The position numbers and the translations under genes are program-made. The notes beneath the pieces are model-generated. The model was not told the DNA's origin, did no database searches, and saw only the letters and a list, made by a program, of their open reading frames with translations. Positions 1-64,000 of a stretch of DNA of 64,000 bases are shown here, in pieces. This DNA is from Sporobolomyces roseus (lineage: Eukaryota; Basidiomycota; Microbotryomycetes; Sporidiobolales; Sporidiobolaceae): assembly GCA_016617785.1 (NCBI GenBank), contig JADILM010000012.1, positions 186,001 to 250,000 of the forward strand. The letters are read 5' to 3'. How positions within the stretch are numbered: position 1 is the first letter of the stretch; every line of letters starts with the position of its first letter.

Positions 1-1994
1 ACTTCCTCACTCACCTTCACTCCGACAATCGGTCCTCATGTCTCTCGTTTTCAGCCCGTCTCAGCTTCGACCTATCGACTCGTCACGTCCCCTGTATCCC
101 CCACGACTCGTTCTCACTTATCGCAAACTTTCGCACCACGACCAGACCTCCTCAGCTACCCCTCTACCACCTCGGTAATCTCCGAATTCTCCCTCCCACC
201 TTCTCAGCATCAATCGAGCGCCCCAAGTCCCGCACCTCTCACTCCCTCATCAGAGAAATCGAACGATTCATTCTTTACAGTTCGAGAGAACTCTCCGACT
301 CCCTCACCACCTTGTCGTTCTCCTGGTCCTTCTCGAGGTCTCACGATGACTCTTGCTTCTCTTCCTTCCTCGACTCCAGCTCCCGCGGTCGTAGAAGATG
401 ATAGGACTCCACCTCAAATTGGGAATTTCGAAGAGAGCAGGGAAAGGTATGTTGAAGCTATGGTTGATGAATTGGAGGGAGCTGTTAAGAGGAGAAGTCT
501 CGTTCGAGTCAAGCTGGATATCGGCAGTCAGGAATGGAGGAGAGAGGGAAAGAACGGAGGGGAGAAGGAATTCGAGCAGGAGAGGTGGAGCTTGGAAGAC
601 GTTGAGAAATGGAAGGTAAGCTCGAAAATAGTCTACTACGTCCGCACTATCCCTGCTGACTTATTTCGCTCCCTGATCTTATAGACGGATAGTTTATCAC
701 TTTCGACCAGTTCCCCCTCTTCTCCCGTTTCCCCACTCTTCGCAACTTCTCTCTCGCACTCAACCTCACTCCAACTCCTCTCCTCCCTCATCTCGCACTA
801 CCCAACCCACTCATCCTTCTCGAAGAAAGCCGAAATCTCTCAAGTTCACATTCTCCACCTCGACAAATCCCGCGCATCGTTCGGCTGCGCAATCGCAGAT
901 TGTCGTGGACAAGATCTGAGAAACTTACCTTCGAAAGGTACTCCAGCTAGTGGGACGTTGGTCTTGAAGAAATGCTCGACTTTACCGAGTAAACCGTTTG
1001 CGTTATCAATTGTTTCTCCCCCTTCCGAAGGATCTACTGCTGGGATCCAACGAGATGGTTGTGATTTGAGATTAAAGATCTTAGGTAAGTCTCCCCTCAC
1101 TTCTCCCTGCCTACAGAGTTGTTGAGCTGACTTTGATGGAATTTTCTTGATGTGAATAGCGGATAAAGCGGCAACTTCTCCTTCATTGGATCTTTCAGCA
1201 GCTATGCAGTCCGCTACTTGGGAACTCGATGATTTTGGAGAGTTCCGAGTCAGCGTCAATTTGAAGGAAGAGAGGTTTGGGAAAGGAGAAACCGAGATTC
1301 GTTGGATTAGTCGAGAAAGATGGGAGAACTCTGTAGGTCGTCACTCATCCTCATAGCCCTCACGTTCCGAAGCGAGCTGATGGGGAATGAGAGTGGTGCT
1401 ACAGGATGGGAGTCTTCGTTTCACTGTATCCGAGCAGCGTTATTCAGAAAGTTCGAAACATGATCACTCTGTCGAACTTTGCTCTCCCGCTTTGAATCAG
1501 CTTTTGGCGGCTTACGCACTAGATCAGGCACAAGGCAAGAAGGGGAGGTGGGAGAGGGAGAAGGTTAGGGGTTGGGTAGAGAAATTGATTGAGTTTGGGG
1601 AAGGATTAGTCGAGCAGGAAGAGGCAGACGAGGAGAGTGAGGAGGTAGCTAGTGGTTTAGTTCTCGTAAGTATCTCGTCCTCTCTCTCTGTCGCGCAAGT
1701 CGCTGAATTCGAAAGGAAGCAGAGTACTTCTGGTTGAAACAAGCCGATTCTCGATTTCCCCATGTACAAACTTCCCTTCTTTATACCTCGTCTCTTCCCA
1801 TATCTATCCTCCCTATCTCGTCGTACATACCCAATTCTTTGTCAATCCTATCAGCAATCTCAACGCTTGCCCCGCTTGGGCATTCAGAACGTTCGAAACC
1901 TTCGTCGGTCAATCCGTTGGCCAATATCAGTTTATCAGTTCTCCATGTGCGTTATCTTGACGCGCGTAGCTTTCAAGTCCCTCGGCGCGAGTAG
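1..1994 (+). CDS. Hypothetical protein, 5' end outside the window
   Basis: The frame is open from base 1 through the first exon, so the start codon lies upstream of the window even though an ATG occurs at 346. Proposed exons are 1-615, 685-1084, 1160-1332, 1405-1665 and 1725-1994; every junction keeps frame and has GT/AG ends. The visible part encodes about 570 residues: a Ser/Pro/Thr-rich N-terminal third, then a mixed alpha/beta-like region with regularly spaced hydrophobics. A short acidic helix lies around 1610-1650, and the tail ends in Arg-Arg-Glu. I do not recognise a family and see no signal peptide, membrane segment or catalytic motif. It converges with the next gene, leaving about 325 bp between stop codons. 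The last acceptor (1724) was chosen because the alternative two bases upstream gives an immediate stop. Confidence 0.6.
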
Positions 1995-2319
1995 CGAGTC
2001 AAGGTGAACGGAGACTATGATGGATTGCGAACTCTGAAACGAACGCAGAAATCCAGATGAACGCGTTCGAGCGTTGAATTGTAGGAAACGACGTATTATG
2101 CACACAGAGGAACGTAGGTACTGATTGATTAGGAAGAGGGGAAACCGTAAGCAAGATACTGAATAAGCTTGAGAGAGAGGGATGTGTCGGGTATAGAAAT
2201 CGGAAGGTACTGATAGTGAAGAGATACTAAAGAGACACTGAAGAGGGAGGAGGAAGGGATGAGGAGTAAGTGAGGGAGAAGTGAGGGAAGGCGAAAAGGA
2301 GAGCCTAGTGAAACGTAAT

Positions 2320-4535
2320 CTAAGATCCAGCTCTCAACCAATGATTGATATTCTGTTCATTCCCTCCTCCTTGACCTCCTTTCGGCGCATTGGACGGGAA
2401 GACTAAGTCGATTGGAAAATCGAAAAGTCAGCTCACGTATGACTAGCGTGTTTGAAACGCACAACAACGACTTACGAACTCTCATAGTCCCACTGAAACC
2501 CTCCTTGAAACTATTACTCCTCTTCCTCATCCTCCCTCTCAAACTCCCTTTCCTTATCATCTCTTTCCCAGTATCCTCACTATCCGAAGTTGAAGCGTTC
2601 GGTGGAAATCCATTCGAGTATTTCCTCGAGTTCTGACCTGAGATCGGAGGAGGTCTTCGGGGACGAGGAGGAATTGAATCAGTGGAAGATGAGAGACCGT
2701 TCGAAGTGTGAGGTGAGATAGTTGTTGGAGAGGAGAAGATTGGTTGAGCTGGAGGAGGGGCCATTCGATTTTTACTGAGTTTCCTCAATCTCCCAGCAGT
2801 CTTTATCCGAGGAGTCAAATCGTTCTCATCCATTCCCGACGAAGTGTTTAGTGGCTGACGAGGGATCAAGACGTTGGAGGAAACGGAATCGTAAGCTGCT
2901 AGATGAGTTTCGATTCTTCTTTTCAAGTTCAATCCTCGTTTCATTCCTGTTAATGCAGAGAGCTTTGAAGGATTGATGTTGAGTGGTCGAGTGGGAGAGC
3001 TGGACGAGGTTGAGCGGAGGAGAGCAGGGTCGAAAGAGGAGACGGGAGGTGCAGAGGAGGCGAGGTGGGAGAGGGAGGAACTCGAGAGGAGGGAGAGGTA
3101 CTCTTGAGCGGTCTGTAATAATGAGGGCGAGCAGTGAAGATTAGCTCAACGCAGGGGAATGGGGGAAGAGGAGAAGAGGACGGAGGAAAGAGGAGCGAGG
3201 GAGCAGAACGAGTAACTGACGGCTTCGTCCAATTCATCAGCACCGGCGAGTTCTTCTTCAACCTCCTCAACCTCAGCTTTCAAGTTCCTGATCGTCAACT
3301 CTTGTTGTTCACTCAACGTGTGGAATCTGTGAAGTGTCAAATGAACCTGCTATCGTATCTCGTTCTGAGCGGATAGCGAATCGAAAAGTGAAACTCACTT
3401 TTCCCTCATCACGACCAAATTCCCCTCGATCTCTTCGAGCTGTACGCAGGCACGATCCCTCGTTACATCAGTTGTCGCATTGAACAGAGCAAGATGCGTG
3501 TAAAGAATTCCAACGTACCTCCAAACGAGCTTTCCTCTTCTCCTCCTCAAACATTTCCCTCCTCCTCCTCTCCTTCCTAATCCCCTCTCCCAACTCCCTC
3601 AACACACTATCCTTACTAACACTCCCCGTAGATCCAGAACTATCATTCCTCTTCCTCCCATAGCCTTCTGGAGTTTGATTCAACCCTGAAATAGGAGGTG
3701 CTCGACGAGAAGGAAGAGGTGAGGCATTCAAGATCGGATCTTGTCTGAGAGCTAGAGGGGTTGAAGAGGAATTCGAGGGTTGAGGACGACTCGGGGGAGA
3801 GGGAGTCGAGAGTGATTCGGGCTCGGAGAGATGGGGTACAGGTTTCCTCCTTGAACTAGGGGATTCCGGACTACCTTGACCTGTTCTTTTAGTTGAGATC
3901 GTATCCTTCATTCTCTCGGGGAGGAGGTCCGTTTGGATCCTTTCAATTCCCCTCCGATCTTGTTCGTGAGGTGATTCGACTTGATCCCTAACCGAGAACC
4001 CCGATCCCTCCTCTCCAAACTTCTCTGCGTCTTGTAATGCTTCTTGTACTTCCCTTCTTTGCAAGAACTTGATTCCTCCTTTCACTCCCAACGCTCGTTT
4101 CCCTTCCTCATTCGTTTCTCTCAACCATTCCTCTTGACCTTGATGACTTGGATCGTTCCTCTTACCATTTTCATTGAGAGGAGCGTCGAAGTGAGTGAGG
4201 GAGTCTTGAGTTGGTGGAGTGTGAGAGGGAAGTGAAGAAGAGAATGAAGATGAACGTCTCATGAAAGTTGGGAGTGAGGGCATGACTTCAGGTGGAAAGA
4301 GAGGGGAAGAGTCTAATGCCGAGGGGGGAACCTGTTGTTGAAATGGAGGAGAGGAGGGAGGGGAGACGTTGGGAGTATGGAATGAAGTGTCTGAGGAGTG
4401 AGAGTGGGAGAGAGGGGGACTGAGTGGCGGGAGAGTGATGAGAGGATAGAGGATGACTTCGATTTGATCTGAACTTGTTGTGGAGGTCGAAGAAGAGGTT
4501 GAAGTTGAAGTTGAAGAAGATCCGTCTTGTTCCAT
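2320..4535 (-). CDS. Hypothetical Ser/Pro-rich coiled-coil protein (627 aa)
   Basis: Five exons on the complement strand: 4535-3519, 3439-3399, 3326-3221, 3112-2476 and 2402-2320; all phases close and the product is 627 residues. Residues 1-110 are very rich in Ser, Thr and Pro. A basic, Pro-rich stretch follows, then a charged helical segment at about 310-390 (Glu/Lys/Arg with heptad leucines) that is probably a coiled coil. The C-terminal half is again low complexity, with basic and Pro-rich clusters and many possible phosphosites. The shape suggests a cytoskeletal or trafficking scaffold, but I recognise no family. The neighbouring gene at 4920-5724, same strand, also codes for a coiled-coil protein. 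The last two exons were chosen because the donor at 2475 is canonical and the frame then runs to a stop at 2320. Confidence 0.6.
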
Positions 4536-4919
4536 TCACTCCACCTCGAGATTGGTGAAAACTGAGCAAAGAGAGAATGAGAGAAAAAGATAGCTGTTTG
4601 CCCACATCCACTTCAAATCACGGGAACAAAGGCTAGCCTCCAAAGAAGGTGAATAGAGTCCGTGGAGTGTTTCGGAGAAGAAGGTTTTTCGAAATCTCAG
4701 GGGTAAGCCTCACCTCGCAGAGGCGCAAACGAGACCACAAAGAGAACGTTACTAGAGACAGCAGAATGGGAAGGGGAAGCAACACAAACGTGAGAAAAGG
4801 AGAACAGAGAATAAGGAGACTTCGGGAATAGACATTCGAAAGAAGAAAACAACCGACGACGACGAAAACAGCAACACCTTATTCCCTTTGCGACTGTAGC
4901 TGGATCGAAATCGACCAAG

Positions 4920-5724
4920 CTATTCACCACCCTTTGAGCTCCTCCTTTTGATGCTCAAACCCCCTAGAATCCCTTTCCACCCACTCTTCGCATTCCCTCC
5001 CATCTCTCCTTGACCTTGACCTTGATCGAATAACGAGTCCTGCCATTCACTCCTCTCCACTACCCTCTCTGGACTGACTGAACCCCTGACCTCGCTCGTG
5101 GCCCTCGGGTAAGGAGCAGGAGACCTTAAAGGCGACTCGATTGACTCGGGAGAGTACTGATAAGGGTTCTCTTCAGATGGAGATGGTGACAAAGTTACTC
5201 CGTATTCCGCTGGAAGAATCGAAGGCGAATGAATCCTTTGAAATACTTGAGGTTGATCCCTTGTTGAAGAAGGGTTCGAAGTCGAGTTGGTCGAATCCGA
5301 GAATCCCATTCCTTCTTTCGAGAGTAAGGAGAAGTAGAGATTGGCTTCTTCTTCTTTGACGTGTTGGGCTTCGAGGAGTTGGGATTTGAGAGATGCGAGT
5401 TTACGTCTTAGGGAATGGATTTGAGAGTTATTAAGATCACGGATTTGAGAGAGTCGCTGTTGTTCTGAAATGAACGAGGAGTGTTTCTCTTCAATCTGTG
5501 ATCTAGAGTGAGTCAGCGAGATGTGAATGAGGAGAAGGGAGAGCAAAAGAGGAGGAGGAACGAACGAGTGATTCCAATTTGATCATTTCTTTCGCTGATT
5601 CATCTGCTTCGAGTTTACTAGATTTCAATTCTTGTGCTAGTGCGGATAAGAGTGCTGTTTTGTCTGTCGTTGAGCGAGTACGTCGAGAGTGGGAAGAACC
5701 GCGTTGATTCCCGGTGGACGGCAT
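4920..5724 (-). CDS. Hypothetical coiled-coil protein (244 aa)
   Basis: Two exons, 5724-5566 and 5495-4920, joined in phase 0 by a 70-nt intron with a GTTCGT donor and a CTGAC branch site. The 244-residue product starts with a basic Ser/Arg/Thr segment. Residues about 25-110 are rich in Leu, Lys, Glu and Gln with heptad spacing, a likely coiled coil. The rest is Ser/Pro-rich and ends in a Gly-rich basic patch with Lys-Arg-Arg. No enzyme motif, membrane segment or known domain is visible. The start codon faces the nucleoporin gene, and only 175 bp separate the two starts. Function unknown; a structural or adaptor role is only a guess from the composition. Confidence 0.6.
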
Positions 5725-5899
5725 GACTCGAGGGGTATAGCGTTAGATTGAGGGGTATCAGAAGTACTCTTGAAGGGTATAGCGGATATCAGACTGAGCG
5801 AAATGAAGTGAAAGATAGAGAGAAACGAATTCCATATTTCGGCTCTCTCGTCCTCAACCTACCTCTTGAAATCACCTAGTAGGGCTATTGGAGTATAGT
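5725..5899. promoter_or_regulatory. Putative bidirectional promoter, coiled-coil gene / nucleoporin
   Basis: Only 175 bp separate the divergent start codons at 5724 (-) and 5900 (+). No obvious TATA box is seen. The assignment rests on position alone. Confidence 0.4.
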
Positions 5900-8800
5900 A
5901 TGGAAGCACCAGAAGAGGATGCAGAGGTACGCTTACTCCTGATTCGCTCTTTCCCCTCCTTTGTGAGACTAATTGTTGATCTCTCAAGTGTTTATAGTTC
6001 CTCACTCTCGCGTCTCCTACTCAAGGTGTAACACTCAGAGTAACTCCTCAACCTTACTCATTCGCAAATGGACAGAATCGACCAGGGAATCAGTTGAGTT
6101 GGAGTAACAATTTCGGTTATTCAATCATCGCGAATCCTACTACTGGCAAGTCCTTCTGCCGTGTCAGTATTTACTGAGCATGTACTGATCCAGTTGCAGA
6201 AGTTGCAGGTTTCTCGCTATACACGCTCGCGAGTTTGAGGCAAAGTTTGAAATCAGCAGAACCTCATTCAACTCCCTCTCTCACTCCCTCAATCCAAGTA
6301 CAAACAGATCAAACAGTAGATCACGTCAAATTCGCAATGGGGGACAAGATCGTATTAGCTGGAATGAGAGATGGGAGTGTAGGAGTTTGGAGATTGAAAT
6401 CTTTGGTCGAAGGAAATGTAAGTCTCCCTCCCTCCTCCCTCTGCACTCTTAGCTAATCAAGAGTATCGTTCGAAGCTCTCACCTCTACGAACCATCCCCT
6501 CTTCTTCCCCTTCACCAATCCTCTCGATTCTCCCTAACCCTTCTCCCTCTTCCCCGTTGATCTGTATCCTCTCCACATCCCCCTCCTCGGCCCCAGTAAT
6601 CCACGACCTCGAAACCTCTTCCATCCACTCAACCTTCCCCTCCGACCTCGATGCGACTTCTTCGAGTTGGTCAGTAAAAGGTAAACAATTAGTATTCGGA
6701 ACTTCTTCTGGTCAAATCGTCCAATACACTCCAGAAGCAGAATTGAAAGCTTCATTACCTTTACCTTCATCGCTCATGGAGCAAGGAGGGGAATGGGAAG
6801 TAAAATCATTGGATTGGTTAGAGAATCATGTTTTCCTCGTTACTTATGGGAGATCTTTGAAAGAGGGACAACAAGTCGTTCATGAGGATGAAATGTTGGT
6901 GGTTACGAGGGATCCAAAGAGTGGTGGAATCAAGGAGGAGGTTAGGTTCTTGGATCCGTGTCCTGCTTTCGGAATGATGGATTTGAAAGGGTATAGGTTT
7001 ATTCGAAACCTCAAGAATTGGTTCGCAACGTTCTCTCCGTACTATCTCTTCCGTACTCGAACTGATAGCGCCTTGAGATTTCGGACAGGTCTCCATTCAA
7101 ACAACTCCTCTTTGTCTCTTCTACACCCTCATCAGACGTCGGTCTGATCTCACAATCCCTCACTACCTCCTCCTGGTCCTCCCTCGTACTTTCCGACACT
7201 TCTCGTCCGACTCTCCCCCAATCCTCATCAGGCGAGGAAGTAGCACCACTAGGAATGGAACTCGATCTCAATGTGGAAGAGGGAATCAGCGTTTGGTGTT
7301 TGACTAGTGAGGGAGTATTGGTTTGTTGGAAAGTAGGGAACGAGAAAAGTGAGGGAGCTTATGAGGGATTAATCAAGACTAGGGATGTTTTAACGCAGGA
7401 ACAAGAAGAAGGAGAAGAATCGACTTCAACGACTACTCCCACAGCTGCGCCCTCACCAAAACCTCCAGTTCAAACTTCGACCCCGTCAGCTTTCGCTTCT
7501 TTCTCGACCCCAGCCACCTCAGAAGCAGCGAAACCCAACCCAACTGGATTCGGTCAATCTGGATTCGGCTCTTTCTCCACTCCCTCTTCCACCACTCCAG
7601 CGTTCGGTGCACCATCAATCGCTTCCCCTTCCTCAACGAAACCTACATTCGGTCAATCCTCAGGGTTTGGATCATTCGCTTCTTCTTCCTCTTCCTCGAC
7701 TCCCACAACCACTCCCGCGGCTACAACAGGTGGATTCGGCGGATTTGGTTCAACCTCGAATACAACAGCTGGAGGAGGGTTCTCTGCATTTGGATCCGGA
7801 ACGAGTTCAAGCGGATTCGGAGCATTAGCTAGTAAACCCACAACTGGAGGGAGCGTTTTCGGATCAGGAGGAAACGCATTCGGATCTTCCACCACTACAC
7901 CTAGCGCCTTCGGATCTTCTTCAACCACTCCCTCTGCTTTCGGAGGTTCGAAATCTTCCACAACAACGAAATCAGTATTCGGTTCTTCCTCTTCTACTCC
8001 GACATTCTGTTCGTCTTCGCCTGCTCCAGCTCCTTCTTTCTCATTCGCTTCGAGTACGACACCGGTATCGACGAGGCCTAGAGGTGGAATGGATAGTGAT
8101 GACGAGGAAGAAGAGGATAAAGGGATGGGTCAGGATGATGGAGGAAGAGTGGATGAACCACCTGATTTAGAACCTACTAAGAGTGGGTTGGATATTGGGG
8201 AGAGTATGAGAGAGGCTGCGAAGGCGGGAGGACCGAAGAGAAGTGAACAGGGAGGAAGTGGAGGGACGTTTGGGTTTGGTGGATTGGGAGTTGGAACTCA
8301 GGCGAATCCTCGAGAGGAGGAAAAGAAGATGACCAGCGTATTCGGATCGACTACACCCGCGTTTGGAACTACTACACCGGCTTTCGGTGCTGGTTCGAGT
8401 CCAGCTTTCGGATCGAGCATTAAACCTGCTACGGGATTCTCATTCGGTCAATCTCCAGCTCAAACTCCCAAACCCTCTGCTCCGACGACTCCTCAACCTG
8501 AAGTCTCGAAACCGGAGGAATCGCAACCTCCCGCTTCGACTGGATTCTCATTCGGTTCTTCATCTTCCTCGACGAGTGGATTCCCTAAACCCGCCACGAG
8601 CGGAGGATTCGGGGGTTTCTCATCTGGTACCGGTGGATTCGGAAGCAGTACTTCATCATCAACGGGTGGGTTCGGGTCGTTCGCTGCGACGAAGAACGAA
8701 GAGAAGAAAGAGGAGGAGAAACCAAAATCTGCTTTCGGAGCTCTCGGAAGTATTTCGAGTCCGACTTCGGCTGGATTCGCTGGATTCGGAGCAGTCAAGA

Positions 8801-11800
8801 AGGATGAGGAGAAGAAAGAGGATGAGGTGGAAGAGGAAAAGAAAGAGGAGGTCAAAAAAGAGGAACCAGCGAAATCTCCATTCTCTTTCGCCGCGACCCC
8901 TACTTCCACTCCTCCTACGACTACTTCGACCACGACTGCCTCACCTGCTCCTACTCCCGCACCGACAACATCGGCGTTTGGTTCAAGCGGAACTGCTAGT
9001 ACTGGTTTCCCAAAACCTGCTTCGACTGGAGGTTTCGGTTCCTTCTCTTCCCCTTCCACTGGTGGAGGATTTGGATCATTCTCTTCGTCATCCGCTACAG
9101 GTGGATTCGGCTCATTCGCTTCGCCGTCTTCTTCAACCGCACCGAAACCTGCAACCGGATTCTCTTTCGCCGCTTCCTCATCAAAACCTTCTTCCCCTTC
9201 ACCTGCTCCAGCTTTCTCGTTCGCCGCTGCACCGAAGCAGGAGGAGAAGCCATCGACGAGTGAACCGAAGAAGATCGAGGAGAAGAAAGATGAGAATGGG
9301 AAACCTGTTTCGACTAAAAGTTTGTTTGGATTCGCAAGCAGTCCCACCGAGGAGAAGGAGGTCGACAGTAGTCTGATGAGTCGATTGAGTGCGGAGAAGG
9401 GAACGGAAGAGGAGCATGGCGAGGATGAGTTGGGAAGTGACGGAGATCAAGGAGAAAGTTACGATGAGAATGAGGATGGCGAGGGAGAATTCGATGAGGA
9501 AGAGGAACCGTACGATGAGGAACAAGATTACGATGAGGACGAACGGCAGTACAGCGAACACGAGGAAGGAGAATCGGAAATCAAGGTGAAAGATGAAGAG
9601 ACTGAAGAAACGATCCCTCCAGCTTCCGCACCAGCAGCTTCACCCTCTCTCCTCTCTCGACTCAGTCCCCACACCACGACTGTCGAACCGCCTTCTCCTG
9701 CTGCTTCTCCCTCGCCTCCTCCCGTCGAATCAGAACCGGTTGAATCGAAACCCGTCGAATCCAAACCTCCTACATTCAGTTTCGGTACACCTACTACTCC
9801 AGCTTCTCCGACTCCTTCTCCTCCCTTAACCTCGGCCTCAACGACTCCTACTCAAGCTCCAGCAGCCGAAAAGTCGCCCTTCTCTTTCGCTCCTTCACCC
9901 TCGACGACGACCTCGAGCAAACCCTCTTCGTTCCTCGGTTTCACTTCTTCGGCACCTCGATCGAGCTCCCCTCTTTCAGCTCCACCTCTTGCAGCTCCTC
10001 CTGCATTCTCCTCGGCACCGAAAGTCAGCTCACCTCTATCCTTCGCTCCTCCTTCCGGATCTTCAGACGGCTCAAAGAAAGACGAGAAATCTCCATTCGG
10101 AGGATTCAGTGGGTTCGGCTCGTCTGCATCGACCTCTTCGACAGCTCCAGGCAAACTAGCTCCTTCACCTGGATTCTCATTCGGCGCTCCTCCTGCTCCC
10201 ACAACGCCTCCAGCTCAATCGCCCGCACCTCAATCTACAGCTGGCGGATTCTCTTTCGGTTCAACTCCGGCTCCTTCTGCACCATCAAAGTCGCAGGCAG
10301 TTCCCGATTCGAAGCCTTCATCGACAGGGTTCTCGTTCGGTTCGAAACCTTCACCTGCTCCTCCTGTCGAAGCTCCGAAACCCGTCAAGCATGAGCCTAC
10401 TCTTCCTCCAGCGCAAGTCGAGTCCAAGCCTGCTCCTCCGAAAGAGCGAGTTGGTGTTTCGCTCGCGAACGCTCAAACTCCGAAAGTCGGTCCTGAACTT
10501 GTCAAAGGTGCTGCACCGAATGTACAAGAGAAGGGTATGGCTGGAGAATTCCTCAAAGCTTATCTCAGCGTTCAAAGGGATTTCGAAATTGTGAGCACTC
10601 GTTTTCAAGAACCGGGTTATCCTTTCAGCTGACCATCGTTCTTGGTATCGATTGTTTCACAGCTTCGCACGAACTCCTCAGTCATCAAGAAGTTCGCGAA
10701 GGAGATCGCTGTCGCTGTTCAACCGAAAGAACTGAAAGAGGGAGAAAGAGTAGAATACGACGATCGAAAATGGTCGATGGGTGACCTCGAACGACTCAAG
10801 CAACTCACGAAGCAATTGAGGCCGAGCGTTGAAGCGTTACATGGGGAAGCTGTCAAGCAGAAGAGGAAGACTGCAGAATTACAGAGTCAGATGCTGAAAG
10901 GTACGCTCGATTTTCGCCTCTCTCCCTCGATCGAGAGCTGATTTTAAGAACTTGGTACAGCTGAAACGAAACGAGAAGAAGCTGCCCGCTTCGTTCGTGC
11001 GAAGAACGATCCCGCTTTCGCAAAGATGGTTCGAATTCGTCAACTTGGTCCTGAGCAGATCGAGAATCAACGAAAGATTCGAGCACAAATGGAGGTAAGT
11101 CGGATGGAACCTTTCTCAGTCTCCACATCGCACGCTGACTGGAATGACATTCTCCAACTTAGGCTGTTCGTTCTCGACTGGAGCAACTCGAAGATCACTT
11201 GCTCGCGCTCAAGACAAAGGTTACCGAAGATCAGAAAGGTCGTTCTTCGTTCAAGTGAGTCTAGCATTCTCTGAATTGCATAGTTGTACTCAGCTGATCG
11301 CAGCCTAACAATAGAGCGCCTTCTCTCGACTCGGTTAATCGAGCTGTTCGAAATATCACTGTCGCGGTCACTGAAAAGACGGTCGAACTCGATGAACTCG
11401 CTCAACGCCTCGACCAAGTTCGATTAGGATCTTCTGATGGAACTCCTCAACGTCGACAAATGCGACACCGTTCTCCTTCAGTTGCGCTCGAGGAAACTCT
11501 CAATCAATCTTCGATTCTTCGACAATCTTCAACCTCGAACGGTATCGTCGCTGGGAAATCTACACCTTCACCAGGTAGCATCGCTCTCGCCAAGGCTGCT
11601 CTCGACGCCGAGAAAGCGGCTCAAATGCTCAAGCAAAAGCTACTCGACCAACGTGCGAACAAACCTCTCAAGATCAATCGAAGTGCGAGCGCAATCGTTC
11701 AGAACACTAAGGCTACGGTTGCAGCAGATCTTCAGCTCACCTTCGCTAAGGGCCCGATCACAGCTGATCGATTACCTCGACCACGAAGACAATCTCCTCC

Positions 11801-12761
11801 TCCTTCACCTCAAGCCCTGTCCCCGATTCCTCTCCTCCCCGCTTTCAAAGCTTCTCCCGCTCCTATTCGATCTTCATACACTCCACCTGTCGAGACACCT
11901 AAACCTTCGACCTCTACCCCTGTCGCAACCCCTAAATTCGCTCAACAACCTGCACCCTCTCCTCTTTCCTTCTCGACTGCTCCTCCTTCTTTCTCTCTAC
12001 CCACAACTTCCGCTCCCCCACCTCTCTCTTTCGGAGGAGGTCTCTCCTTCTCTGCCGCTCCCCCTCCACCGATGAATTTCGGAGGAACTCCTTCAACCTC
12101 GGCCCCTCCGCCTCTCTTCCCGAGTCTCACCTTGAAAGCTGCACCTCAGATCTCTTTCGCCGCATCACCTCCAGTCTCGACCCCTCCAGCAACTTCAGGA
12201 ACACGAGGATCCGCCGCGAGAACATCGAAAGATCGAAACCATTCGAGTGCGGCTCAGTTGAAACCTTCGAGTGGTACTCCTCCTGCAGCCGCATCTTCGT
12301 TCGATTGGGGTCCTCTACCTTCGAGTCTCTCTGGAACGACACCGAGTAAACCTGCCGCTTCACCATTCAGCTTCGGAGGTAGTTCGACACCAAGTCAAGG
12401 AATCAGTCCTTCTGGATTCGTTAGTCTAGGATCACCTTTCGCTCTTACGAACAAACCTGTTGCTACACCTGGAAGAGGGTTCTCGTTTGGTGCTCCTCCC
12501 GCAACTTCGACGACTCCAAGCAAACCTCCAGCGAAATTCTCTTTCGGTGCTCCAGCTGAAGAGGAAGAGACTTCTTCGGATGAGGATGAGGAAGAAGTTG
12601 AAGGGGGAGGCGGAGCTGGTGAAGAGAATGACGAGGAGGGAGATTACGAGGGAGAATATCAAGGTGAAGAAGACGAGGAGGAATGGAATGGAGAAGAAGA
12701 TTATTCGGAGGAGGAAGGACTCGATACTATCGGTGAAGAAGAGGAAGAGTACGACGAGTGA
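5900..12761 (+). CDS. NUP159: FG-repeat nucleoporin, Nup159/Nup214 type (2120 aa)
   Basis: Nine exons: 5900-5926, 5998-6145, 6200-6417, 6464-7020, 7089-10590, 10663-10900, 10961-11094, 11163-11254 and 11315-12761; all phases close. Residues 1 to about 415 have the spacing of the Nup159/Nup214 N-terminal beta-propeller, which docks the DEAD-box helicase Dbp5 at the cytoplasmic face of the pore; a conserved IRNLKNW...FKQLLFVSS...DVGLI stretch is visible. Residues about 440-1080 and 1170-1400 are dense in FG, FSFG and GGFG repeats that bind transport receptors. Acidic patches lie near 650-665 and 1085-1155. A helical segment with many Leu/Lys/Glu residues (about 1440-1690) should be the Nup82/Nup62-binding coiled coil. 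It is followed by a second FG-poor, Ser/Pro-rich region and a strongly acidic tail from about 2050. The intron after 6145 appears to start with GC. Confidence 0.9.
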
Positions 12762-12869
12762 TTGAGTATCCTTTCTACATTGCTCGCAAGTTGGATATAG
12801 GAATTTGTAACTGAGTGAATTGACCAAAAGCTAGTTCTACTCCATTTCCTCGCACCGCAGTCCGTTTAA

Positions 12870-14261
12870 TCAAGTGGGTGCAGAAGGGAGAATGATACGA
12901 AAACCCGAGAGATCCAATTTCTTCAACTTTGGACCTCGGTAAGGTTTGTGAACATAATCGTTGAATTCTTGCTCTGATAGAGGTCCCCAAGTATCGAAGA
13001 GATTCGGATAGAATGGAGGGACGTCATCATCGATGCTAGGTGGGAGGATCGACCCTTGACGTCTGATGTTTGTCGCTTGTATCAGTGCGAGAAGGACAGG
13101 AGAAGTAGGAGGGGGGGAGCCTTACTTGGTGATCGAAGCGCGAAGCATTTTAACGTCATCTTCCAGATGATCAGAGCACATGAGCTCGCCTTTGAGAGTG
13201 AGATAGCGAAGTGAAGGGAACAAGTCGACGAGGAAGATAAGATAAAACTCGACATTTGTTTCGAAAGAGAGAATGAGGTTGCGAAGTCGAGAGAAGGGAG
13301 TCGGATTGAAAGAGCGGGATTCGACTATGTCCTCGTAGTACTCGCCGTCCGTTCTGAGCTCGGGTCGCATCAGCTCGTAAACCGTCCATTTGGAAGGGGC
13401 GATTTGTTGAGAGAGATCGAAAATCTGCTCCCAGTCTTCGTCACTAACTTCGTCCAAATCTGTCCCCTTTTCTATTCCGATTTCTCCTCCAAGATTATCG
13501 AGTATCTCCTCCATACGATAGCTACTTACTTGATGTTCGATGTAGTGAATTGCTCCGAAGAGGAACCAAATCAATGGCGTCGCTTCTGCCTGTAGGTTGA
13601 GTTTCTTGATGGTGAGTCGATTGTGGGTGGTTGGTCCCAAGAGTTCAGCAACGAAAGCATCGTTGATCGGGTAATAGGTAGAAACCGTGAGCGATGTGAG
13701 GTTGCGAAAAAAGAAAGGGGTGAGGGCGATTGCGAAGAGATGGGAAGAGTCGAAGCGAGAATCGAGACGAGTGAAGATCGGTTCCTCGTTAATGTCGAGA
13801 TTGTCCACGTTGCGATCGTACTTGAAAAGGATCTGGAAACGGGGAGGCAGTAGTAGTAGTCATAAATTGGGCGGAAAGGAAGTAACGTCAGCGTTCTCTC
13901 CTTTCACAGATGACTCGCTTGAAAGGCTCACTGATTCGGGCACAGCGATCTCTTGCAGGGATTCCTTCCCATCATTGACAGTCCAAGGCGTTATCCGAGA
14001 GGAATAAACGTTGGTCCATTTGTCCGCTCGTTTCTCGTTGAACAACACCGGATGTAGGTAGAGTCGAGAGTTTGCGATAGAGTGAAAGATTCTGTTCGTC
14101 CTGGCGAGCGCAGCGAGCGCTCCTTGTCGAATGCGAGGAATTGGCTCTTGTTCAACGAAAGCTGTGAAGGTAGAGGAGAAGTCAGCTCATGGGAAAGAGA
14201 GAGAGCTACGGGTGGACTCACTTGAGATCAATCTGAGTAGTTCTAGAGGTAGTCTGTCCAT
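12870..14261 (-). CDS. F-box protein with LRR-like C-terminal region (397 aa)
   Basis: Four exons: 14261-14222, 14161-13908, 13832-13126 and 13062-12870. The N terminus reads MDRLPLELLRLI, then a helix with LAALARTNRIFHSIA, the classic F-box pattern for Skp1 binding in SCF ubiquitin ligases. The remainder has irregular Leu-rich repeats (SLRYLTLKGEL, LKKLDLSGF), consistent with substrate recognition. No signal peptide or membrane segment. The 40-nt first exon ends inside the F-box in phase 1, exactly as in the F-box gene at 42844-44255, so the two are probably paralogues. The end of exon 2 is uncertain because a second phase-0 donor lies about 20 bp downstream. The substrate cannot be inferred. 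Confidence 0.75.
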
Positions 14262-14859
14262 CTTGTAGGAGTGCGGGGTGAAGGTAAGAGCAAGAAAGAT
14301 CGAGATTCGTGGCTTGCTTCCCACTCTTCACCACGACTCTCAGAATGGCCTCAAGATAAGCTAGATCAGTAACTACAAGCTTTAGTAATCACCCACGGTA
14401 AGTCTCCGCTGCTCCCTCACCTTTCTCGAGCCTGACCCACTCTTCTCCACCTTGAAAGGTTTAACGATTTCTATCTGCCATTGTAGCATCTGAGAAGCTG
14501 CAATACCGAGGCTCACAACTCTTGACAACCTTAGCTCCTAGTCGAGCTTGATTTGCGGATCAGAGAGCGGCGACTGGACAACCTTCAATTCGGATTCCTT
14601 TCCCTCTTACATTATTCCTCCTTCGTCGTCGTTTCTCAACCTTCGCACGGTCGCAACTTGCTTCCGCCGAAGGTCGTAAAGCGGGCGACGCATGCGTACG
14701 CCTCTCGGGAGCTCCCGGTTCCGGATCGTCGCTTCGGGTTTAGATCTTTCTTCGGGTACTGGAAAACCTCTTTGGCGCCTTTCTTTCCTTTCATTCCCTC
14801 CACCTCCCCTTCATCTTAGTATCCTCTGACCCCCTCCAATACAGCTTTCCTCGTCCAGA
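14262..14859. other. Intergenic region between divergent genes
   Basis: About 600 bp between the F-box start (14261, -) and the small gene at 14860 (+). It must hold both promoters. The last 80 bp before 14860 are pyrimidine-rich. I see no gene in it. Confidence 0.5.
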
Positions 14860-15375
14860 ATGCAAAACTTCTCCCGCCCCCTGAAGCAGCCAACGAGGGA
14901 AGTCAATGCTCGCAAACTTGATATTAAAAACGAGCTCGCAGAAATCGTTGAGCTGGCAAAGAGCCATCACGCGGCTCCCCCAAGTGTGATCGAGGAGTGG
15001 GCGAGGGAATGGCAGAACACTTTCTTTCGTATAACCGTCGTCAGCAAGTATTGCGGGAATCTGGAAGCGCTCGATAAGCTCGAGGCAACCTTGAACGAAA
15101 TGAGAGGGCTCATACAGCTCTCCAAGACGGTGAGCCGCCGTCTTCTCTAACTACCGAAGTCTGAGCTCATGCCGACTTTCCCTTCACTCCAGATCGGCTC
15201 TGCCAGCGGCATCGACAAAGAGTTCACGGCTGAATACATCAAAGAGCGAATTGATTCGTCAACTCAACACTCCTTCAGCAAACACGCACGAGTCTCCGGT
15301 CGTTACGCCGCGATGACTGGAGTCGAAACGGGTCGACGATCGAACGAAGGAGGATACTATCTCGCTCGTTACTAG
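14860..15375 (+). CDS. Small hypothetical protein (150 aa)
   Basis: Two exons, 14860-15129 and 15193-15375, joined in phase 0 by a 63-nt intron. The 150-residue product is hydrophilic and mostly helical in appearance. Exon 1 has regularly spaced Leu, Ala and Glu residues (ELAEIVELAK, ALDKLEATLNEM). Exon 2 is basic with Ser/Arg/Gly and ends in Ala-Arg-Tyr. No signal peptide, membrane segment or recognised domain. It converges with the fusion-enzyme gene (stop at 15648). Function unknown. The model rests on codon usage like its neighbours and on one clean splice pair. Confidence 0.55.
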
Positions 15376-15647
15376 TCTCCTGCAGTCTCTTGTCTACACG
15401 CTCCATTCAATGTGTTCAGATCTCCCTCTTCATCCATTTCCACCTCTCTTCCCTTGTTATTATCCCCATTTCTCTCCACGATAGATTCAGCTCAATCTGC
15501 CTCCGTTTTCTCTCCATTCTCTTTCATAGCCCATTCTCTTTCATGGCTCGAGCCCTTGACACTCTCGCACCGAATTTTCTCGTCGATAGTATTGAATTGT
15601 ACTGACTTGATCATTCCCGACTGATTTTTACTTGAAACTTCTTGAAT

Positions 15648-18201
15648 CTATTCATCCTCCTCAGCACCTGTGATTCCCTTCTCCGCTCTCTCGGCCTGTA
15701 GATGTTCTCCACGCTCGATCGCTTCACATACTTCCTTCAGAGCTTGACCGACGTATTCAAAGTCATCGAGATCAGTGTAAACTTGAGCGGAAAGTCGGAC
15801 CCAAGGTAGAGCATTGTGACTAAGAGAGAGCGTCAGCTCAGGCAGTTATAGAGAGGACAGATGACGCTCACGGGAAGAAAGGAACGACGGTATGGTATTT
15901 CTCCACGAGAGTTCGATACCAAAACGATTTGAGACGATCCCCTTCGAGTGGAGGAGCTGAACCGAAGGGGATGTGAGAAGGGAGAGGCAGCAGGACATTG
16001 ATCTGCGAACGGGGTTCGAAGTCAGTACAACACTCTCGAACATGAAAGAAAGAGCGACTCACCATATTCGGTACCAATTCACCATCTTCCTCTTTCTCGT
16101 TCCTCATCGTTCTCGTCCCCAGGATCTCAGCTACTCGCTCTCCTCCCTCAATAGCAAGATTGTGACACCAAGTTCGAATTTTCTCTTCTCCTCCCAGAAC
16201 ATCTCTGCGGAAATCGAGAGCTGCGAGAGTCGAGAGAATTGGACTCCAATCAGGTGTTCCCGTCCACTACACGCATGAGGGTAAGTTCAGCTATGTCTCA
16301 GGAGCGGTGAGAGCTTACAATGAATTCGTTGACCCATTCTGAAGCGTTCTCTGGAGTTCGAACAGCGTAAAAATGCGAGATTGGAATCGAATGAACGAGA
16401 TGTTGATTTCTGGATCAACTCGCGTGTCAGCGTCGGTAGTCATAGGAGAAGAGAGTGGTGAGGGGAAGGAGCGTCTCACCTCTTGTTGACGTGCAGAATC
16501 GCACAACCTCGATGAGCGAGCAACCACTTGTGACAATTCGAGATCCAAAAGTCTGGTCGAATCGTTCGGAGAGACGTAGGCAGTTGGCCGATATTGTGAG
16601 CTGCATCGACGAGGCTGGAATCGACAGGGTGCGAAAGAGAGGAGATCAAAGGAAGTGAGTGGGAGTAGAGAAGGAGAATGGAAACACAGCTAGTCAGCTC
16701 ACTTCCCCTGATTCCGACTACAGCCCGGATGAAGCAGAGAGAGACACTCACGAGTAGACTCTCTTCTCTCGGAACAATTCGACTAGCTTCTCCCAAGGAA
16801 CGATAACTCCAGGGTTCGAAGAAATCCCATCGATCAAAGCCAACCTCACTTTACATTCCCCATCCTTCTCAGCCTCTTCAATCGCTTGACGAGTCTTCTC
16901 AACAAGGTCGGAATGAGAGATAGGGTAGGTGACGGGAATGGGAAGGAGGGAGAGGTCGAGGTGAGGATGAGTGTTGACGATGTGTTGGAGCGTCGTCTTG
17001 CATGCGTAGTAGCTATAGCCTCGTCCTAGTCAGCGACGAATCGTGCTCAAGAAGAAGAAGCGGAGCTTACATAGTCGTATCGAAGTAGAGTAGTTTGTCT
17101 CCTTTCTGCCACTCGTTCGTTAAACTCATCAAAGCAGTATTCACTCCCATCGTCGCATTCGGAACAATGACCAAGTCGTCCGTATCGCAGTCTACGAACT
17201 CAGCGAGACGAGTCCTGAGCTCGATGAGTTGAGTCTCGTACTCGAGTCGCATGAAACGATCCGGAGCTCGGTCGATCTTTTCCCGTAATCGAAGGAAATC
17301 GTCGACGACCGGTCGAGGAGCGGATCCATAAGAGCCTAAAGAGTACACGGATGTTGAACACAATGAGAGGTAACGAGAGAGAGGCAGAGTCGCTCACCAT
17401 GATTCAGATTAACCCATCCTTCCTCAAAGTTCCAATACTTCTCCCTCAGTTCCCTTCCAAACTTCTCACCCGTACTCGCACGGTATTCACCTGCGTTTCC
17501 TTTCGACTTGTTCCCATTCTGCGCCTTCTTCTCTCCTTTGACTCCAGGAGGAGTACCCAATTTCAAAGTTCCTCGCCGTTGATCAACTTCAAAGTATTGT
17601 TCCTCTCCTTCCAGGCCAGTCCATCGATAAGCGTGTTCTTGGATGAAGTACTCGAGTGACCACATATCCATCCTTACACCATGGAGGGAAGCACTCCAGC
17701 GATAGACGATTGTGTCGGAGAACTTCTTCGTCGCATCTGTCAGGCTGACGGGTGTGCACAAGTCTCGTTCGTACTCCTGTGACCCATGAATGTGTTTTGA
17801 GGCTGGGGATCAGTGTTATGAACGCCGCGAGGAAGCTTCGAAAGACTCACATCTCCTTCGAATTCATCAAGTAAATCCAATTCCTCTTCTGTCAACCCAT
17901 GGACGACGACACCCTGAACTCTCGCTTGTAGATCCCCGCTTACGTGCATCGGAATTATCTTCTCAGCTTGATCAAGGTCCAGGAGAGCGGGATAATCTGA
18001 ACGACCGGTCGTTCTTTTCAGCTCGAAGCATCTTAGGGGAGACTGAAAGAGAGTGTTTGGCGTACCTTCTCCTTTCATCTTCAATCGTACATGATCTAAT
18101 AAGACAGCGTCCTCCCTCGTGAGATGTGATCCATCGTTTCCGAGAACTCGTTTCAAGATTTCGGGAACGCATAAAGTGCCGTAGAAGAAGGCCGAGTACA
18201 T
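15648..18201 (-). CDS. AIG2/gamma-glutamylcyclotransferase-like domain fused to class-V PLP aminotransferase-fold enzyme (639 aa)
   Basis: Ten exons: 18201-18066, 17996-17851, 17776-17398, 17335-17071, 17012-16752, 16614-16480, 16409-16319, 16266-16063, 16002-15872 and 15819-15648; all phases close. Residues 1 to about 160 form an AIG2/GGCT-like domain: FFYGTL at 5-10 (the glycine-loop signature) and LDEFEGDEY from 88, whose Glu92 matches the catalytic Glu of the family. A Lys/Gly/Asn-rich linker leads to a class-V PLP domain: NHGSYGSAP from 219, DAAHNIGQLP from Asp399 (cofactor-ring Asp), and SNCHKW with Lys425 as the probable Schiff-base lysine. This second half resembles the isopenicillin-N-epimerase-like and Egt2 cysteine-lyase group. 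Exon 3 (17776-17398) contains the end of the first domain, the linker and the start of the second, so the fusion does not depend on a splice choice. Substrate unknown. Confidence 0.85.
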
Positions 18202-18363
18202 GTTGAGGATACCGAAGCTAGCTAAGCAGGAGTCTATCGAGCAAACAAAGTGAAGGGAAGGAAAGAGAGAAAGAGTCAGCTCCTCCCCACTTTTTCGAAT
18301 GCTGTTGACTCTCGCTCAATCACTCCCGGTAACCCGTTCAATCGAGTCAAGTTCATCAATGGA
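18202..18363. promoter_or_regulatory. Putative bidirectional promoter, fusion enzyme / POT1-A
   Basis: 162 bp separate the divergent start codons. It also contains most of a 22-codon upstream reading frame (18299-18367) whose TGA overlaps the POT1-A ATG as ATGA. Confidence 0.4.
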
Positions 18364-20657
18364 ATGACTGGGAATGGAGGGAAGCTCACTGCTATCTCAT
18401 TGACTCAGCTCTCGACCTCTTTAACTTCACTCAACCAACTTTCAATTTATAGAGGAACCATCACCAATCTCCGTAAGTACGACTCGAGGACCAAGGTGTT
18501 ATGCTTCAGACTGGCTGGGATCGGAGAGGACATGGGTACTATCGAGGTCGAAGTGAGAGAAGAGGTGGGAGATGAGATGAATCGAAAGTTGAAAGAAGGA
18601 AAGCAGATCATCTTGAAAGGGAAGAGAGGAAAGCTGGTGCTACCAAGGAATGATAGAGAGAGGAGTAAGGTAGTCTACGAGAAGATGATCAATGGTTATT
18701 TCTTGCCAGGAGAAGTTTCGTTCGAGATTTCGCAAGGTGCGTCTGCCCTTCTAAGACTCTCTCGTGAATGTGCTAATCTCGAATTTCAAGGTAGAAAACC
18801 TCAAGAAGGCGAAGAGAGCGAAAGAGGCCGTCGTCAACTCCGATAAGATCACTCCGAATGCGAAATCATCCCTCTCTGCTCCTACAACGACGGAGACCGA
18901 GAACACGAAGGACGAGAATGCTAGACTGCGAGTCAAGATGTGCAACAAGTCTGTTCAGACTCGACCAGGTCGATTCATGCCCGATTCCTCACCCGAACTC
19001 GTCGAGTCGACCACCGTGCCGACATCGAAGAAACGAACAGCCGATACTCTGGATGGTGATGGAGATCAGGAGATGGAGGATGCACCAGTCGATACTAAGG
19101 AAATCAAGGCGAAGAAGGTGAGTGCACCTGGAGAAGGGTCGAGATCGAAGAAGAGGCGGAAACAAGAGGACAAATTGAATTGGGATCTCAAACTCGTTCG
19201 TCGACTTCTTTCGTTTCAACCGCTCATTCTGTCAACTGAATCTGAAGAATTCGGTTGGACAGGCTGACGGTCCTGCGTACACGCCTCTGAAAGACATTCA
19301 GTCGGGGATTGCGAAAGGGAGCAAAAACTTCATGGTCGTTATCGTCGGGATCACCAAATTCCCGCCTCGAGCAACTACAGGAGATCGTGAGTTCCTTCTC
19401 TTCATTGGCTTCGAGACTCAATCTATCGATTCTCGACTGATCTTGATTTTCTCAACAACTAGAATGGTTTGTTCGACTTCTGGTGACGGATCCGACCCTA
19501 TCCATCGGCAACATCGCTCAAGACGCCTCAAGCTCGACGATCGAGATTCAATGGTATGAGAACGACGTGAGGAAGATCCCAAAATTCGAAGAAAAAGACA
19601 TCCTGATCGCAAGGAGCGTCTTCGTGAGCCACCTTTTCTCCTCCCCCTTCCTGCTTCCGTATTCAAGCTGAACGAGCGTTCGATGACTATAGGTCCCGAG
19701 CGGACGAATCAAGATAGTCAGATCTTCGAAATTCACCAACCCTTATCGACTGCTCAAGCCTTCAGAGCTCCTCGATCCAGCTATCTCGCCCTTCCTCGTC
19801 TCAATGCCTCTCAAGGATAGTCCGACGATCGTACTATCGGAGGCAGAGCTCAACTTCGCAGTACAGCTCTCGAAGTTCTATCAGAAACGGAATACGAAGA
19901 TTTCGCAGACAGGAGGCGAACGAGCTTTCGAGCAGACTCAAACTCAAGGTACTTCCTTCTCGAATGCCAATACTCACCCTCCCTCGGCCGCGGCTTCTTC
20001 CTCGACTGCTACTATAGCTCCTCGTCAACCCGGTCGACTTCGCGAGATCAAAGATATTGAACCTGGAGTATTCTGCGATGTTTACGGCGAAGTACGTCTT
20101 CTCCCTTCTCTTCCCTCTCACCTCCCAACTCATCTCCCACTCACAGATCCTCAAATGTCACGTCGAAGATTTCCAGCTCCCTTCTCTCCACCCCGTTAAT
20201 CTTTACATCACGGATTACACTACCAACCCACTCCTGATGTCCTACGAGAAAGATTCCACCTCCTCCCTTCCCGCCGGTCAACAAGTCCTTCAAATTTCCT
20301 TATTCGAGAATCAATCTGAACCTCTCAAACCGTTGATGGAGAGGAGTAGTAATGGATGGACGAAAGTCAAAGTGGGTGATTTCGTGAGAATTGATAATTT
20401 AAGACCAAAAGAGAATGAGAGGGGTTTACTTGAGGGAACGCTGGTGGATGATAGGAAGTATAACGAGAAGAGGTACGTGAGGGTTATTAGGAAAGATGGG
20501 TATCTGCCGAAAGAAGTGCAGGAACTACTAAGGTGAGTCTATTGAGGCGTTTCAGGTTTTTCGACGAGGGAAGCGTACTGAAGTCCATTTGATGGGTCAC
20601 AGGCGAAAGAGGGAGCAGATGAAGCAGAACAAGGAGTCAAATATGGCTTCGAGCTAG
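18364..20657 (+). CDS. POT1: POT1-like telomere end-binding protein, paralogue A (632 aa)
   Basis: Seven exons: 18364-18736, 18795-19195, 19263-19386, 19463-19623, 19693-20091, 20147-20532 and 20603-20657. Residues 259 to about 390 match the first telomere-binding OB fold of POT1: AYTPLKDI, then VGITKFPP and LLVTDPTL. Residues about 470-620 match the second: DVYGE, LYITDYTTNPLL, ISLFEN, VGDFVRIDNL. POT1 binds the single-stranded G-rich overhang of telomeres and controls end protection and telomerase access. Residues 1-124 are an additional OB-like domain shared only with the two other copies in this window. A Lys/Ser/Asp-rich linker (about 125-258) carries a basic KKRRK cluster that may be a nuclear signal. 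The C-terminal TPP1-binding part known in human and fission-yeast POT1 is absent. The first in-frame ATG was chosen as start. Confidence 0.85.
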
Positions 20658-20914
20658 TCGCGGCGAAGGAGTGGAAGTCGAGGGAAACAGAGGTTCGCCA
20701 GACGGAGAGCTTGCGATCTTGATGTACCATTTCTGATTTTGTTGTCTATATCTATGCAATGTTCGCGCTCTCTGAGTCCATGCTTCGAGCGGGTCTCACT
20801 GCAGTTTATGCGAGTTCAAGGGTCTATATGTTCAAATATATTCGTCACTTTCCACCACTACTGTCCTCCAATCTTTCCTTCGTCGTCTTCTCGATTCTCC
20901 ATCTCAACCCCTCT

Positions 20915-22462
20915 CTACAATTCCTCCTTGACTCGATCCGTAACCTTCGCCGCAACGCTCGAAACAGTCGACGCTGCTTGGCTCGCTCCCTTCGAACCCT
21001 CCGAGCTGATCGAACTCGCACTCTTCTCGACTCCTCCTCGAACTACACTCTTGACTGAAGCGCTGACTCCCGATACAATGGATGAAGCGGATTTGCTCGC
21101 TCCCGTAGCAACCGATGAGGCTGAAGAGGAAACAACTGATCCTGCAGAAGAGATTGAGGAGGATCCGACGTTCGCTGCTGAAGAAATCGAGGAGCCTGCG
21201 ACGGTTGCTTGCGAAGAAAGGGAAGATGAAGCGGAGGATGCAATGGATGAAGCCGTTGCTGATGCTTGCGAGGCGTACGAAGTTGCAGAGGCGAAAACGC
21301 TCAAGATCTGTAAAAGAACAAATCTCCTCGCTACGTCAATCTCGACAAGAACATTACGAGTAAGAGGGAGTTGCCGTTTACGTTTTGTTTCATTTTCATC
21401 TCCTCCAATTTCCCTCTCTGAACTTTCCCTTTACCCTTACTAACCATTTTACCCAATCTCTGACTCTCCCCCTCGATCCATTTCTTCGCTTCCTCTACGT
21501 TGTCCTCTGCGAGTTGAGACCATTTAGTCATGAGTTTGAGGTAGTACGCCGACATTTCGGAGGAGCGGGTCGAGAGGGAGGACGAGAGGGAAGAGGCTGA
21601 AGCGAGGATCGAGGATCGGGGCGAGGAGGGGGAGAGGTAGGCTGCTGCGAGGTTGTCTAATGACGGGATACGACCGGCCTGTGCGCGAGAACGAACTTCC
21701 TACAATGAGCATGACGTTCCCTCTTTGTAAAGAGTTAGATTGAAACGCACGACATCAGACAAGATTCCACCTTTCCCTTTCTGAGTTCCACACTTCTCGT
21801 TCAGGTACTCCAAGAAGGCTTCTTCAGTTCTCGCTCCGTTGTATGTATCAACTCCTCCACCTTTTGAAGGAGGTTCGAGGAATTTGAGCGTGGGGAATCC
21901 GGAAACACCGTAGCGAGATGAGATAGGACGGGCGGCAGCTTCGTCTGCGTTGAGGTGTGCGACTTTACACTGTTTTCATGAGTGAGTGTCAGTGAGACCT
22001 TCAGAAGGAGAAGAGGAGAGGCCGAGAGGAGGACGAACTCTGTCGTCGCCGTCGAACGCTTCGGCGATTTTAGACCAGGTTCCTTCGAGGTTCTTGCAGT
22101 GACCGCACCTGTTCATCGAAGCGAGCTCAGTACACGGAGCTGCCGAAGCCGAAGCGAAGGAGTTGAATACCAGGGAGCAAAGAAAGCGACTAGAGTTCCC
22201 TCGGATTGCGAAGCGATGACGCTGTTCAAAGCAATTGCAAGATCAGCACCGCCCACCCTCGAGCTGAAGCGACATAGGACTCACTTGTCAAAGTTTTGAG
22301 GAGTCAACACAGTCTGTAAAATAGAGAGAGAGTTAGTGATGTAGCTCCACGTCCGAGTGGAAGAGAGACAGAAAGACAAACGGAGAACTTTGCGTCCTCC
22401 AATCCAGCGTATACTGATGGTAAGAGTGAGAGAGCTGCTGATAAGGTCAAGAAGTATTTCAT
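20915..22462 (-). CDS. Secreted/ER protein disulfide-isomerase-like protein with one CGHC thioredoxin domain (386 aa)
   Basis: Seven exons: 22462-22382, 22313-22285, 22221-22171, 22108-22039, 21969-21751, 21699-21382 and 21307-20915. Residues 1-19 look like a signal peptide (MKYFLTLSAALSLLPSVYA). The thioredoxin domain has the redox motif WCGHC (CGHC at 55-58) and the cis-proline segment GVSGFPTLKF (Pro103). Residues about 150-256 are helical and resemble the ERp29-type D domain found after the thioredoxin domains of fungal ERp38-like isomerases. The last 130 residues are an Ala/Ser-rich repeat-like helix, ending in Lys-Glu-Glu-Leu, a possible variant of the KDEL/HDEL retrieval signal. The likely role is disulfide formation or isomerisation in the ER. 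A single thioredoxin domain with a long low-complexity tail is unusual for the group. It is divergent from U1-70K. Confidence 0.85.
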
Positions 22463-22644
22463 CGTTGATTATTGAAGTGGTGACAAGGGAAGATGTCGAG
22501 CGAGCTAATCGGAATGAATTCAAAATTTAACGAATTGGGCATTATGATTTCTTGTATTCAATTCAAGTCCTCTCCTCTTTCCCGCACTGCAGCTTCCAGA
22601 TCAACTTGCTTAGACTGCTCAGGAGCAGCTACTAACTCTCTACT
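22463..22644. promoter_or_regulatory. Putative bidirectional promoter, PDI-like / U1-70K
   Basis: 182 bp between the divergent starts at 22462 (-) and 22645 (+), AT-rich near the centre and pyrimidine-rich toward U1-70K. Assigned from position only. Confidence 0.4.
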
Positions 22645-24383
22645 ATGGTCGGAGTAAGTCTCGCTCTCTCCTCTCCCTCGTGTTCCGTCTCATCAAATCC
22701 ACCACCTCATTAACCCTCAACTAACCCTCTCTCGTCTCTCCTCTTTCGCAGACCCATCTACTCCCTCCGAATCTACTCAAACTCTTCGCCCCCCGTCCTC
22801 CACTACCTTACCTGAAACCCACCTCTCGTGATCCCGACCTTCCACTAAAATCCCTCTCTTCGAAACGTGCTCCCCAACCCATCGTACTATCTACCGTACT
22901 GAAACAAGTGAAAGAAGAGAAAGATGAAGCCGAACGGAAAGCTCTAGAGGAAGGAGAGAAACCAGATCGAGTAGAGGGAGAGGATAGTGGATTGAATGGA
23001 GGAGTTAGTAAAGCTAAAGAAGAAGAGTTGGAAGGGAAAATGGACGTGGATGGAGAGGTGAAAGAGGAGGACAAAGAGGAAGTCAAGGTGAATGGAAAGA
23101 ACAAGAATAAGAAACTTTCGACAGAGGAGAAGGACAAGAAGGAACCTCCGAAAGCAGTCAAGAAGGAGGGATTACCGGAAACGAGTGAATTCAGTTTGAC
23201 CGCTGAAGAACAGTTTCAAGCTAGGCGTAGAGAACGACAGAGGTTGAGACAAGAAGCAATGTCGAAAACTTGTAAATCTTCTCCCTTCTCTTTTCCTCCT
23301 CTCCCTCCTTTACTTACGCTGGCAGTTTCCCCCTGAGTATAGATGATCCAGCAGCTGACGAAGAGATCTGCGGAGACCCTTACAAAACTCTCTTCATCGG
23401 TCGTATTCCCCTCGATGTAACTCCCGAAGAGTTGATCCGAGAATTCTCAATCTATGGACAACTCGAACGAGTACGACTCGTGACGGATGAAAAGACGGGG
23501 AAATCAAAAGGTTACGCGTTCTTGGTGTATGAGCGGGAGAGGGATATGAAAGCTGCTTATAAAGATGCGGATGGGATGAAGATTCATGGCAAACGATTAT
23601 TGATTGATGTCGAGAGAGGAAGGACTGTTAAAGGGTGGAAACCGAGACGATTGGGAGGTGGTTTGGGAGGAAGAGTGAAGAAATTGAAAGGTACGAACAA
23701 CTTCTCACTCTTTCAAACATCGAAATGTTACTGATTTGAAGGTATGTTGGTGATCGTAGGTGGTGTACCTGCTCCTGAACCTGCACCAGTATTCAACGCT
23801 CCTCAAGCAGGTGGTTATGGTCAACAAGGACCCCCGATGGGAGGATTTGGAGGACCACCTGGAGGGGGATTCTCAGGTAGAGGAGGATTCGCACCGAGAG
23901 GAGGAGGATTCGCTCCTCGAGGTGGGTTCGCTCCTAGGGGTGGATTTGCTCCTAGAGGGGGAGGATTCGGAGGAGGGAGAGGAGGTTACGGGTGAGTTTC
24001 AATCTCGCAATTTGATCAATCGAATCCCTTGACTGATCTCGCGAATCTTGGATTGTCACAGCGGTGGATTCAACGCACCTCCGGGTGGAGGTATGCCTCC
24101 TTCTGGACCAGGAGCAGGAAGGGGAGGATTTCAACAAGGAGGAGTCGGTTACTCTGGAATGGGCGGAGGAGGAAGAGGGGGCTACCAAGGAGGGGGAGGG
24201 GGAGGGTATGGATTTGCAGGAGGACAAGGTCCGAATCAAGGAGGGGGAGCACCAGGTTTCCAAGGACTCAGCAATCCGGATTCAGGTTACGGTTCGAGAG
24301 GTGGAGGGGAAAAGAGAGGGTACGGGGATGGTCCGGGAGGGGGAGGGTATGGAGGTGGGGAAGACAAGAGAGCGAGATATTAG
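22645..24383 (+). CDS. SNP1: U1 snRNP 70 kDa protein (476 aa)
   Basis: Five exons: 22645-22653, 22752-23271, 23343-23690, 23760-23991 and 24062-24383. The N terminus has the U1-70K signature LLPPNLLKLFAPRPPLPYL, which wraps around the U1 snRNP core. An RRM follows from about 177: RNP2 LFIGRI at 193-198 and RNP1 KGYAFLVY at 232-239. The family hallmark ERGRTVKGWKPRRLGGGLGG comes right after. This RRM binds stem-loop I of U1 snRNA in 5' splice-site recognition. Between the N-terminal signature and the RRM sits an extra, highly charged Lys/Glu/Asp stretch (about residues 55-150). The C-terminal third is Gly-rich with RGG/GGF repeats instead of the Arg-Ser region of animal U1-70K. The first exon codes for only three residues. 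Confidence 0.93.
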
Positions 24384-24598
24384 GACCTATCGTTGTCTTT
24401 CGTACTTCAAAATGTATTCTTCGTTTTCATCTGAATCTCTTTCGGTCTCTCGTTCAAACAGAGGACATCGAGTGCGAAGTCAGGATAGGTAGGTACAGCA
24501 CAGATGGTATTGCGCAAATCGTGACAACAGAAGAAAGGCACAAAGCGAAGAAAGCACAACATCAAGAACAGCACAAACTCAAGCGTCGCTCTCCATGC

Positions 24599-26393
24599 CT
24601 ATCTACCTGACGCGAACTCTGTGACGAGTAATGCTACCTACTAATCAGCGTCCACAGTCCGAAGACTAGAGAGGAGACAACAAGACTCACCCAATTCTTT
24701 CGGTTTCGTTTGACCCCCCAACCTCTTCAGTTGACCCTCGATTGGTTCTCCCTCCTTTCCCACATCCAACATCTTTCCTCTATAGAACCTAGCAAGCTTG
24801 ACGGCGTGAATTAGTTCAGGTTGAGAGAGTTTTAGCTGGACAGTATCTCGGAATACGAGAGATTGGAGGTCGGGTAGAGCTGAGGAGGAGATGAGGGATG
24901 AGCTGGCGAGGGCGAGGTAGGGATAGTAAGTAGATCGGTCGTAGCGTCGGAGCTTGGATAATTTGGTGATCTGTGTGGAGAAGAAGCAACAATTTATCAT
25001 CAGCTTGTTTCGCACTTAGATAAAGATGGCTTTTTCACTCACGCGTACGTCGCGAAGGAAGAGGACATCTCCAGGTTTGAATGGTGGTAGCTTCTTCGGG
25101 TTTCGTTCGTACCATTGTAGTTCGACGATGGAAGCGTGGGAATCGAGATTGGTCGAATCGAGTGAAGGATCCGTGACGAGGAAACGAGCGCAATACGCTG
25201 AGAACGGGAGAAGTCGGTGTCGAGCTTTACGGTGTCATCAATAGGGAGAAGATTTGCTCACAGTCGTTCTGAATATGGACGCGAGGTGGACTCAACTTTC
25301 CAAATTCCACGACCATAACGGCGAAATGTGCGGAACCGGTTACCTTTCTGTCTTTGACTTTCTGCAATGTACTGTAAGCTCGACCGCTTGTCTGCGAAGC
25401 GGAAACGAAGTCAAATTCGTTGCAGTCAAGGGTAAAGGAGGGTAGGAAACGCACAGCGACGAGGTCCCATTCTGATTTGACGTAGTTTGTACTCTGGAGC
25501 TTGACATTACTCGTAGACGTCGAAGATACACGTAGCAAAGTGAGCGTGTTGAGCATCGGAGGAGGCCGAAGAGCTTGAGTTGATGCGATTTTTGAGAGAA
25601 CGACTTGCGCTTCGATCTTGTCTTTCTGCATCATCGGATTGGGTGCGGTCGCAGCTGGAAGAGAAGGTATCTCTATAGCTACACGTTTCGAGGATGAGGG
25701 TTTCGAGACGGGAGAGGGGGATGGATCGCGTTCGTCGTCGTTCGTAGCCTTTGCGAGTTTGCGTTTCTTCGCACTGCTGGTCGGGGAGTTGAGATCGAGG
25801 GCGGCGAATGGAGTTGAAGCGGAGGATAGAAGAATGCTGGTGGTATGGGTCGGAGTGGAGCTTTGAAGAGGTTGAGCAGACGCTTGAGCTAGATTTGAAG
25901 GACGAGGGACCGAAATCATCGATTTGACGGCAATTGCTTGGGGCGGCGAGAGAAGACCTGCAGACACTCCGAAGACTAATTAATCGTCACGTAACGTCGA
26001 TAGGTACCTCGAGTGCTCACCTAGCGAAAAGTATACCTCCTTCTCCTCATTTTCCCTCCAAATCCAACCCTCAATTCCATTCTCATAAGTGACTCTCGCT
26101 CGCGGCATTACTCCATTCTCCATCTTCTCTAGCTTCCCACCCTTGCAGAGTAGCCTAATCCTATCTGTCTCCTTCACTTTGTCACTCAACTGAATCCCAT
26201 TTTCTCCTTTCACCTCGACATAAACCATTGCGCGGTTGGGTCTTGCGGATACTAGAGTGATCTTGAATACCTCAGAAGAGAAGGAGGTCGAGCAGACGTA
26301 GCCTTGGAAAGTGCAATTCGGGAGGTTGAATGATGAGGAATCGGTTCCTAGGTCGATGAGAGCGATGCGGGGACGTTTGTGAGGTGCAGCCAT
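24599..26393 (-). CDS. POT1-like protein, paralogue B, lacking the second OB fold (about 486 aa)
   Basis: Proposed exons: 26393-26021, 25957-25455, 25391-25262, 25197-25043, 24970-24691 and 24618-24599. Residues 1-124 are the extra OB-like domain shared with copies A and C; exon 1 is 373 nt, the same length as in copy A. A linker of about 168 residues follows, rich in Ser/Pro with a KKRK cluster. OB1 starts near 293 (AYSTLQKV, VVEFGKLSPP, FLVTDPSL, VELQWYERN) and runs to about 430. The protein then ends: nothing resembling the DYT-containing OB2 of the other copies is found before the next gene. The intron in frame at 25392-25454 (63 nt) is placed by alignment, since WDL precedes the same junction in copy A. 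If the last intron is not removed, the frame runs to a stop at 24641. Confidence 0.75.
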
Positions 26394-26716
26394 TACCTGC
26401 GTCTTGCTCTGTATGACTTGGCGAGCGCTGTGAGGTTGTTGAAGTGAAGAGAAGGAGAAAGAAAGATGAGAGAGTTTTCCTTGTCTTTTCGATTTGAATT
26501 GCTGGCGAAGGATGGTCTAGTGTGATTCGTATGAGCGGAGATGGGACTAATTCAGAATAGAGTAAGAAGAGCGAGAAGGAGACGTTTCGAATTTCGCAAA
26601 AGTTTGGTTTCGCAAATTCGAGGCTCGCATTCAGCAGTCGACCTCGGTACACCAAAGCCTCGCAGACGACAGAAGCGACGGCTTCTGATAGAGTCGATAA
26701 GATAGTAATGCAAGAT

Positions 26717-29168
26717 CTACTCATCCATATCGACTTTCCCTTTCCTCGCTCTCTTGACTTTCCTCTCTCCATCTCCCTCTTGACTTTTCACTTCCTTCTT
26801 CTCGCTCTCTCCCTTCCCATCCTTCTTCCCTCCCTTCTTCTTCTTCTTGTCACCTTCTTCCTCCCCTCCCCTCCTCTTGAACACGCCTCCCTTTCCACCC
26901 ATAACCCTTTCTCGTTTCCCTTTCATTCCTTTTCCATCCCTCACATCATCGGCAGCTCCAGCTCCATTCGTCTTGCTAATATCTTTCCTTCCAATCGGTC
27001 GCATCTTCAAGGCTTTCTTCGAGTCTTGCGAAGGGTTGGGTAAAGCTAACATCCAATCCGGGACTTTGCAACCAGATTGTCGCATCACGTTGACGATACT
27101 GTGCGAATTGTGAGAATATAAGTTAGTCGGAAGGTGAGAGAGCAAGAATGAGAGAGAGGCGTACGTTTTGAGGTGACCCGCATCAGCTTTGGTAAAGAAT
27201 GTAATAGCTTTCCCTTCTTTCCCAGCTCTCCCGGTACGGCCTAAACACCCGAACAAGTTCTTACTCCATCAATACCTTTCGAACATTAGGAGCGAGAGAG
27301 CAAGGAAAACGTGCTTACCAATCCTATGAATATAACTCATAGCACTCTGCGGGAAATCGTAATTGACAACCAACTTGACTCCCCTGAAGTCGATTCCCCT
27401 CCCCATGACATCGGTACAAACCAATGCCCAAACCTTACCTTCCGCGAATTCTTTCACTGCAATATCCCTCTCCTCTCCAGTTCGTTCCGCATGAATACAA
27501 TCCGTCGATAACCCATCTAGGAGTAATTCTGTCGTGAGTTCTTTCGCGCGTTGAATCGATTGGACAAAGATTAGGACCGGGGGAGTGAATTGACCAGTTG
27601 TGATCAGTGAGCGGAGGGAGAGGAGTTTGTGATCTTCGGTGTTCACAAATAAGAGATCTTGCGTGATCGTCGAGGTTGCTGCTTCCCTACTCACTCTCTC
27701 AAACTCATCAGCTCACTCTATCTCATCCATCCCGTCAGAAGGACGACTCACTTGTGACCGACGATCGCTCGAACTAATCCATTCCCCGCGCCAGCCATCA
27801 CTCCCTTAGCCATTTCCTCAACTGAGGAGGGCATAGTAGCACTAAACATTCCTTTCCTAACCTCCCCCTTGTTGACTTGAGATTGTGAGCAAGCAGCCAA
27901 GATCTCGTCGGTTTGTTCAAGGAAGTTTAGTTCGAAGAGTTTGTCGGCTTCATCGAGGATCAGATGGGACAAGTTGGCGAAGGAGACGAGAGAGGATTTG
28001 AGTGCGTAGACTAGTCGGAGAGGGGTCGTGATCAAGATGTCTGGATTCGAAGGAGAGGAGTTAGTCTCGCTGCATCTTGAGGAGCAGATTTCGGCAAGAA
28101 TGGACGAGAAAAGACGTACCAATATCACCCAATACAGGTTCTGGTCCCTCTTCCACTTCCTCCGCGTCTTCGATCTCCTCGTTCGTCTCAGTCTCAATCT
28201 CCTCTCCCTCTTTTCCCTCAACTTTTTCCTTCTCTTTCCCCTTCCCTTTCCCTTTCTTGCCCTTCTTTCCCTTCTTACCACTTCCTTTCACGACTCCACA
28301 ACCATCCTCTCCAAGTACTCCAACTTTCCAACCTCCTTCCACAGTCCCAGCTAATCTCCTCGTTTCCCTCAATACCTGAACTGCTAATTCTCTCGTAGGT
28401 TCAATCACTACCGCTCGTGGTCTCAATTGCTTCTCGATTCCTTTCTGAGCCTCGGAGGCGAAGGAGGTTGAGGAGGAGGGAGAGTTGAGAGCGAGTAAGG
28501 GAAGGATGAATGAATAAGTTTTCCCACTCCCCGTTGGTGCGCATGCTAGGATGTCTCGATTCTATCCCAATCGGAAACTCTTACAATCAGCTCAGACTCG
28601 ACAGAGAAGAGTGTAAAGAAAAGACTCACAGCAAGCATGATTCCCCAACTCGCCATTTGAATTCCAGTAGGATCTTTCATTCCCAATGCTTTCCAATTCT
28701 GTTCGAGAGTTGTGAGAGCTGCTTGAGTTTCGAGAGAGGACGTCGAGGAACGGAGGGAAGAGAGAGAGGAGACGGGGGAAGGGAGGTCGAGACCTGAGAG
28801 TTTGATTTTGTGTTTCCTGATTAGAGCTGCCAAATCGACTGGAGGTTCATCTGCGGCTGTAGTTAGGAGGATGGAGAGAAGGTTAGCTTGCGAACGGGGT
28901 TGGGGAGGAGAAGGCGAGAGGACTTGCGAATAGATCCTGTTTGTTCGTCCGCCTCGACTGGCTGAGTTCTCTTTCGTTTCTTTTCCTTCTGACTCTCAAC
29001 CTTAGTTGGAGTGGTAGCGAAGAAATCAAGTTCAGCTGGAACTGATGAGGCTGAAGTAGTTGAAGTTGAAGGAGTTGTTGAAGGATTGGGTTGGAAATGA
29101 TTGATATCTTGTTTGAATCGTTTACGATCAAAGTTTGAACCTCCTGTCAAAGTTCTGAAAGCGTCCAT
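26717..29168 (-). CDS. ROK1: ATP-dependent RNA helicase ROK1/DDX52 (674 aa)
   Basis: Seven exons: 29168-28928, 28856-28630, 28561-28120, 28040-27752, 27686-27319, 27240-27165 and 27098-26717. DEAD-box motifs in order: APTGSGKT (164-171), PTREL (211-215), DEAD (333-336), SAT (370-372), FVQS, GRGIDF and HRIGRTGRAG (520-529). The N terminus MDAFRTLTGG and the VGHKEAA segment fit the Rok1/DDX52 subfamily, which releases snR30 and acts in early 18S rRNA maturation in the nucleolus. About 60 residues of Lys/Gly/Glu-rich sequence are inserted between motifs Ia and Ib (about 243-303). The C-terminal tail is strongly basic. The first intron seems to use a GC donor at 28927. Its start faces COX10 across 141 bp. 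Confidence 0.93.
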
Positions 29169-29309
29169 CTTTTCTAGCGAGAGTGTAGAGTGAAAGGTAA
29201 GGAATCAAAGATGAAAAGGTTTGAAACTTTTTTCGAAGTTAAATCTCTGACTTGACCACTTGACTAGACTCGATCGATCTCACTATAGAGCAGCAATAGG
29301 AGGATCAAG
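29169..29309. promoter_or_regulatory. Putative bidirectional promoter, ROK1 / COX10
   Basis: 141 bp between divergent start codons, with an AT-rich core around 29220-29250. Assigned from position only. Confidence 0.4.
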
Positions 29310-30803
29310 ATGCTCAGTCGAGCTATCCCTTCCACCTCTCGAGGGAATCCATTCAATCTATTTCGACCATTCCCTTCTCCTCCTCATCGACAATACTTCT
29401 CAACTCAATCAACCAGACTGAAAGGGAAACAATCAATACAATATGCACACGAAGATCTACTATCCCCTTCAATAACGAATCCACCTAGATCATCGACGAC
29501 AAATCCTTCTTCCTCATCTCCCAAAACTCGAAAGTCACGAACTAAACCTCCGTCCTACTTTCAACAATCATACGCATTCTATCCCCCACCTCCCTTATCA
29601 ACAGCAGCGGAAGACCTCCCTCCCCCTTCAACTTCACCTCTCATTCCTTTATCCTCTCCGATTCCTCCTCCTCTCCCTCCTTCCCTCCTCTCGAATGGTC
29701 TACCAAACCCTTCAATCAGATGGAGACCTCGACCTGCAACCACGATCCAACAAGACATCGATCTCTACAAAGCACTCGGCAAGTTCAAGTTGTCGTCCTT
29801 GGTAGTTTTGACAACGATGGCAGGTTACGCAATGTGTCCCGTCGACCCTTCGATCACCTCTGCAGCAGTAGACGCATTCGCCCAAACTCTATCCTCACCC
29901 TCGTCCAATTCCATCCTCCCCGAATCAACTTCCCTCTTATCCTCCCTCGGTTCATCACCAGCAAACAACCTAACCCTTTCCGTCCTCCTCCCCACTACAG
30001 TCGGAACCACCTTGTGCGCCTTCTCCGCAGCCTCCTTCAACCAATTGATCGAATCACCTTACGATTCCCAAATGGCTCGAACGCGCTCCCGACCTCTCCC
30101 TAAACGTCTCATCACTCCTCTCCATTCCTTCGCCTACGGTACTCTAACCTCCACCCTCGGACTCACTACCTTATACTTCATCAATCCCCTCTCATCTCTC
30201 CTCGGTCTCACCACAATCCTCCTCTACTGCCCCCTTTACACCATCTCAAAACGACACTCCATTTACAACACCTGGCTCGGTTCCGTCGTAGGAGCGATCC
30301 CACCCCTAATAGGTTGGGCAGCATGTACCGATTCCCTCGACCCCTTGACTCAACCAGGAGCGTGGTGTTTATTCGCCTTGATGTTCTTTTGGCAATTCCC
30401 TCATTTCATGTCCCTCGCACACACCCTCCGTTCCTCTTACGCTTCATCAGGGTACCGTATGTTATCAGTCCTCGACCCTCCAAAAAACGCTCTAGTCTCG
30501 TTGAGATACTCTCTCGCACTCTTACCACTCTGCGCGGCATTCCCGGCGTTAGGATTGACGACGACGGCGTTTGCTTACTTGAGTTTGGTACCTAATGGCG
30601 TTATGGCGGTTTGTGCGTGGAGGTTTTGGAGGAAAAGATCAGAGAGGAGGGCGAAGGAATTGTTTTGGAGTTCGTTGGTTCAGTTACCGGTGGTGTTGGT
30701 GTTGATGCTTTGTTGTAAGAAGGGATTGTGGGAGAGTAAAGGAGAGGAGGCCGAGGAAGTAAGGGGGATTGAGGGAGTCAAGGAGGAGGAGAAGAAAGTT
30801 TAG
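29310..30803 (+). CDS. COX10: Protoheme IX farnesyltransferase (COX10), mitochondrial (497 aa)
   Basis: Intronless, which is rare in this window. The enzyme converts heme B to heme O by transferring a farnesyl group, the first step to heme A of cytochrome oxidase, in the mitochondrial inner membrane. The N-terminal region of about 140 residues is rich in Ser, Pro and Arg with few acidic residues, consistent with a presequence plus a long linker. The UbiA-family core starts near LGKFKLSSLVVLTTMAGYA. The prenyl-diphosphate/Mg site is FNQLIESPYDSQMARTRSRP (243-262, with Asn244 and Asp252). Several hydrophobic helices follow, and FFWQFPHF is a COX10 hallmark. The C-terminal tail is charged (Glu/Lys). 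The protein is longer than bacterial homologues mainly because of the N-terminal extension. Confidence 0.93.
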   Translation: MLSRAIPSTSRGNPFNLFRPFPSPPHRQYFSTQSTRLKGKQSIQYAHEDLLSPSITNPPRSSTTNPSSSSPKTRKSRTKPPSYFQQSYAFYPPPPLSTAAEDLPPPSTSPLIPLSSPIPPPLPPSLLSNGLPNPSIRWRPRPATTIQQDIDLYKALGKFKLSSLVVLTTMAGYAMCPVDPSITSAAVDAFAQTLSSPSSNSILPESTSLLSSLGSSPANNLTLSVLLPTTVGTTLCAFSAASFNQLIESPYDSQMARTRSRPLPKRLITPLHSFAYGTLTSTLGLTTLYFINPLSSLLGLTTILLYCPLYTISKRHSIYNTWLGSVVGAIPPLIGWAACTDSLDPLTQPGAWCLFALMFFWQFPHFMSLAHTLRSSYASSGYRMLSVLDPPKNALVSLRYSLALLPLCAAFPALGLTTTAFAYLSLVPNGVMAVCAWRFWRKRSERRAKELFWSSLVQLPVVLVLMLCCKKGLWESKGEEAEEVRGIEGVKEEEKKV

Positions 30804-31119
30804 AGAGTTTAGAGAAGAGGAGAGGAGTACTATTGGATTTCGTGTTGTATTGTCGTAAACATGTTGGAAGATCTAGCAATTAGCAACGCATCGCATCTCT
30901 CATCTTGTCTCTTCTGGTCGTAAATCGGAGAGCAAAACCGATCGTCTGGCGAGACTTGACTTGACGATTTGTTCGGTGATTCCCCCTCTTCTTTCTATTT
31001 CCACTTGACACCACTCTCGCTCGCTTCGATTACTCCTTTATATCGCAATAATCAGCTCACAAAGCACTGGACAAGACCATACTTCCCCTCAAAACCTCAC
31101 AATCTCGAACTTGAATTCG
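30804..31119. other. Intergenic, COX10 3' side and BZZ1 5' side
   Basis: About 315 bp between tandem genes. It should contain the COX10 3' UTR and the BZZ1 promoter. No coding signal was seen. Confidence 0.5.
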
Positions 31120-33705
31120 ATGACCACCTCATCTTACGGAGCCTCGTACGCTTCCTCTCCCTCTCCTTAAGTACTGCCCATGTTCCACAAAGCTAACTTA
31201 CTCCCTGATATAGCTTACCGGACTCTGAGCCGCTCGTCCACTCCCGCCTAACTTCCTACCTATCCCTCCTCCCCTCTTTCTCCACTTTCCTCTCTTCCCA
31301 CACGCAAGAATCCATATCTCATTCCCAAAAGCTCTCTACCTTAATAGGAACCTACCGGAAACAAACAGCTCAAACAGCGGAGGAGAGAGGTGGGGGAGGA
31401 AGTACGTTTGAGAGAGGATTGGCGGGAGTTTTGGAACAGATGGATTTACAGGCTAGGGAGGTTGGGACGAGGGCTGAGAGGGAACAGAGGGAGGTTAGTG
31501 CCGTGATGAGTTTGACAGGTGCGAGATTGGACGCGGTCAGGAAAAAGGTCAGTCGTTTTCGCTGTTCATCTGCTGCATGTTGGGGCAAAAGCTGATGTGG
31601 AGGGAGGAGGGCATTGACAGCACCATGAGCAATACAAGAAGCTGTTGTCAGAACGAGATCGAACGAATGAGCAAAGGGACAGATCGAACGGACTCTATTA
31701 CTCAGCATGCGAATCCGTCGAATCAACACGACAAAAGAAGGCATCTGCGAAAGAAGGACGGGATATGGAGAAGGCTACGAAGAATTACGATGCAGCATTC
31801 GAAGAGATGTTGAGGACGAAGAACCAATATTTACTCGACATTGATTCTTCAAACGTCTTCAAAAATCGACTTTACAACGTTCACCTACCAGCTCTACACG
31901 ATGATTATCAAGTACTAGAACACTCTACGACACTTCAAATGGTACATTTGGTCGAGAAGATGATTGGGATTCAGAAAGAGAGTTTGGAGAAACTTCAACA
32001 GTCAGTAGGGAAAGCGAAAGTGGAATTGGAAGGGATCGTTCCGGAGAGGGATCAGGAAGAGTTTGTGAATAGATATAGTGCGACCAAGTTGGCGGCTTGG
32101 GAAGTCCCTCCTGATGCGACTTTCGAAGAGTGTGCAGTCTGGCACGATACCGTGCGTTTCTCTCTTTTTTGGTCATCGTTCTCCACAGAAACTGATGACG
32201 TGTCAGAGGTGGTACAGGATGATTTCTCTACTACACCCGCTTCGACCACATACTTGCAAAACGTGCAAATCAAGAGTACGAGTCGATTGAACGAAATTAC
32301 TCCTGCGTTCGAGACGAAACGGAGGGAGTTGAGCGGATTGAAGAACCTCAGAGAAGCTTACGAACGAGATTGGGGTTTAGGGGATACAATCGGTGTGATC
32401 GAGGTACATTCGCCTGTTTCCACTTGCATCTTCCACATTCCTGAATTGATGCAGGTAACTCGCGCATGTAGAATCTCTTCACGACAACACACGACACGAC
32501 TCTTCTCGAACTCCAACAATCCGAACACAAATCTCAAATCGAGTTGATTCTCGCAACTCTCGGAGATTCTGCTTCGACCGGATTGAGACCTCATGAATTC
32601 AAGCATTCTAGTTTCGTCACTCCTTCGACTTGTGCGGTATGCGAAGGAAGTGTTTGGGGGAAGGGAATGAAGTGTGAGAAGTGCGGCATGTCGGTGCATT
32701 CGAAAAAATGCGAAATGAAAGTGTGTCACTCTTCCTTTCTTACCATCTTGCTTGATTTGAGACTGATTGTAAGCGAGAGAGTGGACGCACAGGTACCGGC
32801 TGGATGTAATGCTAGACCTGGAGCAGGTGTCGTACGGAGTAAGAGCAAGAAGACTGGAGGAGGAACAGATTCGAGTCCTCCTATGAGTAGTCAGATGTCG
32901 AACCTCTCTCTCGCTAGGTCCACTTCATCAGGTACGTCGACGAGCTTCTTCTCAGCTTCGCACGCCCAGCTAAGATCGCTCTACCCCTCGATGTACAGCT
33001 GGTTCAACTTATTCGACTCCCTCAACATCGACTTCTTCAGCTCCACCTCGTCGATCAGTTCCTCCTTCATTCGGTGGCTCTTCGCCCGCAGCTGCTTCAA
33101 GTGCTCCATTACCGCAAGCTACTCTTCAATATGAGTACGCTGCGGCAACAGCTTTCGAATTAACCGTATCAGGTACGATTCAATACCCTCTTATAGTCTC
33201 ACTCAAGAACATAGACTAATGATAGTGTTTGTGTCGTACAGAGAGTGATGTTGTATCTGTGCTTGAACCTGAGGATTCATCGGGCTGGACTAAAGTACGA
33301 ACGAGTGACGGGAGAGAAGGTTTAGTTCCCGGATCCTACCTCTCTCTATCCTCGTCCTCCACTACTTCTCCTCCACAGGCTTCAGTGGGGGGACAACAAG
33401 GTACTTCCTCTCTCTTCCTTCCGTCTCGCTCTAGTGTTGAGACTGACTCGTCTTCGTTGAATCAATGAGTAGTGGTTGCATTATACGATTACGCTGCTGC
33501 TTCAGCCGACGAAGTTTCGATCGTGGAGGGTGAACGAGCGGTACTGGTGGGCAAAGGGATGGAGTATGGTGACGGCTGGGCCGAAGTTGAGGTCGAGGGC
33601 AGAGGGAGAGGGATCCTGCCCGCTGCTTATGTACGTCGCTCTCTTCGTCAGTTCTTGACCTGTAACTGATCTTACTTAGTGGAATCACAGATTCAACTGG
33701 TTTGA
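31120..33705 (+). CDS. BZZ1: F-BAR/C1/SH3 protein, Bzz1 type (656 aa)
   Basis: Ten exons: 31120-31145, 31214-31547, 31621-32151, 32218-32403, 32472-32720, 32793-32931, 32999-33172, 33242-33400, 33473-33630 and 33691-33705. Residues 10 to about 350 are a long helical F-BAR region. A C1-like zinc finger starts at His400 (HEFKHSSF...CAVC at 413-416) and ends with Cys447. A Ser/Thr/Pro linker is followed by two SH3 domains, about 533-583 (YEYAAATAFELTV, GWTKV) and 600-656 (VVALYDYAAAS, GDGWAEVE, GILPAAYIQLV). This domain order matches fungal Bzz1, which binds Las17/WASP and shapes actin at endocytic sites. The acceptor of intron 3 is uncertain by nine bases. The last exon codes only for the end of the second SH3 domain. 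Confidence 0.88.
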
Positions 33706-33951
33706 ATGGCTTGAGAGGTGGGGTTCGCAGGGGAGAGCTGGCGTAGATTAATAGACACTCTGCATTTTCATACCCTCGCTATGAAGCTATATACTTTTTT
33801 CTCTTTCTCCCGCGTTCTACTTCGCACTATTAAGCGACTACCGAGATCTGACACCTTTGTTTTAGAGATGTGCGAACCTCGTCTTGACTTGCGAAACTTT
33901 CATCTCTGTTTCTCTCTCCCCAAATGCTTTCACTCTCGCTTTCGCCTCAGG

Positions 33952-36205
33952 ATGGATCTCAAAGAAGCTAGTCTCCTCACCATCTGCTCTGCAACCACTA
34001 GATACACTCTCAAAGCGAACGACTGCTTTAGAGGTCGAATCATTCAACCATCACTCCTCAAAAAGAATGGCGTCACCTCTTACTCGTTCACCTTAGCCAG
34101 CATAGATCAAGGAGAAGGAGATGTCTCTATCGCAATCGAACTCAGAGGAGCTGGGCTAGTAGATAAGGCGTACAAAGATGAATTGTTACATCGATGGTCG
34201 GATCGCGTCAAGATTGCGTTGCAGGGACGAGGAGGAAGGTGTGTCGAGCTACAGGGCATTGGAAAAAATGGAACGAGACGCGCCAAGATCGTTTATGAGG
34301 AAGAAATGTTGGGTTGGTTTTTGTTGAGGGACGGGAAAGAGGAGAGATTCGTTTTGAGGAAACGTGAGTTCCGTTAAGTGCTCTCGATAGCGTGCGAAGA
34401 GAGTACTAATGGTATCATTCATCAGCGTCGCCGCCGCTAGTAGCAGAACAAAGAGTCGATCCTCTCGCAGCGAAACCGAAAGTCGACATTCAACCCGTCA
34501 AGACACGTACGCCTCCCCCGAAACCGAAACTCGTCGACTCGGAGGTTCAAACTATGCCACTCATTCAACCGGTAGCCTCAGCGAGCGACAACACGAAGAA
34601 GCGAAAGTCTGAAAGGATCGACAATGGAGAAGAGTTACAGAAAGCTGGATCAATTTCTGGGATGAAGAAGACAGCAAGGAAACGTTCACCTTCCCCTGTC
34701 GTCATCGAGGAGGAACCCGAAGCAGAAGGAAGCTGGAACGTTCGACCAGTGAGCATTCCTCTCTCGAATTAAGATCCAATCCGAGAACTGAACGTCTACT
34801 CCCTTGTAGCCTTCTCCATTCACTTCTTTAGCGGACATCAAAGCTCACGGTAAAGACGCGACGTCTTACAACATTGCTGCTGTCGTTGAGAGTCTGCAAA
34901 TCTCCCCACCTAAAAAAGATGGTGAGCTCAGTCCGAACGCTGGTCCGGATCTACTTGTCTGACGCTTCACTTGTTATCATAGATTGGTTCATGCAGATCT
35001 ACGTGACCGATCCGACGATGTCTTCTGAGCGCATCGAAATCCAATGGTACTCGCGTCAGAAATCGCTGCTTCCCAACATCAAGGCCGGATATATTCTGCT
35101 TATCAAGGGTCTCCGGGTATGTCTGCAGCACTTCTTCTTTCGGGGCATTGAGGATCGCTGAACCTTCCAATTTGTTGCGTACAGCTTCAATCCCCGAGAT
35201 TCAAGAAAAGTTCTCTAGTGTTCATCACACACGCTACGATCGATCCGGCCTCTCTTGTCAATCTCTCGAGCTACCCCAACAATCTCCCTTCCTACGCTTG
35301 CCTTCCCGGTCAAAGCGCACCTTCGATCAGAAACATCGAACTCGCCTACGCTATCGCACTCGCAACTTTCGATAACACTCAGCGAGTCCCTGTTTGGGTT
35401 CGCAAAGCTCTCAAACCTGTCGTCTCCAATTCTCCTGCTCAATCTATCAAACCTGCTGCGGATCATGCTCGCTCTTCTTCGCTTTCCGCCCAATCTTCGA
35501 AATCGTCCAATCCTTCAAATCCCTCTTCCACCGCTTCTCATCGCCCTGCGGCTGCCGCTCCCCCACCTCGAGCGCTTATTCCTACGGGATCAAGCAATGA
35601 GAGTCGTAAAGGTCGTCCTATACTCGAGATCAAGGATATCGAAGAATTCAAGTTCTGCGATGTCTTCGGTCAAGTACGCTTTGCTCTGTCTCTCTTTCCC
35701 TTTCTCCGCTGATCACGTTTCACCATGCAGATCCTCAAAGGACATGTCGACGACAACAAGCTCGCCTCGTCATATGCCGTTTGTCTCTACATCACCGATT
35801 ACACTTCAAACTCCGAAATCATGGACTACGATTCAGTTTCCGCATCAAAGACTGGAGTCCTCGTTGGTCAATTCACACTCCAAGTCTCTCTATTCGAGAA
35901 TCAAGCATCACCTCTCAAACCACTCTTTGGCGGATCGAAAGATACGAAAGTTGGAGATTTCGTCAGGATTGATAATTTGAGGGTGAAGAGGAATGAGTAT
36001 GGACTGTTGGAGGGTACAGTGGTCGATGATCCGACGTATAAAGGTAAGAGATATGTCTCGTTGATCAGGAAGGAGGAGGCGTCGAAATATCCGGAAATCG
36101 TGAGGTTGCAACAGTACGTCTCGCTCGCTTTCTCATCGCTCTCCTGCTTGAAGCTGATGAGACGCTTCTTCGAGGTATAGTAGGAAGAAGGAGCAAGGGA
36201 GATGA
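33952..36205 (+). CDS. POT1-like telomere end-binding protein, paralogue C (625 aa)
   Basis: Seven exons: 33952-34363, 34426-34748, 34810-34921, 34983-35116, 35185-35673, 35731-36113 and 36181-36205. The intron phases (1,0,1,0,0,2) are the same as in copy A. Residues 1-137 are the extra OB-like domain, with KIVYEEEMLGWF aligning to the YE..G(Y/W) motif of A and B. The linker (about 138-245) is Pro/Lys-rich with a KKRK cluster. OB1 runs from about 246 (SLADIKAHGKD, IYVTDPTM, IEIQWYSRQ) and OB2 from about 476 (DVFGQ, LYITDYTSN, VSLFENQ, VGDFVRIDNL). The extreme C terminus RKKEQ parallels RKREQ in A. An in-frame ATG at 33868 would add 28 residues. Telomeric single-strand binding is the expected role; whether it is still the main POT1 cannot be told. 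Confidence 0.83.
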
Positions 36206-36731
36206 AAGCTTGAAATCGCTTGACGGAAATCGTGCTTGTTCAAATACTCAACAGTAGTTGTTCTCACTATGCAAGGAATCAGTAGAGCTTCCAATTCTGC
36301 CAAATCATCGAGCATAGAGCGAAGGACGAAGAGCGCGTGCTCAGCCCTACTGAGTTTCTCGACTGTTTCGTGAGTCCAATCCCTCCATTCTCACTCTCTG
36401 CATCGAGGACAGATACTGATCTCAGGTCTCTCTCGCGTAGGCGTAGCGTTTTGTCTTTGAGAGGGGCGTTGATCAAACCTTTTCACCAAGGCTGAATTTC
36501 AAACTTCGCTCGCATCTCCTTCAACGCTCCCCTTCTCTCGCTTAGGACTCGTTATCCGCTTCTACTCAGTAGCCTGGTCTCGTGCGTTCGATTGGAAAGA
36601 GTGGGCGAGCTTCGGACAAACCGCGGTTTTCGGGTTTAGGGAGAGATTCTCACGCCTCGTTCGTCTCTGTCGCTCTTTTCCTTTCTTTCCCTCTTGTCCT
36701 CACTCTCAAGATCTTCTTGATACTTTTCAAG
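36206..36731. other. Intergenic, POT1-C 3' side and promoter of next gene
   Basis: About 525 bp. It should contain the POT1-C 3' UTR and the promoter of the gene starting at 36732, with a T/C-rich tract at about 36660-36720. No coding exon is supported. Confidence 0.5.
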
Positions 36732-38549
36732 ATGTCACACTTCAAAGTAGAACCGTATCAGGTGAGTCGGCTCGACCTTGAGTGAACATGACTTGCGAAC
36801 AGCGAAACTGACGGAATCGAACCGTTGAACAGGGTGACTTTCACGTTTGTCCATTCCCTTTCCTCAGCACCAAGCTGAGCAAAGACTCACCTGTATTCAG
36901 CCTGAACAGGAACTCGGGCGTTTAGTCGAAAGCGAACTCGATGCTCTCTCCGACGGATCCGACAAGCAATACTATCGCCATCTTCGAGACGTCCAAGACA
37001 CGCTGCGGTACTCGATCCACTCGGGATACACATTGTTACACTCCTACGCCCATCAGCGCGCCTATGACCCCGAAGTATTCACTGTTCAGCAGTATTCGGA
37101 ATGTGTCAAAGCAGTCAAAGAGCATGTACGTCGAATCTCTTCAACTCCTGCTTCGGTCAGTCCTAACAGCGTTCACGTTTTCTTCGTTTGAGTAGAAGCT
37201 GTCCTGGTACCTTTCAAGTTTGAGATGGCCCTTTGAACGTTACCAAAAGGTCATCAAACTTCTCCATGATGCCTACTTTGCGCAAGTCAAGCAAGACGAG
37301 CAAGCCCGCAAGATGTTGCCTTCTGGATGGGAAGACGTATTCGACGTTATCGACAAGGAAGCCTGGACAAATTCTGGACTTTACACCAAGCAGGGCTGCT
37401 TCAAGCTTGTTGACGAGGTCATACAATCAATCGAGCGCTGGCCGAAGGAGAAACGAGCTCCCAGAGTAGCATTCGATCGCTTGGCTTCGAAGGTTGCCTA
37501 CTACATTGATCAAAGACACCTTTGCGTGAGTTGTGTTGGCCTAATCCTTTCCGGTTCGGTTATTGACTTTTCTCGATTGACCTTCAGCCAACCTCATTCA
37601 ATCAAACGCTACGTGTGAGTTTCTGTCTACCGATTGTGATAGGAATGGTGTCTCACGCTCTGATGTGCGAAATTCCTCGAAGGGTGATGCACTTTCCAAC
37701 GCTATCTCAAACCTCGTCGACGCTACGGAGCTTGTACACAGCTCTCTCAGCAAGGAGATCAAGTCCGCTACTGCGCAGGGTAGCGAAGTCTCGCGCGCCA
37801 GACTTGCCGAACTACGCCTCCAGACGCAAGAGCTCGATGTGACTTCTGTCATCCTCAAACGCACTCGCGAGGAAGTCAATCACCGTGGACTTGAGCAGCA
37901 GTATCATCTTTCGCTCACCAGATTGCAATATGTCGAGTGTTTGGTGTGTTTGCTCACAGGATCGTGCTCGCACGGAGACCATGTCAGTCCTCCCTCCCTC
38001 TTTTGAATCTCTGGTTCCGACGTGCTCACTTCTGCCTCATTGTCAATCATGGTGATGAGCGTAGTCAATCCTCCACGTAGACGATGAACTTTGGAGCAAG
38101 AACCCTTTGGTTGACTTCATCTGGCTTCGCTGCCCATACTTCGAAATCTTCGCATTCGAGAGGGAACTGTTCATCAAGTCCGCGAAGTCTCGTTCAAGGC
38201 TTTCGTTGTCCGATCGTCAAAGCCTTTTCAACCCCCTCAAACCCCTCGAACAGGTCTCCGAGAAGGAATGGATCGACGATCGCGTATCGTCCGAGCTGCG
38301 TTCAGAGATCAACAGCTCCTTAATTCAGGATCGTATCGACCATCAAAATCTCCGCAATACTGAGAAGTACACGAAGGTTCATCGAAAAGCTCTCTTTGAC
38401 AATTTGGTCGAGCTTCACCGACTAACGGGTCCTCCTGAGGTATGTCTTCGATTTATTTCTGTGAGCGTTTCGCCCAAGTTTCGGCACTCACGCACATCGT
38501 TCCCTATTAGCGATTTGCTGTCCGCGCTCGTCGTGGATCGGAGCGTTAG
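36732..38549 (+). CDS. Hypothetical helical protein (452 aa)
   Basis: Seven exons: 36732-36761, 36868-37125, 37196-37525, 37588-37614, 37683-37982, 38065-38439 and 38511-38549; all phases close. The product is 452 residues, almost entirely hydrophilic and apparently alpha-helical, with long stretches of regularly spaced Leu and charged residues (for example ELGRLVESELDAL and EVSRARLAELRLQTQ). No signal peptide, membrane segment or catalytic motif. The acceptor at 37682 was preferred because it gives a 68-nt intron with a CTGAT branch site and keeps the frame; the earlier AG at 37641 does not. The first and last coding exons are very short (10 and 12 sense codons). I do not recognise the family. 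Confidence 0.6.
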
Positions 38550-39575
38550 GAGCAGCATTTACCGTAGAGTCTTTCCTTTATTTGTTCTTCTTTCCAACTC
38601 CCTCCGTTTCGCAATACGAATGTCTTCTCTTTGTTCTCTGGTTGCCCTGCGTATCCGATTGCAGGAAGGGAGAAGAGTATCTCGCTGTGCTTCTCAGCTC
38701 TCGAGCGGATTGCGGTCGACGGAAGCTGCGTTTGTGCGAAGCGAGAGTTGGAAAAGGCTAGAAGAACGCTAAACGGGTTTGGCGGCGTCAGTTCAGAGTC
38801 AGATCTCGACCAGATCAAGAGTAGTACTGCTCGCAGAGCTGTCCCTTAGATGCAAACTAGCTAGACCTTTTGACCGAAGCAGCCTGTGAAGCGATCAGAA
38901 GGAGAGCAAGTCATACGCAAGGCATACAGTAAGCACGCAAATCAGAGACGGCGCGGAAAGATCCCTGAGCGCATTCGAAGCAAGAAGTAGCGTATTAGAG
39001 CGAGAGGTGACCGGAGTAACGAAGCGTTGAGAGAGCGAAAATACGATTGACGAAATCTTGCGTTCCAAGTGTCAACCTTGATACTACGGAGCACTCTAAG
39101 AGAGCCCGTACGAGCACCTTCCGGCTATTACCCTGAACGGGCATAAGGGAGTGAGAAGAGAGAAAGGGAAAGGTGCGGCCCGAGTCAACCGCTAGAACTC
39201 GCCCTCATTCATCTTCTGCACCTCCGTCACTGTCCTAGACCGAGCGAAAGCGACCTGTGATGACCTATAGCTCAATGATTCATCTCCCACGTCCTTTGAT
39301 GCTATTGTTGAAGAGGTCGAGAGACTTTGAGATGAAGTTGAGCAAAAGAGTGAAGCGAGTTCCACTTCGAGTTGAGCAAAAGAGTGAAGCGAGTTCCACT
39401 TCGAGTTGAGCGAGTCTTCAGCGAGCTTGATTGATGACTGATAGCAGTTCTGATCGTGTTCGAGCTGGTCGAGTAGCCATTCCGAGGTGTTGGCAGGAGT
39501 GAGGTTTTGCGATTCTCTCTTTCTTTCCTACTCTTCACTACGACTCTCGAGAATCAACTAGAACAGCTTGAAAGG
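38550..39575. other. Intergenic region of about 1 kb
   Basis: No supported gene. Short open frames exist on both strands but lack splice partners or recognisable products. The stretch contains one perfect 34-bp tandem duplication at 39337-39404. Confidence 0.5.
39337..39404. repeat. Perfect 34-bp tandem duplication
   Basis: The unit beginning GTTGAGCAAAAGAGTGAAGC occurs twice head-to-tail, at 39337-39370 and 39371-39404, and the first seven bases start a third time at 39405. It lies in non-coding DNA about 170 bp upstream of the F-box gene at 39576. Confidence 0.85.
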
Positions 39576-41211
39576 ATGTCTATAGTGCTCAAAGATACTG
39601 CCAAGGTAAGTAGATCGACTCCCACCCAATCTCAGCGTGCTAATTCGCTTTCCCCTGTCCTCAGATCGATCCACTCTCTCAACTCCCTCCAGAACTTTTA
39701 GAAGACATCTTCGACCTTGTCGCAGTCTCCTACAAGCTCTGTACTACACCACCTTCGAAATTCCTTCACCTATTCCACGAAAACGCCTTCTATCGATATC
39801 TCAACTTCGAAACTTTCGCTCAGTTCCAGAAGTTCGCTCCAACCGTCAGCAATCTCTCGTCCAAAGTCGTTCCAGCTCCAATTGCTCCACCAACAATCGA
39901 ACCACTCACTGGAACAGTCGCCACCTGTCTCGCACATCACGCTACGAATTTACGCAGACTCGAAGATTTCGCTAAGGATAGCAAACAAGATACTGAATAC
40001 TCCGAAGATTACCCGGCAAAAGTCACACTCTCTTGAACGGAACGGGATTCATCGGGTTCACGCATGTCCATGTCGATGTTCAACTTGTCAAGCGTGTGAT
40101 CTTCCAACTTTCACTCTCTCGATGCCCCTCTCTCGCTATTGTCGGCATATCTATACGAAGATCGAATCAAGTAACAGTTCTCGGCTCTGAAAATTCTCGC
40201 TCTTCACGGCGTTCGCAGGTCATCAGATGTCGCCGAGTTCAGTCAAATGCGCTCCCTTCGCTACATCGACTTTCACGACATATCATTCATGATGGACGAT
40301 CCTCTGAGTCCTACCGCTTCGCAAGTAACCTACATCGGTATCGCTACCCTACCTCCCTACATCGAAGCAATCTATCTCTTCCTCTCGCAACCCTTTCCTT
40401 CTTCCCCTCGGCGGCGACAAACAAAACCGACCTTTGCTGTTTTCAGCAGTCGGACCTCCACTTTCTCCTCGTCAATCTCACTCCGATTCTTCCCACACTT
40501 CGCCTCTGTTCACGCCCGTCGACACGCGATTCCCGTTGGAAACCTGTCGACGATCTCCTTCCCCTCTTCCCACTCCTTCGAAAACTTCACCTTAGCTGCA
40601 CCTTCCTCACTACCGACCTCCACAGATACCTTCTCTTCCTTCCTCACCTCGTTGACCTCAGCCTGATCCTCGGAGACTTGATTCCCGATTTCGCCCAGCT
40701 CTTCAAAGGTCCTCATCGCCTTCGATATCTTTCAACGCTCAAAGTCGAGTTCGTCCCGGTACGAACAGGAGAAGACTTTGATCTCAAATTGACGGTCAGC
40801 GAAATCGAGAACGAGCAGCAAGTCGAAGATGGCAAAAGCACTACGCTTCTCGACAACTGTCAGTCAATTTGGGGAATGACTGGTTGGAATATGCCGTTTG
40901 GAGATTCGTTTAAAGCAGGATTTGGAGTAGCGGAGAAGTTGGAAAGGATTGCGAAAGAAGGGGACGTGGTTGTTCCGACAAATCTCGTATCCGTTCGTCA
41001 AGCTTTCCGTCGTCAACTCGTCGAATATCACAATAGAGGAATCGGTCGCCTCTACCTCTACATGGACAAATCGACGTACGACGACGCTTATCGACTAGCC
41101 GAATTACACCAGATCGACTTGCCTGTTCTCGAAATGGATACGAAGGAAAAGGTTGAGAGGGGTAAACTCGAATGGTACATAGTCAAGACGGAGGAGCTCG
41201 AGGCAGATTGA
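39576..41211 (+). CDS. F-box protein with LRR-like region (about 398 aa)
   Basis: A phase-consistent model has exons 39576-39605, 39665-39831, 40008-40095, 40178-40324 and 40447-41211, giving 398 residues. The beginning of exon 2 encodes LSQLPPELLEDIFDLVA, a clear F-box. Later exons contain Leu-rich units (ALKILALHGV, LRYIDFHDISF, LLRKLHLSC, LVDLSLILGDL), so the C-terminal part may recognise substrates of an SCF ubiquitin ligase. The size is close to the other two F-box proteins here (397 and 412). The second intron (39832-40007, 176 nt, GTTCGC donor) is long and not well supported. The intron at 40325-40446 could also be drawn otherwise. If these are wrong, the gene could be decaying. Confidence 0.55.
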
Positions 41212-41486
41212 AAGGGAGGAGGTGACAGTTTCAACCTGAGGTACAAGGTATCAGGAGAGGAGAAAGAGATAGGGAGTTGGTGTAGAAAGGGACGAAAGAT
41301 TCGCAACGAAGAGACTTTTGAAAGATCGAAAAAACTTCGTTCGTCTGCTCCGTCCGTCTCGTCCTCCCATTCGTATTGCCTCGTTTCTGTCGTCTCGAGT
41401 GCGACCAAGTCGTTTTGATCATTTCTTGCGAAGAAAGGGGTTGAGTCAAAACTCGCTCCTCCAATTTTGAACCCCACTACTTTGCT

Positions 41487-41653
41487 TTGGTCTTGCCGAA
41501 CTCTCTAATTATGTTCTTGCCGTTAAGAACGAATCTAGCTCTTGTGACTCTCAAAGACATCTCTCTCTCTCTCTCTTTCCCTCTCTTCTCTCCCTCTTTC
41601 CTTCCTTTCTCCATCTTCATTCAACCCCCACATCTCGACTCTCTCCCTAAAGC
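41487..41653. promoter_or_regulatory. Pyrimidine-rich promoter region of methyltransferase gene
   Basis: A strongly C/T-rich tract, including an uninterrupted CT-dinucleotide run near 41561-41577, lies just upstream of the ATG at 41654. Such tracts are common next to fungal transcription starts. The role here is inferred. Confidence 0.45.
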
Positions 41654-42771
41654 ATGTCCTCAACAGCAGCAAACGGAGAAGACAAGACTAAGAAGGACAA
41701 CTGGTCTACTGAACGCTACTCGAGCAACGCTTCATTCGTTTATTCTTCGCAATTCACTTCTCCCATTATCGATCTCCTCTCTCCTCAATCTGGTGTAAGC
41801 TCTTCCACTCTACCTCATACACTCCAAGAGACTGACATTGTGAGTATGCAGGAAACGATTCTCGACTTGGGTTGTGGACACGGGGCTCTCACTCTCGAAT
41901 CCCTCCTTCCCGCCGTCCTCCCTCAAGGTTCAATCATTGGTCTCGATTCCTCTTCGTCCCTCCTCTCGACTGCGAGGTCTTCTTCATCTCAGCTACCTTC
42001 CGATCAGCAATTGCAACTACAATGGATCGAAATGGATGCTCACGATCTTCGAGATGCGAAAGACAAGATCAAAGACGCAAGTGTCGATGCTGTATTCAGC
42101 AGTGCCTCGTTACATTGGATGAAAGAAGAACCTAAGAAGGTAATCGAGGGAACCTATCGAGTACTCAAGTCAGGAGGTAGATTCGCAGGAGAGGTGAGTT
42201 TGTCGTTTTCGCACTGCTTTCGGCCCTCGTCACCGTCTGGAGCTCTCGACGCTCCATTTAACGCCGACAACCACTGTACCTCTACCACTGTACAGTGCTA
42301 AGCTGACCTCGTCGTATCAACTCAGATGGGAGGTTTTCTCAATGTCGGAGGTGTTCGAGGAGTTCTTCACTCCGTCCTTCGTCGTCGAGGCTACGATCCC
42401 GCTTCAATCGATCCTTGGTTCTTTCCAACGCCTGAGCACTATCGAGAGCTTCTCGAAGGAGTAGGCTACAGAGTTGAGAGTTGCGGTGAGCTCTTTTTCT
42501 CAACTCTCGTTTCTCTCAGTCGCTCATCTCATCTCGAATCCTGCACATCTCGCTAGAATTGATCCCTCGACCTACAACACTTCCTACCGGCCTCGAAAGG
42601 TGGCTCGAGACGTTCGCGTTCCCTTTCTTCGCTGTTCTCAAATCGGCAAAAGAGCAAAGTGAAGTCATCAAAGAGGTTTGCAAACTTTGTGAGGTGGATA
42701 TGAAAGATGAGAGGAGCGGTGAGTGGATGGCTATGTATGTGAGGTTGAGGTTCAAAGCTTGGAAAGACTGA
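41654..42771 (+). CDS. SAM-dependent class-I methyltransferase (285 aa)
   Basis: Four exons: 41654-41794, 41852-42193, 42326-42485 and 42557-42771. The Rossmann-fold SAM site is TILDLGCGHG (49-58). An acidic residue follows the second strand (IIGLDSS), then the MDAHDL motif and FSSASLHWMKEE, where the HW pair is typical of UbiE/trans-aconitate-type methyltransferases (methyltransferase type 11). The C-terminal part, with WFFPTPEHYRELLEGVGY and LPTGLERWLETF, resembles trans-aconitate methyltransferase-like proteins that methylate small carboxylic acids. The actual substrate is unknown. No targeting signal is obvious. The intron at 42194-42325 is 132 nt, longer than average. Confidence 0.82.
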
Positions 42772-42843
42772 TTGTAATGCAACATTTCGAAATTGAATGA
42801 TCAAGCGAAACTTTTCGTATTCCTGTCTTCACTCTACAAAGTG

Positions 42844-44255
42844 CTAGTATTCCATTTGAACTCCCAACAGATCCAAAAGGTCCAGCTCAACCCCATGATA
42901 GTCCCCAAAATCTTTGAGCTGCTGGTTTGAGAGTGGGGGCCAGTCGTCGGAGATGTCTTCGACACCAAAGACAGCTTCGTTGTTCAATCCATACACACGC
43001 ACGGAAATCGGATCGATGATCGTTCCACAAGGTGATGCATCCGTTCTAAGAGACGCAACGAATCAGTACGACCAAGATGAGAGAACTGAGATGAGCTGAC
43101 CTCGAGATGACACGTCTGAGAAGCAGAACGTCGAACGGATCTATATAGAAGAATTGGGAGAAGAGGACGAGCTCCTTGAGATGAGGAAAGATGGCCTTGT
43201 TCAGGACGAGAGGGAGAAAGTCTTGCGAGGGAAGGCGGATGCGAAGGTAGCGAAGGTTGTCGAAACGAATACCTTCTGAGGGAGACGCCATCTTGCCCTT
43301 TACCAAAGTTACTGGTCCGTACTGATAGGATGGGTAGTTGTAGACACTGGCGAAGGTGTCAAAGTCGTAGCAAGCTCGTTGACAGACTGAGGGAGGAGGA
43401 GGGCGGGGACGAAGGTGGGAGAGTCGAGTCCTGGGTTCCAAGTAGTCCTCGTTGCCCGGTACAGATGCAATCGCGAAGATCTCTGCAGCCGTGATGATCG
43501 GACAGTCGAGCAGGTACACGCTTGGGTCGACGAGAGCTGGGACTCCGAGGACGAACGCAAGGACGAAGTAATCTCGAATCGAGCCGTACTCGTCCTCCGT
43601 ATGGACAATGCCGAGTCTCTTCAATTGCTGTCGTAGAGGTTTGCCGGGTCCGAGTAGGCGCGGTACGAGGTCGAGTTCGTCCGTGAAGTTCGAAAGAAGG
43701 AGAGAAGTAAGGTTCGACAGGAAACCGTAGCTTGCTAGAACGTCGAGACGTGGTAGGTCATCGCACTTGTTCGCAACTCGGCGTGGGAATACTTCTCTGC
43801 CTGTATCAGGGGCGAATGCTGGTTTCAAGAAAATGGCTCCCATGACGAGAGGCTCGAAGTAGTTGAGGTTAAACTGTTTCCAGTATGCTCATTAGTCCGC
43901 TTCTGGCTTCCCGTAGCCAGCGAGTAGCTGACCTCATATAGCTCTGCTCTCTTGAACTGAGTAGACTTGACGAGAGTGAAAGGGTTGATTCCATCGAGAT
44001 AAGTTCGAACGAGTAATTGAGCCGAGCGACCATCCATGAGACGGATTGAGCGGTAGAGCGCAGGCGTAGCTAGACTCGAGATCCTCTTGGTGACTCTTGC
44101 GAAGCTGGCGAGGTCGGCTTGAGGCGAGGAAGCGTTCGAGTTGTTGACGATTTCGACTAGATCAAGCAGAGGGTTCAACGCTCTTGAGGCTTCGGAACTA
44201 GGATAAGAAGCTCACAGATGATCTGTTGGAGAACCTCGGTAGGTAGATGATCCAT
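42844..44255 (-). CDS. F-box protein with LRR-like region (412 aa)
   Basis: Four exons: 44255-44216, 44156-43933, 43873-43101 and 43045-42844. The N terminus MDHLPTEVLQQI with LASFARVTKRISSLATPALYRSI is a typical F-box. The rest shows Leu-rich, irregular repeats (FLSNLTSLLLSNF, LRYLRIRLPSQ, HLKELVLFSQ). The tail is acidic and Leu-rich (VELDLLDLLGV). The first exon is 40 nt and ends in phase 1 inside the F-box, as in the gene at 12870-14261, which argues for common descent. The acceptor at 44157 was chosen because nearer AGs give a stop codon or a 26-nt intron. It is predicted to recruit a substrate to an SCF ubiquitin ligase; the target is unknown. Confidence 0.75.
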
Positions 44256-44593
44256 TCTTGAGAATTGAAGAAGTGTTGGAAGGTTGGGAAGCGAAATAGA
44301 GATCTCAGCGTGCGAGAAAGCGGGACTGAGGTTGTGAAGCGTGTTGGAGCCGATAGATGTAGTCTCTGGAGTCTCTGAAGGTAGTCTGCTGTTCTTGAGT
44401 GAAGTGTAGGTGAGAGAAAGCGAATTCGTCGATCAAAACTCCTCTGCTTCTCACCACTTCGTCAGCGACATCGAACACCCTGATAACTACATACAAGCAT
44501 TCAGTAGGACTCTAAGAAGAGATCTAGACGACCTCCACCTTCAACTCGCTCATACTCATCAAGTCGTCACGCGATTTCGTCCCTCAACAAACA
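44256..44593. other. Intergenic between divergent F-box and kinetochore-like genes
   Basis: About 340 bp that must contain both promoters. No coding exon is supported. Confidence 0.45.
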
Positions 44594-45720
44594 ATGTCCA
44601 ACTCACAACCGAACGCAGCACAAGTCGAGCGATCTCGCGCTACAGATTCTCAAGGTACTCCAGCACCCGCCGAAGCCGCGCCTCTCGACTTTGAGTCTGA
44701 AACAGACTTGCTCGCTCTCCTCGATCGAATGAGGGAAGATCTCAGGCAAAGGGTTACGGTCGCTATCGAGAATGCAGCGGGACAGGGAAAAGGAAAGGGG
44801 AAAGAAGCTGCCGGAGTCGATAGGGCGAAAGTAGACGAACTCGTACAAAAGGTTAGCTCCGCTTCGCTGAGACTCGCAGAAACGTTGTGAAGGCTGACCC
44901 GGACCTTGGGCGAATCACAGAAGTTCTTTGATCGAGTCGTACAGACAGTCCTCAAGAACTGTTCGGTCGCCGGTGAGCCTTACGAGATCGATGAGAAGAC
45001 GAGAAAGGTGATTCTCAAAGGCAGTACGTTAGATTTCCTGCTCGTTGGACCACCTACCTCTCCGGACCTCCCCCTCACGCTCGGCGCTGCGAGCTGACAC
45101 TACTCTGACGACACATAGGCGCTGCCCAAACGCAACCTCTCGATCAGAAACTCGATCAAAGTGTTCGAAGATATCAAGACCAGCTGTTTATTGCTCGAAC
45201 AGCCAGTGCAAGTGAACGAGTCAACGCTCCCGTCAGAACTGCCGAGGTGTGTTCTCGTTGCTGCACTTGAATCGAGAGCGGGTAAACTGACTCTATCCGT
45301 GTATTCGAGAAATACAGGAGATCAAGAAGATCTTCGCACTGGACCGAGAGGAGATGGACAAGATCAGTGGCACATTCGAGTTGCCTCCGACGGATCAAGC
45401 ATTACGACCTGCGAAGAAACCCAAAGATACAGGTAAGCTATCTTCGCTCCTCCTCTCGCTCTTTACTGCCATTCTTGATCCGTCCAATTCTGACGTTCCG
45501 CACTTTCTTAACTTAGATATCACTTCTGCTCAAGCGCAAGAGTACTACGCGACAGGAAGAGAAGAGCTCAAGCAACTTCTCCGAGTAAGCCTCGTTCTGC
45601 TTTGCTCTTGTTTCGCAAGCGATACTGACGCTTGTGCTGTTCTTGAAGGATGTACCCGATCTCTCAAACGCAACAGAGCAAGCGACGAAGACGGCGCTCG
45701 ACACTTCAAAGATCCGTTGA
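44594..45720 (+). CDS. Coiled-coil protein, possible Mis14/NSL1 kinetochore subunit (247 aa)
   Basis: Six exons: 44594-44851, 44921-45023, 45119-45246, 45318-45432, 45517-45584 and 45649-45720; all phases close. The 247-residue product is helical, with a short Ser/Gln/Pro N terminus. The middle segment QPLDQKLDQSVRRYQDQLF followed by a VNAPVRTAEE stretch resembles the conserved helix of Mis14/NSL1, where a Leu-Asp...Val-Arg...Tyr pattern precedes an Arg...Pro element. NSL1 is part of the MIND/Mis12 complex that links centromeric chromatin to the Ndc80 complex. Size and all-helical nature also fit. This is pattern recall from a weakly conserved family, so the assignment is tentative. It could be any small coiled-coil protein. 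Confidence 0.55.
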
Positions 45721-46020
45721 ACGAGCAAGTCGAGTGCTTTTTTCGTCCTCTTTTGAAGCCATCTATACCTCTTTGTTGTTGTGCAACTACCCTACCTCCC
45801 ACCCGACCTATTGGGACGCTCGAGCGGTCATGCTCGTTTGTGTGATAGCTTGCGAGATGGAGCAGTGAGCGTTTCGATCAGATTCTTCGTCTTCTCTAGA
45901 ATCGCCTCTCTGTCTCCGTTTCGCACGATTCGATGGAGATCCGGTAGAAATAGCAATGGATAACGAAAGAATGCGATAGTCTATAAGCATACAAGGTGTG
46001 ATGAAGGGAAACGGTATACA

Positions 46021-48199
46021 TCAATCGTCCTCCTCCTCCTCGTCGCTCCATTCTTGTATCCGCCTCTTCCAATCTGTCCTCCTCTTCTCCAGCACTTCCG
46101 GTTCTTCGAAGTTCCCCAGATCTACACCTTGCACAAGATCCGTCCAAACCAATCTAACCCACTCTTCGTAAACCTCATCCCTGAAATGAACCGCATCTGG
46201 ACTTCTCCCATTCCTCCCAGGTTTCATCCATTCAGCATCGACCGTGATACCCCTCGTCAACGCCTCAATATTTATCAATCTACCTTCATCTGCAAACTCT
46301 GGTCGAGATCGAGTGTAGCTGTTCTTGGCTTCGATGAGAGGGTTATTTCGAACGAGATCCTGGTGAGGGAATCGATCGAGAGGGATGTAGGTCGGATTGA
46401 CGAGTGTCGTAGTGAAGAGTCGAAGATTCGCGGCGTCACGCTGTGAGCGAGAGAGACCGGTGGATTTGGAGAGGAGGAAATCGAGGGAAGAAGCGGAACC
46501 GGGAAGGGAGAGACCTTCCGAGTGCGAGCCGAGAGAGAGGTACGTTCGATGAGGACGAAGAGTGGAAGCGATTGAGGCAATGTGAGGAGATTTGGTCATT
46601 ACGGAGGCGAGGTTTGCGTATTGAAGATAATCGGCGAGATTCGTGTCGACTAGACGAAGGAGGTCATCTCGATTCTCCTCGAGATTCTTGACCCATGCCG
46701 ACTCCTTCTCCTCTTCCGTCAATTCCCCTTCGACAGGCACAGGGGTCGATTGATACCACCACGACCAAGTGAGGATATAATCGGGAACAGCGTCTTTTCC
46801 ACCTGGAATCTCCCCGGTACTCCACCGACTCGCGAAGCTTGCATGCGTTCCGTTGTGTGTAGGAGAATTGATCACTCTCGATGCGCTGATCTTGTGACCG
46901 TTGCCGAAAGAGTTGAGAAGATGAGAATGCATGTTTCGAGTATTCGAGTCGCCGACAAAGTGGATCCACAGTGGCTGCTTCTGAGGGGACGTCGCGGAAG
47001 GAATGAAAGGGGCTGGCGTAGTCGGAGTGAAGAGCGAGCAGGGTGCTGGAGACGTGGGATAGTAGACGAGGGACGACCAATAGCCGTCGAGGGAGGACAA
47101 GTCGGAGCAGAGAGGAGCTTCTCCATTGAGATCATCTACAGAGATGAGCAGGTGACTGGTTCGTCAGCCTGATGCTAGTGAAGAACATGGGAAGCGAGCA
47201 TACCGTAGCCGATTTCGACAATCTTGGACTCCTCTCTCACTTCGACTTTCTCTCCCAGATACTTGAGCTGCTCCCCTTGCTCCGCGCTGATAGCCAGCTC
47301 ATCACACACTTTGACACCCTCTCGGCAAGTCCCTTCGACCACTCCCGGATAGAACCCAAACTCGAGCGTAACTTCCAATTCGTATTGACTTCTCGGTATC
47401 TTGAGGTCGGAGGGAATGCTGATCTCGAAGAAGGCGAGAGAGTCGGAGAGTATGGGAGAAGGGAGAGAGTGGAGGATTTCGCTTTCGGGTGCAGGCGAGA
47501 GAGAATTAGTGGAGGAGATCAGACGAGCTGAGAAGACGGCTTGAGAGAGGCAGGCGGCAGGGATGTTGGCGGGAAGACTGTTGCGAGCGCTGATCGTATA
47601 GGTCGAGTCGTGCGATTCTGTGAGAAGCTTATCGCATTCAGCCCAGAAAGCTTCGCCTGATACAGCGAGAAGAGAAACTCACGTTCAACGATCCAGAACA
47701 AGGGGTCACCCAACATCGTTCGCATTTCGTCGGTGCACTCAAGAGTGTCCACAGAGTCCCCTGATACTCCATCAGAGGGCTTCTCCACCTCCAAACTGCT
47801 TCCTGCAGCCTTTTCTTCTCCGACATCCGATTCCGCCTCTTTCTCGAACTCCTCGGTCAACCCTTCGAACCCATTATCTTCTTCTAGCTCTTTGATCTCT
47901 TCTTCTAACGCTTCCTCACTCTGCCAACCCCAATTCAACCTAGCTGCATCAAACGCTTCCTTCGATTTCCCGACCGCTGAAGAAACGCTCGAAGGTAGAT
48001 GCTCCTCCGGCACGACGAATAGCGAGCTGAGTACGATTAGGATACTGCATCCTATCAATACGTAGTAGACCTTGTTCCATCGTTGACGTGGTGAAGAAGG
48101 GAAGGGAGCGGAACGAGCGACTGGAGGGAATTCGTTGAGGGGGTCAGAGGTGGTAGAAGTCGGCAGAGGCGCGTAATCAGCTGATCTGCGCCATTGCAT
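46021..48199 (-). CDS. Type II membrane protein with GDSN/DxxH esterase-like domain (681 aa)
   Basis: Three exons: 48199-47683, 47617-47204 and 47135-46021. A short basic cytosolic N terminus precedes one hydrophobic helix (about 44-63, VYYVLIGCSILIVLSSL), so the rest should face the Golgi/ER lumen. An acidic stem (about 90-160) leads into a globular part. GDSN at 372-375, in WIHFVGDSNTRNM, and a C-terminal DAVH (Asp624, His627) form the Ser...Asp-x-x-His arrangement of PC-esterase/trichome-birefringence-like and GDSL-related acyl esterases. DGYWSS just before it recalls the conserved GxW segment of that group. Likely roles are adding or removing acyl groups on cell-wall or capsule glycans. 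Substrate unknown. The acidic tail ends in Glu/Asp residues. Confidence 0.75.
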
Positions 48200-48715
48200 A
48201 ACTCTGGTCGAGCTACAAGGGTTGAGGGACGTAAGATATCGCGCGTGGTAGATGAAATGCTTGATGGTCGAGAATTAGCGAGAATGATGTGCTGATGCGT
48301 GTATATACAATACAAGATGGATGCTGAGCCTATTGACAGGTATGCTGTTTGCGGAAGCTGATGAGAGTGGAGAGAACGATGGCAACCTGAATTCTGAAAT
48401 TTCGCAAGGTTCGCTGAGAGGGTCGAATCACACAGCTTTGCTCCTTTCAACCGCGTGTAAGGGACGAGACCATTCAGTGCACGCTCTCAGGAGGGCAAGG
48501 TTCGAGGTTGTAAGGGTAAAGAAGATGTTTGCACAACGGAAATACGGAACGGTAGCAACGGCGACGAAAAGAAGGAGAAGAAAGATTGTAAACAAGTGTA
48601 CTGTAAGAAGAGTAGTCGAAGGGAGAGAGCAGAGAGTAGTATCGGATGAAAGGATGGGAGTGGGAATGAAAACATTTGCGATATAGGAGAATGCCAGAGA
48701 AATGAAAGAACGAGA
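48200..48715. other. Intergenic, promoter of GDSN gene and 3' side of VMA2
   Basis: About 515 bp between tandem minus-strand genes. It contains the likely GDSN-gene promoter and the VMA2 3' UTR. No coding exon is supported. Confidence 0.5.
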
Positions 48716-51309
<2,594 letters not shown>

Positions 51310-52374
51310 AACGAGTGTAAAGGAGTTGTGGGGAGAGTTAGAAATCGAAGGTTCGTCGGTCCTGCTTCTTGGCCTCTGACCTTTCACTTTTAACTCTCGA
51401 ATCGCTCCTTTGATGCTTGAGCAGTAGGATGAAGCTTCAGTCATACGCCGCTCAGCTTCTCCCGCTCGTGCTTCGCTTGCTTCGTCATGTTTTGCCTCGT
51501 TTCGACTGATTTTCGGTTCTGCGGCTGTCTCTGCTCTTTGCGAGATCCTATTACTCTGCGAGTGTCTCGCACATCTCTTCAAGCTTCGCTCGTCGGGGAG
51601 CCCCGATCCTGTCTGTTTTGCTCGATATCTCACTCCCGTTTCTCCTTATTTCTCCTCTTTCACTCCCGTTCCTAGTCCGACCCATCGCTACCGTCTGTGT
51701 ATACGTCTCGTTACTGTGTAGTCACATCCAAGTGCACTGCACATATCGCCCAACTTGTGGGCTCAGAAACGGGATCGTTGTGAAGCTTCGAGCGACGAAA
51801 GAAACTCGCTACGGTTGGAAACTTCGCACAATGGATGTAGCTTGCAGGTACGTGTTCCACAGGGCTTGATGCAGCTGTCACTGTAGTGGCATCTGGTAAA
51901 CAGCGTTATTCGTCAAGGTGCAGGACCGCTTTCGAAAGCAGAACATACATTGCTTACCTGGCTTCTTCGCCCGTTCAACTCTGCTCACACCTTCCATTCG
52001 TGACGCGACCTTGTGTGGGTGATGCCTGACTCGGTGCCGTCAAACCTGCTCGTCATCCGTCACAGAAACGCTGCAAGGGACAGAAAAGGACGTTCTGCGA
52101 CGATTCTGCAACCGATCAAACCTGATCTCTCGCGGTTCCAGTGCTCTTCGAGCGCCAAAGCCCCTCACTGCGTCTCTCTATGCGACGAACGATCACGGAG
52201 ATGCGAAACGAAAACTGAACATTGCGAAATAGGTTGCGAAACGACTTGTAATAGTTAGGAGTAGGGAAAGCAATAATACAACTATGGAACTTTATGATTC
52301 TATTCTTTGTAAACGAGGCTGTAATGGTTGAGAGGCGATAGTCTAGAAAAGCGAAAGAGAGGTCAAAGGGGCGA
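51310..52374. other. Intergenic region upstream of VMA2
   Basis: About 1.06 kb between the VMA2 start and the stop of the sugar transporter. It should contain the VMA2 promoter and the transporter 3' UTR. Short open frames lack support. Confidence 0.5.
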
Positions 52375-55012
52375 TTAAGCTTCGTCGGCGAGGTCGCGGC
52401 GGTTGACCTTTTCGACGTGGGAAGATTGAGCTCCGAGCTTGAGGCGTTGAGCTTCGTCGGTTTGGTTCTTGGAACCGTAGGGAGTCCAGGAAGCGGACCT
52501 CCAAGCGGGAACTCGGGTAAGGTAGAGTTCGTCGACTTGAGCGAGGGAGAGTCCACGAGTTTCGGCTGTGGAATAACTAGGGTTAGCTCGAGTCGTCGCA
52601 TAGGGAGGCAGAGCCAGGGACGTACGGATGAAGAAGAAGACGTAAGTCGTGAACAAGGCGATGGTCTGCAGAAATCGAAAATCGTTAGTTCGAAGTCGAG
52701 CGACGTCAACGAAGGGATTTTTGACTTTCTCCTGCCCATAAAACTGGATACGACGATGAGTATCAAGGAGGTCGAGCAGAGAGCGGAGCGGAGGAGAAGG
52801 AAGAGAAGAAGAAACGAAAATGGTCAGTTCGATGTTTTTCATCTCGGAAAGTGATAGGAATCGACGATGTACAGGTCTGTGGAGCAAGGATAGTCAGTAC
52901 AAGAGCCGTAGAAGGGCTAGTGAGATTCCGCACGATATTTGTTTGCAGATTTCCGTAACCCGCATCAGTGATGTAAGGCACGATCAACGCGATGATCTAG
53001 AAAGATACAACGTCAGTCACTATATCACTAGACTCCGGACAGGAGACTCACGAAGTTGTTCAACCAGTTCGAAGCGGTAGCGAGCGATACACAGTAAGGA
53101 GCGATGCGAAGAGGGAATTGTTCGGCGGCGACGACCCTGCGAAAGATGGAAATTTTGTCAGCTCGACTCGCGCAAGAAAGCGATCGAGAGTGCATACCAT
53201 CCGAGAGGTCCCCAGGAAGCGGCGAAACCAGCAATGAACCAGCAAGACGCGAAGATGAGACCCTTTCCAGCGGCGGGATCGTTGGGCTCTGCGAAAGGAC
53301 AAAAAAAGTTAATAACTGCGAAGAAGAGGAGAGAGCGATGAATTTACTGGCAGCAGCGAGAGCACCGGCGATGATTTGTCCGGAGAACATCATGAAGGAA
53401 CCGATGAAGAGGAGGGAACGACGTCCAATTCGGTCAACAGCGAAGAGACCACTACGGAAGGGAGAGCCGTCAGTTACTGTGACTGGATACGATAGTTGCA
53501 GATCTCGAGACGTACGGGAAAGTAGCTCCGACGTTACAGGCGCTGTTTGAGAGAAAACAAACGAAAAGTCAGAATTCTGCGAGAGATCCTCGAATACCCG
53601 AGATAGGCAACTCACGAAAGGATGAGTTGAGTGAGGTAAGAGTCAGAGATACCGGAAGTGGCAAAGAATTTGGTTCCGTAAGAGAAGAAGAAGTTGACAC
53701 CAGTCCACTGCGAAATGCGAAAAGTTGATCAGTTCCTCATCCTCGTACACGGGAGAAGAGCCTGAACGTACTTGTTGACCCATTTGAATGAGGATACCGT
53801 TCATGGTACGGAGAAGCATGCGGTCCTTCATCTTGAAGCAATCAGCGAAACCAGCAGATTCAGCGAGCTTGTCTTGTTCGACAGCGGCGATGATTTGATC
53901 CATCTCGCGTTGAACCTCGGGCTCGTCGGGTTGGTATCCACGAAGCTTGGCGAGGTTGACTTGGGCCTTCTCGAGGTTTCCGCGTTGAACGTAGAATCGA
54001 GGGGATTCGGGAGCGAGAACAGTTCCGAGGAAGATGACACCAGCGAAGATGAATTGAACGGCAATGGCGAATCGCCACGAGAAGGCGTCGTTTCGGTCGT
54101 TGAGAGAGTAGTTGACAGCGTTAGCGAGGAAGCTGGAAAGAAATCGAAAGTCAATTCCCTCGAATCTGCGCAAGTTGAAACATTCGCGAAACTCACATTC
54201 CGACAGTGGCCATAAGTTGGTAGGTACCGGTAATGAGACCACGGAGATGCTTGGGAGAGCACTCGGCTTGGTAGAGAGGGGCGAGGAGGGAGAGAGCTCC
54301 GACACCGTAACCAGTAATTAATCGACCGATCATAGCTTGTTCCCAGGTAGTCATGGCGGAGGTTTCGACAGCGAGACCGATCATGAAGATAACGAGCGCG
54401 AAGAGGTAGGAGACCTTGATACCGAATCGAGCAGAGATTTTCGACATTGAGAGGGCACCGATGAGAGCTCCGAGGGACATGAACGAGGTGATGAGGGATT
54501 GACGAGTCGAGGGAATGGTGAAACCGGTAGGCGAGGCGGGATCAGGTTCTCCGAATCGACGAGCGTCTGTGTAGAATAACACACAACACCGAAAAATAAA
54601 GGTCAGCTCCTCGTCCCTCGGCATAACCCAACTATAGCTTGCGACTCACAATCTCCATTCTGTACCAAACCAGCGATAACTCCTTGTTCCCATCTATACA
54701 AAATACAAGTTGATCAGCAGATGAATCGAGGAGACCGAAAAAGAGACAATCGGTCGAGAGGCGAACGTACCCGAAGAGGAGACCAGCGAGCGATTGGAAG
54801 AGACAGAGGGCGACGACGAAGGGAGGTGCTCGATCCTTGACTGGGACGACATCGCTGTTGTTGTCGGCAGAGAGGCGAATGGAGTCTGATCTCGAAGGAG
54901 GGCGAGAGCCTTTCTTTGCTGCCGAGTTCACTCGACTAGGGGCGGTAGATCCAGCGAGGGTAGGAGTGTTGGAGGCGTTGGCCACTGTAGGGTCATTTGA
55001 GGGAAGTTCCAT
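52375..55012 (-). CDS. MFS sugar transporter (about 575 aa)
   Basis: Exons read as 55012-54771, 54693-54650, 54566-54197, 54132-53772, 53707-53616, 53542-53516, 53451-53348, 53288-53198, 53136-53052, 52996-52934, a possible 18-nt exon 52743-52726, 52665-52626 and 52565-52375. The first 65 residues are a cytosolic Ser/Asp-rich tail. Sugar-porter signatures: GRLITGYGVGALSLLAPLYQ then an AECSPKHLRG segment, PESPRFYVQRG, DRIGRRSLLFIG and PETRGLSLAQVDELY. Twelve membrane helices are expected. It most likely carries hexose or a related polyol/acid by proton symport at the plasma membrane. The junction before TM12 (52740-52935) is unresolved: an AG at about 52876 looks like a real acceptor but gives no sensible frame. 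The C terminus is hydrophilic. Confidence 0.85.
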
Positions 55013-57602
55013 CTTGATGGACTAGTGTGAGAGGGCGGGGTGGGAAGAAGAGGAGGAAAGGAGAAGGGTGGAGTGAAGGCGGAGGAAGGAAGAGTTGTTT
55101 TGCTTTGGGTTTGAGAAAAAAAAAGAGTCCTGGGTTAGACCCCAACAAGCCCCGGTCGTGCTCGTTCATCGATTTTTCCATTAGCGTGACCGAAAGAAGC
55201 GGAGTCTGGAGAATGATGCGGAGTTCTCTTCTCAGGTCCCCTCGCCTCCTTTCCCTCCTTCTCGTTGTCTCGCGACAAGCTTGAGTTTGACCTTGACCAG
55301 TTCGAAGCAGGTTTTGAGACTAAGCCAAGTGCGATACTTGAGGATCTCGAGACAGACTGGATGATGACGACGTCGATCTGAGATGAGTCGGAAGCGATGT
55401 GAATTATTTTGTCTAGTCGCGTTGGTCTTGCGAAGGTTTACATTTGATCGAAGCGCGGCTGATGAAAGGCTTGTAATGCGGTAATGGCTAAGGAGAGGAG
55501 GGCTATTTCTAATCTCGGACACGAAGAACGTTTCAGCTGTGTATCATCTCGCAGACATCGAAGAAAGGAAACGAACGCACTCCTGTTTCGTTCTTTTCGC
55601 GAGAACAATTCCTCGTAAGATTTCGGCAGAACTGTTGCGCCTTCCCTCTACTCACCTCCACCTCCAGAATTTCTCCAGTCTCCGTCCGTCTTCACGTTGC
55701 TTGGAGAACGCGATGCGAAAAATGCGGACGATCGATTGAAATCCTCCCTTTCCCGACTTTCCCCGTTCTTCGTCTTCTTCCCTTGCCTCCTGGGGCCCGA
55801 GCTAGCGAAAGAAGTTGCCCCAACGAAGCTTGTGAAGCACGAGGTCGATCAGTCGCGAAGCTGAGAACCGAGAGCTTCCGAAGCAACTCAGCGAGAAGAA
55901 TGAAATTTGGTCGAGGACGCCTTCTCGCCACGGAGCGATCAGAGCAGGTAGTCGCTGCGAGTCTCTGCCGAAGGGACGGGCGAATCAGAAAGAGCCTACG
56001 GAAGAGAAGAGATCAGTCAATAGTTTCGGAAGAGTCGCTCAACAGAGGACTGGAGCGTATCGATGGGTTGCGCTCACTACGAGCTGATCGCTATAGTTTG
56101 CATGAAGTTCGTGAGCTGAACGGGAAGGTGATCGAGAAGCAGAATGGTGAATTATTGTTGCCCCATTTCTTTTCCCCCTCTGGAGGACCGCTGAACGTAC
56201 TTGAAGACTTCTTCGCAAGCAGTTCTGAATGGTGGATTCTTGTACTTGCTGTTGTATCGGACGTGGGATTGGCGAGGTGGACGAGATCTGTGTGATTGTT
56301 TGGAAGGGAGGGAAGGCAAGAAGGGAAGGGAGAGGGAGGAGGAAACGGGAGCTGTGACTTAGTCGGCTGGACGTGTCAACAGATAGCTTGAGTCTGATGT
56401 CGGCGTTGAATCTTGTCGGCAGAAGAGAATGAGAAAGGAGGGAGGGAAAGAGTGGGAAGAGTGGGAAGAAGAAGAGGAGTGGGGGGGATCAGCTTCGGTC
56501 TCTCGTTTTGCGATGTGATTGAATGGTCGACGAGTACTCGAGTAGTTCATGCAGAAGCGAGAAGAAAAGGCAAAGGCGAAGCGGAAAGTGTCGATAGAGA
56601 AAGAGTCGAAAAGCCGCAAGTCGCAAAATTCGACTTCTTTCGGGCCAATGTTGCTGCTCGAGCTGAAGTGGCCTCGCTTCAGCAACAAGGGCGTCGATTA
56701 TGGACCGACGATTGGGGTAGTGCGACGAGTGAACGCGATCCGACGACTTCACCCTGCTGTTCTCGCTTCACAAACTACTTTAAGATTCGTTTTCGTCCAG
56801 ATTTGCACTCCAGCAGGCCCGCACAGCTGATGATGAAGCCTTAATGACGTCGACGTGGAGCACAGTATGATCAGATGAGGGTTGTAGACAATGCAAAGGC
56901 CAGCTCGACAACGGCTTCGCGAACTTCTCGAGCTTTCTTCGATATTATCACTCTTTCAGACGATTCGTAGGTCGGCGGTCTTTGCTACCCCGGTCAGCGA
57001 GCAGTAAGTTACAAATGAGGAGCAAGTGGATTTTACTGTCTGCTTGGGATCGTCGGCTGAAACGACGATTTGGTTATCTTCTTTTCCTCTGAAGTTCCGC
57101 TCACGGACGAAGCGGCCTACTTGGTCGCAGGGAGCATCACCAGTACGTCTATTAAAGCCTGTTGAGCACCCTTTCTAGCTCGTCCAATGAAGGAGTTGAA
57201 CACAAGCGATGCTATTGTATCGTGCGAAGGTCGATAAGCGAGCGAGAAAGCGGAATGACTTTAATCGACCAGGCCTCCTCGACGGCGTTGTCTATATCTT
57301 GATAATGCCTACAAATGTTCAATCGAATCAGTGGATCGATGGAAAGGGATACGGAGAATCCGTCAAATTCAAGTTCGAAGCATTAGAAGAGCGAGGAGAG
57401 CACGACGCGAGCTGACAGCAAAAGCTACGATCTAACATCAGATTGCTGAGTGGGTAGCGACAAAGCAGTGTGTTTCGTGTGAGTTGCAGGAAGACAAGAA
57501 CCTCGATCAACTTTTGGAAGAGTTCCTTCCTCACCCACTTTCCACCTCATCAAACAGGTCCAGTCAGAGTGTAGTCAGTCACTTTAGCAAGAACTAGCCA
57601 AT
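55013..57602. other. Gene-poor 2.6-kb region
   Basis: No gene could be supported. Open frames such as 55783-56295 (+) and 57209-57415 (+) have no recognisable product and no splice partners. The stretch upstream of the transporter start (55013-55260) has purine-rich and poly-A runs. It may hold long promoters, a non-coding RNA or a gene I cannot see. Confidence 0.4.
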
Positions 57603-59669
57603 ATGGCGCCTTCTCCTGCTCCAACTCCGACTCCAACTCCTACGATTCCTTCATCTCTCTTCCATTCATTCGACTCGCACGGCTCTCCTTCACCCTCTAT
57701 AACCCCAGGACCCTTATCAGATCTCTCGATACAGCATAAACAACTACACTATGCGTACGCAGTACCAGTAGAGCGAGTGTATGAAGAACCAAGACTTCAC
57801 AACAATGGAAATTCAACAGTTTCATCTTCATCATCAATCATCTCTGACCGATCAGAGGGCACTGGAGTAGATGGCGAAGCTATAGGAGATAATAGACCGA
57901 GTGGAGAAGGGAGGAGCTGGAAGGGGAAGGAGCGGGAGTGGGTCAATCGCAGTGAGGATGGGAATGGTTCGAGGTTGGCGAAGAGAGGGAGCAGACGACG
58001 GAGAGGTTTACCGTTAGGTCTCGTAGGCGATATGGAAGAGGCTAGGAGGAGTCTTGAGAAGCGATTACCGATGGCAGATGGCTGTGAGTCGCTCAGTTCA
58101 TTTCCTTCTCCGTCTTGCCTCTTTCCCCACTGCCCCTCTCCTCCCGTCGCTTCCTTGCTCTCGATCCTTCTGCTCTCCAACGTCGACAAACGGTGTCCTC
58201 CCCCAAAATCGCTTCCCCGTGCCGCGAGTGTGAGCTGACTCTTTTCTCGACGAAAACAGATCCGTCCTGTAACCTAGTCGGCAATGGAGTTCTATCGTGC
58301 TATCCCGAAGGAGATACTACAATAGTGCAGGGAGAGTATAGCAAGTTTATCTGGAACGCAAACTTTCCAACTTTCATCGTGAGATCTTTCGTTTCAAACT
58401 TCGTCATTCGTCGATCGACTGACACGCTTCTGCTCCTTCTTCCTCTCTGTTACTCGTCAAATAGGGTGCTGGGTGAGCTCTCTTCCTCTCCTCTCTCGAA
58501 ACCCTTTCTCACTTCAAAGCTGACTCGCTCCCAATTCCGCAGTGATGTCGACATCTACCTCTACAACGCCAACACAGAAGATATCGCCACGACCTGGAGA
58601 GGAGTTCAAAACGCACGAGGAATGATCGGAATCGTACCTGACGAAGAGTGGTGGCCTGAACAATCAGCTTCCGAATGGTTCAACCGAGAATCAAACGTTT
58701 CTATCCCTTATTTCTTCGTCATTGTCGATGGAGGGGACGAGTTGACGGGTGGAGAAACACATCAAAGTACTTTCACTGTTATTCGTAAGCACCCTTTTCT
58801 CGATTCTTTTGCCAAGTTCATGCGAAAAGCTCATCCTAAGGCTTTGCTTAGAAACGGCTGCACCAACTTCATTATCCTCCTCCCTTGCTCTCTTGACCGC
58901 TTCATCACTATCCTCCATCTCTTCCATCTCTTCACTTTCGGCCGCATCCGCCTCTTCCCTCTCTTCACTCCTCTCAAATTCTCTCAACCCTGCTTCCTCC
59001 GGTACCTCAACATCCTCTTCCTCTCGCGCAACAAACGCAGCTGGAGAGCTTCAACCCTCATCAGATGATTCGAGTGGACCAGCAATCCCGAAATGGGCCA
59101 TCGCAATCATTGTCATTCTCGGATTCTTCGCACTCGTCGCTGGTCTTATCGCTGTTTATTTCCTACGGCGTCGAAGACGGAGTGCTGTAATGAACGGAGC
59201 AGCGGTAGAGAAGGAACGAGAAGGAGAAGATGGAGTTAGTCAAGGATCTAGAGAACCGATGTTGGGTTCCGGTTCCGCCGGTTCGAGAGGGATCACACCT
59301 GCTGTGATTGGAGGAGGAGCTGGAGGAGCTGCGCTAGGAGCGCTGGCAGCGGGAGCAGGGAAGAAAGATGGGGAGAAAGAAGAGGAAGAGAGAGGGTTGG
59401 ATAGGAACGATGCGGCTCGTATGGCCGAGGCATTCAGGGCTGCCTTGAGAAGACCGGAATTCCCACATAACGCGGGAACAGAGTCGAGTGGGGAGAGTCA
59501 AGCGTTGACGAGTGGGACGAATCTGGAGGGAGGCGGAACTAGTGGAGGGGAGGGAGAGGGAGAGGGAGAGGATCCGGGGAGAGGGAGGGAATTGATCGAG
59601 GAGGAATTGAGGAGCGAGGGAAAGAGTATGAGGGATGTTGAAGGAGGAGGTGGGAAACGATGGGGTTGA
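57603..59669 (+). CDS. Single-pass membrane protein with Ser-rich stalk (555 aa)
   Basis: Five exons: 57603-58083, 58260-58378, 58465-58472, 58543-58784 and 58852-59669. The third is only 8 nt, yet needed to keep frame. Residues about 161-300 form a beta-rich, probably extracytosolic domain (YPSCNLVGNGVLSCYP, VDIYLYNANTED, YFFVIVDGGDEL) with two Cys. A Ser/Leu-rich stalk follows, then one membrane helix (PKWAIAIIVILGFFALVAGL) and a stop-transfer RRRRR. The cytosolic tail is Gly/Glu-rich. The layout recalls fungal cell-wall sensors or Kre9-like surface proteins, but no family is recognised. No signal peptide is visible at the proposed start: the first 160 residues are Pro/Ser-rich then basic, so a true start or an extra exon may be missing. 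Confidence 0.7.
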
Positions 59670-60310
59670 AAAAGACTCAAACCGACCCATTGAAAACGAC
59701 TCGATGTTTTTATCAGATTTCTCTTTATCGACTATTTCAACCCTTCGACGACTCACGCCTCCTCTCACAGCACGCAACCTTCAAAACCATGTCACCACTA
59801 ATATCTTATTCCACCCTTTTCGACTTTATTTACCCATTTCGACTCTTTTCGACTCCTCCTATTATTCCCCTTGTTTCTCTTCTTTCCCTTCCTTCGATTC
59901 TCTCGGATGGACACTGTGCTTTCTCTCTATAACCTATAATGGACCCTCTGACTCCTATTCTACCTTTACACGCTTTCGGAAACGGATACAACTTGACTTT
60001 TTTCTTTCCTCTACCTTCATTACGTTATTTTCGTTATCTTTTTTGCACGAACGCCTATGGTAGTTTTGCAGTGATATATCTTATCGATTTCTCTTTCTTT
60101 CGTTAAACTTGTTGAAGACGTGACCTCGTGAGACAGATTGTTCGCAAGAACAGTTGAGAGTCAATTCGCGCACGATCACAGAGAGCAGCTGGAGTAAACG
60201 ATAGTGATTTCCTGCGTATAGTGGTAGTAGATACACAGAGATTTGCCTGATAACCTGTACCAGATCCCCCCATCTTCAGTGCTCCTCGCTCCCAACTCCA
60301 GAAAGATCCA
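59670..60310. other. Convergent intergenic region
   Basis: About 640 bp between converging stops, T/C-rich at 59720-60060. It should hold both 3' UTRs. No gene seen. Confidence 0.5.
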
Positions 60311-61822
60311 TCAAGGATCACTCGCATTCCGAATCAACATACCTGTTTACCCTCAACAAGCTCTCCTCTCATCAGTACCTCGCCACTTACAAGCTAAGAG
60401 AGCTATAGAATGTGTAGACTTACGAACATTATTCAACATTCCCTGAACTCCCTGTAAATACCAATTCACTTCCCCTCTACTCTCCTTCTCTGCCTCCCCC
60501 AACAATCGTTTCGCATCCTTGAACTCGATCTCCAATTCATGAGTCGGTTCTTGAGGTGGTTGAGAGGCGGAGGGAGTCGAGACTTGGGTCAGATCGATCG
60601 TGTATAATTGGTGCGAGTAAGAGATACGATCTTTTCGACGGGAATGAGTGGGTGGTGTCGAGGGCAGCTCAGTTACTGGATCAGGAGTTTGCGTGAGTTT
60701 GAGAGAGAAGGGAGAGGAGAGAAAAGGGGAAGGGGGAAACGAACCTGGATTTTCCAAAGAGATTGAAACTCTCCAATCAAACAATCGTTTCGGACTAAAA
60801 ACGTTCATATCCGCTACTCTTATCTTCTCTACAGCTTTCCAACTTGCCCCATTACTAACATCTTTCTTCTTCTCATCCCTCGTAACTCTGACTTTTCTCT
60901 TTTCGGGTCCTGGAAGTTGATGAAATGTATCGAGTTCGTGAGTGTGTGAATAGGCTATTCGGGAGTGAGGGTATGAGGGGTGGGAAGTTTCGACGACTCG
61001 TGCGTTCAGGAGTTGGTTGAAGGATTTGTGTTGGGTTTGTGACATGTTGGATTGGAATCGCAAGCCAGTATCGTCGGTTAGAACTGTGAACCGAAACAAG
61101 AGCCTCTATCAGCTTTGGATAAGGATAGTAGCGGTGTACTCGAACTCACTGGCTTCTGTTGGTACTGGTAGGTAAACTCTCTGACCTCCTTGTCTTTGAT
61201 CGACTAATAATCCAATCTTCGCTTCAATCTATGCCTCACTCTCTCTTGATCAGCTCTCATCCACTCACACCCAGTAGGAGTGTAGACTTACCTCTACTTT
61301 ATCCCAATCCAACTGACTACAAAACCCCCACAACCAATCTGCGACCTCTCTCGTAAACTCATCTATCGGTTCGACATTGAACACGCTCGGTTCCAATTTA
61401 CTCTCTCCACTCGCTCTCCTCTGTACGTTTGGTGGTGGAGGAGGAGGTGGACGATGAGCTGAAGAAGAAGTTGGACGGGAACGAGGATGAGTGTTTGAGG
61501 GTGGAGGCATTTGGGTTGGGAGTGAGGAAGGTTCAGAGGAAGGGGAAGAAGAAGGACGAGGTCGTTTTGAGGGAGGAGGGAGATGGGAAGGAGTCGAAAT
61601 GGAAATGGGTTGAGAAGGAGCGTTCAAATTGGAGAAGGGGGATTCTTGTTCCTCTTCTCCTTGAGTTGTTGTGGTGGTACTGGTGAAGTAGTCTTGAGTG
61701 TTGAATGGGGTCAGGTCATCGTTGTTTGAAGTGTTGAGTAATGAAGTGATTGAGGGGGAAAGAGAAGGAGAAGGTCGAGCTACTGAAGAGGAAGCAGAGG
61801 GGGCAGGTGAAGGTGAGGGCAT
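60311..61822 (-). CDS. CET1: mRNA-capping RNA 5'-triphosphatase, Cet1 type (410 aa)
   Basis: Five exons: 61822-61292, 61228-61150, 61083-60745, 60675-60424 and 60342-60311. It removes the gamma-phosphate of nascent RNA, the first step of cap formation in the nucleus. Residues 1-150 are a Ser/Pro-rich tail with a KRPRP segment. The triphosphate-tunnel metalloenzyme core follows. Motif A is VEIEAKIG, with the metal-binding Glu177 and Glu179. FSPKRLFDWRVSISLE and RRKDRISYSH match the basic tunnel strands. The last acidic motif is HELEIEF (362-368). The C-terminal helix QGMLNNVRMLIRN parallels the end of yeast Cet1. This fungal-type fold differs from the cysteine-phosphatase-type domain of animals. 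It is divergent from the RPAP3-like gene. Confidence 0.9.
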
Positions 61823-61983
61823 GACTGCATACACTTCCACGCGTCAATCCAAGCAAAAAGAGTGAGTGAATGGCAAGAGAGAGAGAGAAAGAGAAAGATC
61901 TACTCTGTTTACTGTTTCCTGCAACTCCTCAACCTCTGGCTCTCACTCGACACGCTATATAGATTGGGAATAGACTACTGGGA
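61823..61983. promoter_or_regulatory. Putative bidirectional promoter, CET1 / RPAP3-like
   Basis: 161 bp between divergent starts, with a purine-rich GA tract at about 61877-61897. Assigned from position only. Confidence 0.4.
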
Positions 61984-63500
61984 ATGGGATCAGCAGCGGA
62001 ACAATCAAAATCAGACGTGAGTCCTCTGACCCCTCTATTCCTCCTATTCTTTCCCCTCTCCTATTTCTAACTCTCCTATCCTCCTCATTTAGGGTAACGC
62101 AGCTTTCAAACTACAAGATTACCCTTTGGCACTCTCCCACTACTCGACTGCTATTCAACTAGACCCTTCAATATCAACCTATCCTCTCAATCGAAGTCTC
62201 GTACATCTCAAACTATCAAACTGGAAAGAAGCAGAGAAGGATGCAAAGAGAGCACTCGACTTGGATGGAGGAGCAAATGTGAAAGCATTGTTCAGGAGAG
62301 GATTGGCCAGGAAAGGTATGGGCAGATTGGACGATGCGAAGAAAGGTGAGTTTTCCACTATGTTCAGCGTTTCCACGCGCACTGAGCGAGATCGAAGCTT
62401 CCAGATTTCGAGGAAGCTTTAGGTCAAGGTGCAGGTGCAGATGTGCAAGCTGAACTGGCGAAAGTCAAGCTAGAACTCGCTTTGGATGCGAAAGGGAAAT
62501 CGACAGAGAAATCAAAGGTGCGTTGTTGATGACTGTTCAGCAAAGCTTCGGCATTGATGAATAGCGTATGCCGAATGTACAGGTCTCAGCATCGATATCC
62601 CCTCCTTCGACTGCTTCCTCCACTCCTGAACCGAAACCTAGTACAGCACCTCAATCGAAATCCGACAGATTACGAGCTGCGATCGCTTCCCCTGCCTCCG
62701 CTCCCCCCTCGAAACCCTCTTCACCGCCTTCATCTACCTCGCAAGCCCAACAATCTCCTGCAACGGCGTCGAAACCCTCCTCACTAGCAGCTATTCAAAA
62801 CGATGATTCAGGGGGATTCATGAAAGCTGTTTCAACTCGAAAACTAAAACCCACTTCCACCTCCTCCCCTCCAGCACCAAGTCCATCTTTGCAAACTTCG
62901 TCAGAACCAGACCCTTCCAGAGCAGCGACCGGTTCCCCAGCTCCACCTGCTCAACCTCCGACTCCCTCGACTTCAACTCCCCAACCCGATCCTCTTCCCT
63001 CTCCCTCTCCCTCTTTAACCTCACCTCCAGCGCCCAGCTCCTTCGCCTCCAAGAAACTCTCCCGATCAACGCGTCAACCCTCCTACCTCCCACCCACTGC
63101 TTCTTCCTCCTCTCAATCCCTGCCCCTTCGCTCTGCTCGCCCTTCCCACCCTTCAAGTCAAACTCTAACTTCCTTAGAATCTTCACTCTTACTCTTACCC
63201 TCCTCTTCACCCTCACGTAAAGATCTCCTTCGTTCGTTGGATCCATCGAAATTGGAAGAGTTCATGGGTGACTCTCTGACTCCTGATTTATTGAGTTTGA
63301 TCTTGGCTGAGCTAGATAGTGAGGAAGAAGGGCATGAGGAGGAAGGATGGAAGTTTGACTTATTGGAGGGATTGGGAGAGTGTAGGAGGTTCGGGACGGC
63401 TAGAATGATGTTAGGGGAGGAAGAGGTCGGGGTTGTGAGGAGAGTGATGGAGGGGATGGAGAGGAGAGTGAAAGGGGCGAGGGGGAAGTGGGAAGTGTAG
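61984..63500 (+). CDS. TPR co-chaperone with RPAP3-like C-terminal domain (444 aa)
   Basis: Four exons: 61984-62016, 62093-62345, 62405-62517 and 62565-63500. Residues 12 to about 110 are a TPR array (GNAAFKLQDYPLALSHYSTA, LNRSLVHLKLSNWKEAEKDA, ALFRRGLARKGMGRLDDA) of the kind that holds the EEVD tails of Hsp90/Hsp70. About 200 residues of Ser/Pro/Thr-rich linker follow. The last 110 residues (LLRSLDPSKLEEFMGDSLTPDLLSLILAEL, ...LGECRRFGTARMML) fit the helical RPAP3_C domain that binds the RUVBL1/2 (R2TP) complex. The protein would help assemble RNA polymerase II, snoRNPs and PIKKs. Budding-yeast Tah1 has only the TPR part, so this is the longer animal-like layout. The last intron is short (47 nt). 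Confidence 0.82.
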
Positions 63501-63833
63501 TGCAAGGAGAGGGGGGGAAGGGGATCCGAAAAGGAACGACAAGCTTGACTTCGAAGTTTGGAAACCTGACGCCTGAGCAAGAGAGAGGACGGGATAGTTC
63601 TCGCTTGGGCTCTCGGAGGTGCTCGTCGAACGTACGATGCGTAGAATTGAGGAGAGGTCCTGTTTTGAGGATTCTTCGAGCGACACTTCGACGGGCGAAC
63701 AGCTCGTCTCAGCGAGGGATCAGAATCGCCATTCACCGGTAGGCAATCTCTATTACTGAAGAAAAGGAAGAAGTAGCGCAGGACTCCGTGAGTCGACTCG
63801 AAAACAAACACGAAGAGATCTTGCGATCAAGCT
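63501..63833. other. Convergent intergenic region
   Basis: About 330 bp between the RPAP3-like stop and the stop of the gene entering from the right edge. Contains both 3' UTRs. No gene seen. Confidence 0.45.
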
Positions 63834-63922
63834 TTACTCGACATCGATCGCGATACCAATGAGATGTTGTCTATCGAAGGATCCCTGAATACGACGAGTC
63901 GCAGAGAGAGAACGAAGGCATT
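63834..63922 (-). CDS. 3'-terminal exon of a gene cut by the window end
   Basis: On the complement strand an acceptor (CCAG) at about 63923 is followed by an open frame of 28 codons that includes RRIQGSFDRQHLIGIAIDVE and ends in TAA at 63834-63836. The codon pattern is like other exons here and the peptide looks structured, but I cannot name the protein. The rest lies beyond 64000. Confidence 0.4.
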
Positions 63923-64000
63923 CTGGAAGGGAGAACAAGCAGAAGTCGTAAGTTTTCACGATTTCTGTGTCCGACTTTAGCGGTCAACGCAGTACGTCCA

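What the first reader, a model, noticed from the sequence alone, without database searches (positions are those of the whole stretch)
18364..36205. Three POT1-like telomere-protein genes within 18 kb
The genes at 18364-20657 (+), 24599-26393 (-) and 33952-36205 (+) share the POT1 OB1 pattern (Y-T/S-x-L start in A and B, V-T-D-P, E/Q-W-Y) and, in A and C, the DYT-containing OB2. Most fungi are thought to have a single POT1; duplicates are known in rodents, plants and ciliates, where the copies split protective and telomerase-related roles. Three divergent copies on one chromosome arm, interleaved with housekeeping genes, suggest an old local expansion with inversion, and possibly a diversified telomere cap.
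Basis: partly seen in the sequence, partly recalled or inferred. Interest (0 to 1): 0.88.

Follow-up and report, generated by a model that had tools for sequence, protein, structure and literature searches.

The report
Four POT1 genes, three lacking tether
This Sporobolomyces-like yeast carries one normal gene for the protein that caps chromosome ends plus three old, shortened copies that lack the part tying the protein to its telomere partners, which points to a chromosome cap with split roles that has not been tested here.

Summary
Genes A (18364-20657 +), B (26393-24603 -) and C (33952-36205 +) are POT1 paralogues spliced by small GT-AG introns, in a 22.4 Mb genome whose nearest database relatives are Sporobolomyces. 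A, B, C and D share four introns in place and phase; A, C and D share two more. A and C keep OB-N, OB1 and OB2 and stop 17 and 7 residues after the last shared intron. They lack OB3, the TPP1/Tpz1-binding domain that D keeps. B also lacks OB2. The three, with five Sporobolomyces proteins, form one group (100/100) against ten canonical POT1s. All eight have Y, all ten canonical F, at the DNA-stacking position. So this is an old DNA-level duplication, 3'-truncated and expanded, with A- and C-type copies kept between species. Most likely they are G-strand and/or Rad51-binding POT1s without a shelterin tether; function is inferred, not shown. Surprise outside the window: two telomerase (TERT) genes, dN/dS about 0.02 in the catalytic core (rough).

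The parts
18364..20657 (+). Gene A, truncated POT1 paralogue: exons 18364-18736, 18795-19195, 19263-19386, 19463-19623, 19693-20091, 20147-20532, 20603-20657; 632 aa; OB-N, OB1, OB2, no OB3. The last junction is the least certain (the gene finder placed it 17 nt earlier)
   Evidence: model; PF16686 1.1e-18; 66% identity to S. roseus JCM5353_005151
18364..18736 (+). A exon 1 = OB-N
19263..19923 (+). A OB1 (three exons, introns inside)
20044..20618 (+). A OB2 with TDYT motif
24603..26393 (-). Gene B, OB-N plus OB1 only: exons 26393-26021, 25957-25455, 25391-25262, 25197-25043, 24970-24691, 24637-24603; 491 aa. If the last intron is not spliced the frame still ends within about 20 codons
   Evidence: PF02765 5e-5, below cut-off; no OB2 or OB3 nearby
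26021..26393 (-). B exon 1 = OB-N
24749..25391 (-). B OB1
33952..36205 (+). Gene C, truncated POT1 paralogue: exons 33952-34363, 34426-34748, 34810-34921, 34983-35116, 35185-35673, 35731-36113, 36181-36205; 625 aa; OB-N, OB1, OB2, no OB3
   Evidence: 64% identity to S. roseus JCM5353_001380
33952..34363 (+). C exon 1 = OB-N
34810..35385 (+). C OB1
   Evidence: (PF02765 1.2e-6)
35614..36190 (+). C OB2 with TDYT motif

Best explanation
A, B and C descend from one DNA-level copy of the canonical POT1 gene (D) that lost its 3' exons for OB3 at the OB2/OB3 border. The truncated copy was kept in a group of Sporobolomyces and multiplied locally, with an inversion, in this lineage; B later also lost OB2. 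Shown here: gene structures (by hand-made splice models), shared introns, one-group tree, domain loss, and between-species conservation of A and C. Inferred: A and C still bind TTAGGG single strands through OB1-OB2, and through OB-N plus OB1-OB2 may hold Rad51 as Ustilago maydis Pot1 does. Because they lack the TPP1/Tpz1-binding domain they are not anchored in shelterin. They would work as freely exchanging G-strand or recombination factors, for example during telomere replication or repair, beside the anchored cap protein D. B, with one DNA-binding OB at most, would be a protein-interaction or regulatory subunit.
Confidence: 0.6

Rival explanations
1. Subfunctionalised telomere cap: A and C bind G-overhangs at all telomeres and D handles mainly TPP1 and telomerase contact, as mouse POT1a and POT1b divide tasks.
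For: Two paralogues keep both DNA-binding OB folds and are conserved between species; domain identity A to S. roseus is highest in OB2 (123 of 145, 85%).
Against: Mouse POT1a and POT1b both have the C-terminal half that contacts TPP1 (passages of PMC8448735); without OB3 stable recruitment through TPP1 is not expected.
Confidence: 0.2
2. They moved away from telomeres and act as general single-strand or Rad51 regulators, or bind another ligand.
For: Fixed F to Y at the stacking position in all 8, and loss of one recalled contact residue in 5 of 8, A and B among them; loss of the shelterin anchor; U. maydis Pot1 stimulates Rad51 on substrates without telomere repeats (passage).
Against: The TDYT motif is unchanged in every copy that has OB2.
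Confidence: 0.25
3. Decaying duplicates (pseudogenes) without function.
For: Domain loss in steps; B has the longest branch and no orthologue was found.
Against: Open spliced frames of 632, 491 and 625 aa; A and C 66% and 64% identical to S. roseus orthologues with OB-N and OB2 better kept than linkers; truncated A-like copies in five species counting this one. For B alone this stays possible.
Confidence: 0.1
4. OB-fold proteins of another family such as RPA that look like POT1.
Against: Shared introns with D; PDB profile hits only POT1 and TEBP; PF16686 above its cut-off in A, C and D.
Confidence: 0.01

Closest known systems
Ustilago maydis Pot1 (PMC9119445)
   Same: OB-N, OB1, OB2 order as in A and C; with OB3 and zinc motif as in D
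   Different: [quoted passage not shown] A, B and C lack OB3 and sit beside a canonical copy
Caenorhabditis elegans POT-1, POT-2, POT-3, MRT-1 (starts of abstracts of PMC3564990 and PMC9881156 in a search listing)
   Same: Several POT1-like proteins in one genome
   Different: Recalled: the worm proteins have one POT1 OB fold each and there is no full-length POT1. Here a canonical POT1 is kept and the truncated ones keep OB-N and (A, C) OB1-OB2
Mouse POT1a and POT1b (PMC8448735, passages)
   Same: Duplicated POT1 with the DNA-binding OB folds
   Different: Recent duplication, and both retain the TPP1-contacting C-terminus
Euplotes rTP (title seen in the reference list of PMC4949321; content recalled)
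   Same: Telomere-protein homologue recalled as shorter than the end-binding protein and tied to DNA replication
   Different: Ciliate lineage; not compared by sequence here

Membership tests
POT1 / TEBP-alpha | OB1 telomeric ssDNA-binding fold (PF02765) | tested here: met
   [not shown]
POT1 / TEBP-alpha | OB2 (PF16686) | tested here: met
   A 68, C 65.6, D 36.7 bits, cut-off 27.2. For B: not met, no OB2 in or near the gene
POT1 / TEBP-alpha | C-terminal OB3 that binds TPP1/Tpz1 | tested here: not met
   Absent in A, B and C (0 of 8 truncated proteins have the zinc motif); present in D and its orthologues. Hence A to C are filed as truncated paralogues, not as full POT1s
POT1 / TEBP-alpha | Common descent with canonical POT1 | tested here: met
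   Shared intron places and phases; BLASTP A-D 2e-19, C-D 8e-17, B-D 0.006
POT1 / TEBP-alpha | TTAGGG telomeres in the organism | tested here: met
   TTAGGG arrays on 7 of 30 contig ends read, including the right end of C12 (the C10 array is only about two repeats long)
POT1 / TEBP-alpha | Binding of telomeric single-stranded DNA and telomere localisation | not testable with these tools
   Needs protein and cells
RPA70 | Closest kinship to RPA OB folds | tested here: not met
   [not shown]

The most novel reading that the evidence does not exclude
Sporobolomyces split the POT1 job between an anchored cap protein (D, shelterin-bound) and a set of unanchored POT1s (A, C: G-strand binding; B: one-OB regulator), and in this lineage the change goes with a second, constrained telomerase reverse transcriptase gene: a fungal telomere system with two telomerases and four POT1s on an ordinary TTAGGG repeat.
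Probability: 0.25. Interest if true: 0.82.

Novelty: new variant of a known kind. Interest (0 to 1): 0.62.

Why it matters
In a single-copy POT1, DNA binding and shelterin anchoring can be separated only by mutation. Here evolution has separated them and kept A- and C-type proteins between species beside the intact gene. That makes it testable in a yeast what OB-N, OB1 and OB2 do without the TPP1 tether, and whether POT1 has a telomere-independent role with Rad51. It also adds a case in which telomere proteins changed although the repeat is plain TTAGGG.

Tried and rejected
RPA or unrelated OB origin: rejected. Three equal POT1 copies: rejected because OB3 is missing in all three and OB2 in B. 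Assembly artefact or haplotype copies: rejected for POT1 by the depth of divergence; for the genome in general, one STE3 locus and one homeodomain (PF05920) locus argue for a haploid assembly. Mating-type region as the cause of shuffling: those two loci lie on C11 and C8, not C12. Timing: duplication before the Rhodotorula split is not rejected (AU p 0.34), nor is a roseus-lineage origin of A, B and C together (p 0.22); grouping the three A-like proteins of S. koalae, phaffii and pararoseus with A is weak (42/84), B with C likewise (39/76); B with the A pair alone is disfavoured (p 0.039). The best tree joins the truncated group between the D-type of S. roseus, pararoseus, salmoneus, phaffii and koalae (96/94) and that of S. 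blumeae, johnsonii, salmonicolor and R. toruloides (88/92). The tree flags B as a long, half-empty row and S. pararoseus 4740 as odd in composition. TPP1 search with PF10341: nothing anywhere, controls included, so it shows nothing. The alignment-based protein search returned 3 proteins, one of them new (P0006, a partial metagenome protein, left out of the tree). Absence of truncated copies in S. salmoneus, blumeae, johnsonii, salmonicolor and R. toruloides is not shown: the word-based searches scored only about 8,000 candidates each. My first model of D carried four wrong residues at the exon 6/7 joint (835 aa; used); the corrected one is 831 aa.

Full report
What is in the window. Hand-made splice models, all with GT-AG introns of 53-76 nt, give A 632 aa, B 491 aa and C 625 aa. 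A simple gene finder, trained on these same genes and so not independent, gave the first five exons of A as in the model but another donor for exon 6 and a longer last exon; the last few residues of A are therefore uncertain. The genes are each other's relatives: BLASTP A-B 6e-24, A-C 8e-19, B-C 4e-12. Pfam gives the POT1 OB2 family (PF16686) in A and C far above its cut-off. The OB1 family (PF02765) matches B and C below its cut-off, A not at E<=1, and D only at 0.099.

A genome search with PF16686 gave three places, all on contig C12: A, C and a third at C12:105566-105859. That third place belongs to gene D (C12:107620-104547, minus, ten exons, 831 aa), 97 kb from A. Searches of the whole 22.4 Mb genome with A, B and D found no other member at E<=0.001. 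All four genes therefore lie within 118 kb of a contig that holds 3.4% of the genome.

Origin. Intron places and phases are shared: four by A, B, C and D (the first within two alignment columns), two more by A, C and D. For the sixth, my first D model had another phase; the corrected joint, chosen because it fits the S. roseus protein, has phase 2 as in A and C. After this intron, just behind OB2, A has 17 and C 7 residues before the stop, whereas D continues through four more exons that carry OB3. This is a DNA-level copy with 3' truncation. In a maximum-likelihood tree of 18 proteins (A to D and 14 of the 15 database proteins found) the eight truncated ones form one group with support 100/100. 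S. pararoseus has both types, seen in two different strains. 'A-like' rests on best BLAST matches; the tree supports it weakly (42/84). The best tree places the duplication inside Sporobolomyces if R. toruloides is the outgroup, but an origin before the Rhodotorula split is not rejected (p 0.34). A gene family that looks F-box-like to me, without a Pfam match, has six further loci on C12 and one weak one on C4. It sits head-to-head beside D and about 4 kb on the 5' side of A. A joint block copy is possible but not shown, since that family multiplies by itself.

Signs of retention. A is 66%, C 64% and D 72% identical to the S. roseus orthologues. By domain (identical of aligned): A OB-N 88 of 124, linker 84 of 131, OB1 125 of 172, second linker 21 of 38, OB2 123 of 145; C OB-N 105 of 137, linker 60 of 108, OB1 92 of 149, second linker 37 of 71, OB2 106 of 150; D OB-N 80 of 125, linker 88 of 118, OB1 122 of 153, second linker 24 of 30, OB2 110 of 144, OB3 149 of 195 (D there is the 835-aa model). 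In D the linkers are kept as well as the domains. The aromatic that stacks on DNA in POT1 (human F62, S. pombe F88; correspondence read from the alignment and partly recalled) is F in all ten canonical and Y in all eight truncated proteins, a fixed, conservative change. B has no orthologue in hand and the longest branch, so its function is the least certain.

How it may work. In U. maydis, high-affinity G-strand binding is by OB1 and OB2 alone (PMC9119445, section 6), and OB-N and OB12 bind Rad51 (passages). A and C are such a fragment made by evolution. I infer that they bind G-strand DNA, perhaps Rad51, without being held by TPP1. B could at most interact weakly with DNA. None of this was tested. 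D64 of S. pombe OB1, a DNA contact by recall, is by my reading present in 10 of 10 canonical and 3 of 8 truncated proteins (C yes, A and B no), so altered specificity is a serious rival.

Literature. Searches of the open-access library showed no title or abstract start about POT1 copies in Sporobolomyces or about fungal POT1 paralogues lacking OB3; most listed papers were not opened. I saw PMC9119445 as passages, outline and section 6; PMC8448735, PMC7952879 and PMC4949321 as passages; the worm papers as abstract starts in a listing. Most papers of subscription journals are not held.

Beyond the window. Two TERT loci lie about 60 kb apart and inverted on C1. They are 89.9% identical over 6,280 aligned bases. 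Over 18 of the 24 predicted exons of the second copy (1,222 codons) dS is 0.21 and dN 0.038; in nine catalytic-core exons (341 codons) dS is 0.18 and dN 0.004, a ratio of 0.02. The exons come from the rough gene finder, and the frame of each exon was chosen as the open frame with the lowest ratio, which favours low values; one stop codon of the first copy falls in the last exon counted, in a stretch that may be an intron. Both copies keep the strings VDVKACFD, GIPQGS and YVDDF, which I recall as reverse-transcriptase motifs A, B' and C. The first copy shows a one-base difference in a C-terminal exon relative to the second; I left it as it is.

Noticed in passing
G000 C1:4270544-~4264600 (-) and C1:4329156-~4334790 (+), loci L043 and L044: Two telomerase reverse transcriptase genes, inverted, 89.9% identical in DNA; dN/dS about 0.02 in nine catalytic-core exons (rough models), so both look selected. 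A second TERT in a genome that looks haploid is unexpected and deserves its own study.
   Followed up: partly
G000 C12:107620-104547 (-), locus L004: Canonical full-length POT1 (gene D, 831 aa) outside the window, the reference copy for A, B and C.
   Followed up: yes
window about 12873-14297 (-); C12 near 86, 88, 109, 110.5, 119 and 308 kb: F-box-like (my label, no Pfam match) gene family, expanded almost only on C12 and placed next to POT1 genes D and A.
   Followed up: partly
P0001 residues about 351-371 and P0006 (database proteins): The S. roseus annotation of the A orthologue, and a metagenome protein, carry an insert at the place of the fourth intron, probably an unspliced intron in the annotation.
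   Followed up: no
window 29289-30800 (+): Single-exon UbiA prenyltransferase (probably COX10, name recalled) between B and C; other interleaved or flanking genes match GGACT, thioredoxin, RRM, DEAD/Helicase_C and SH3 families.
   Followed up: partly
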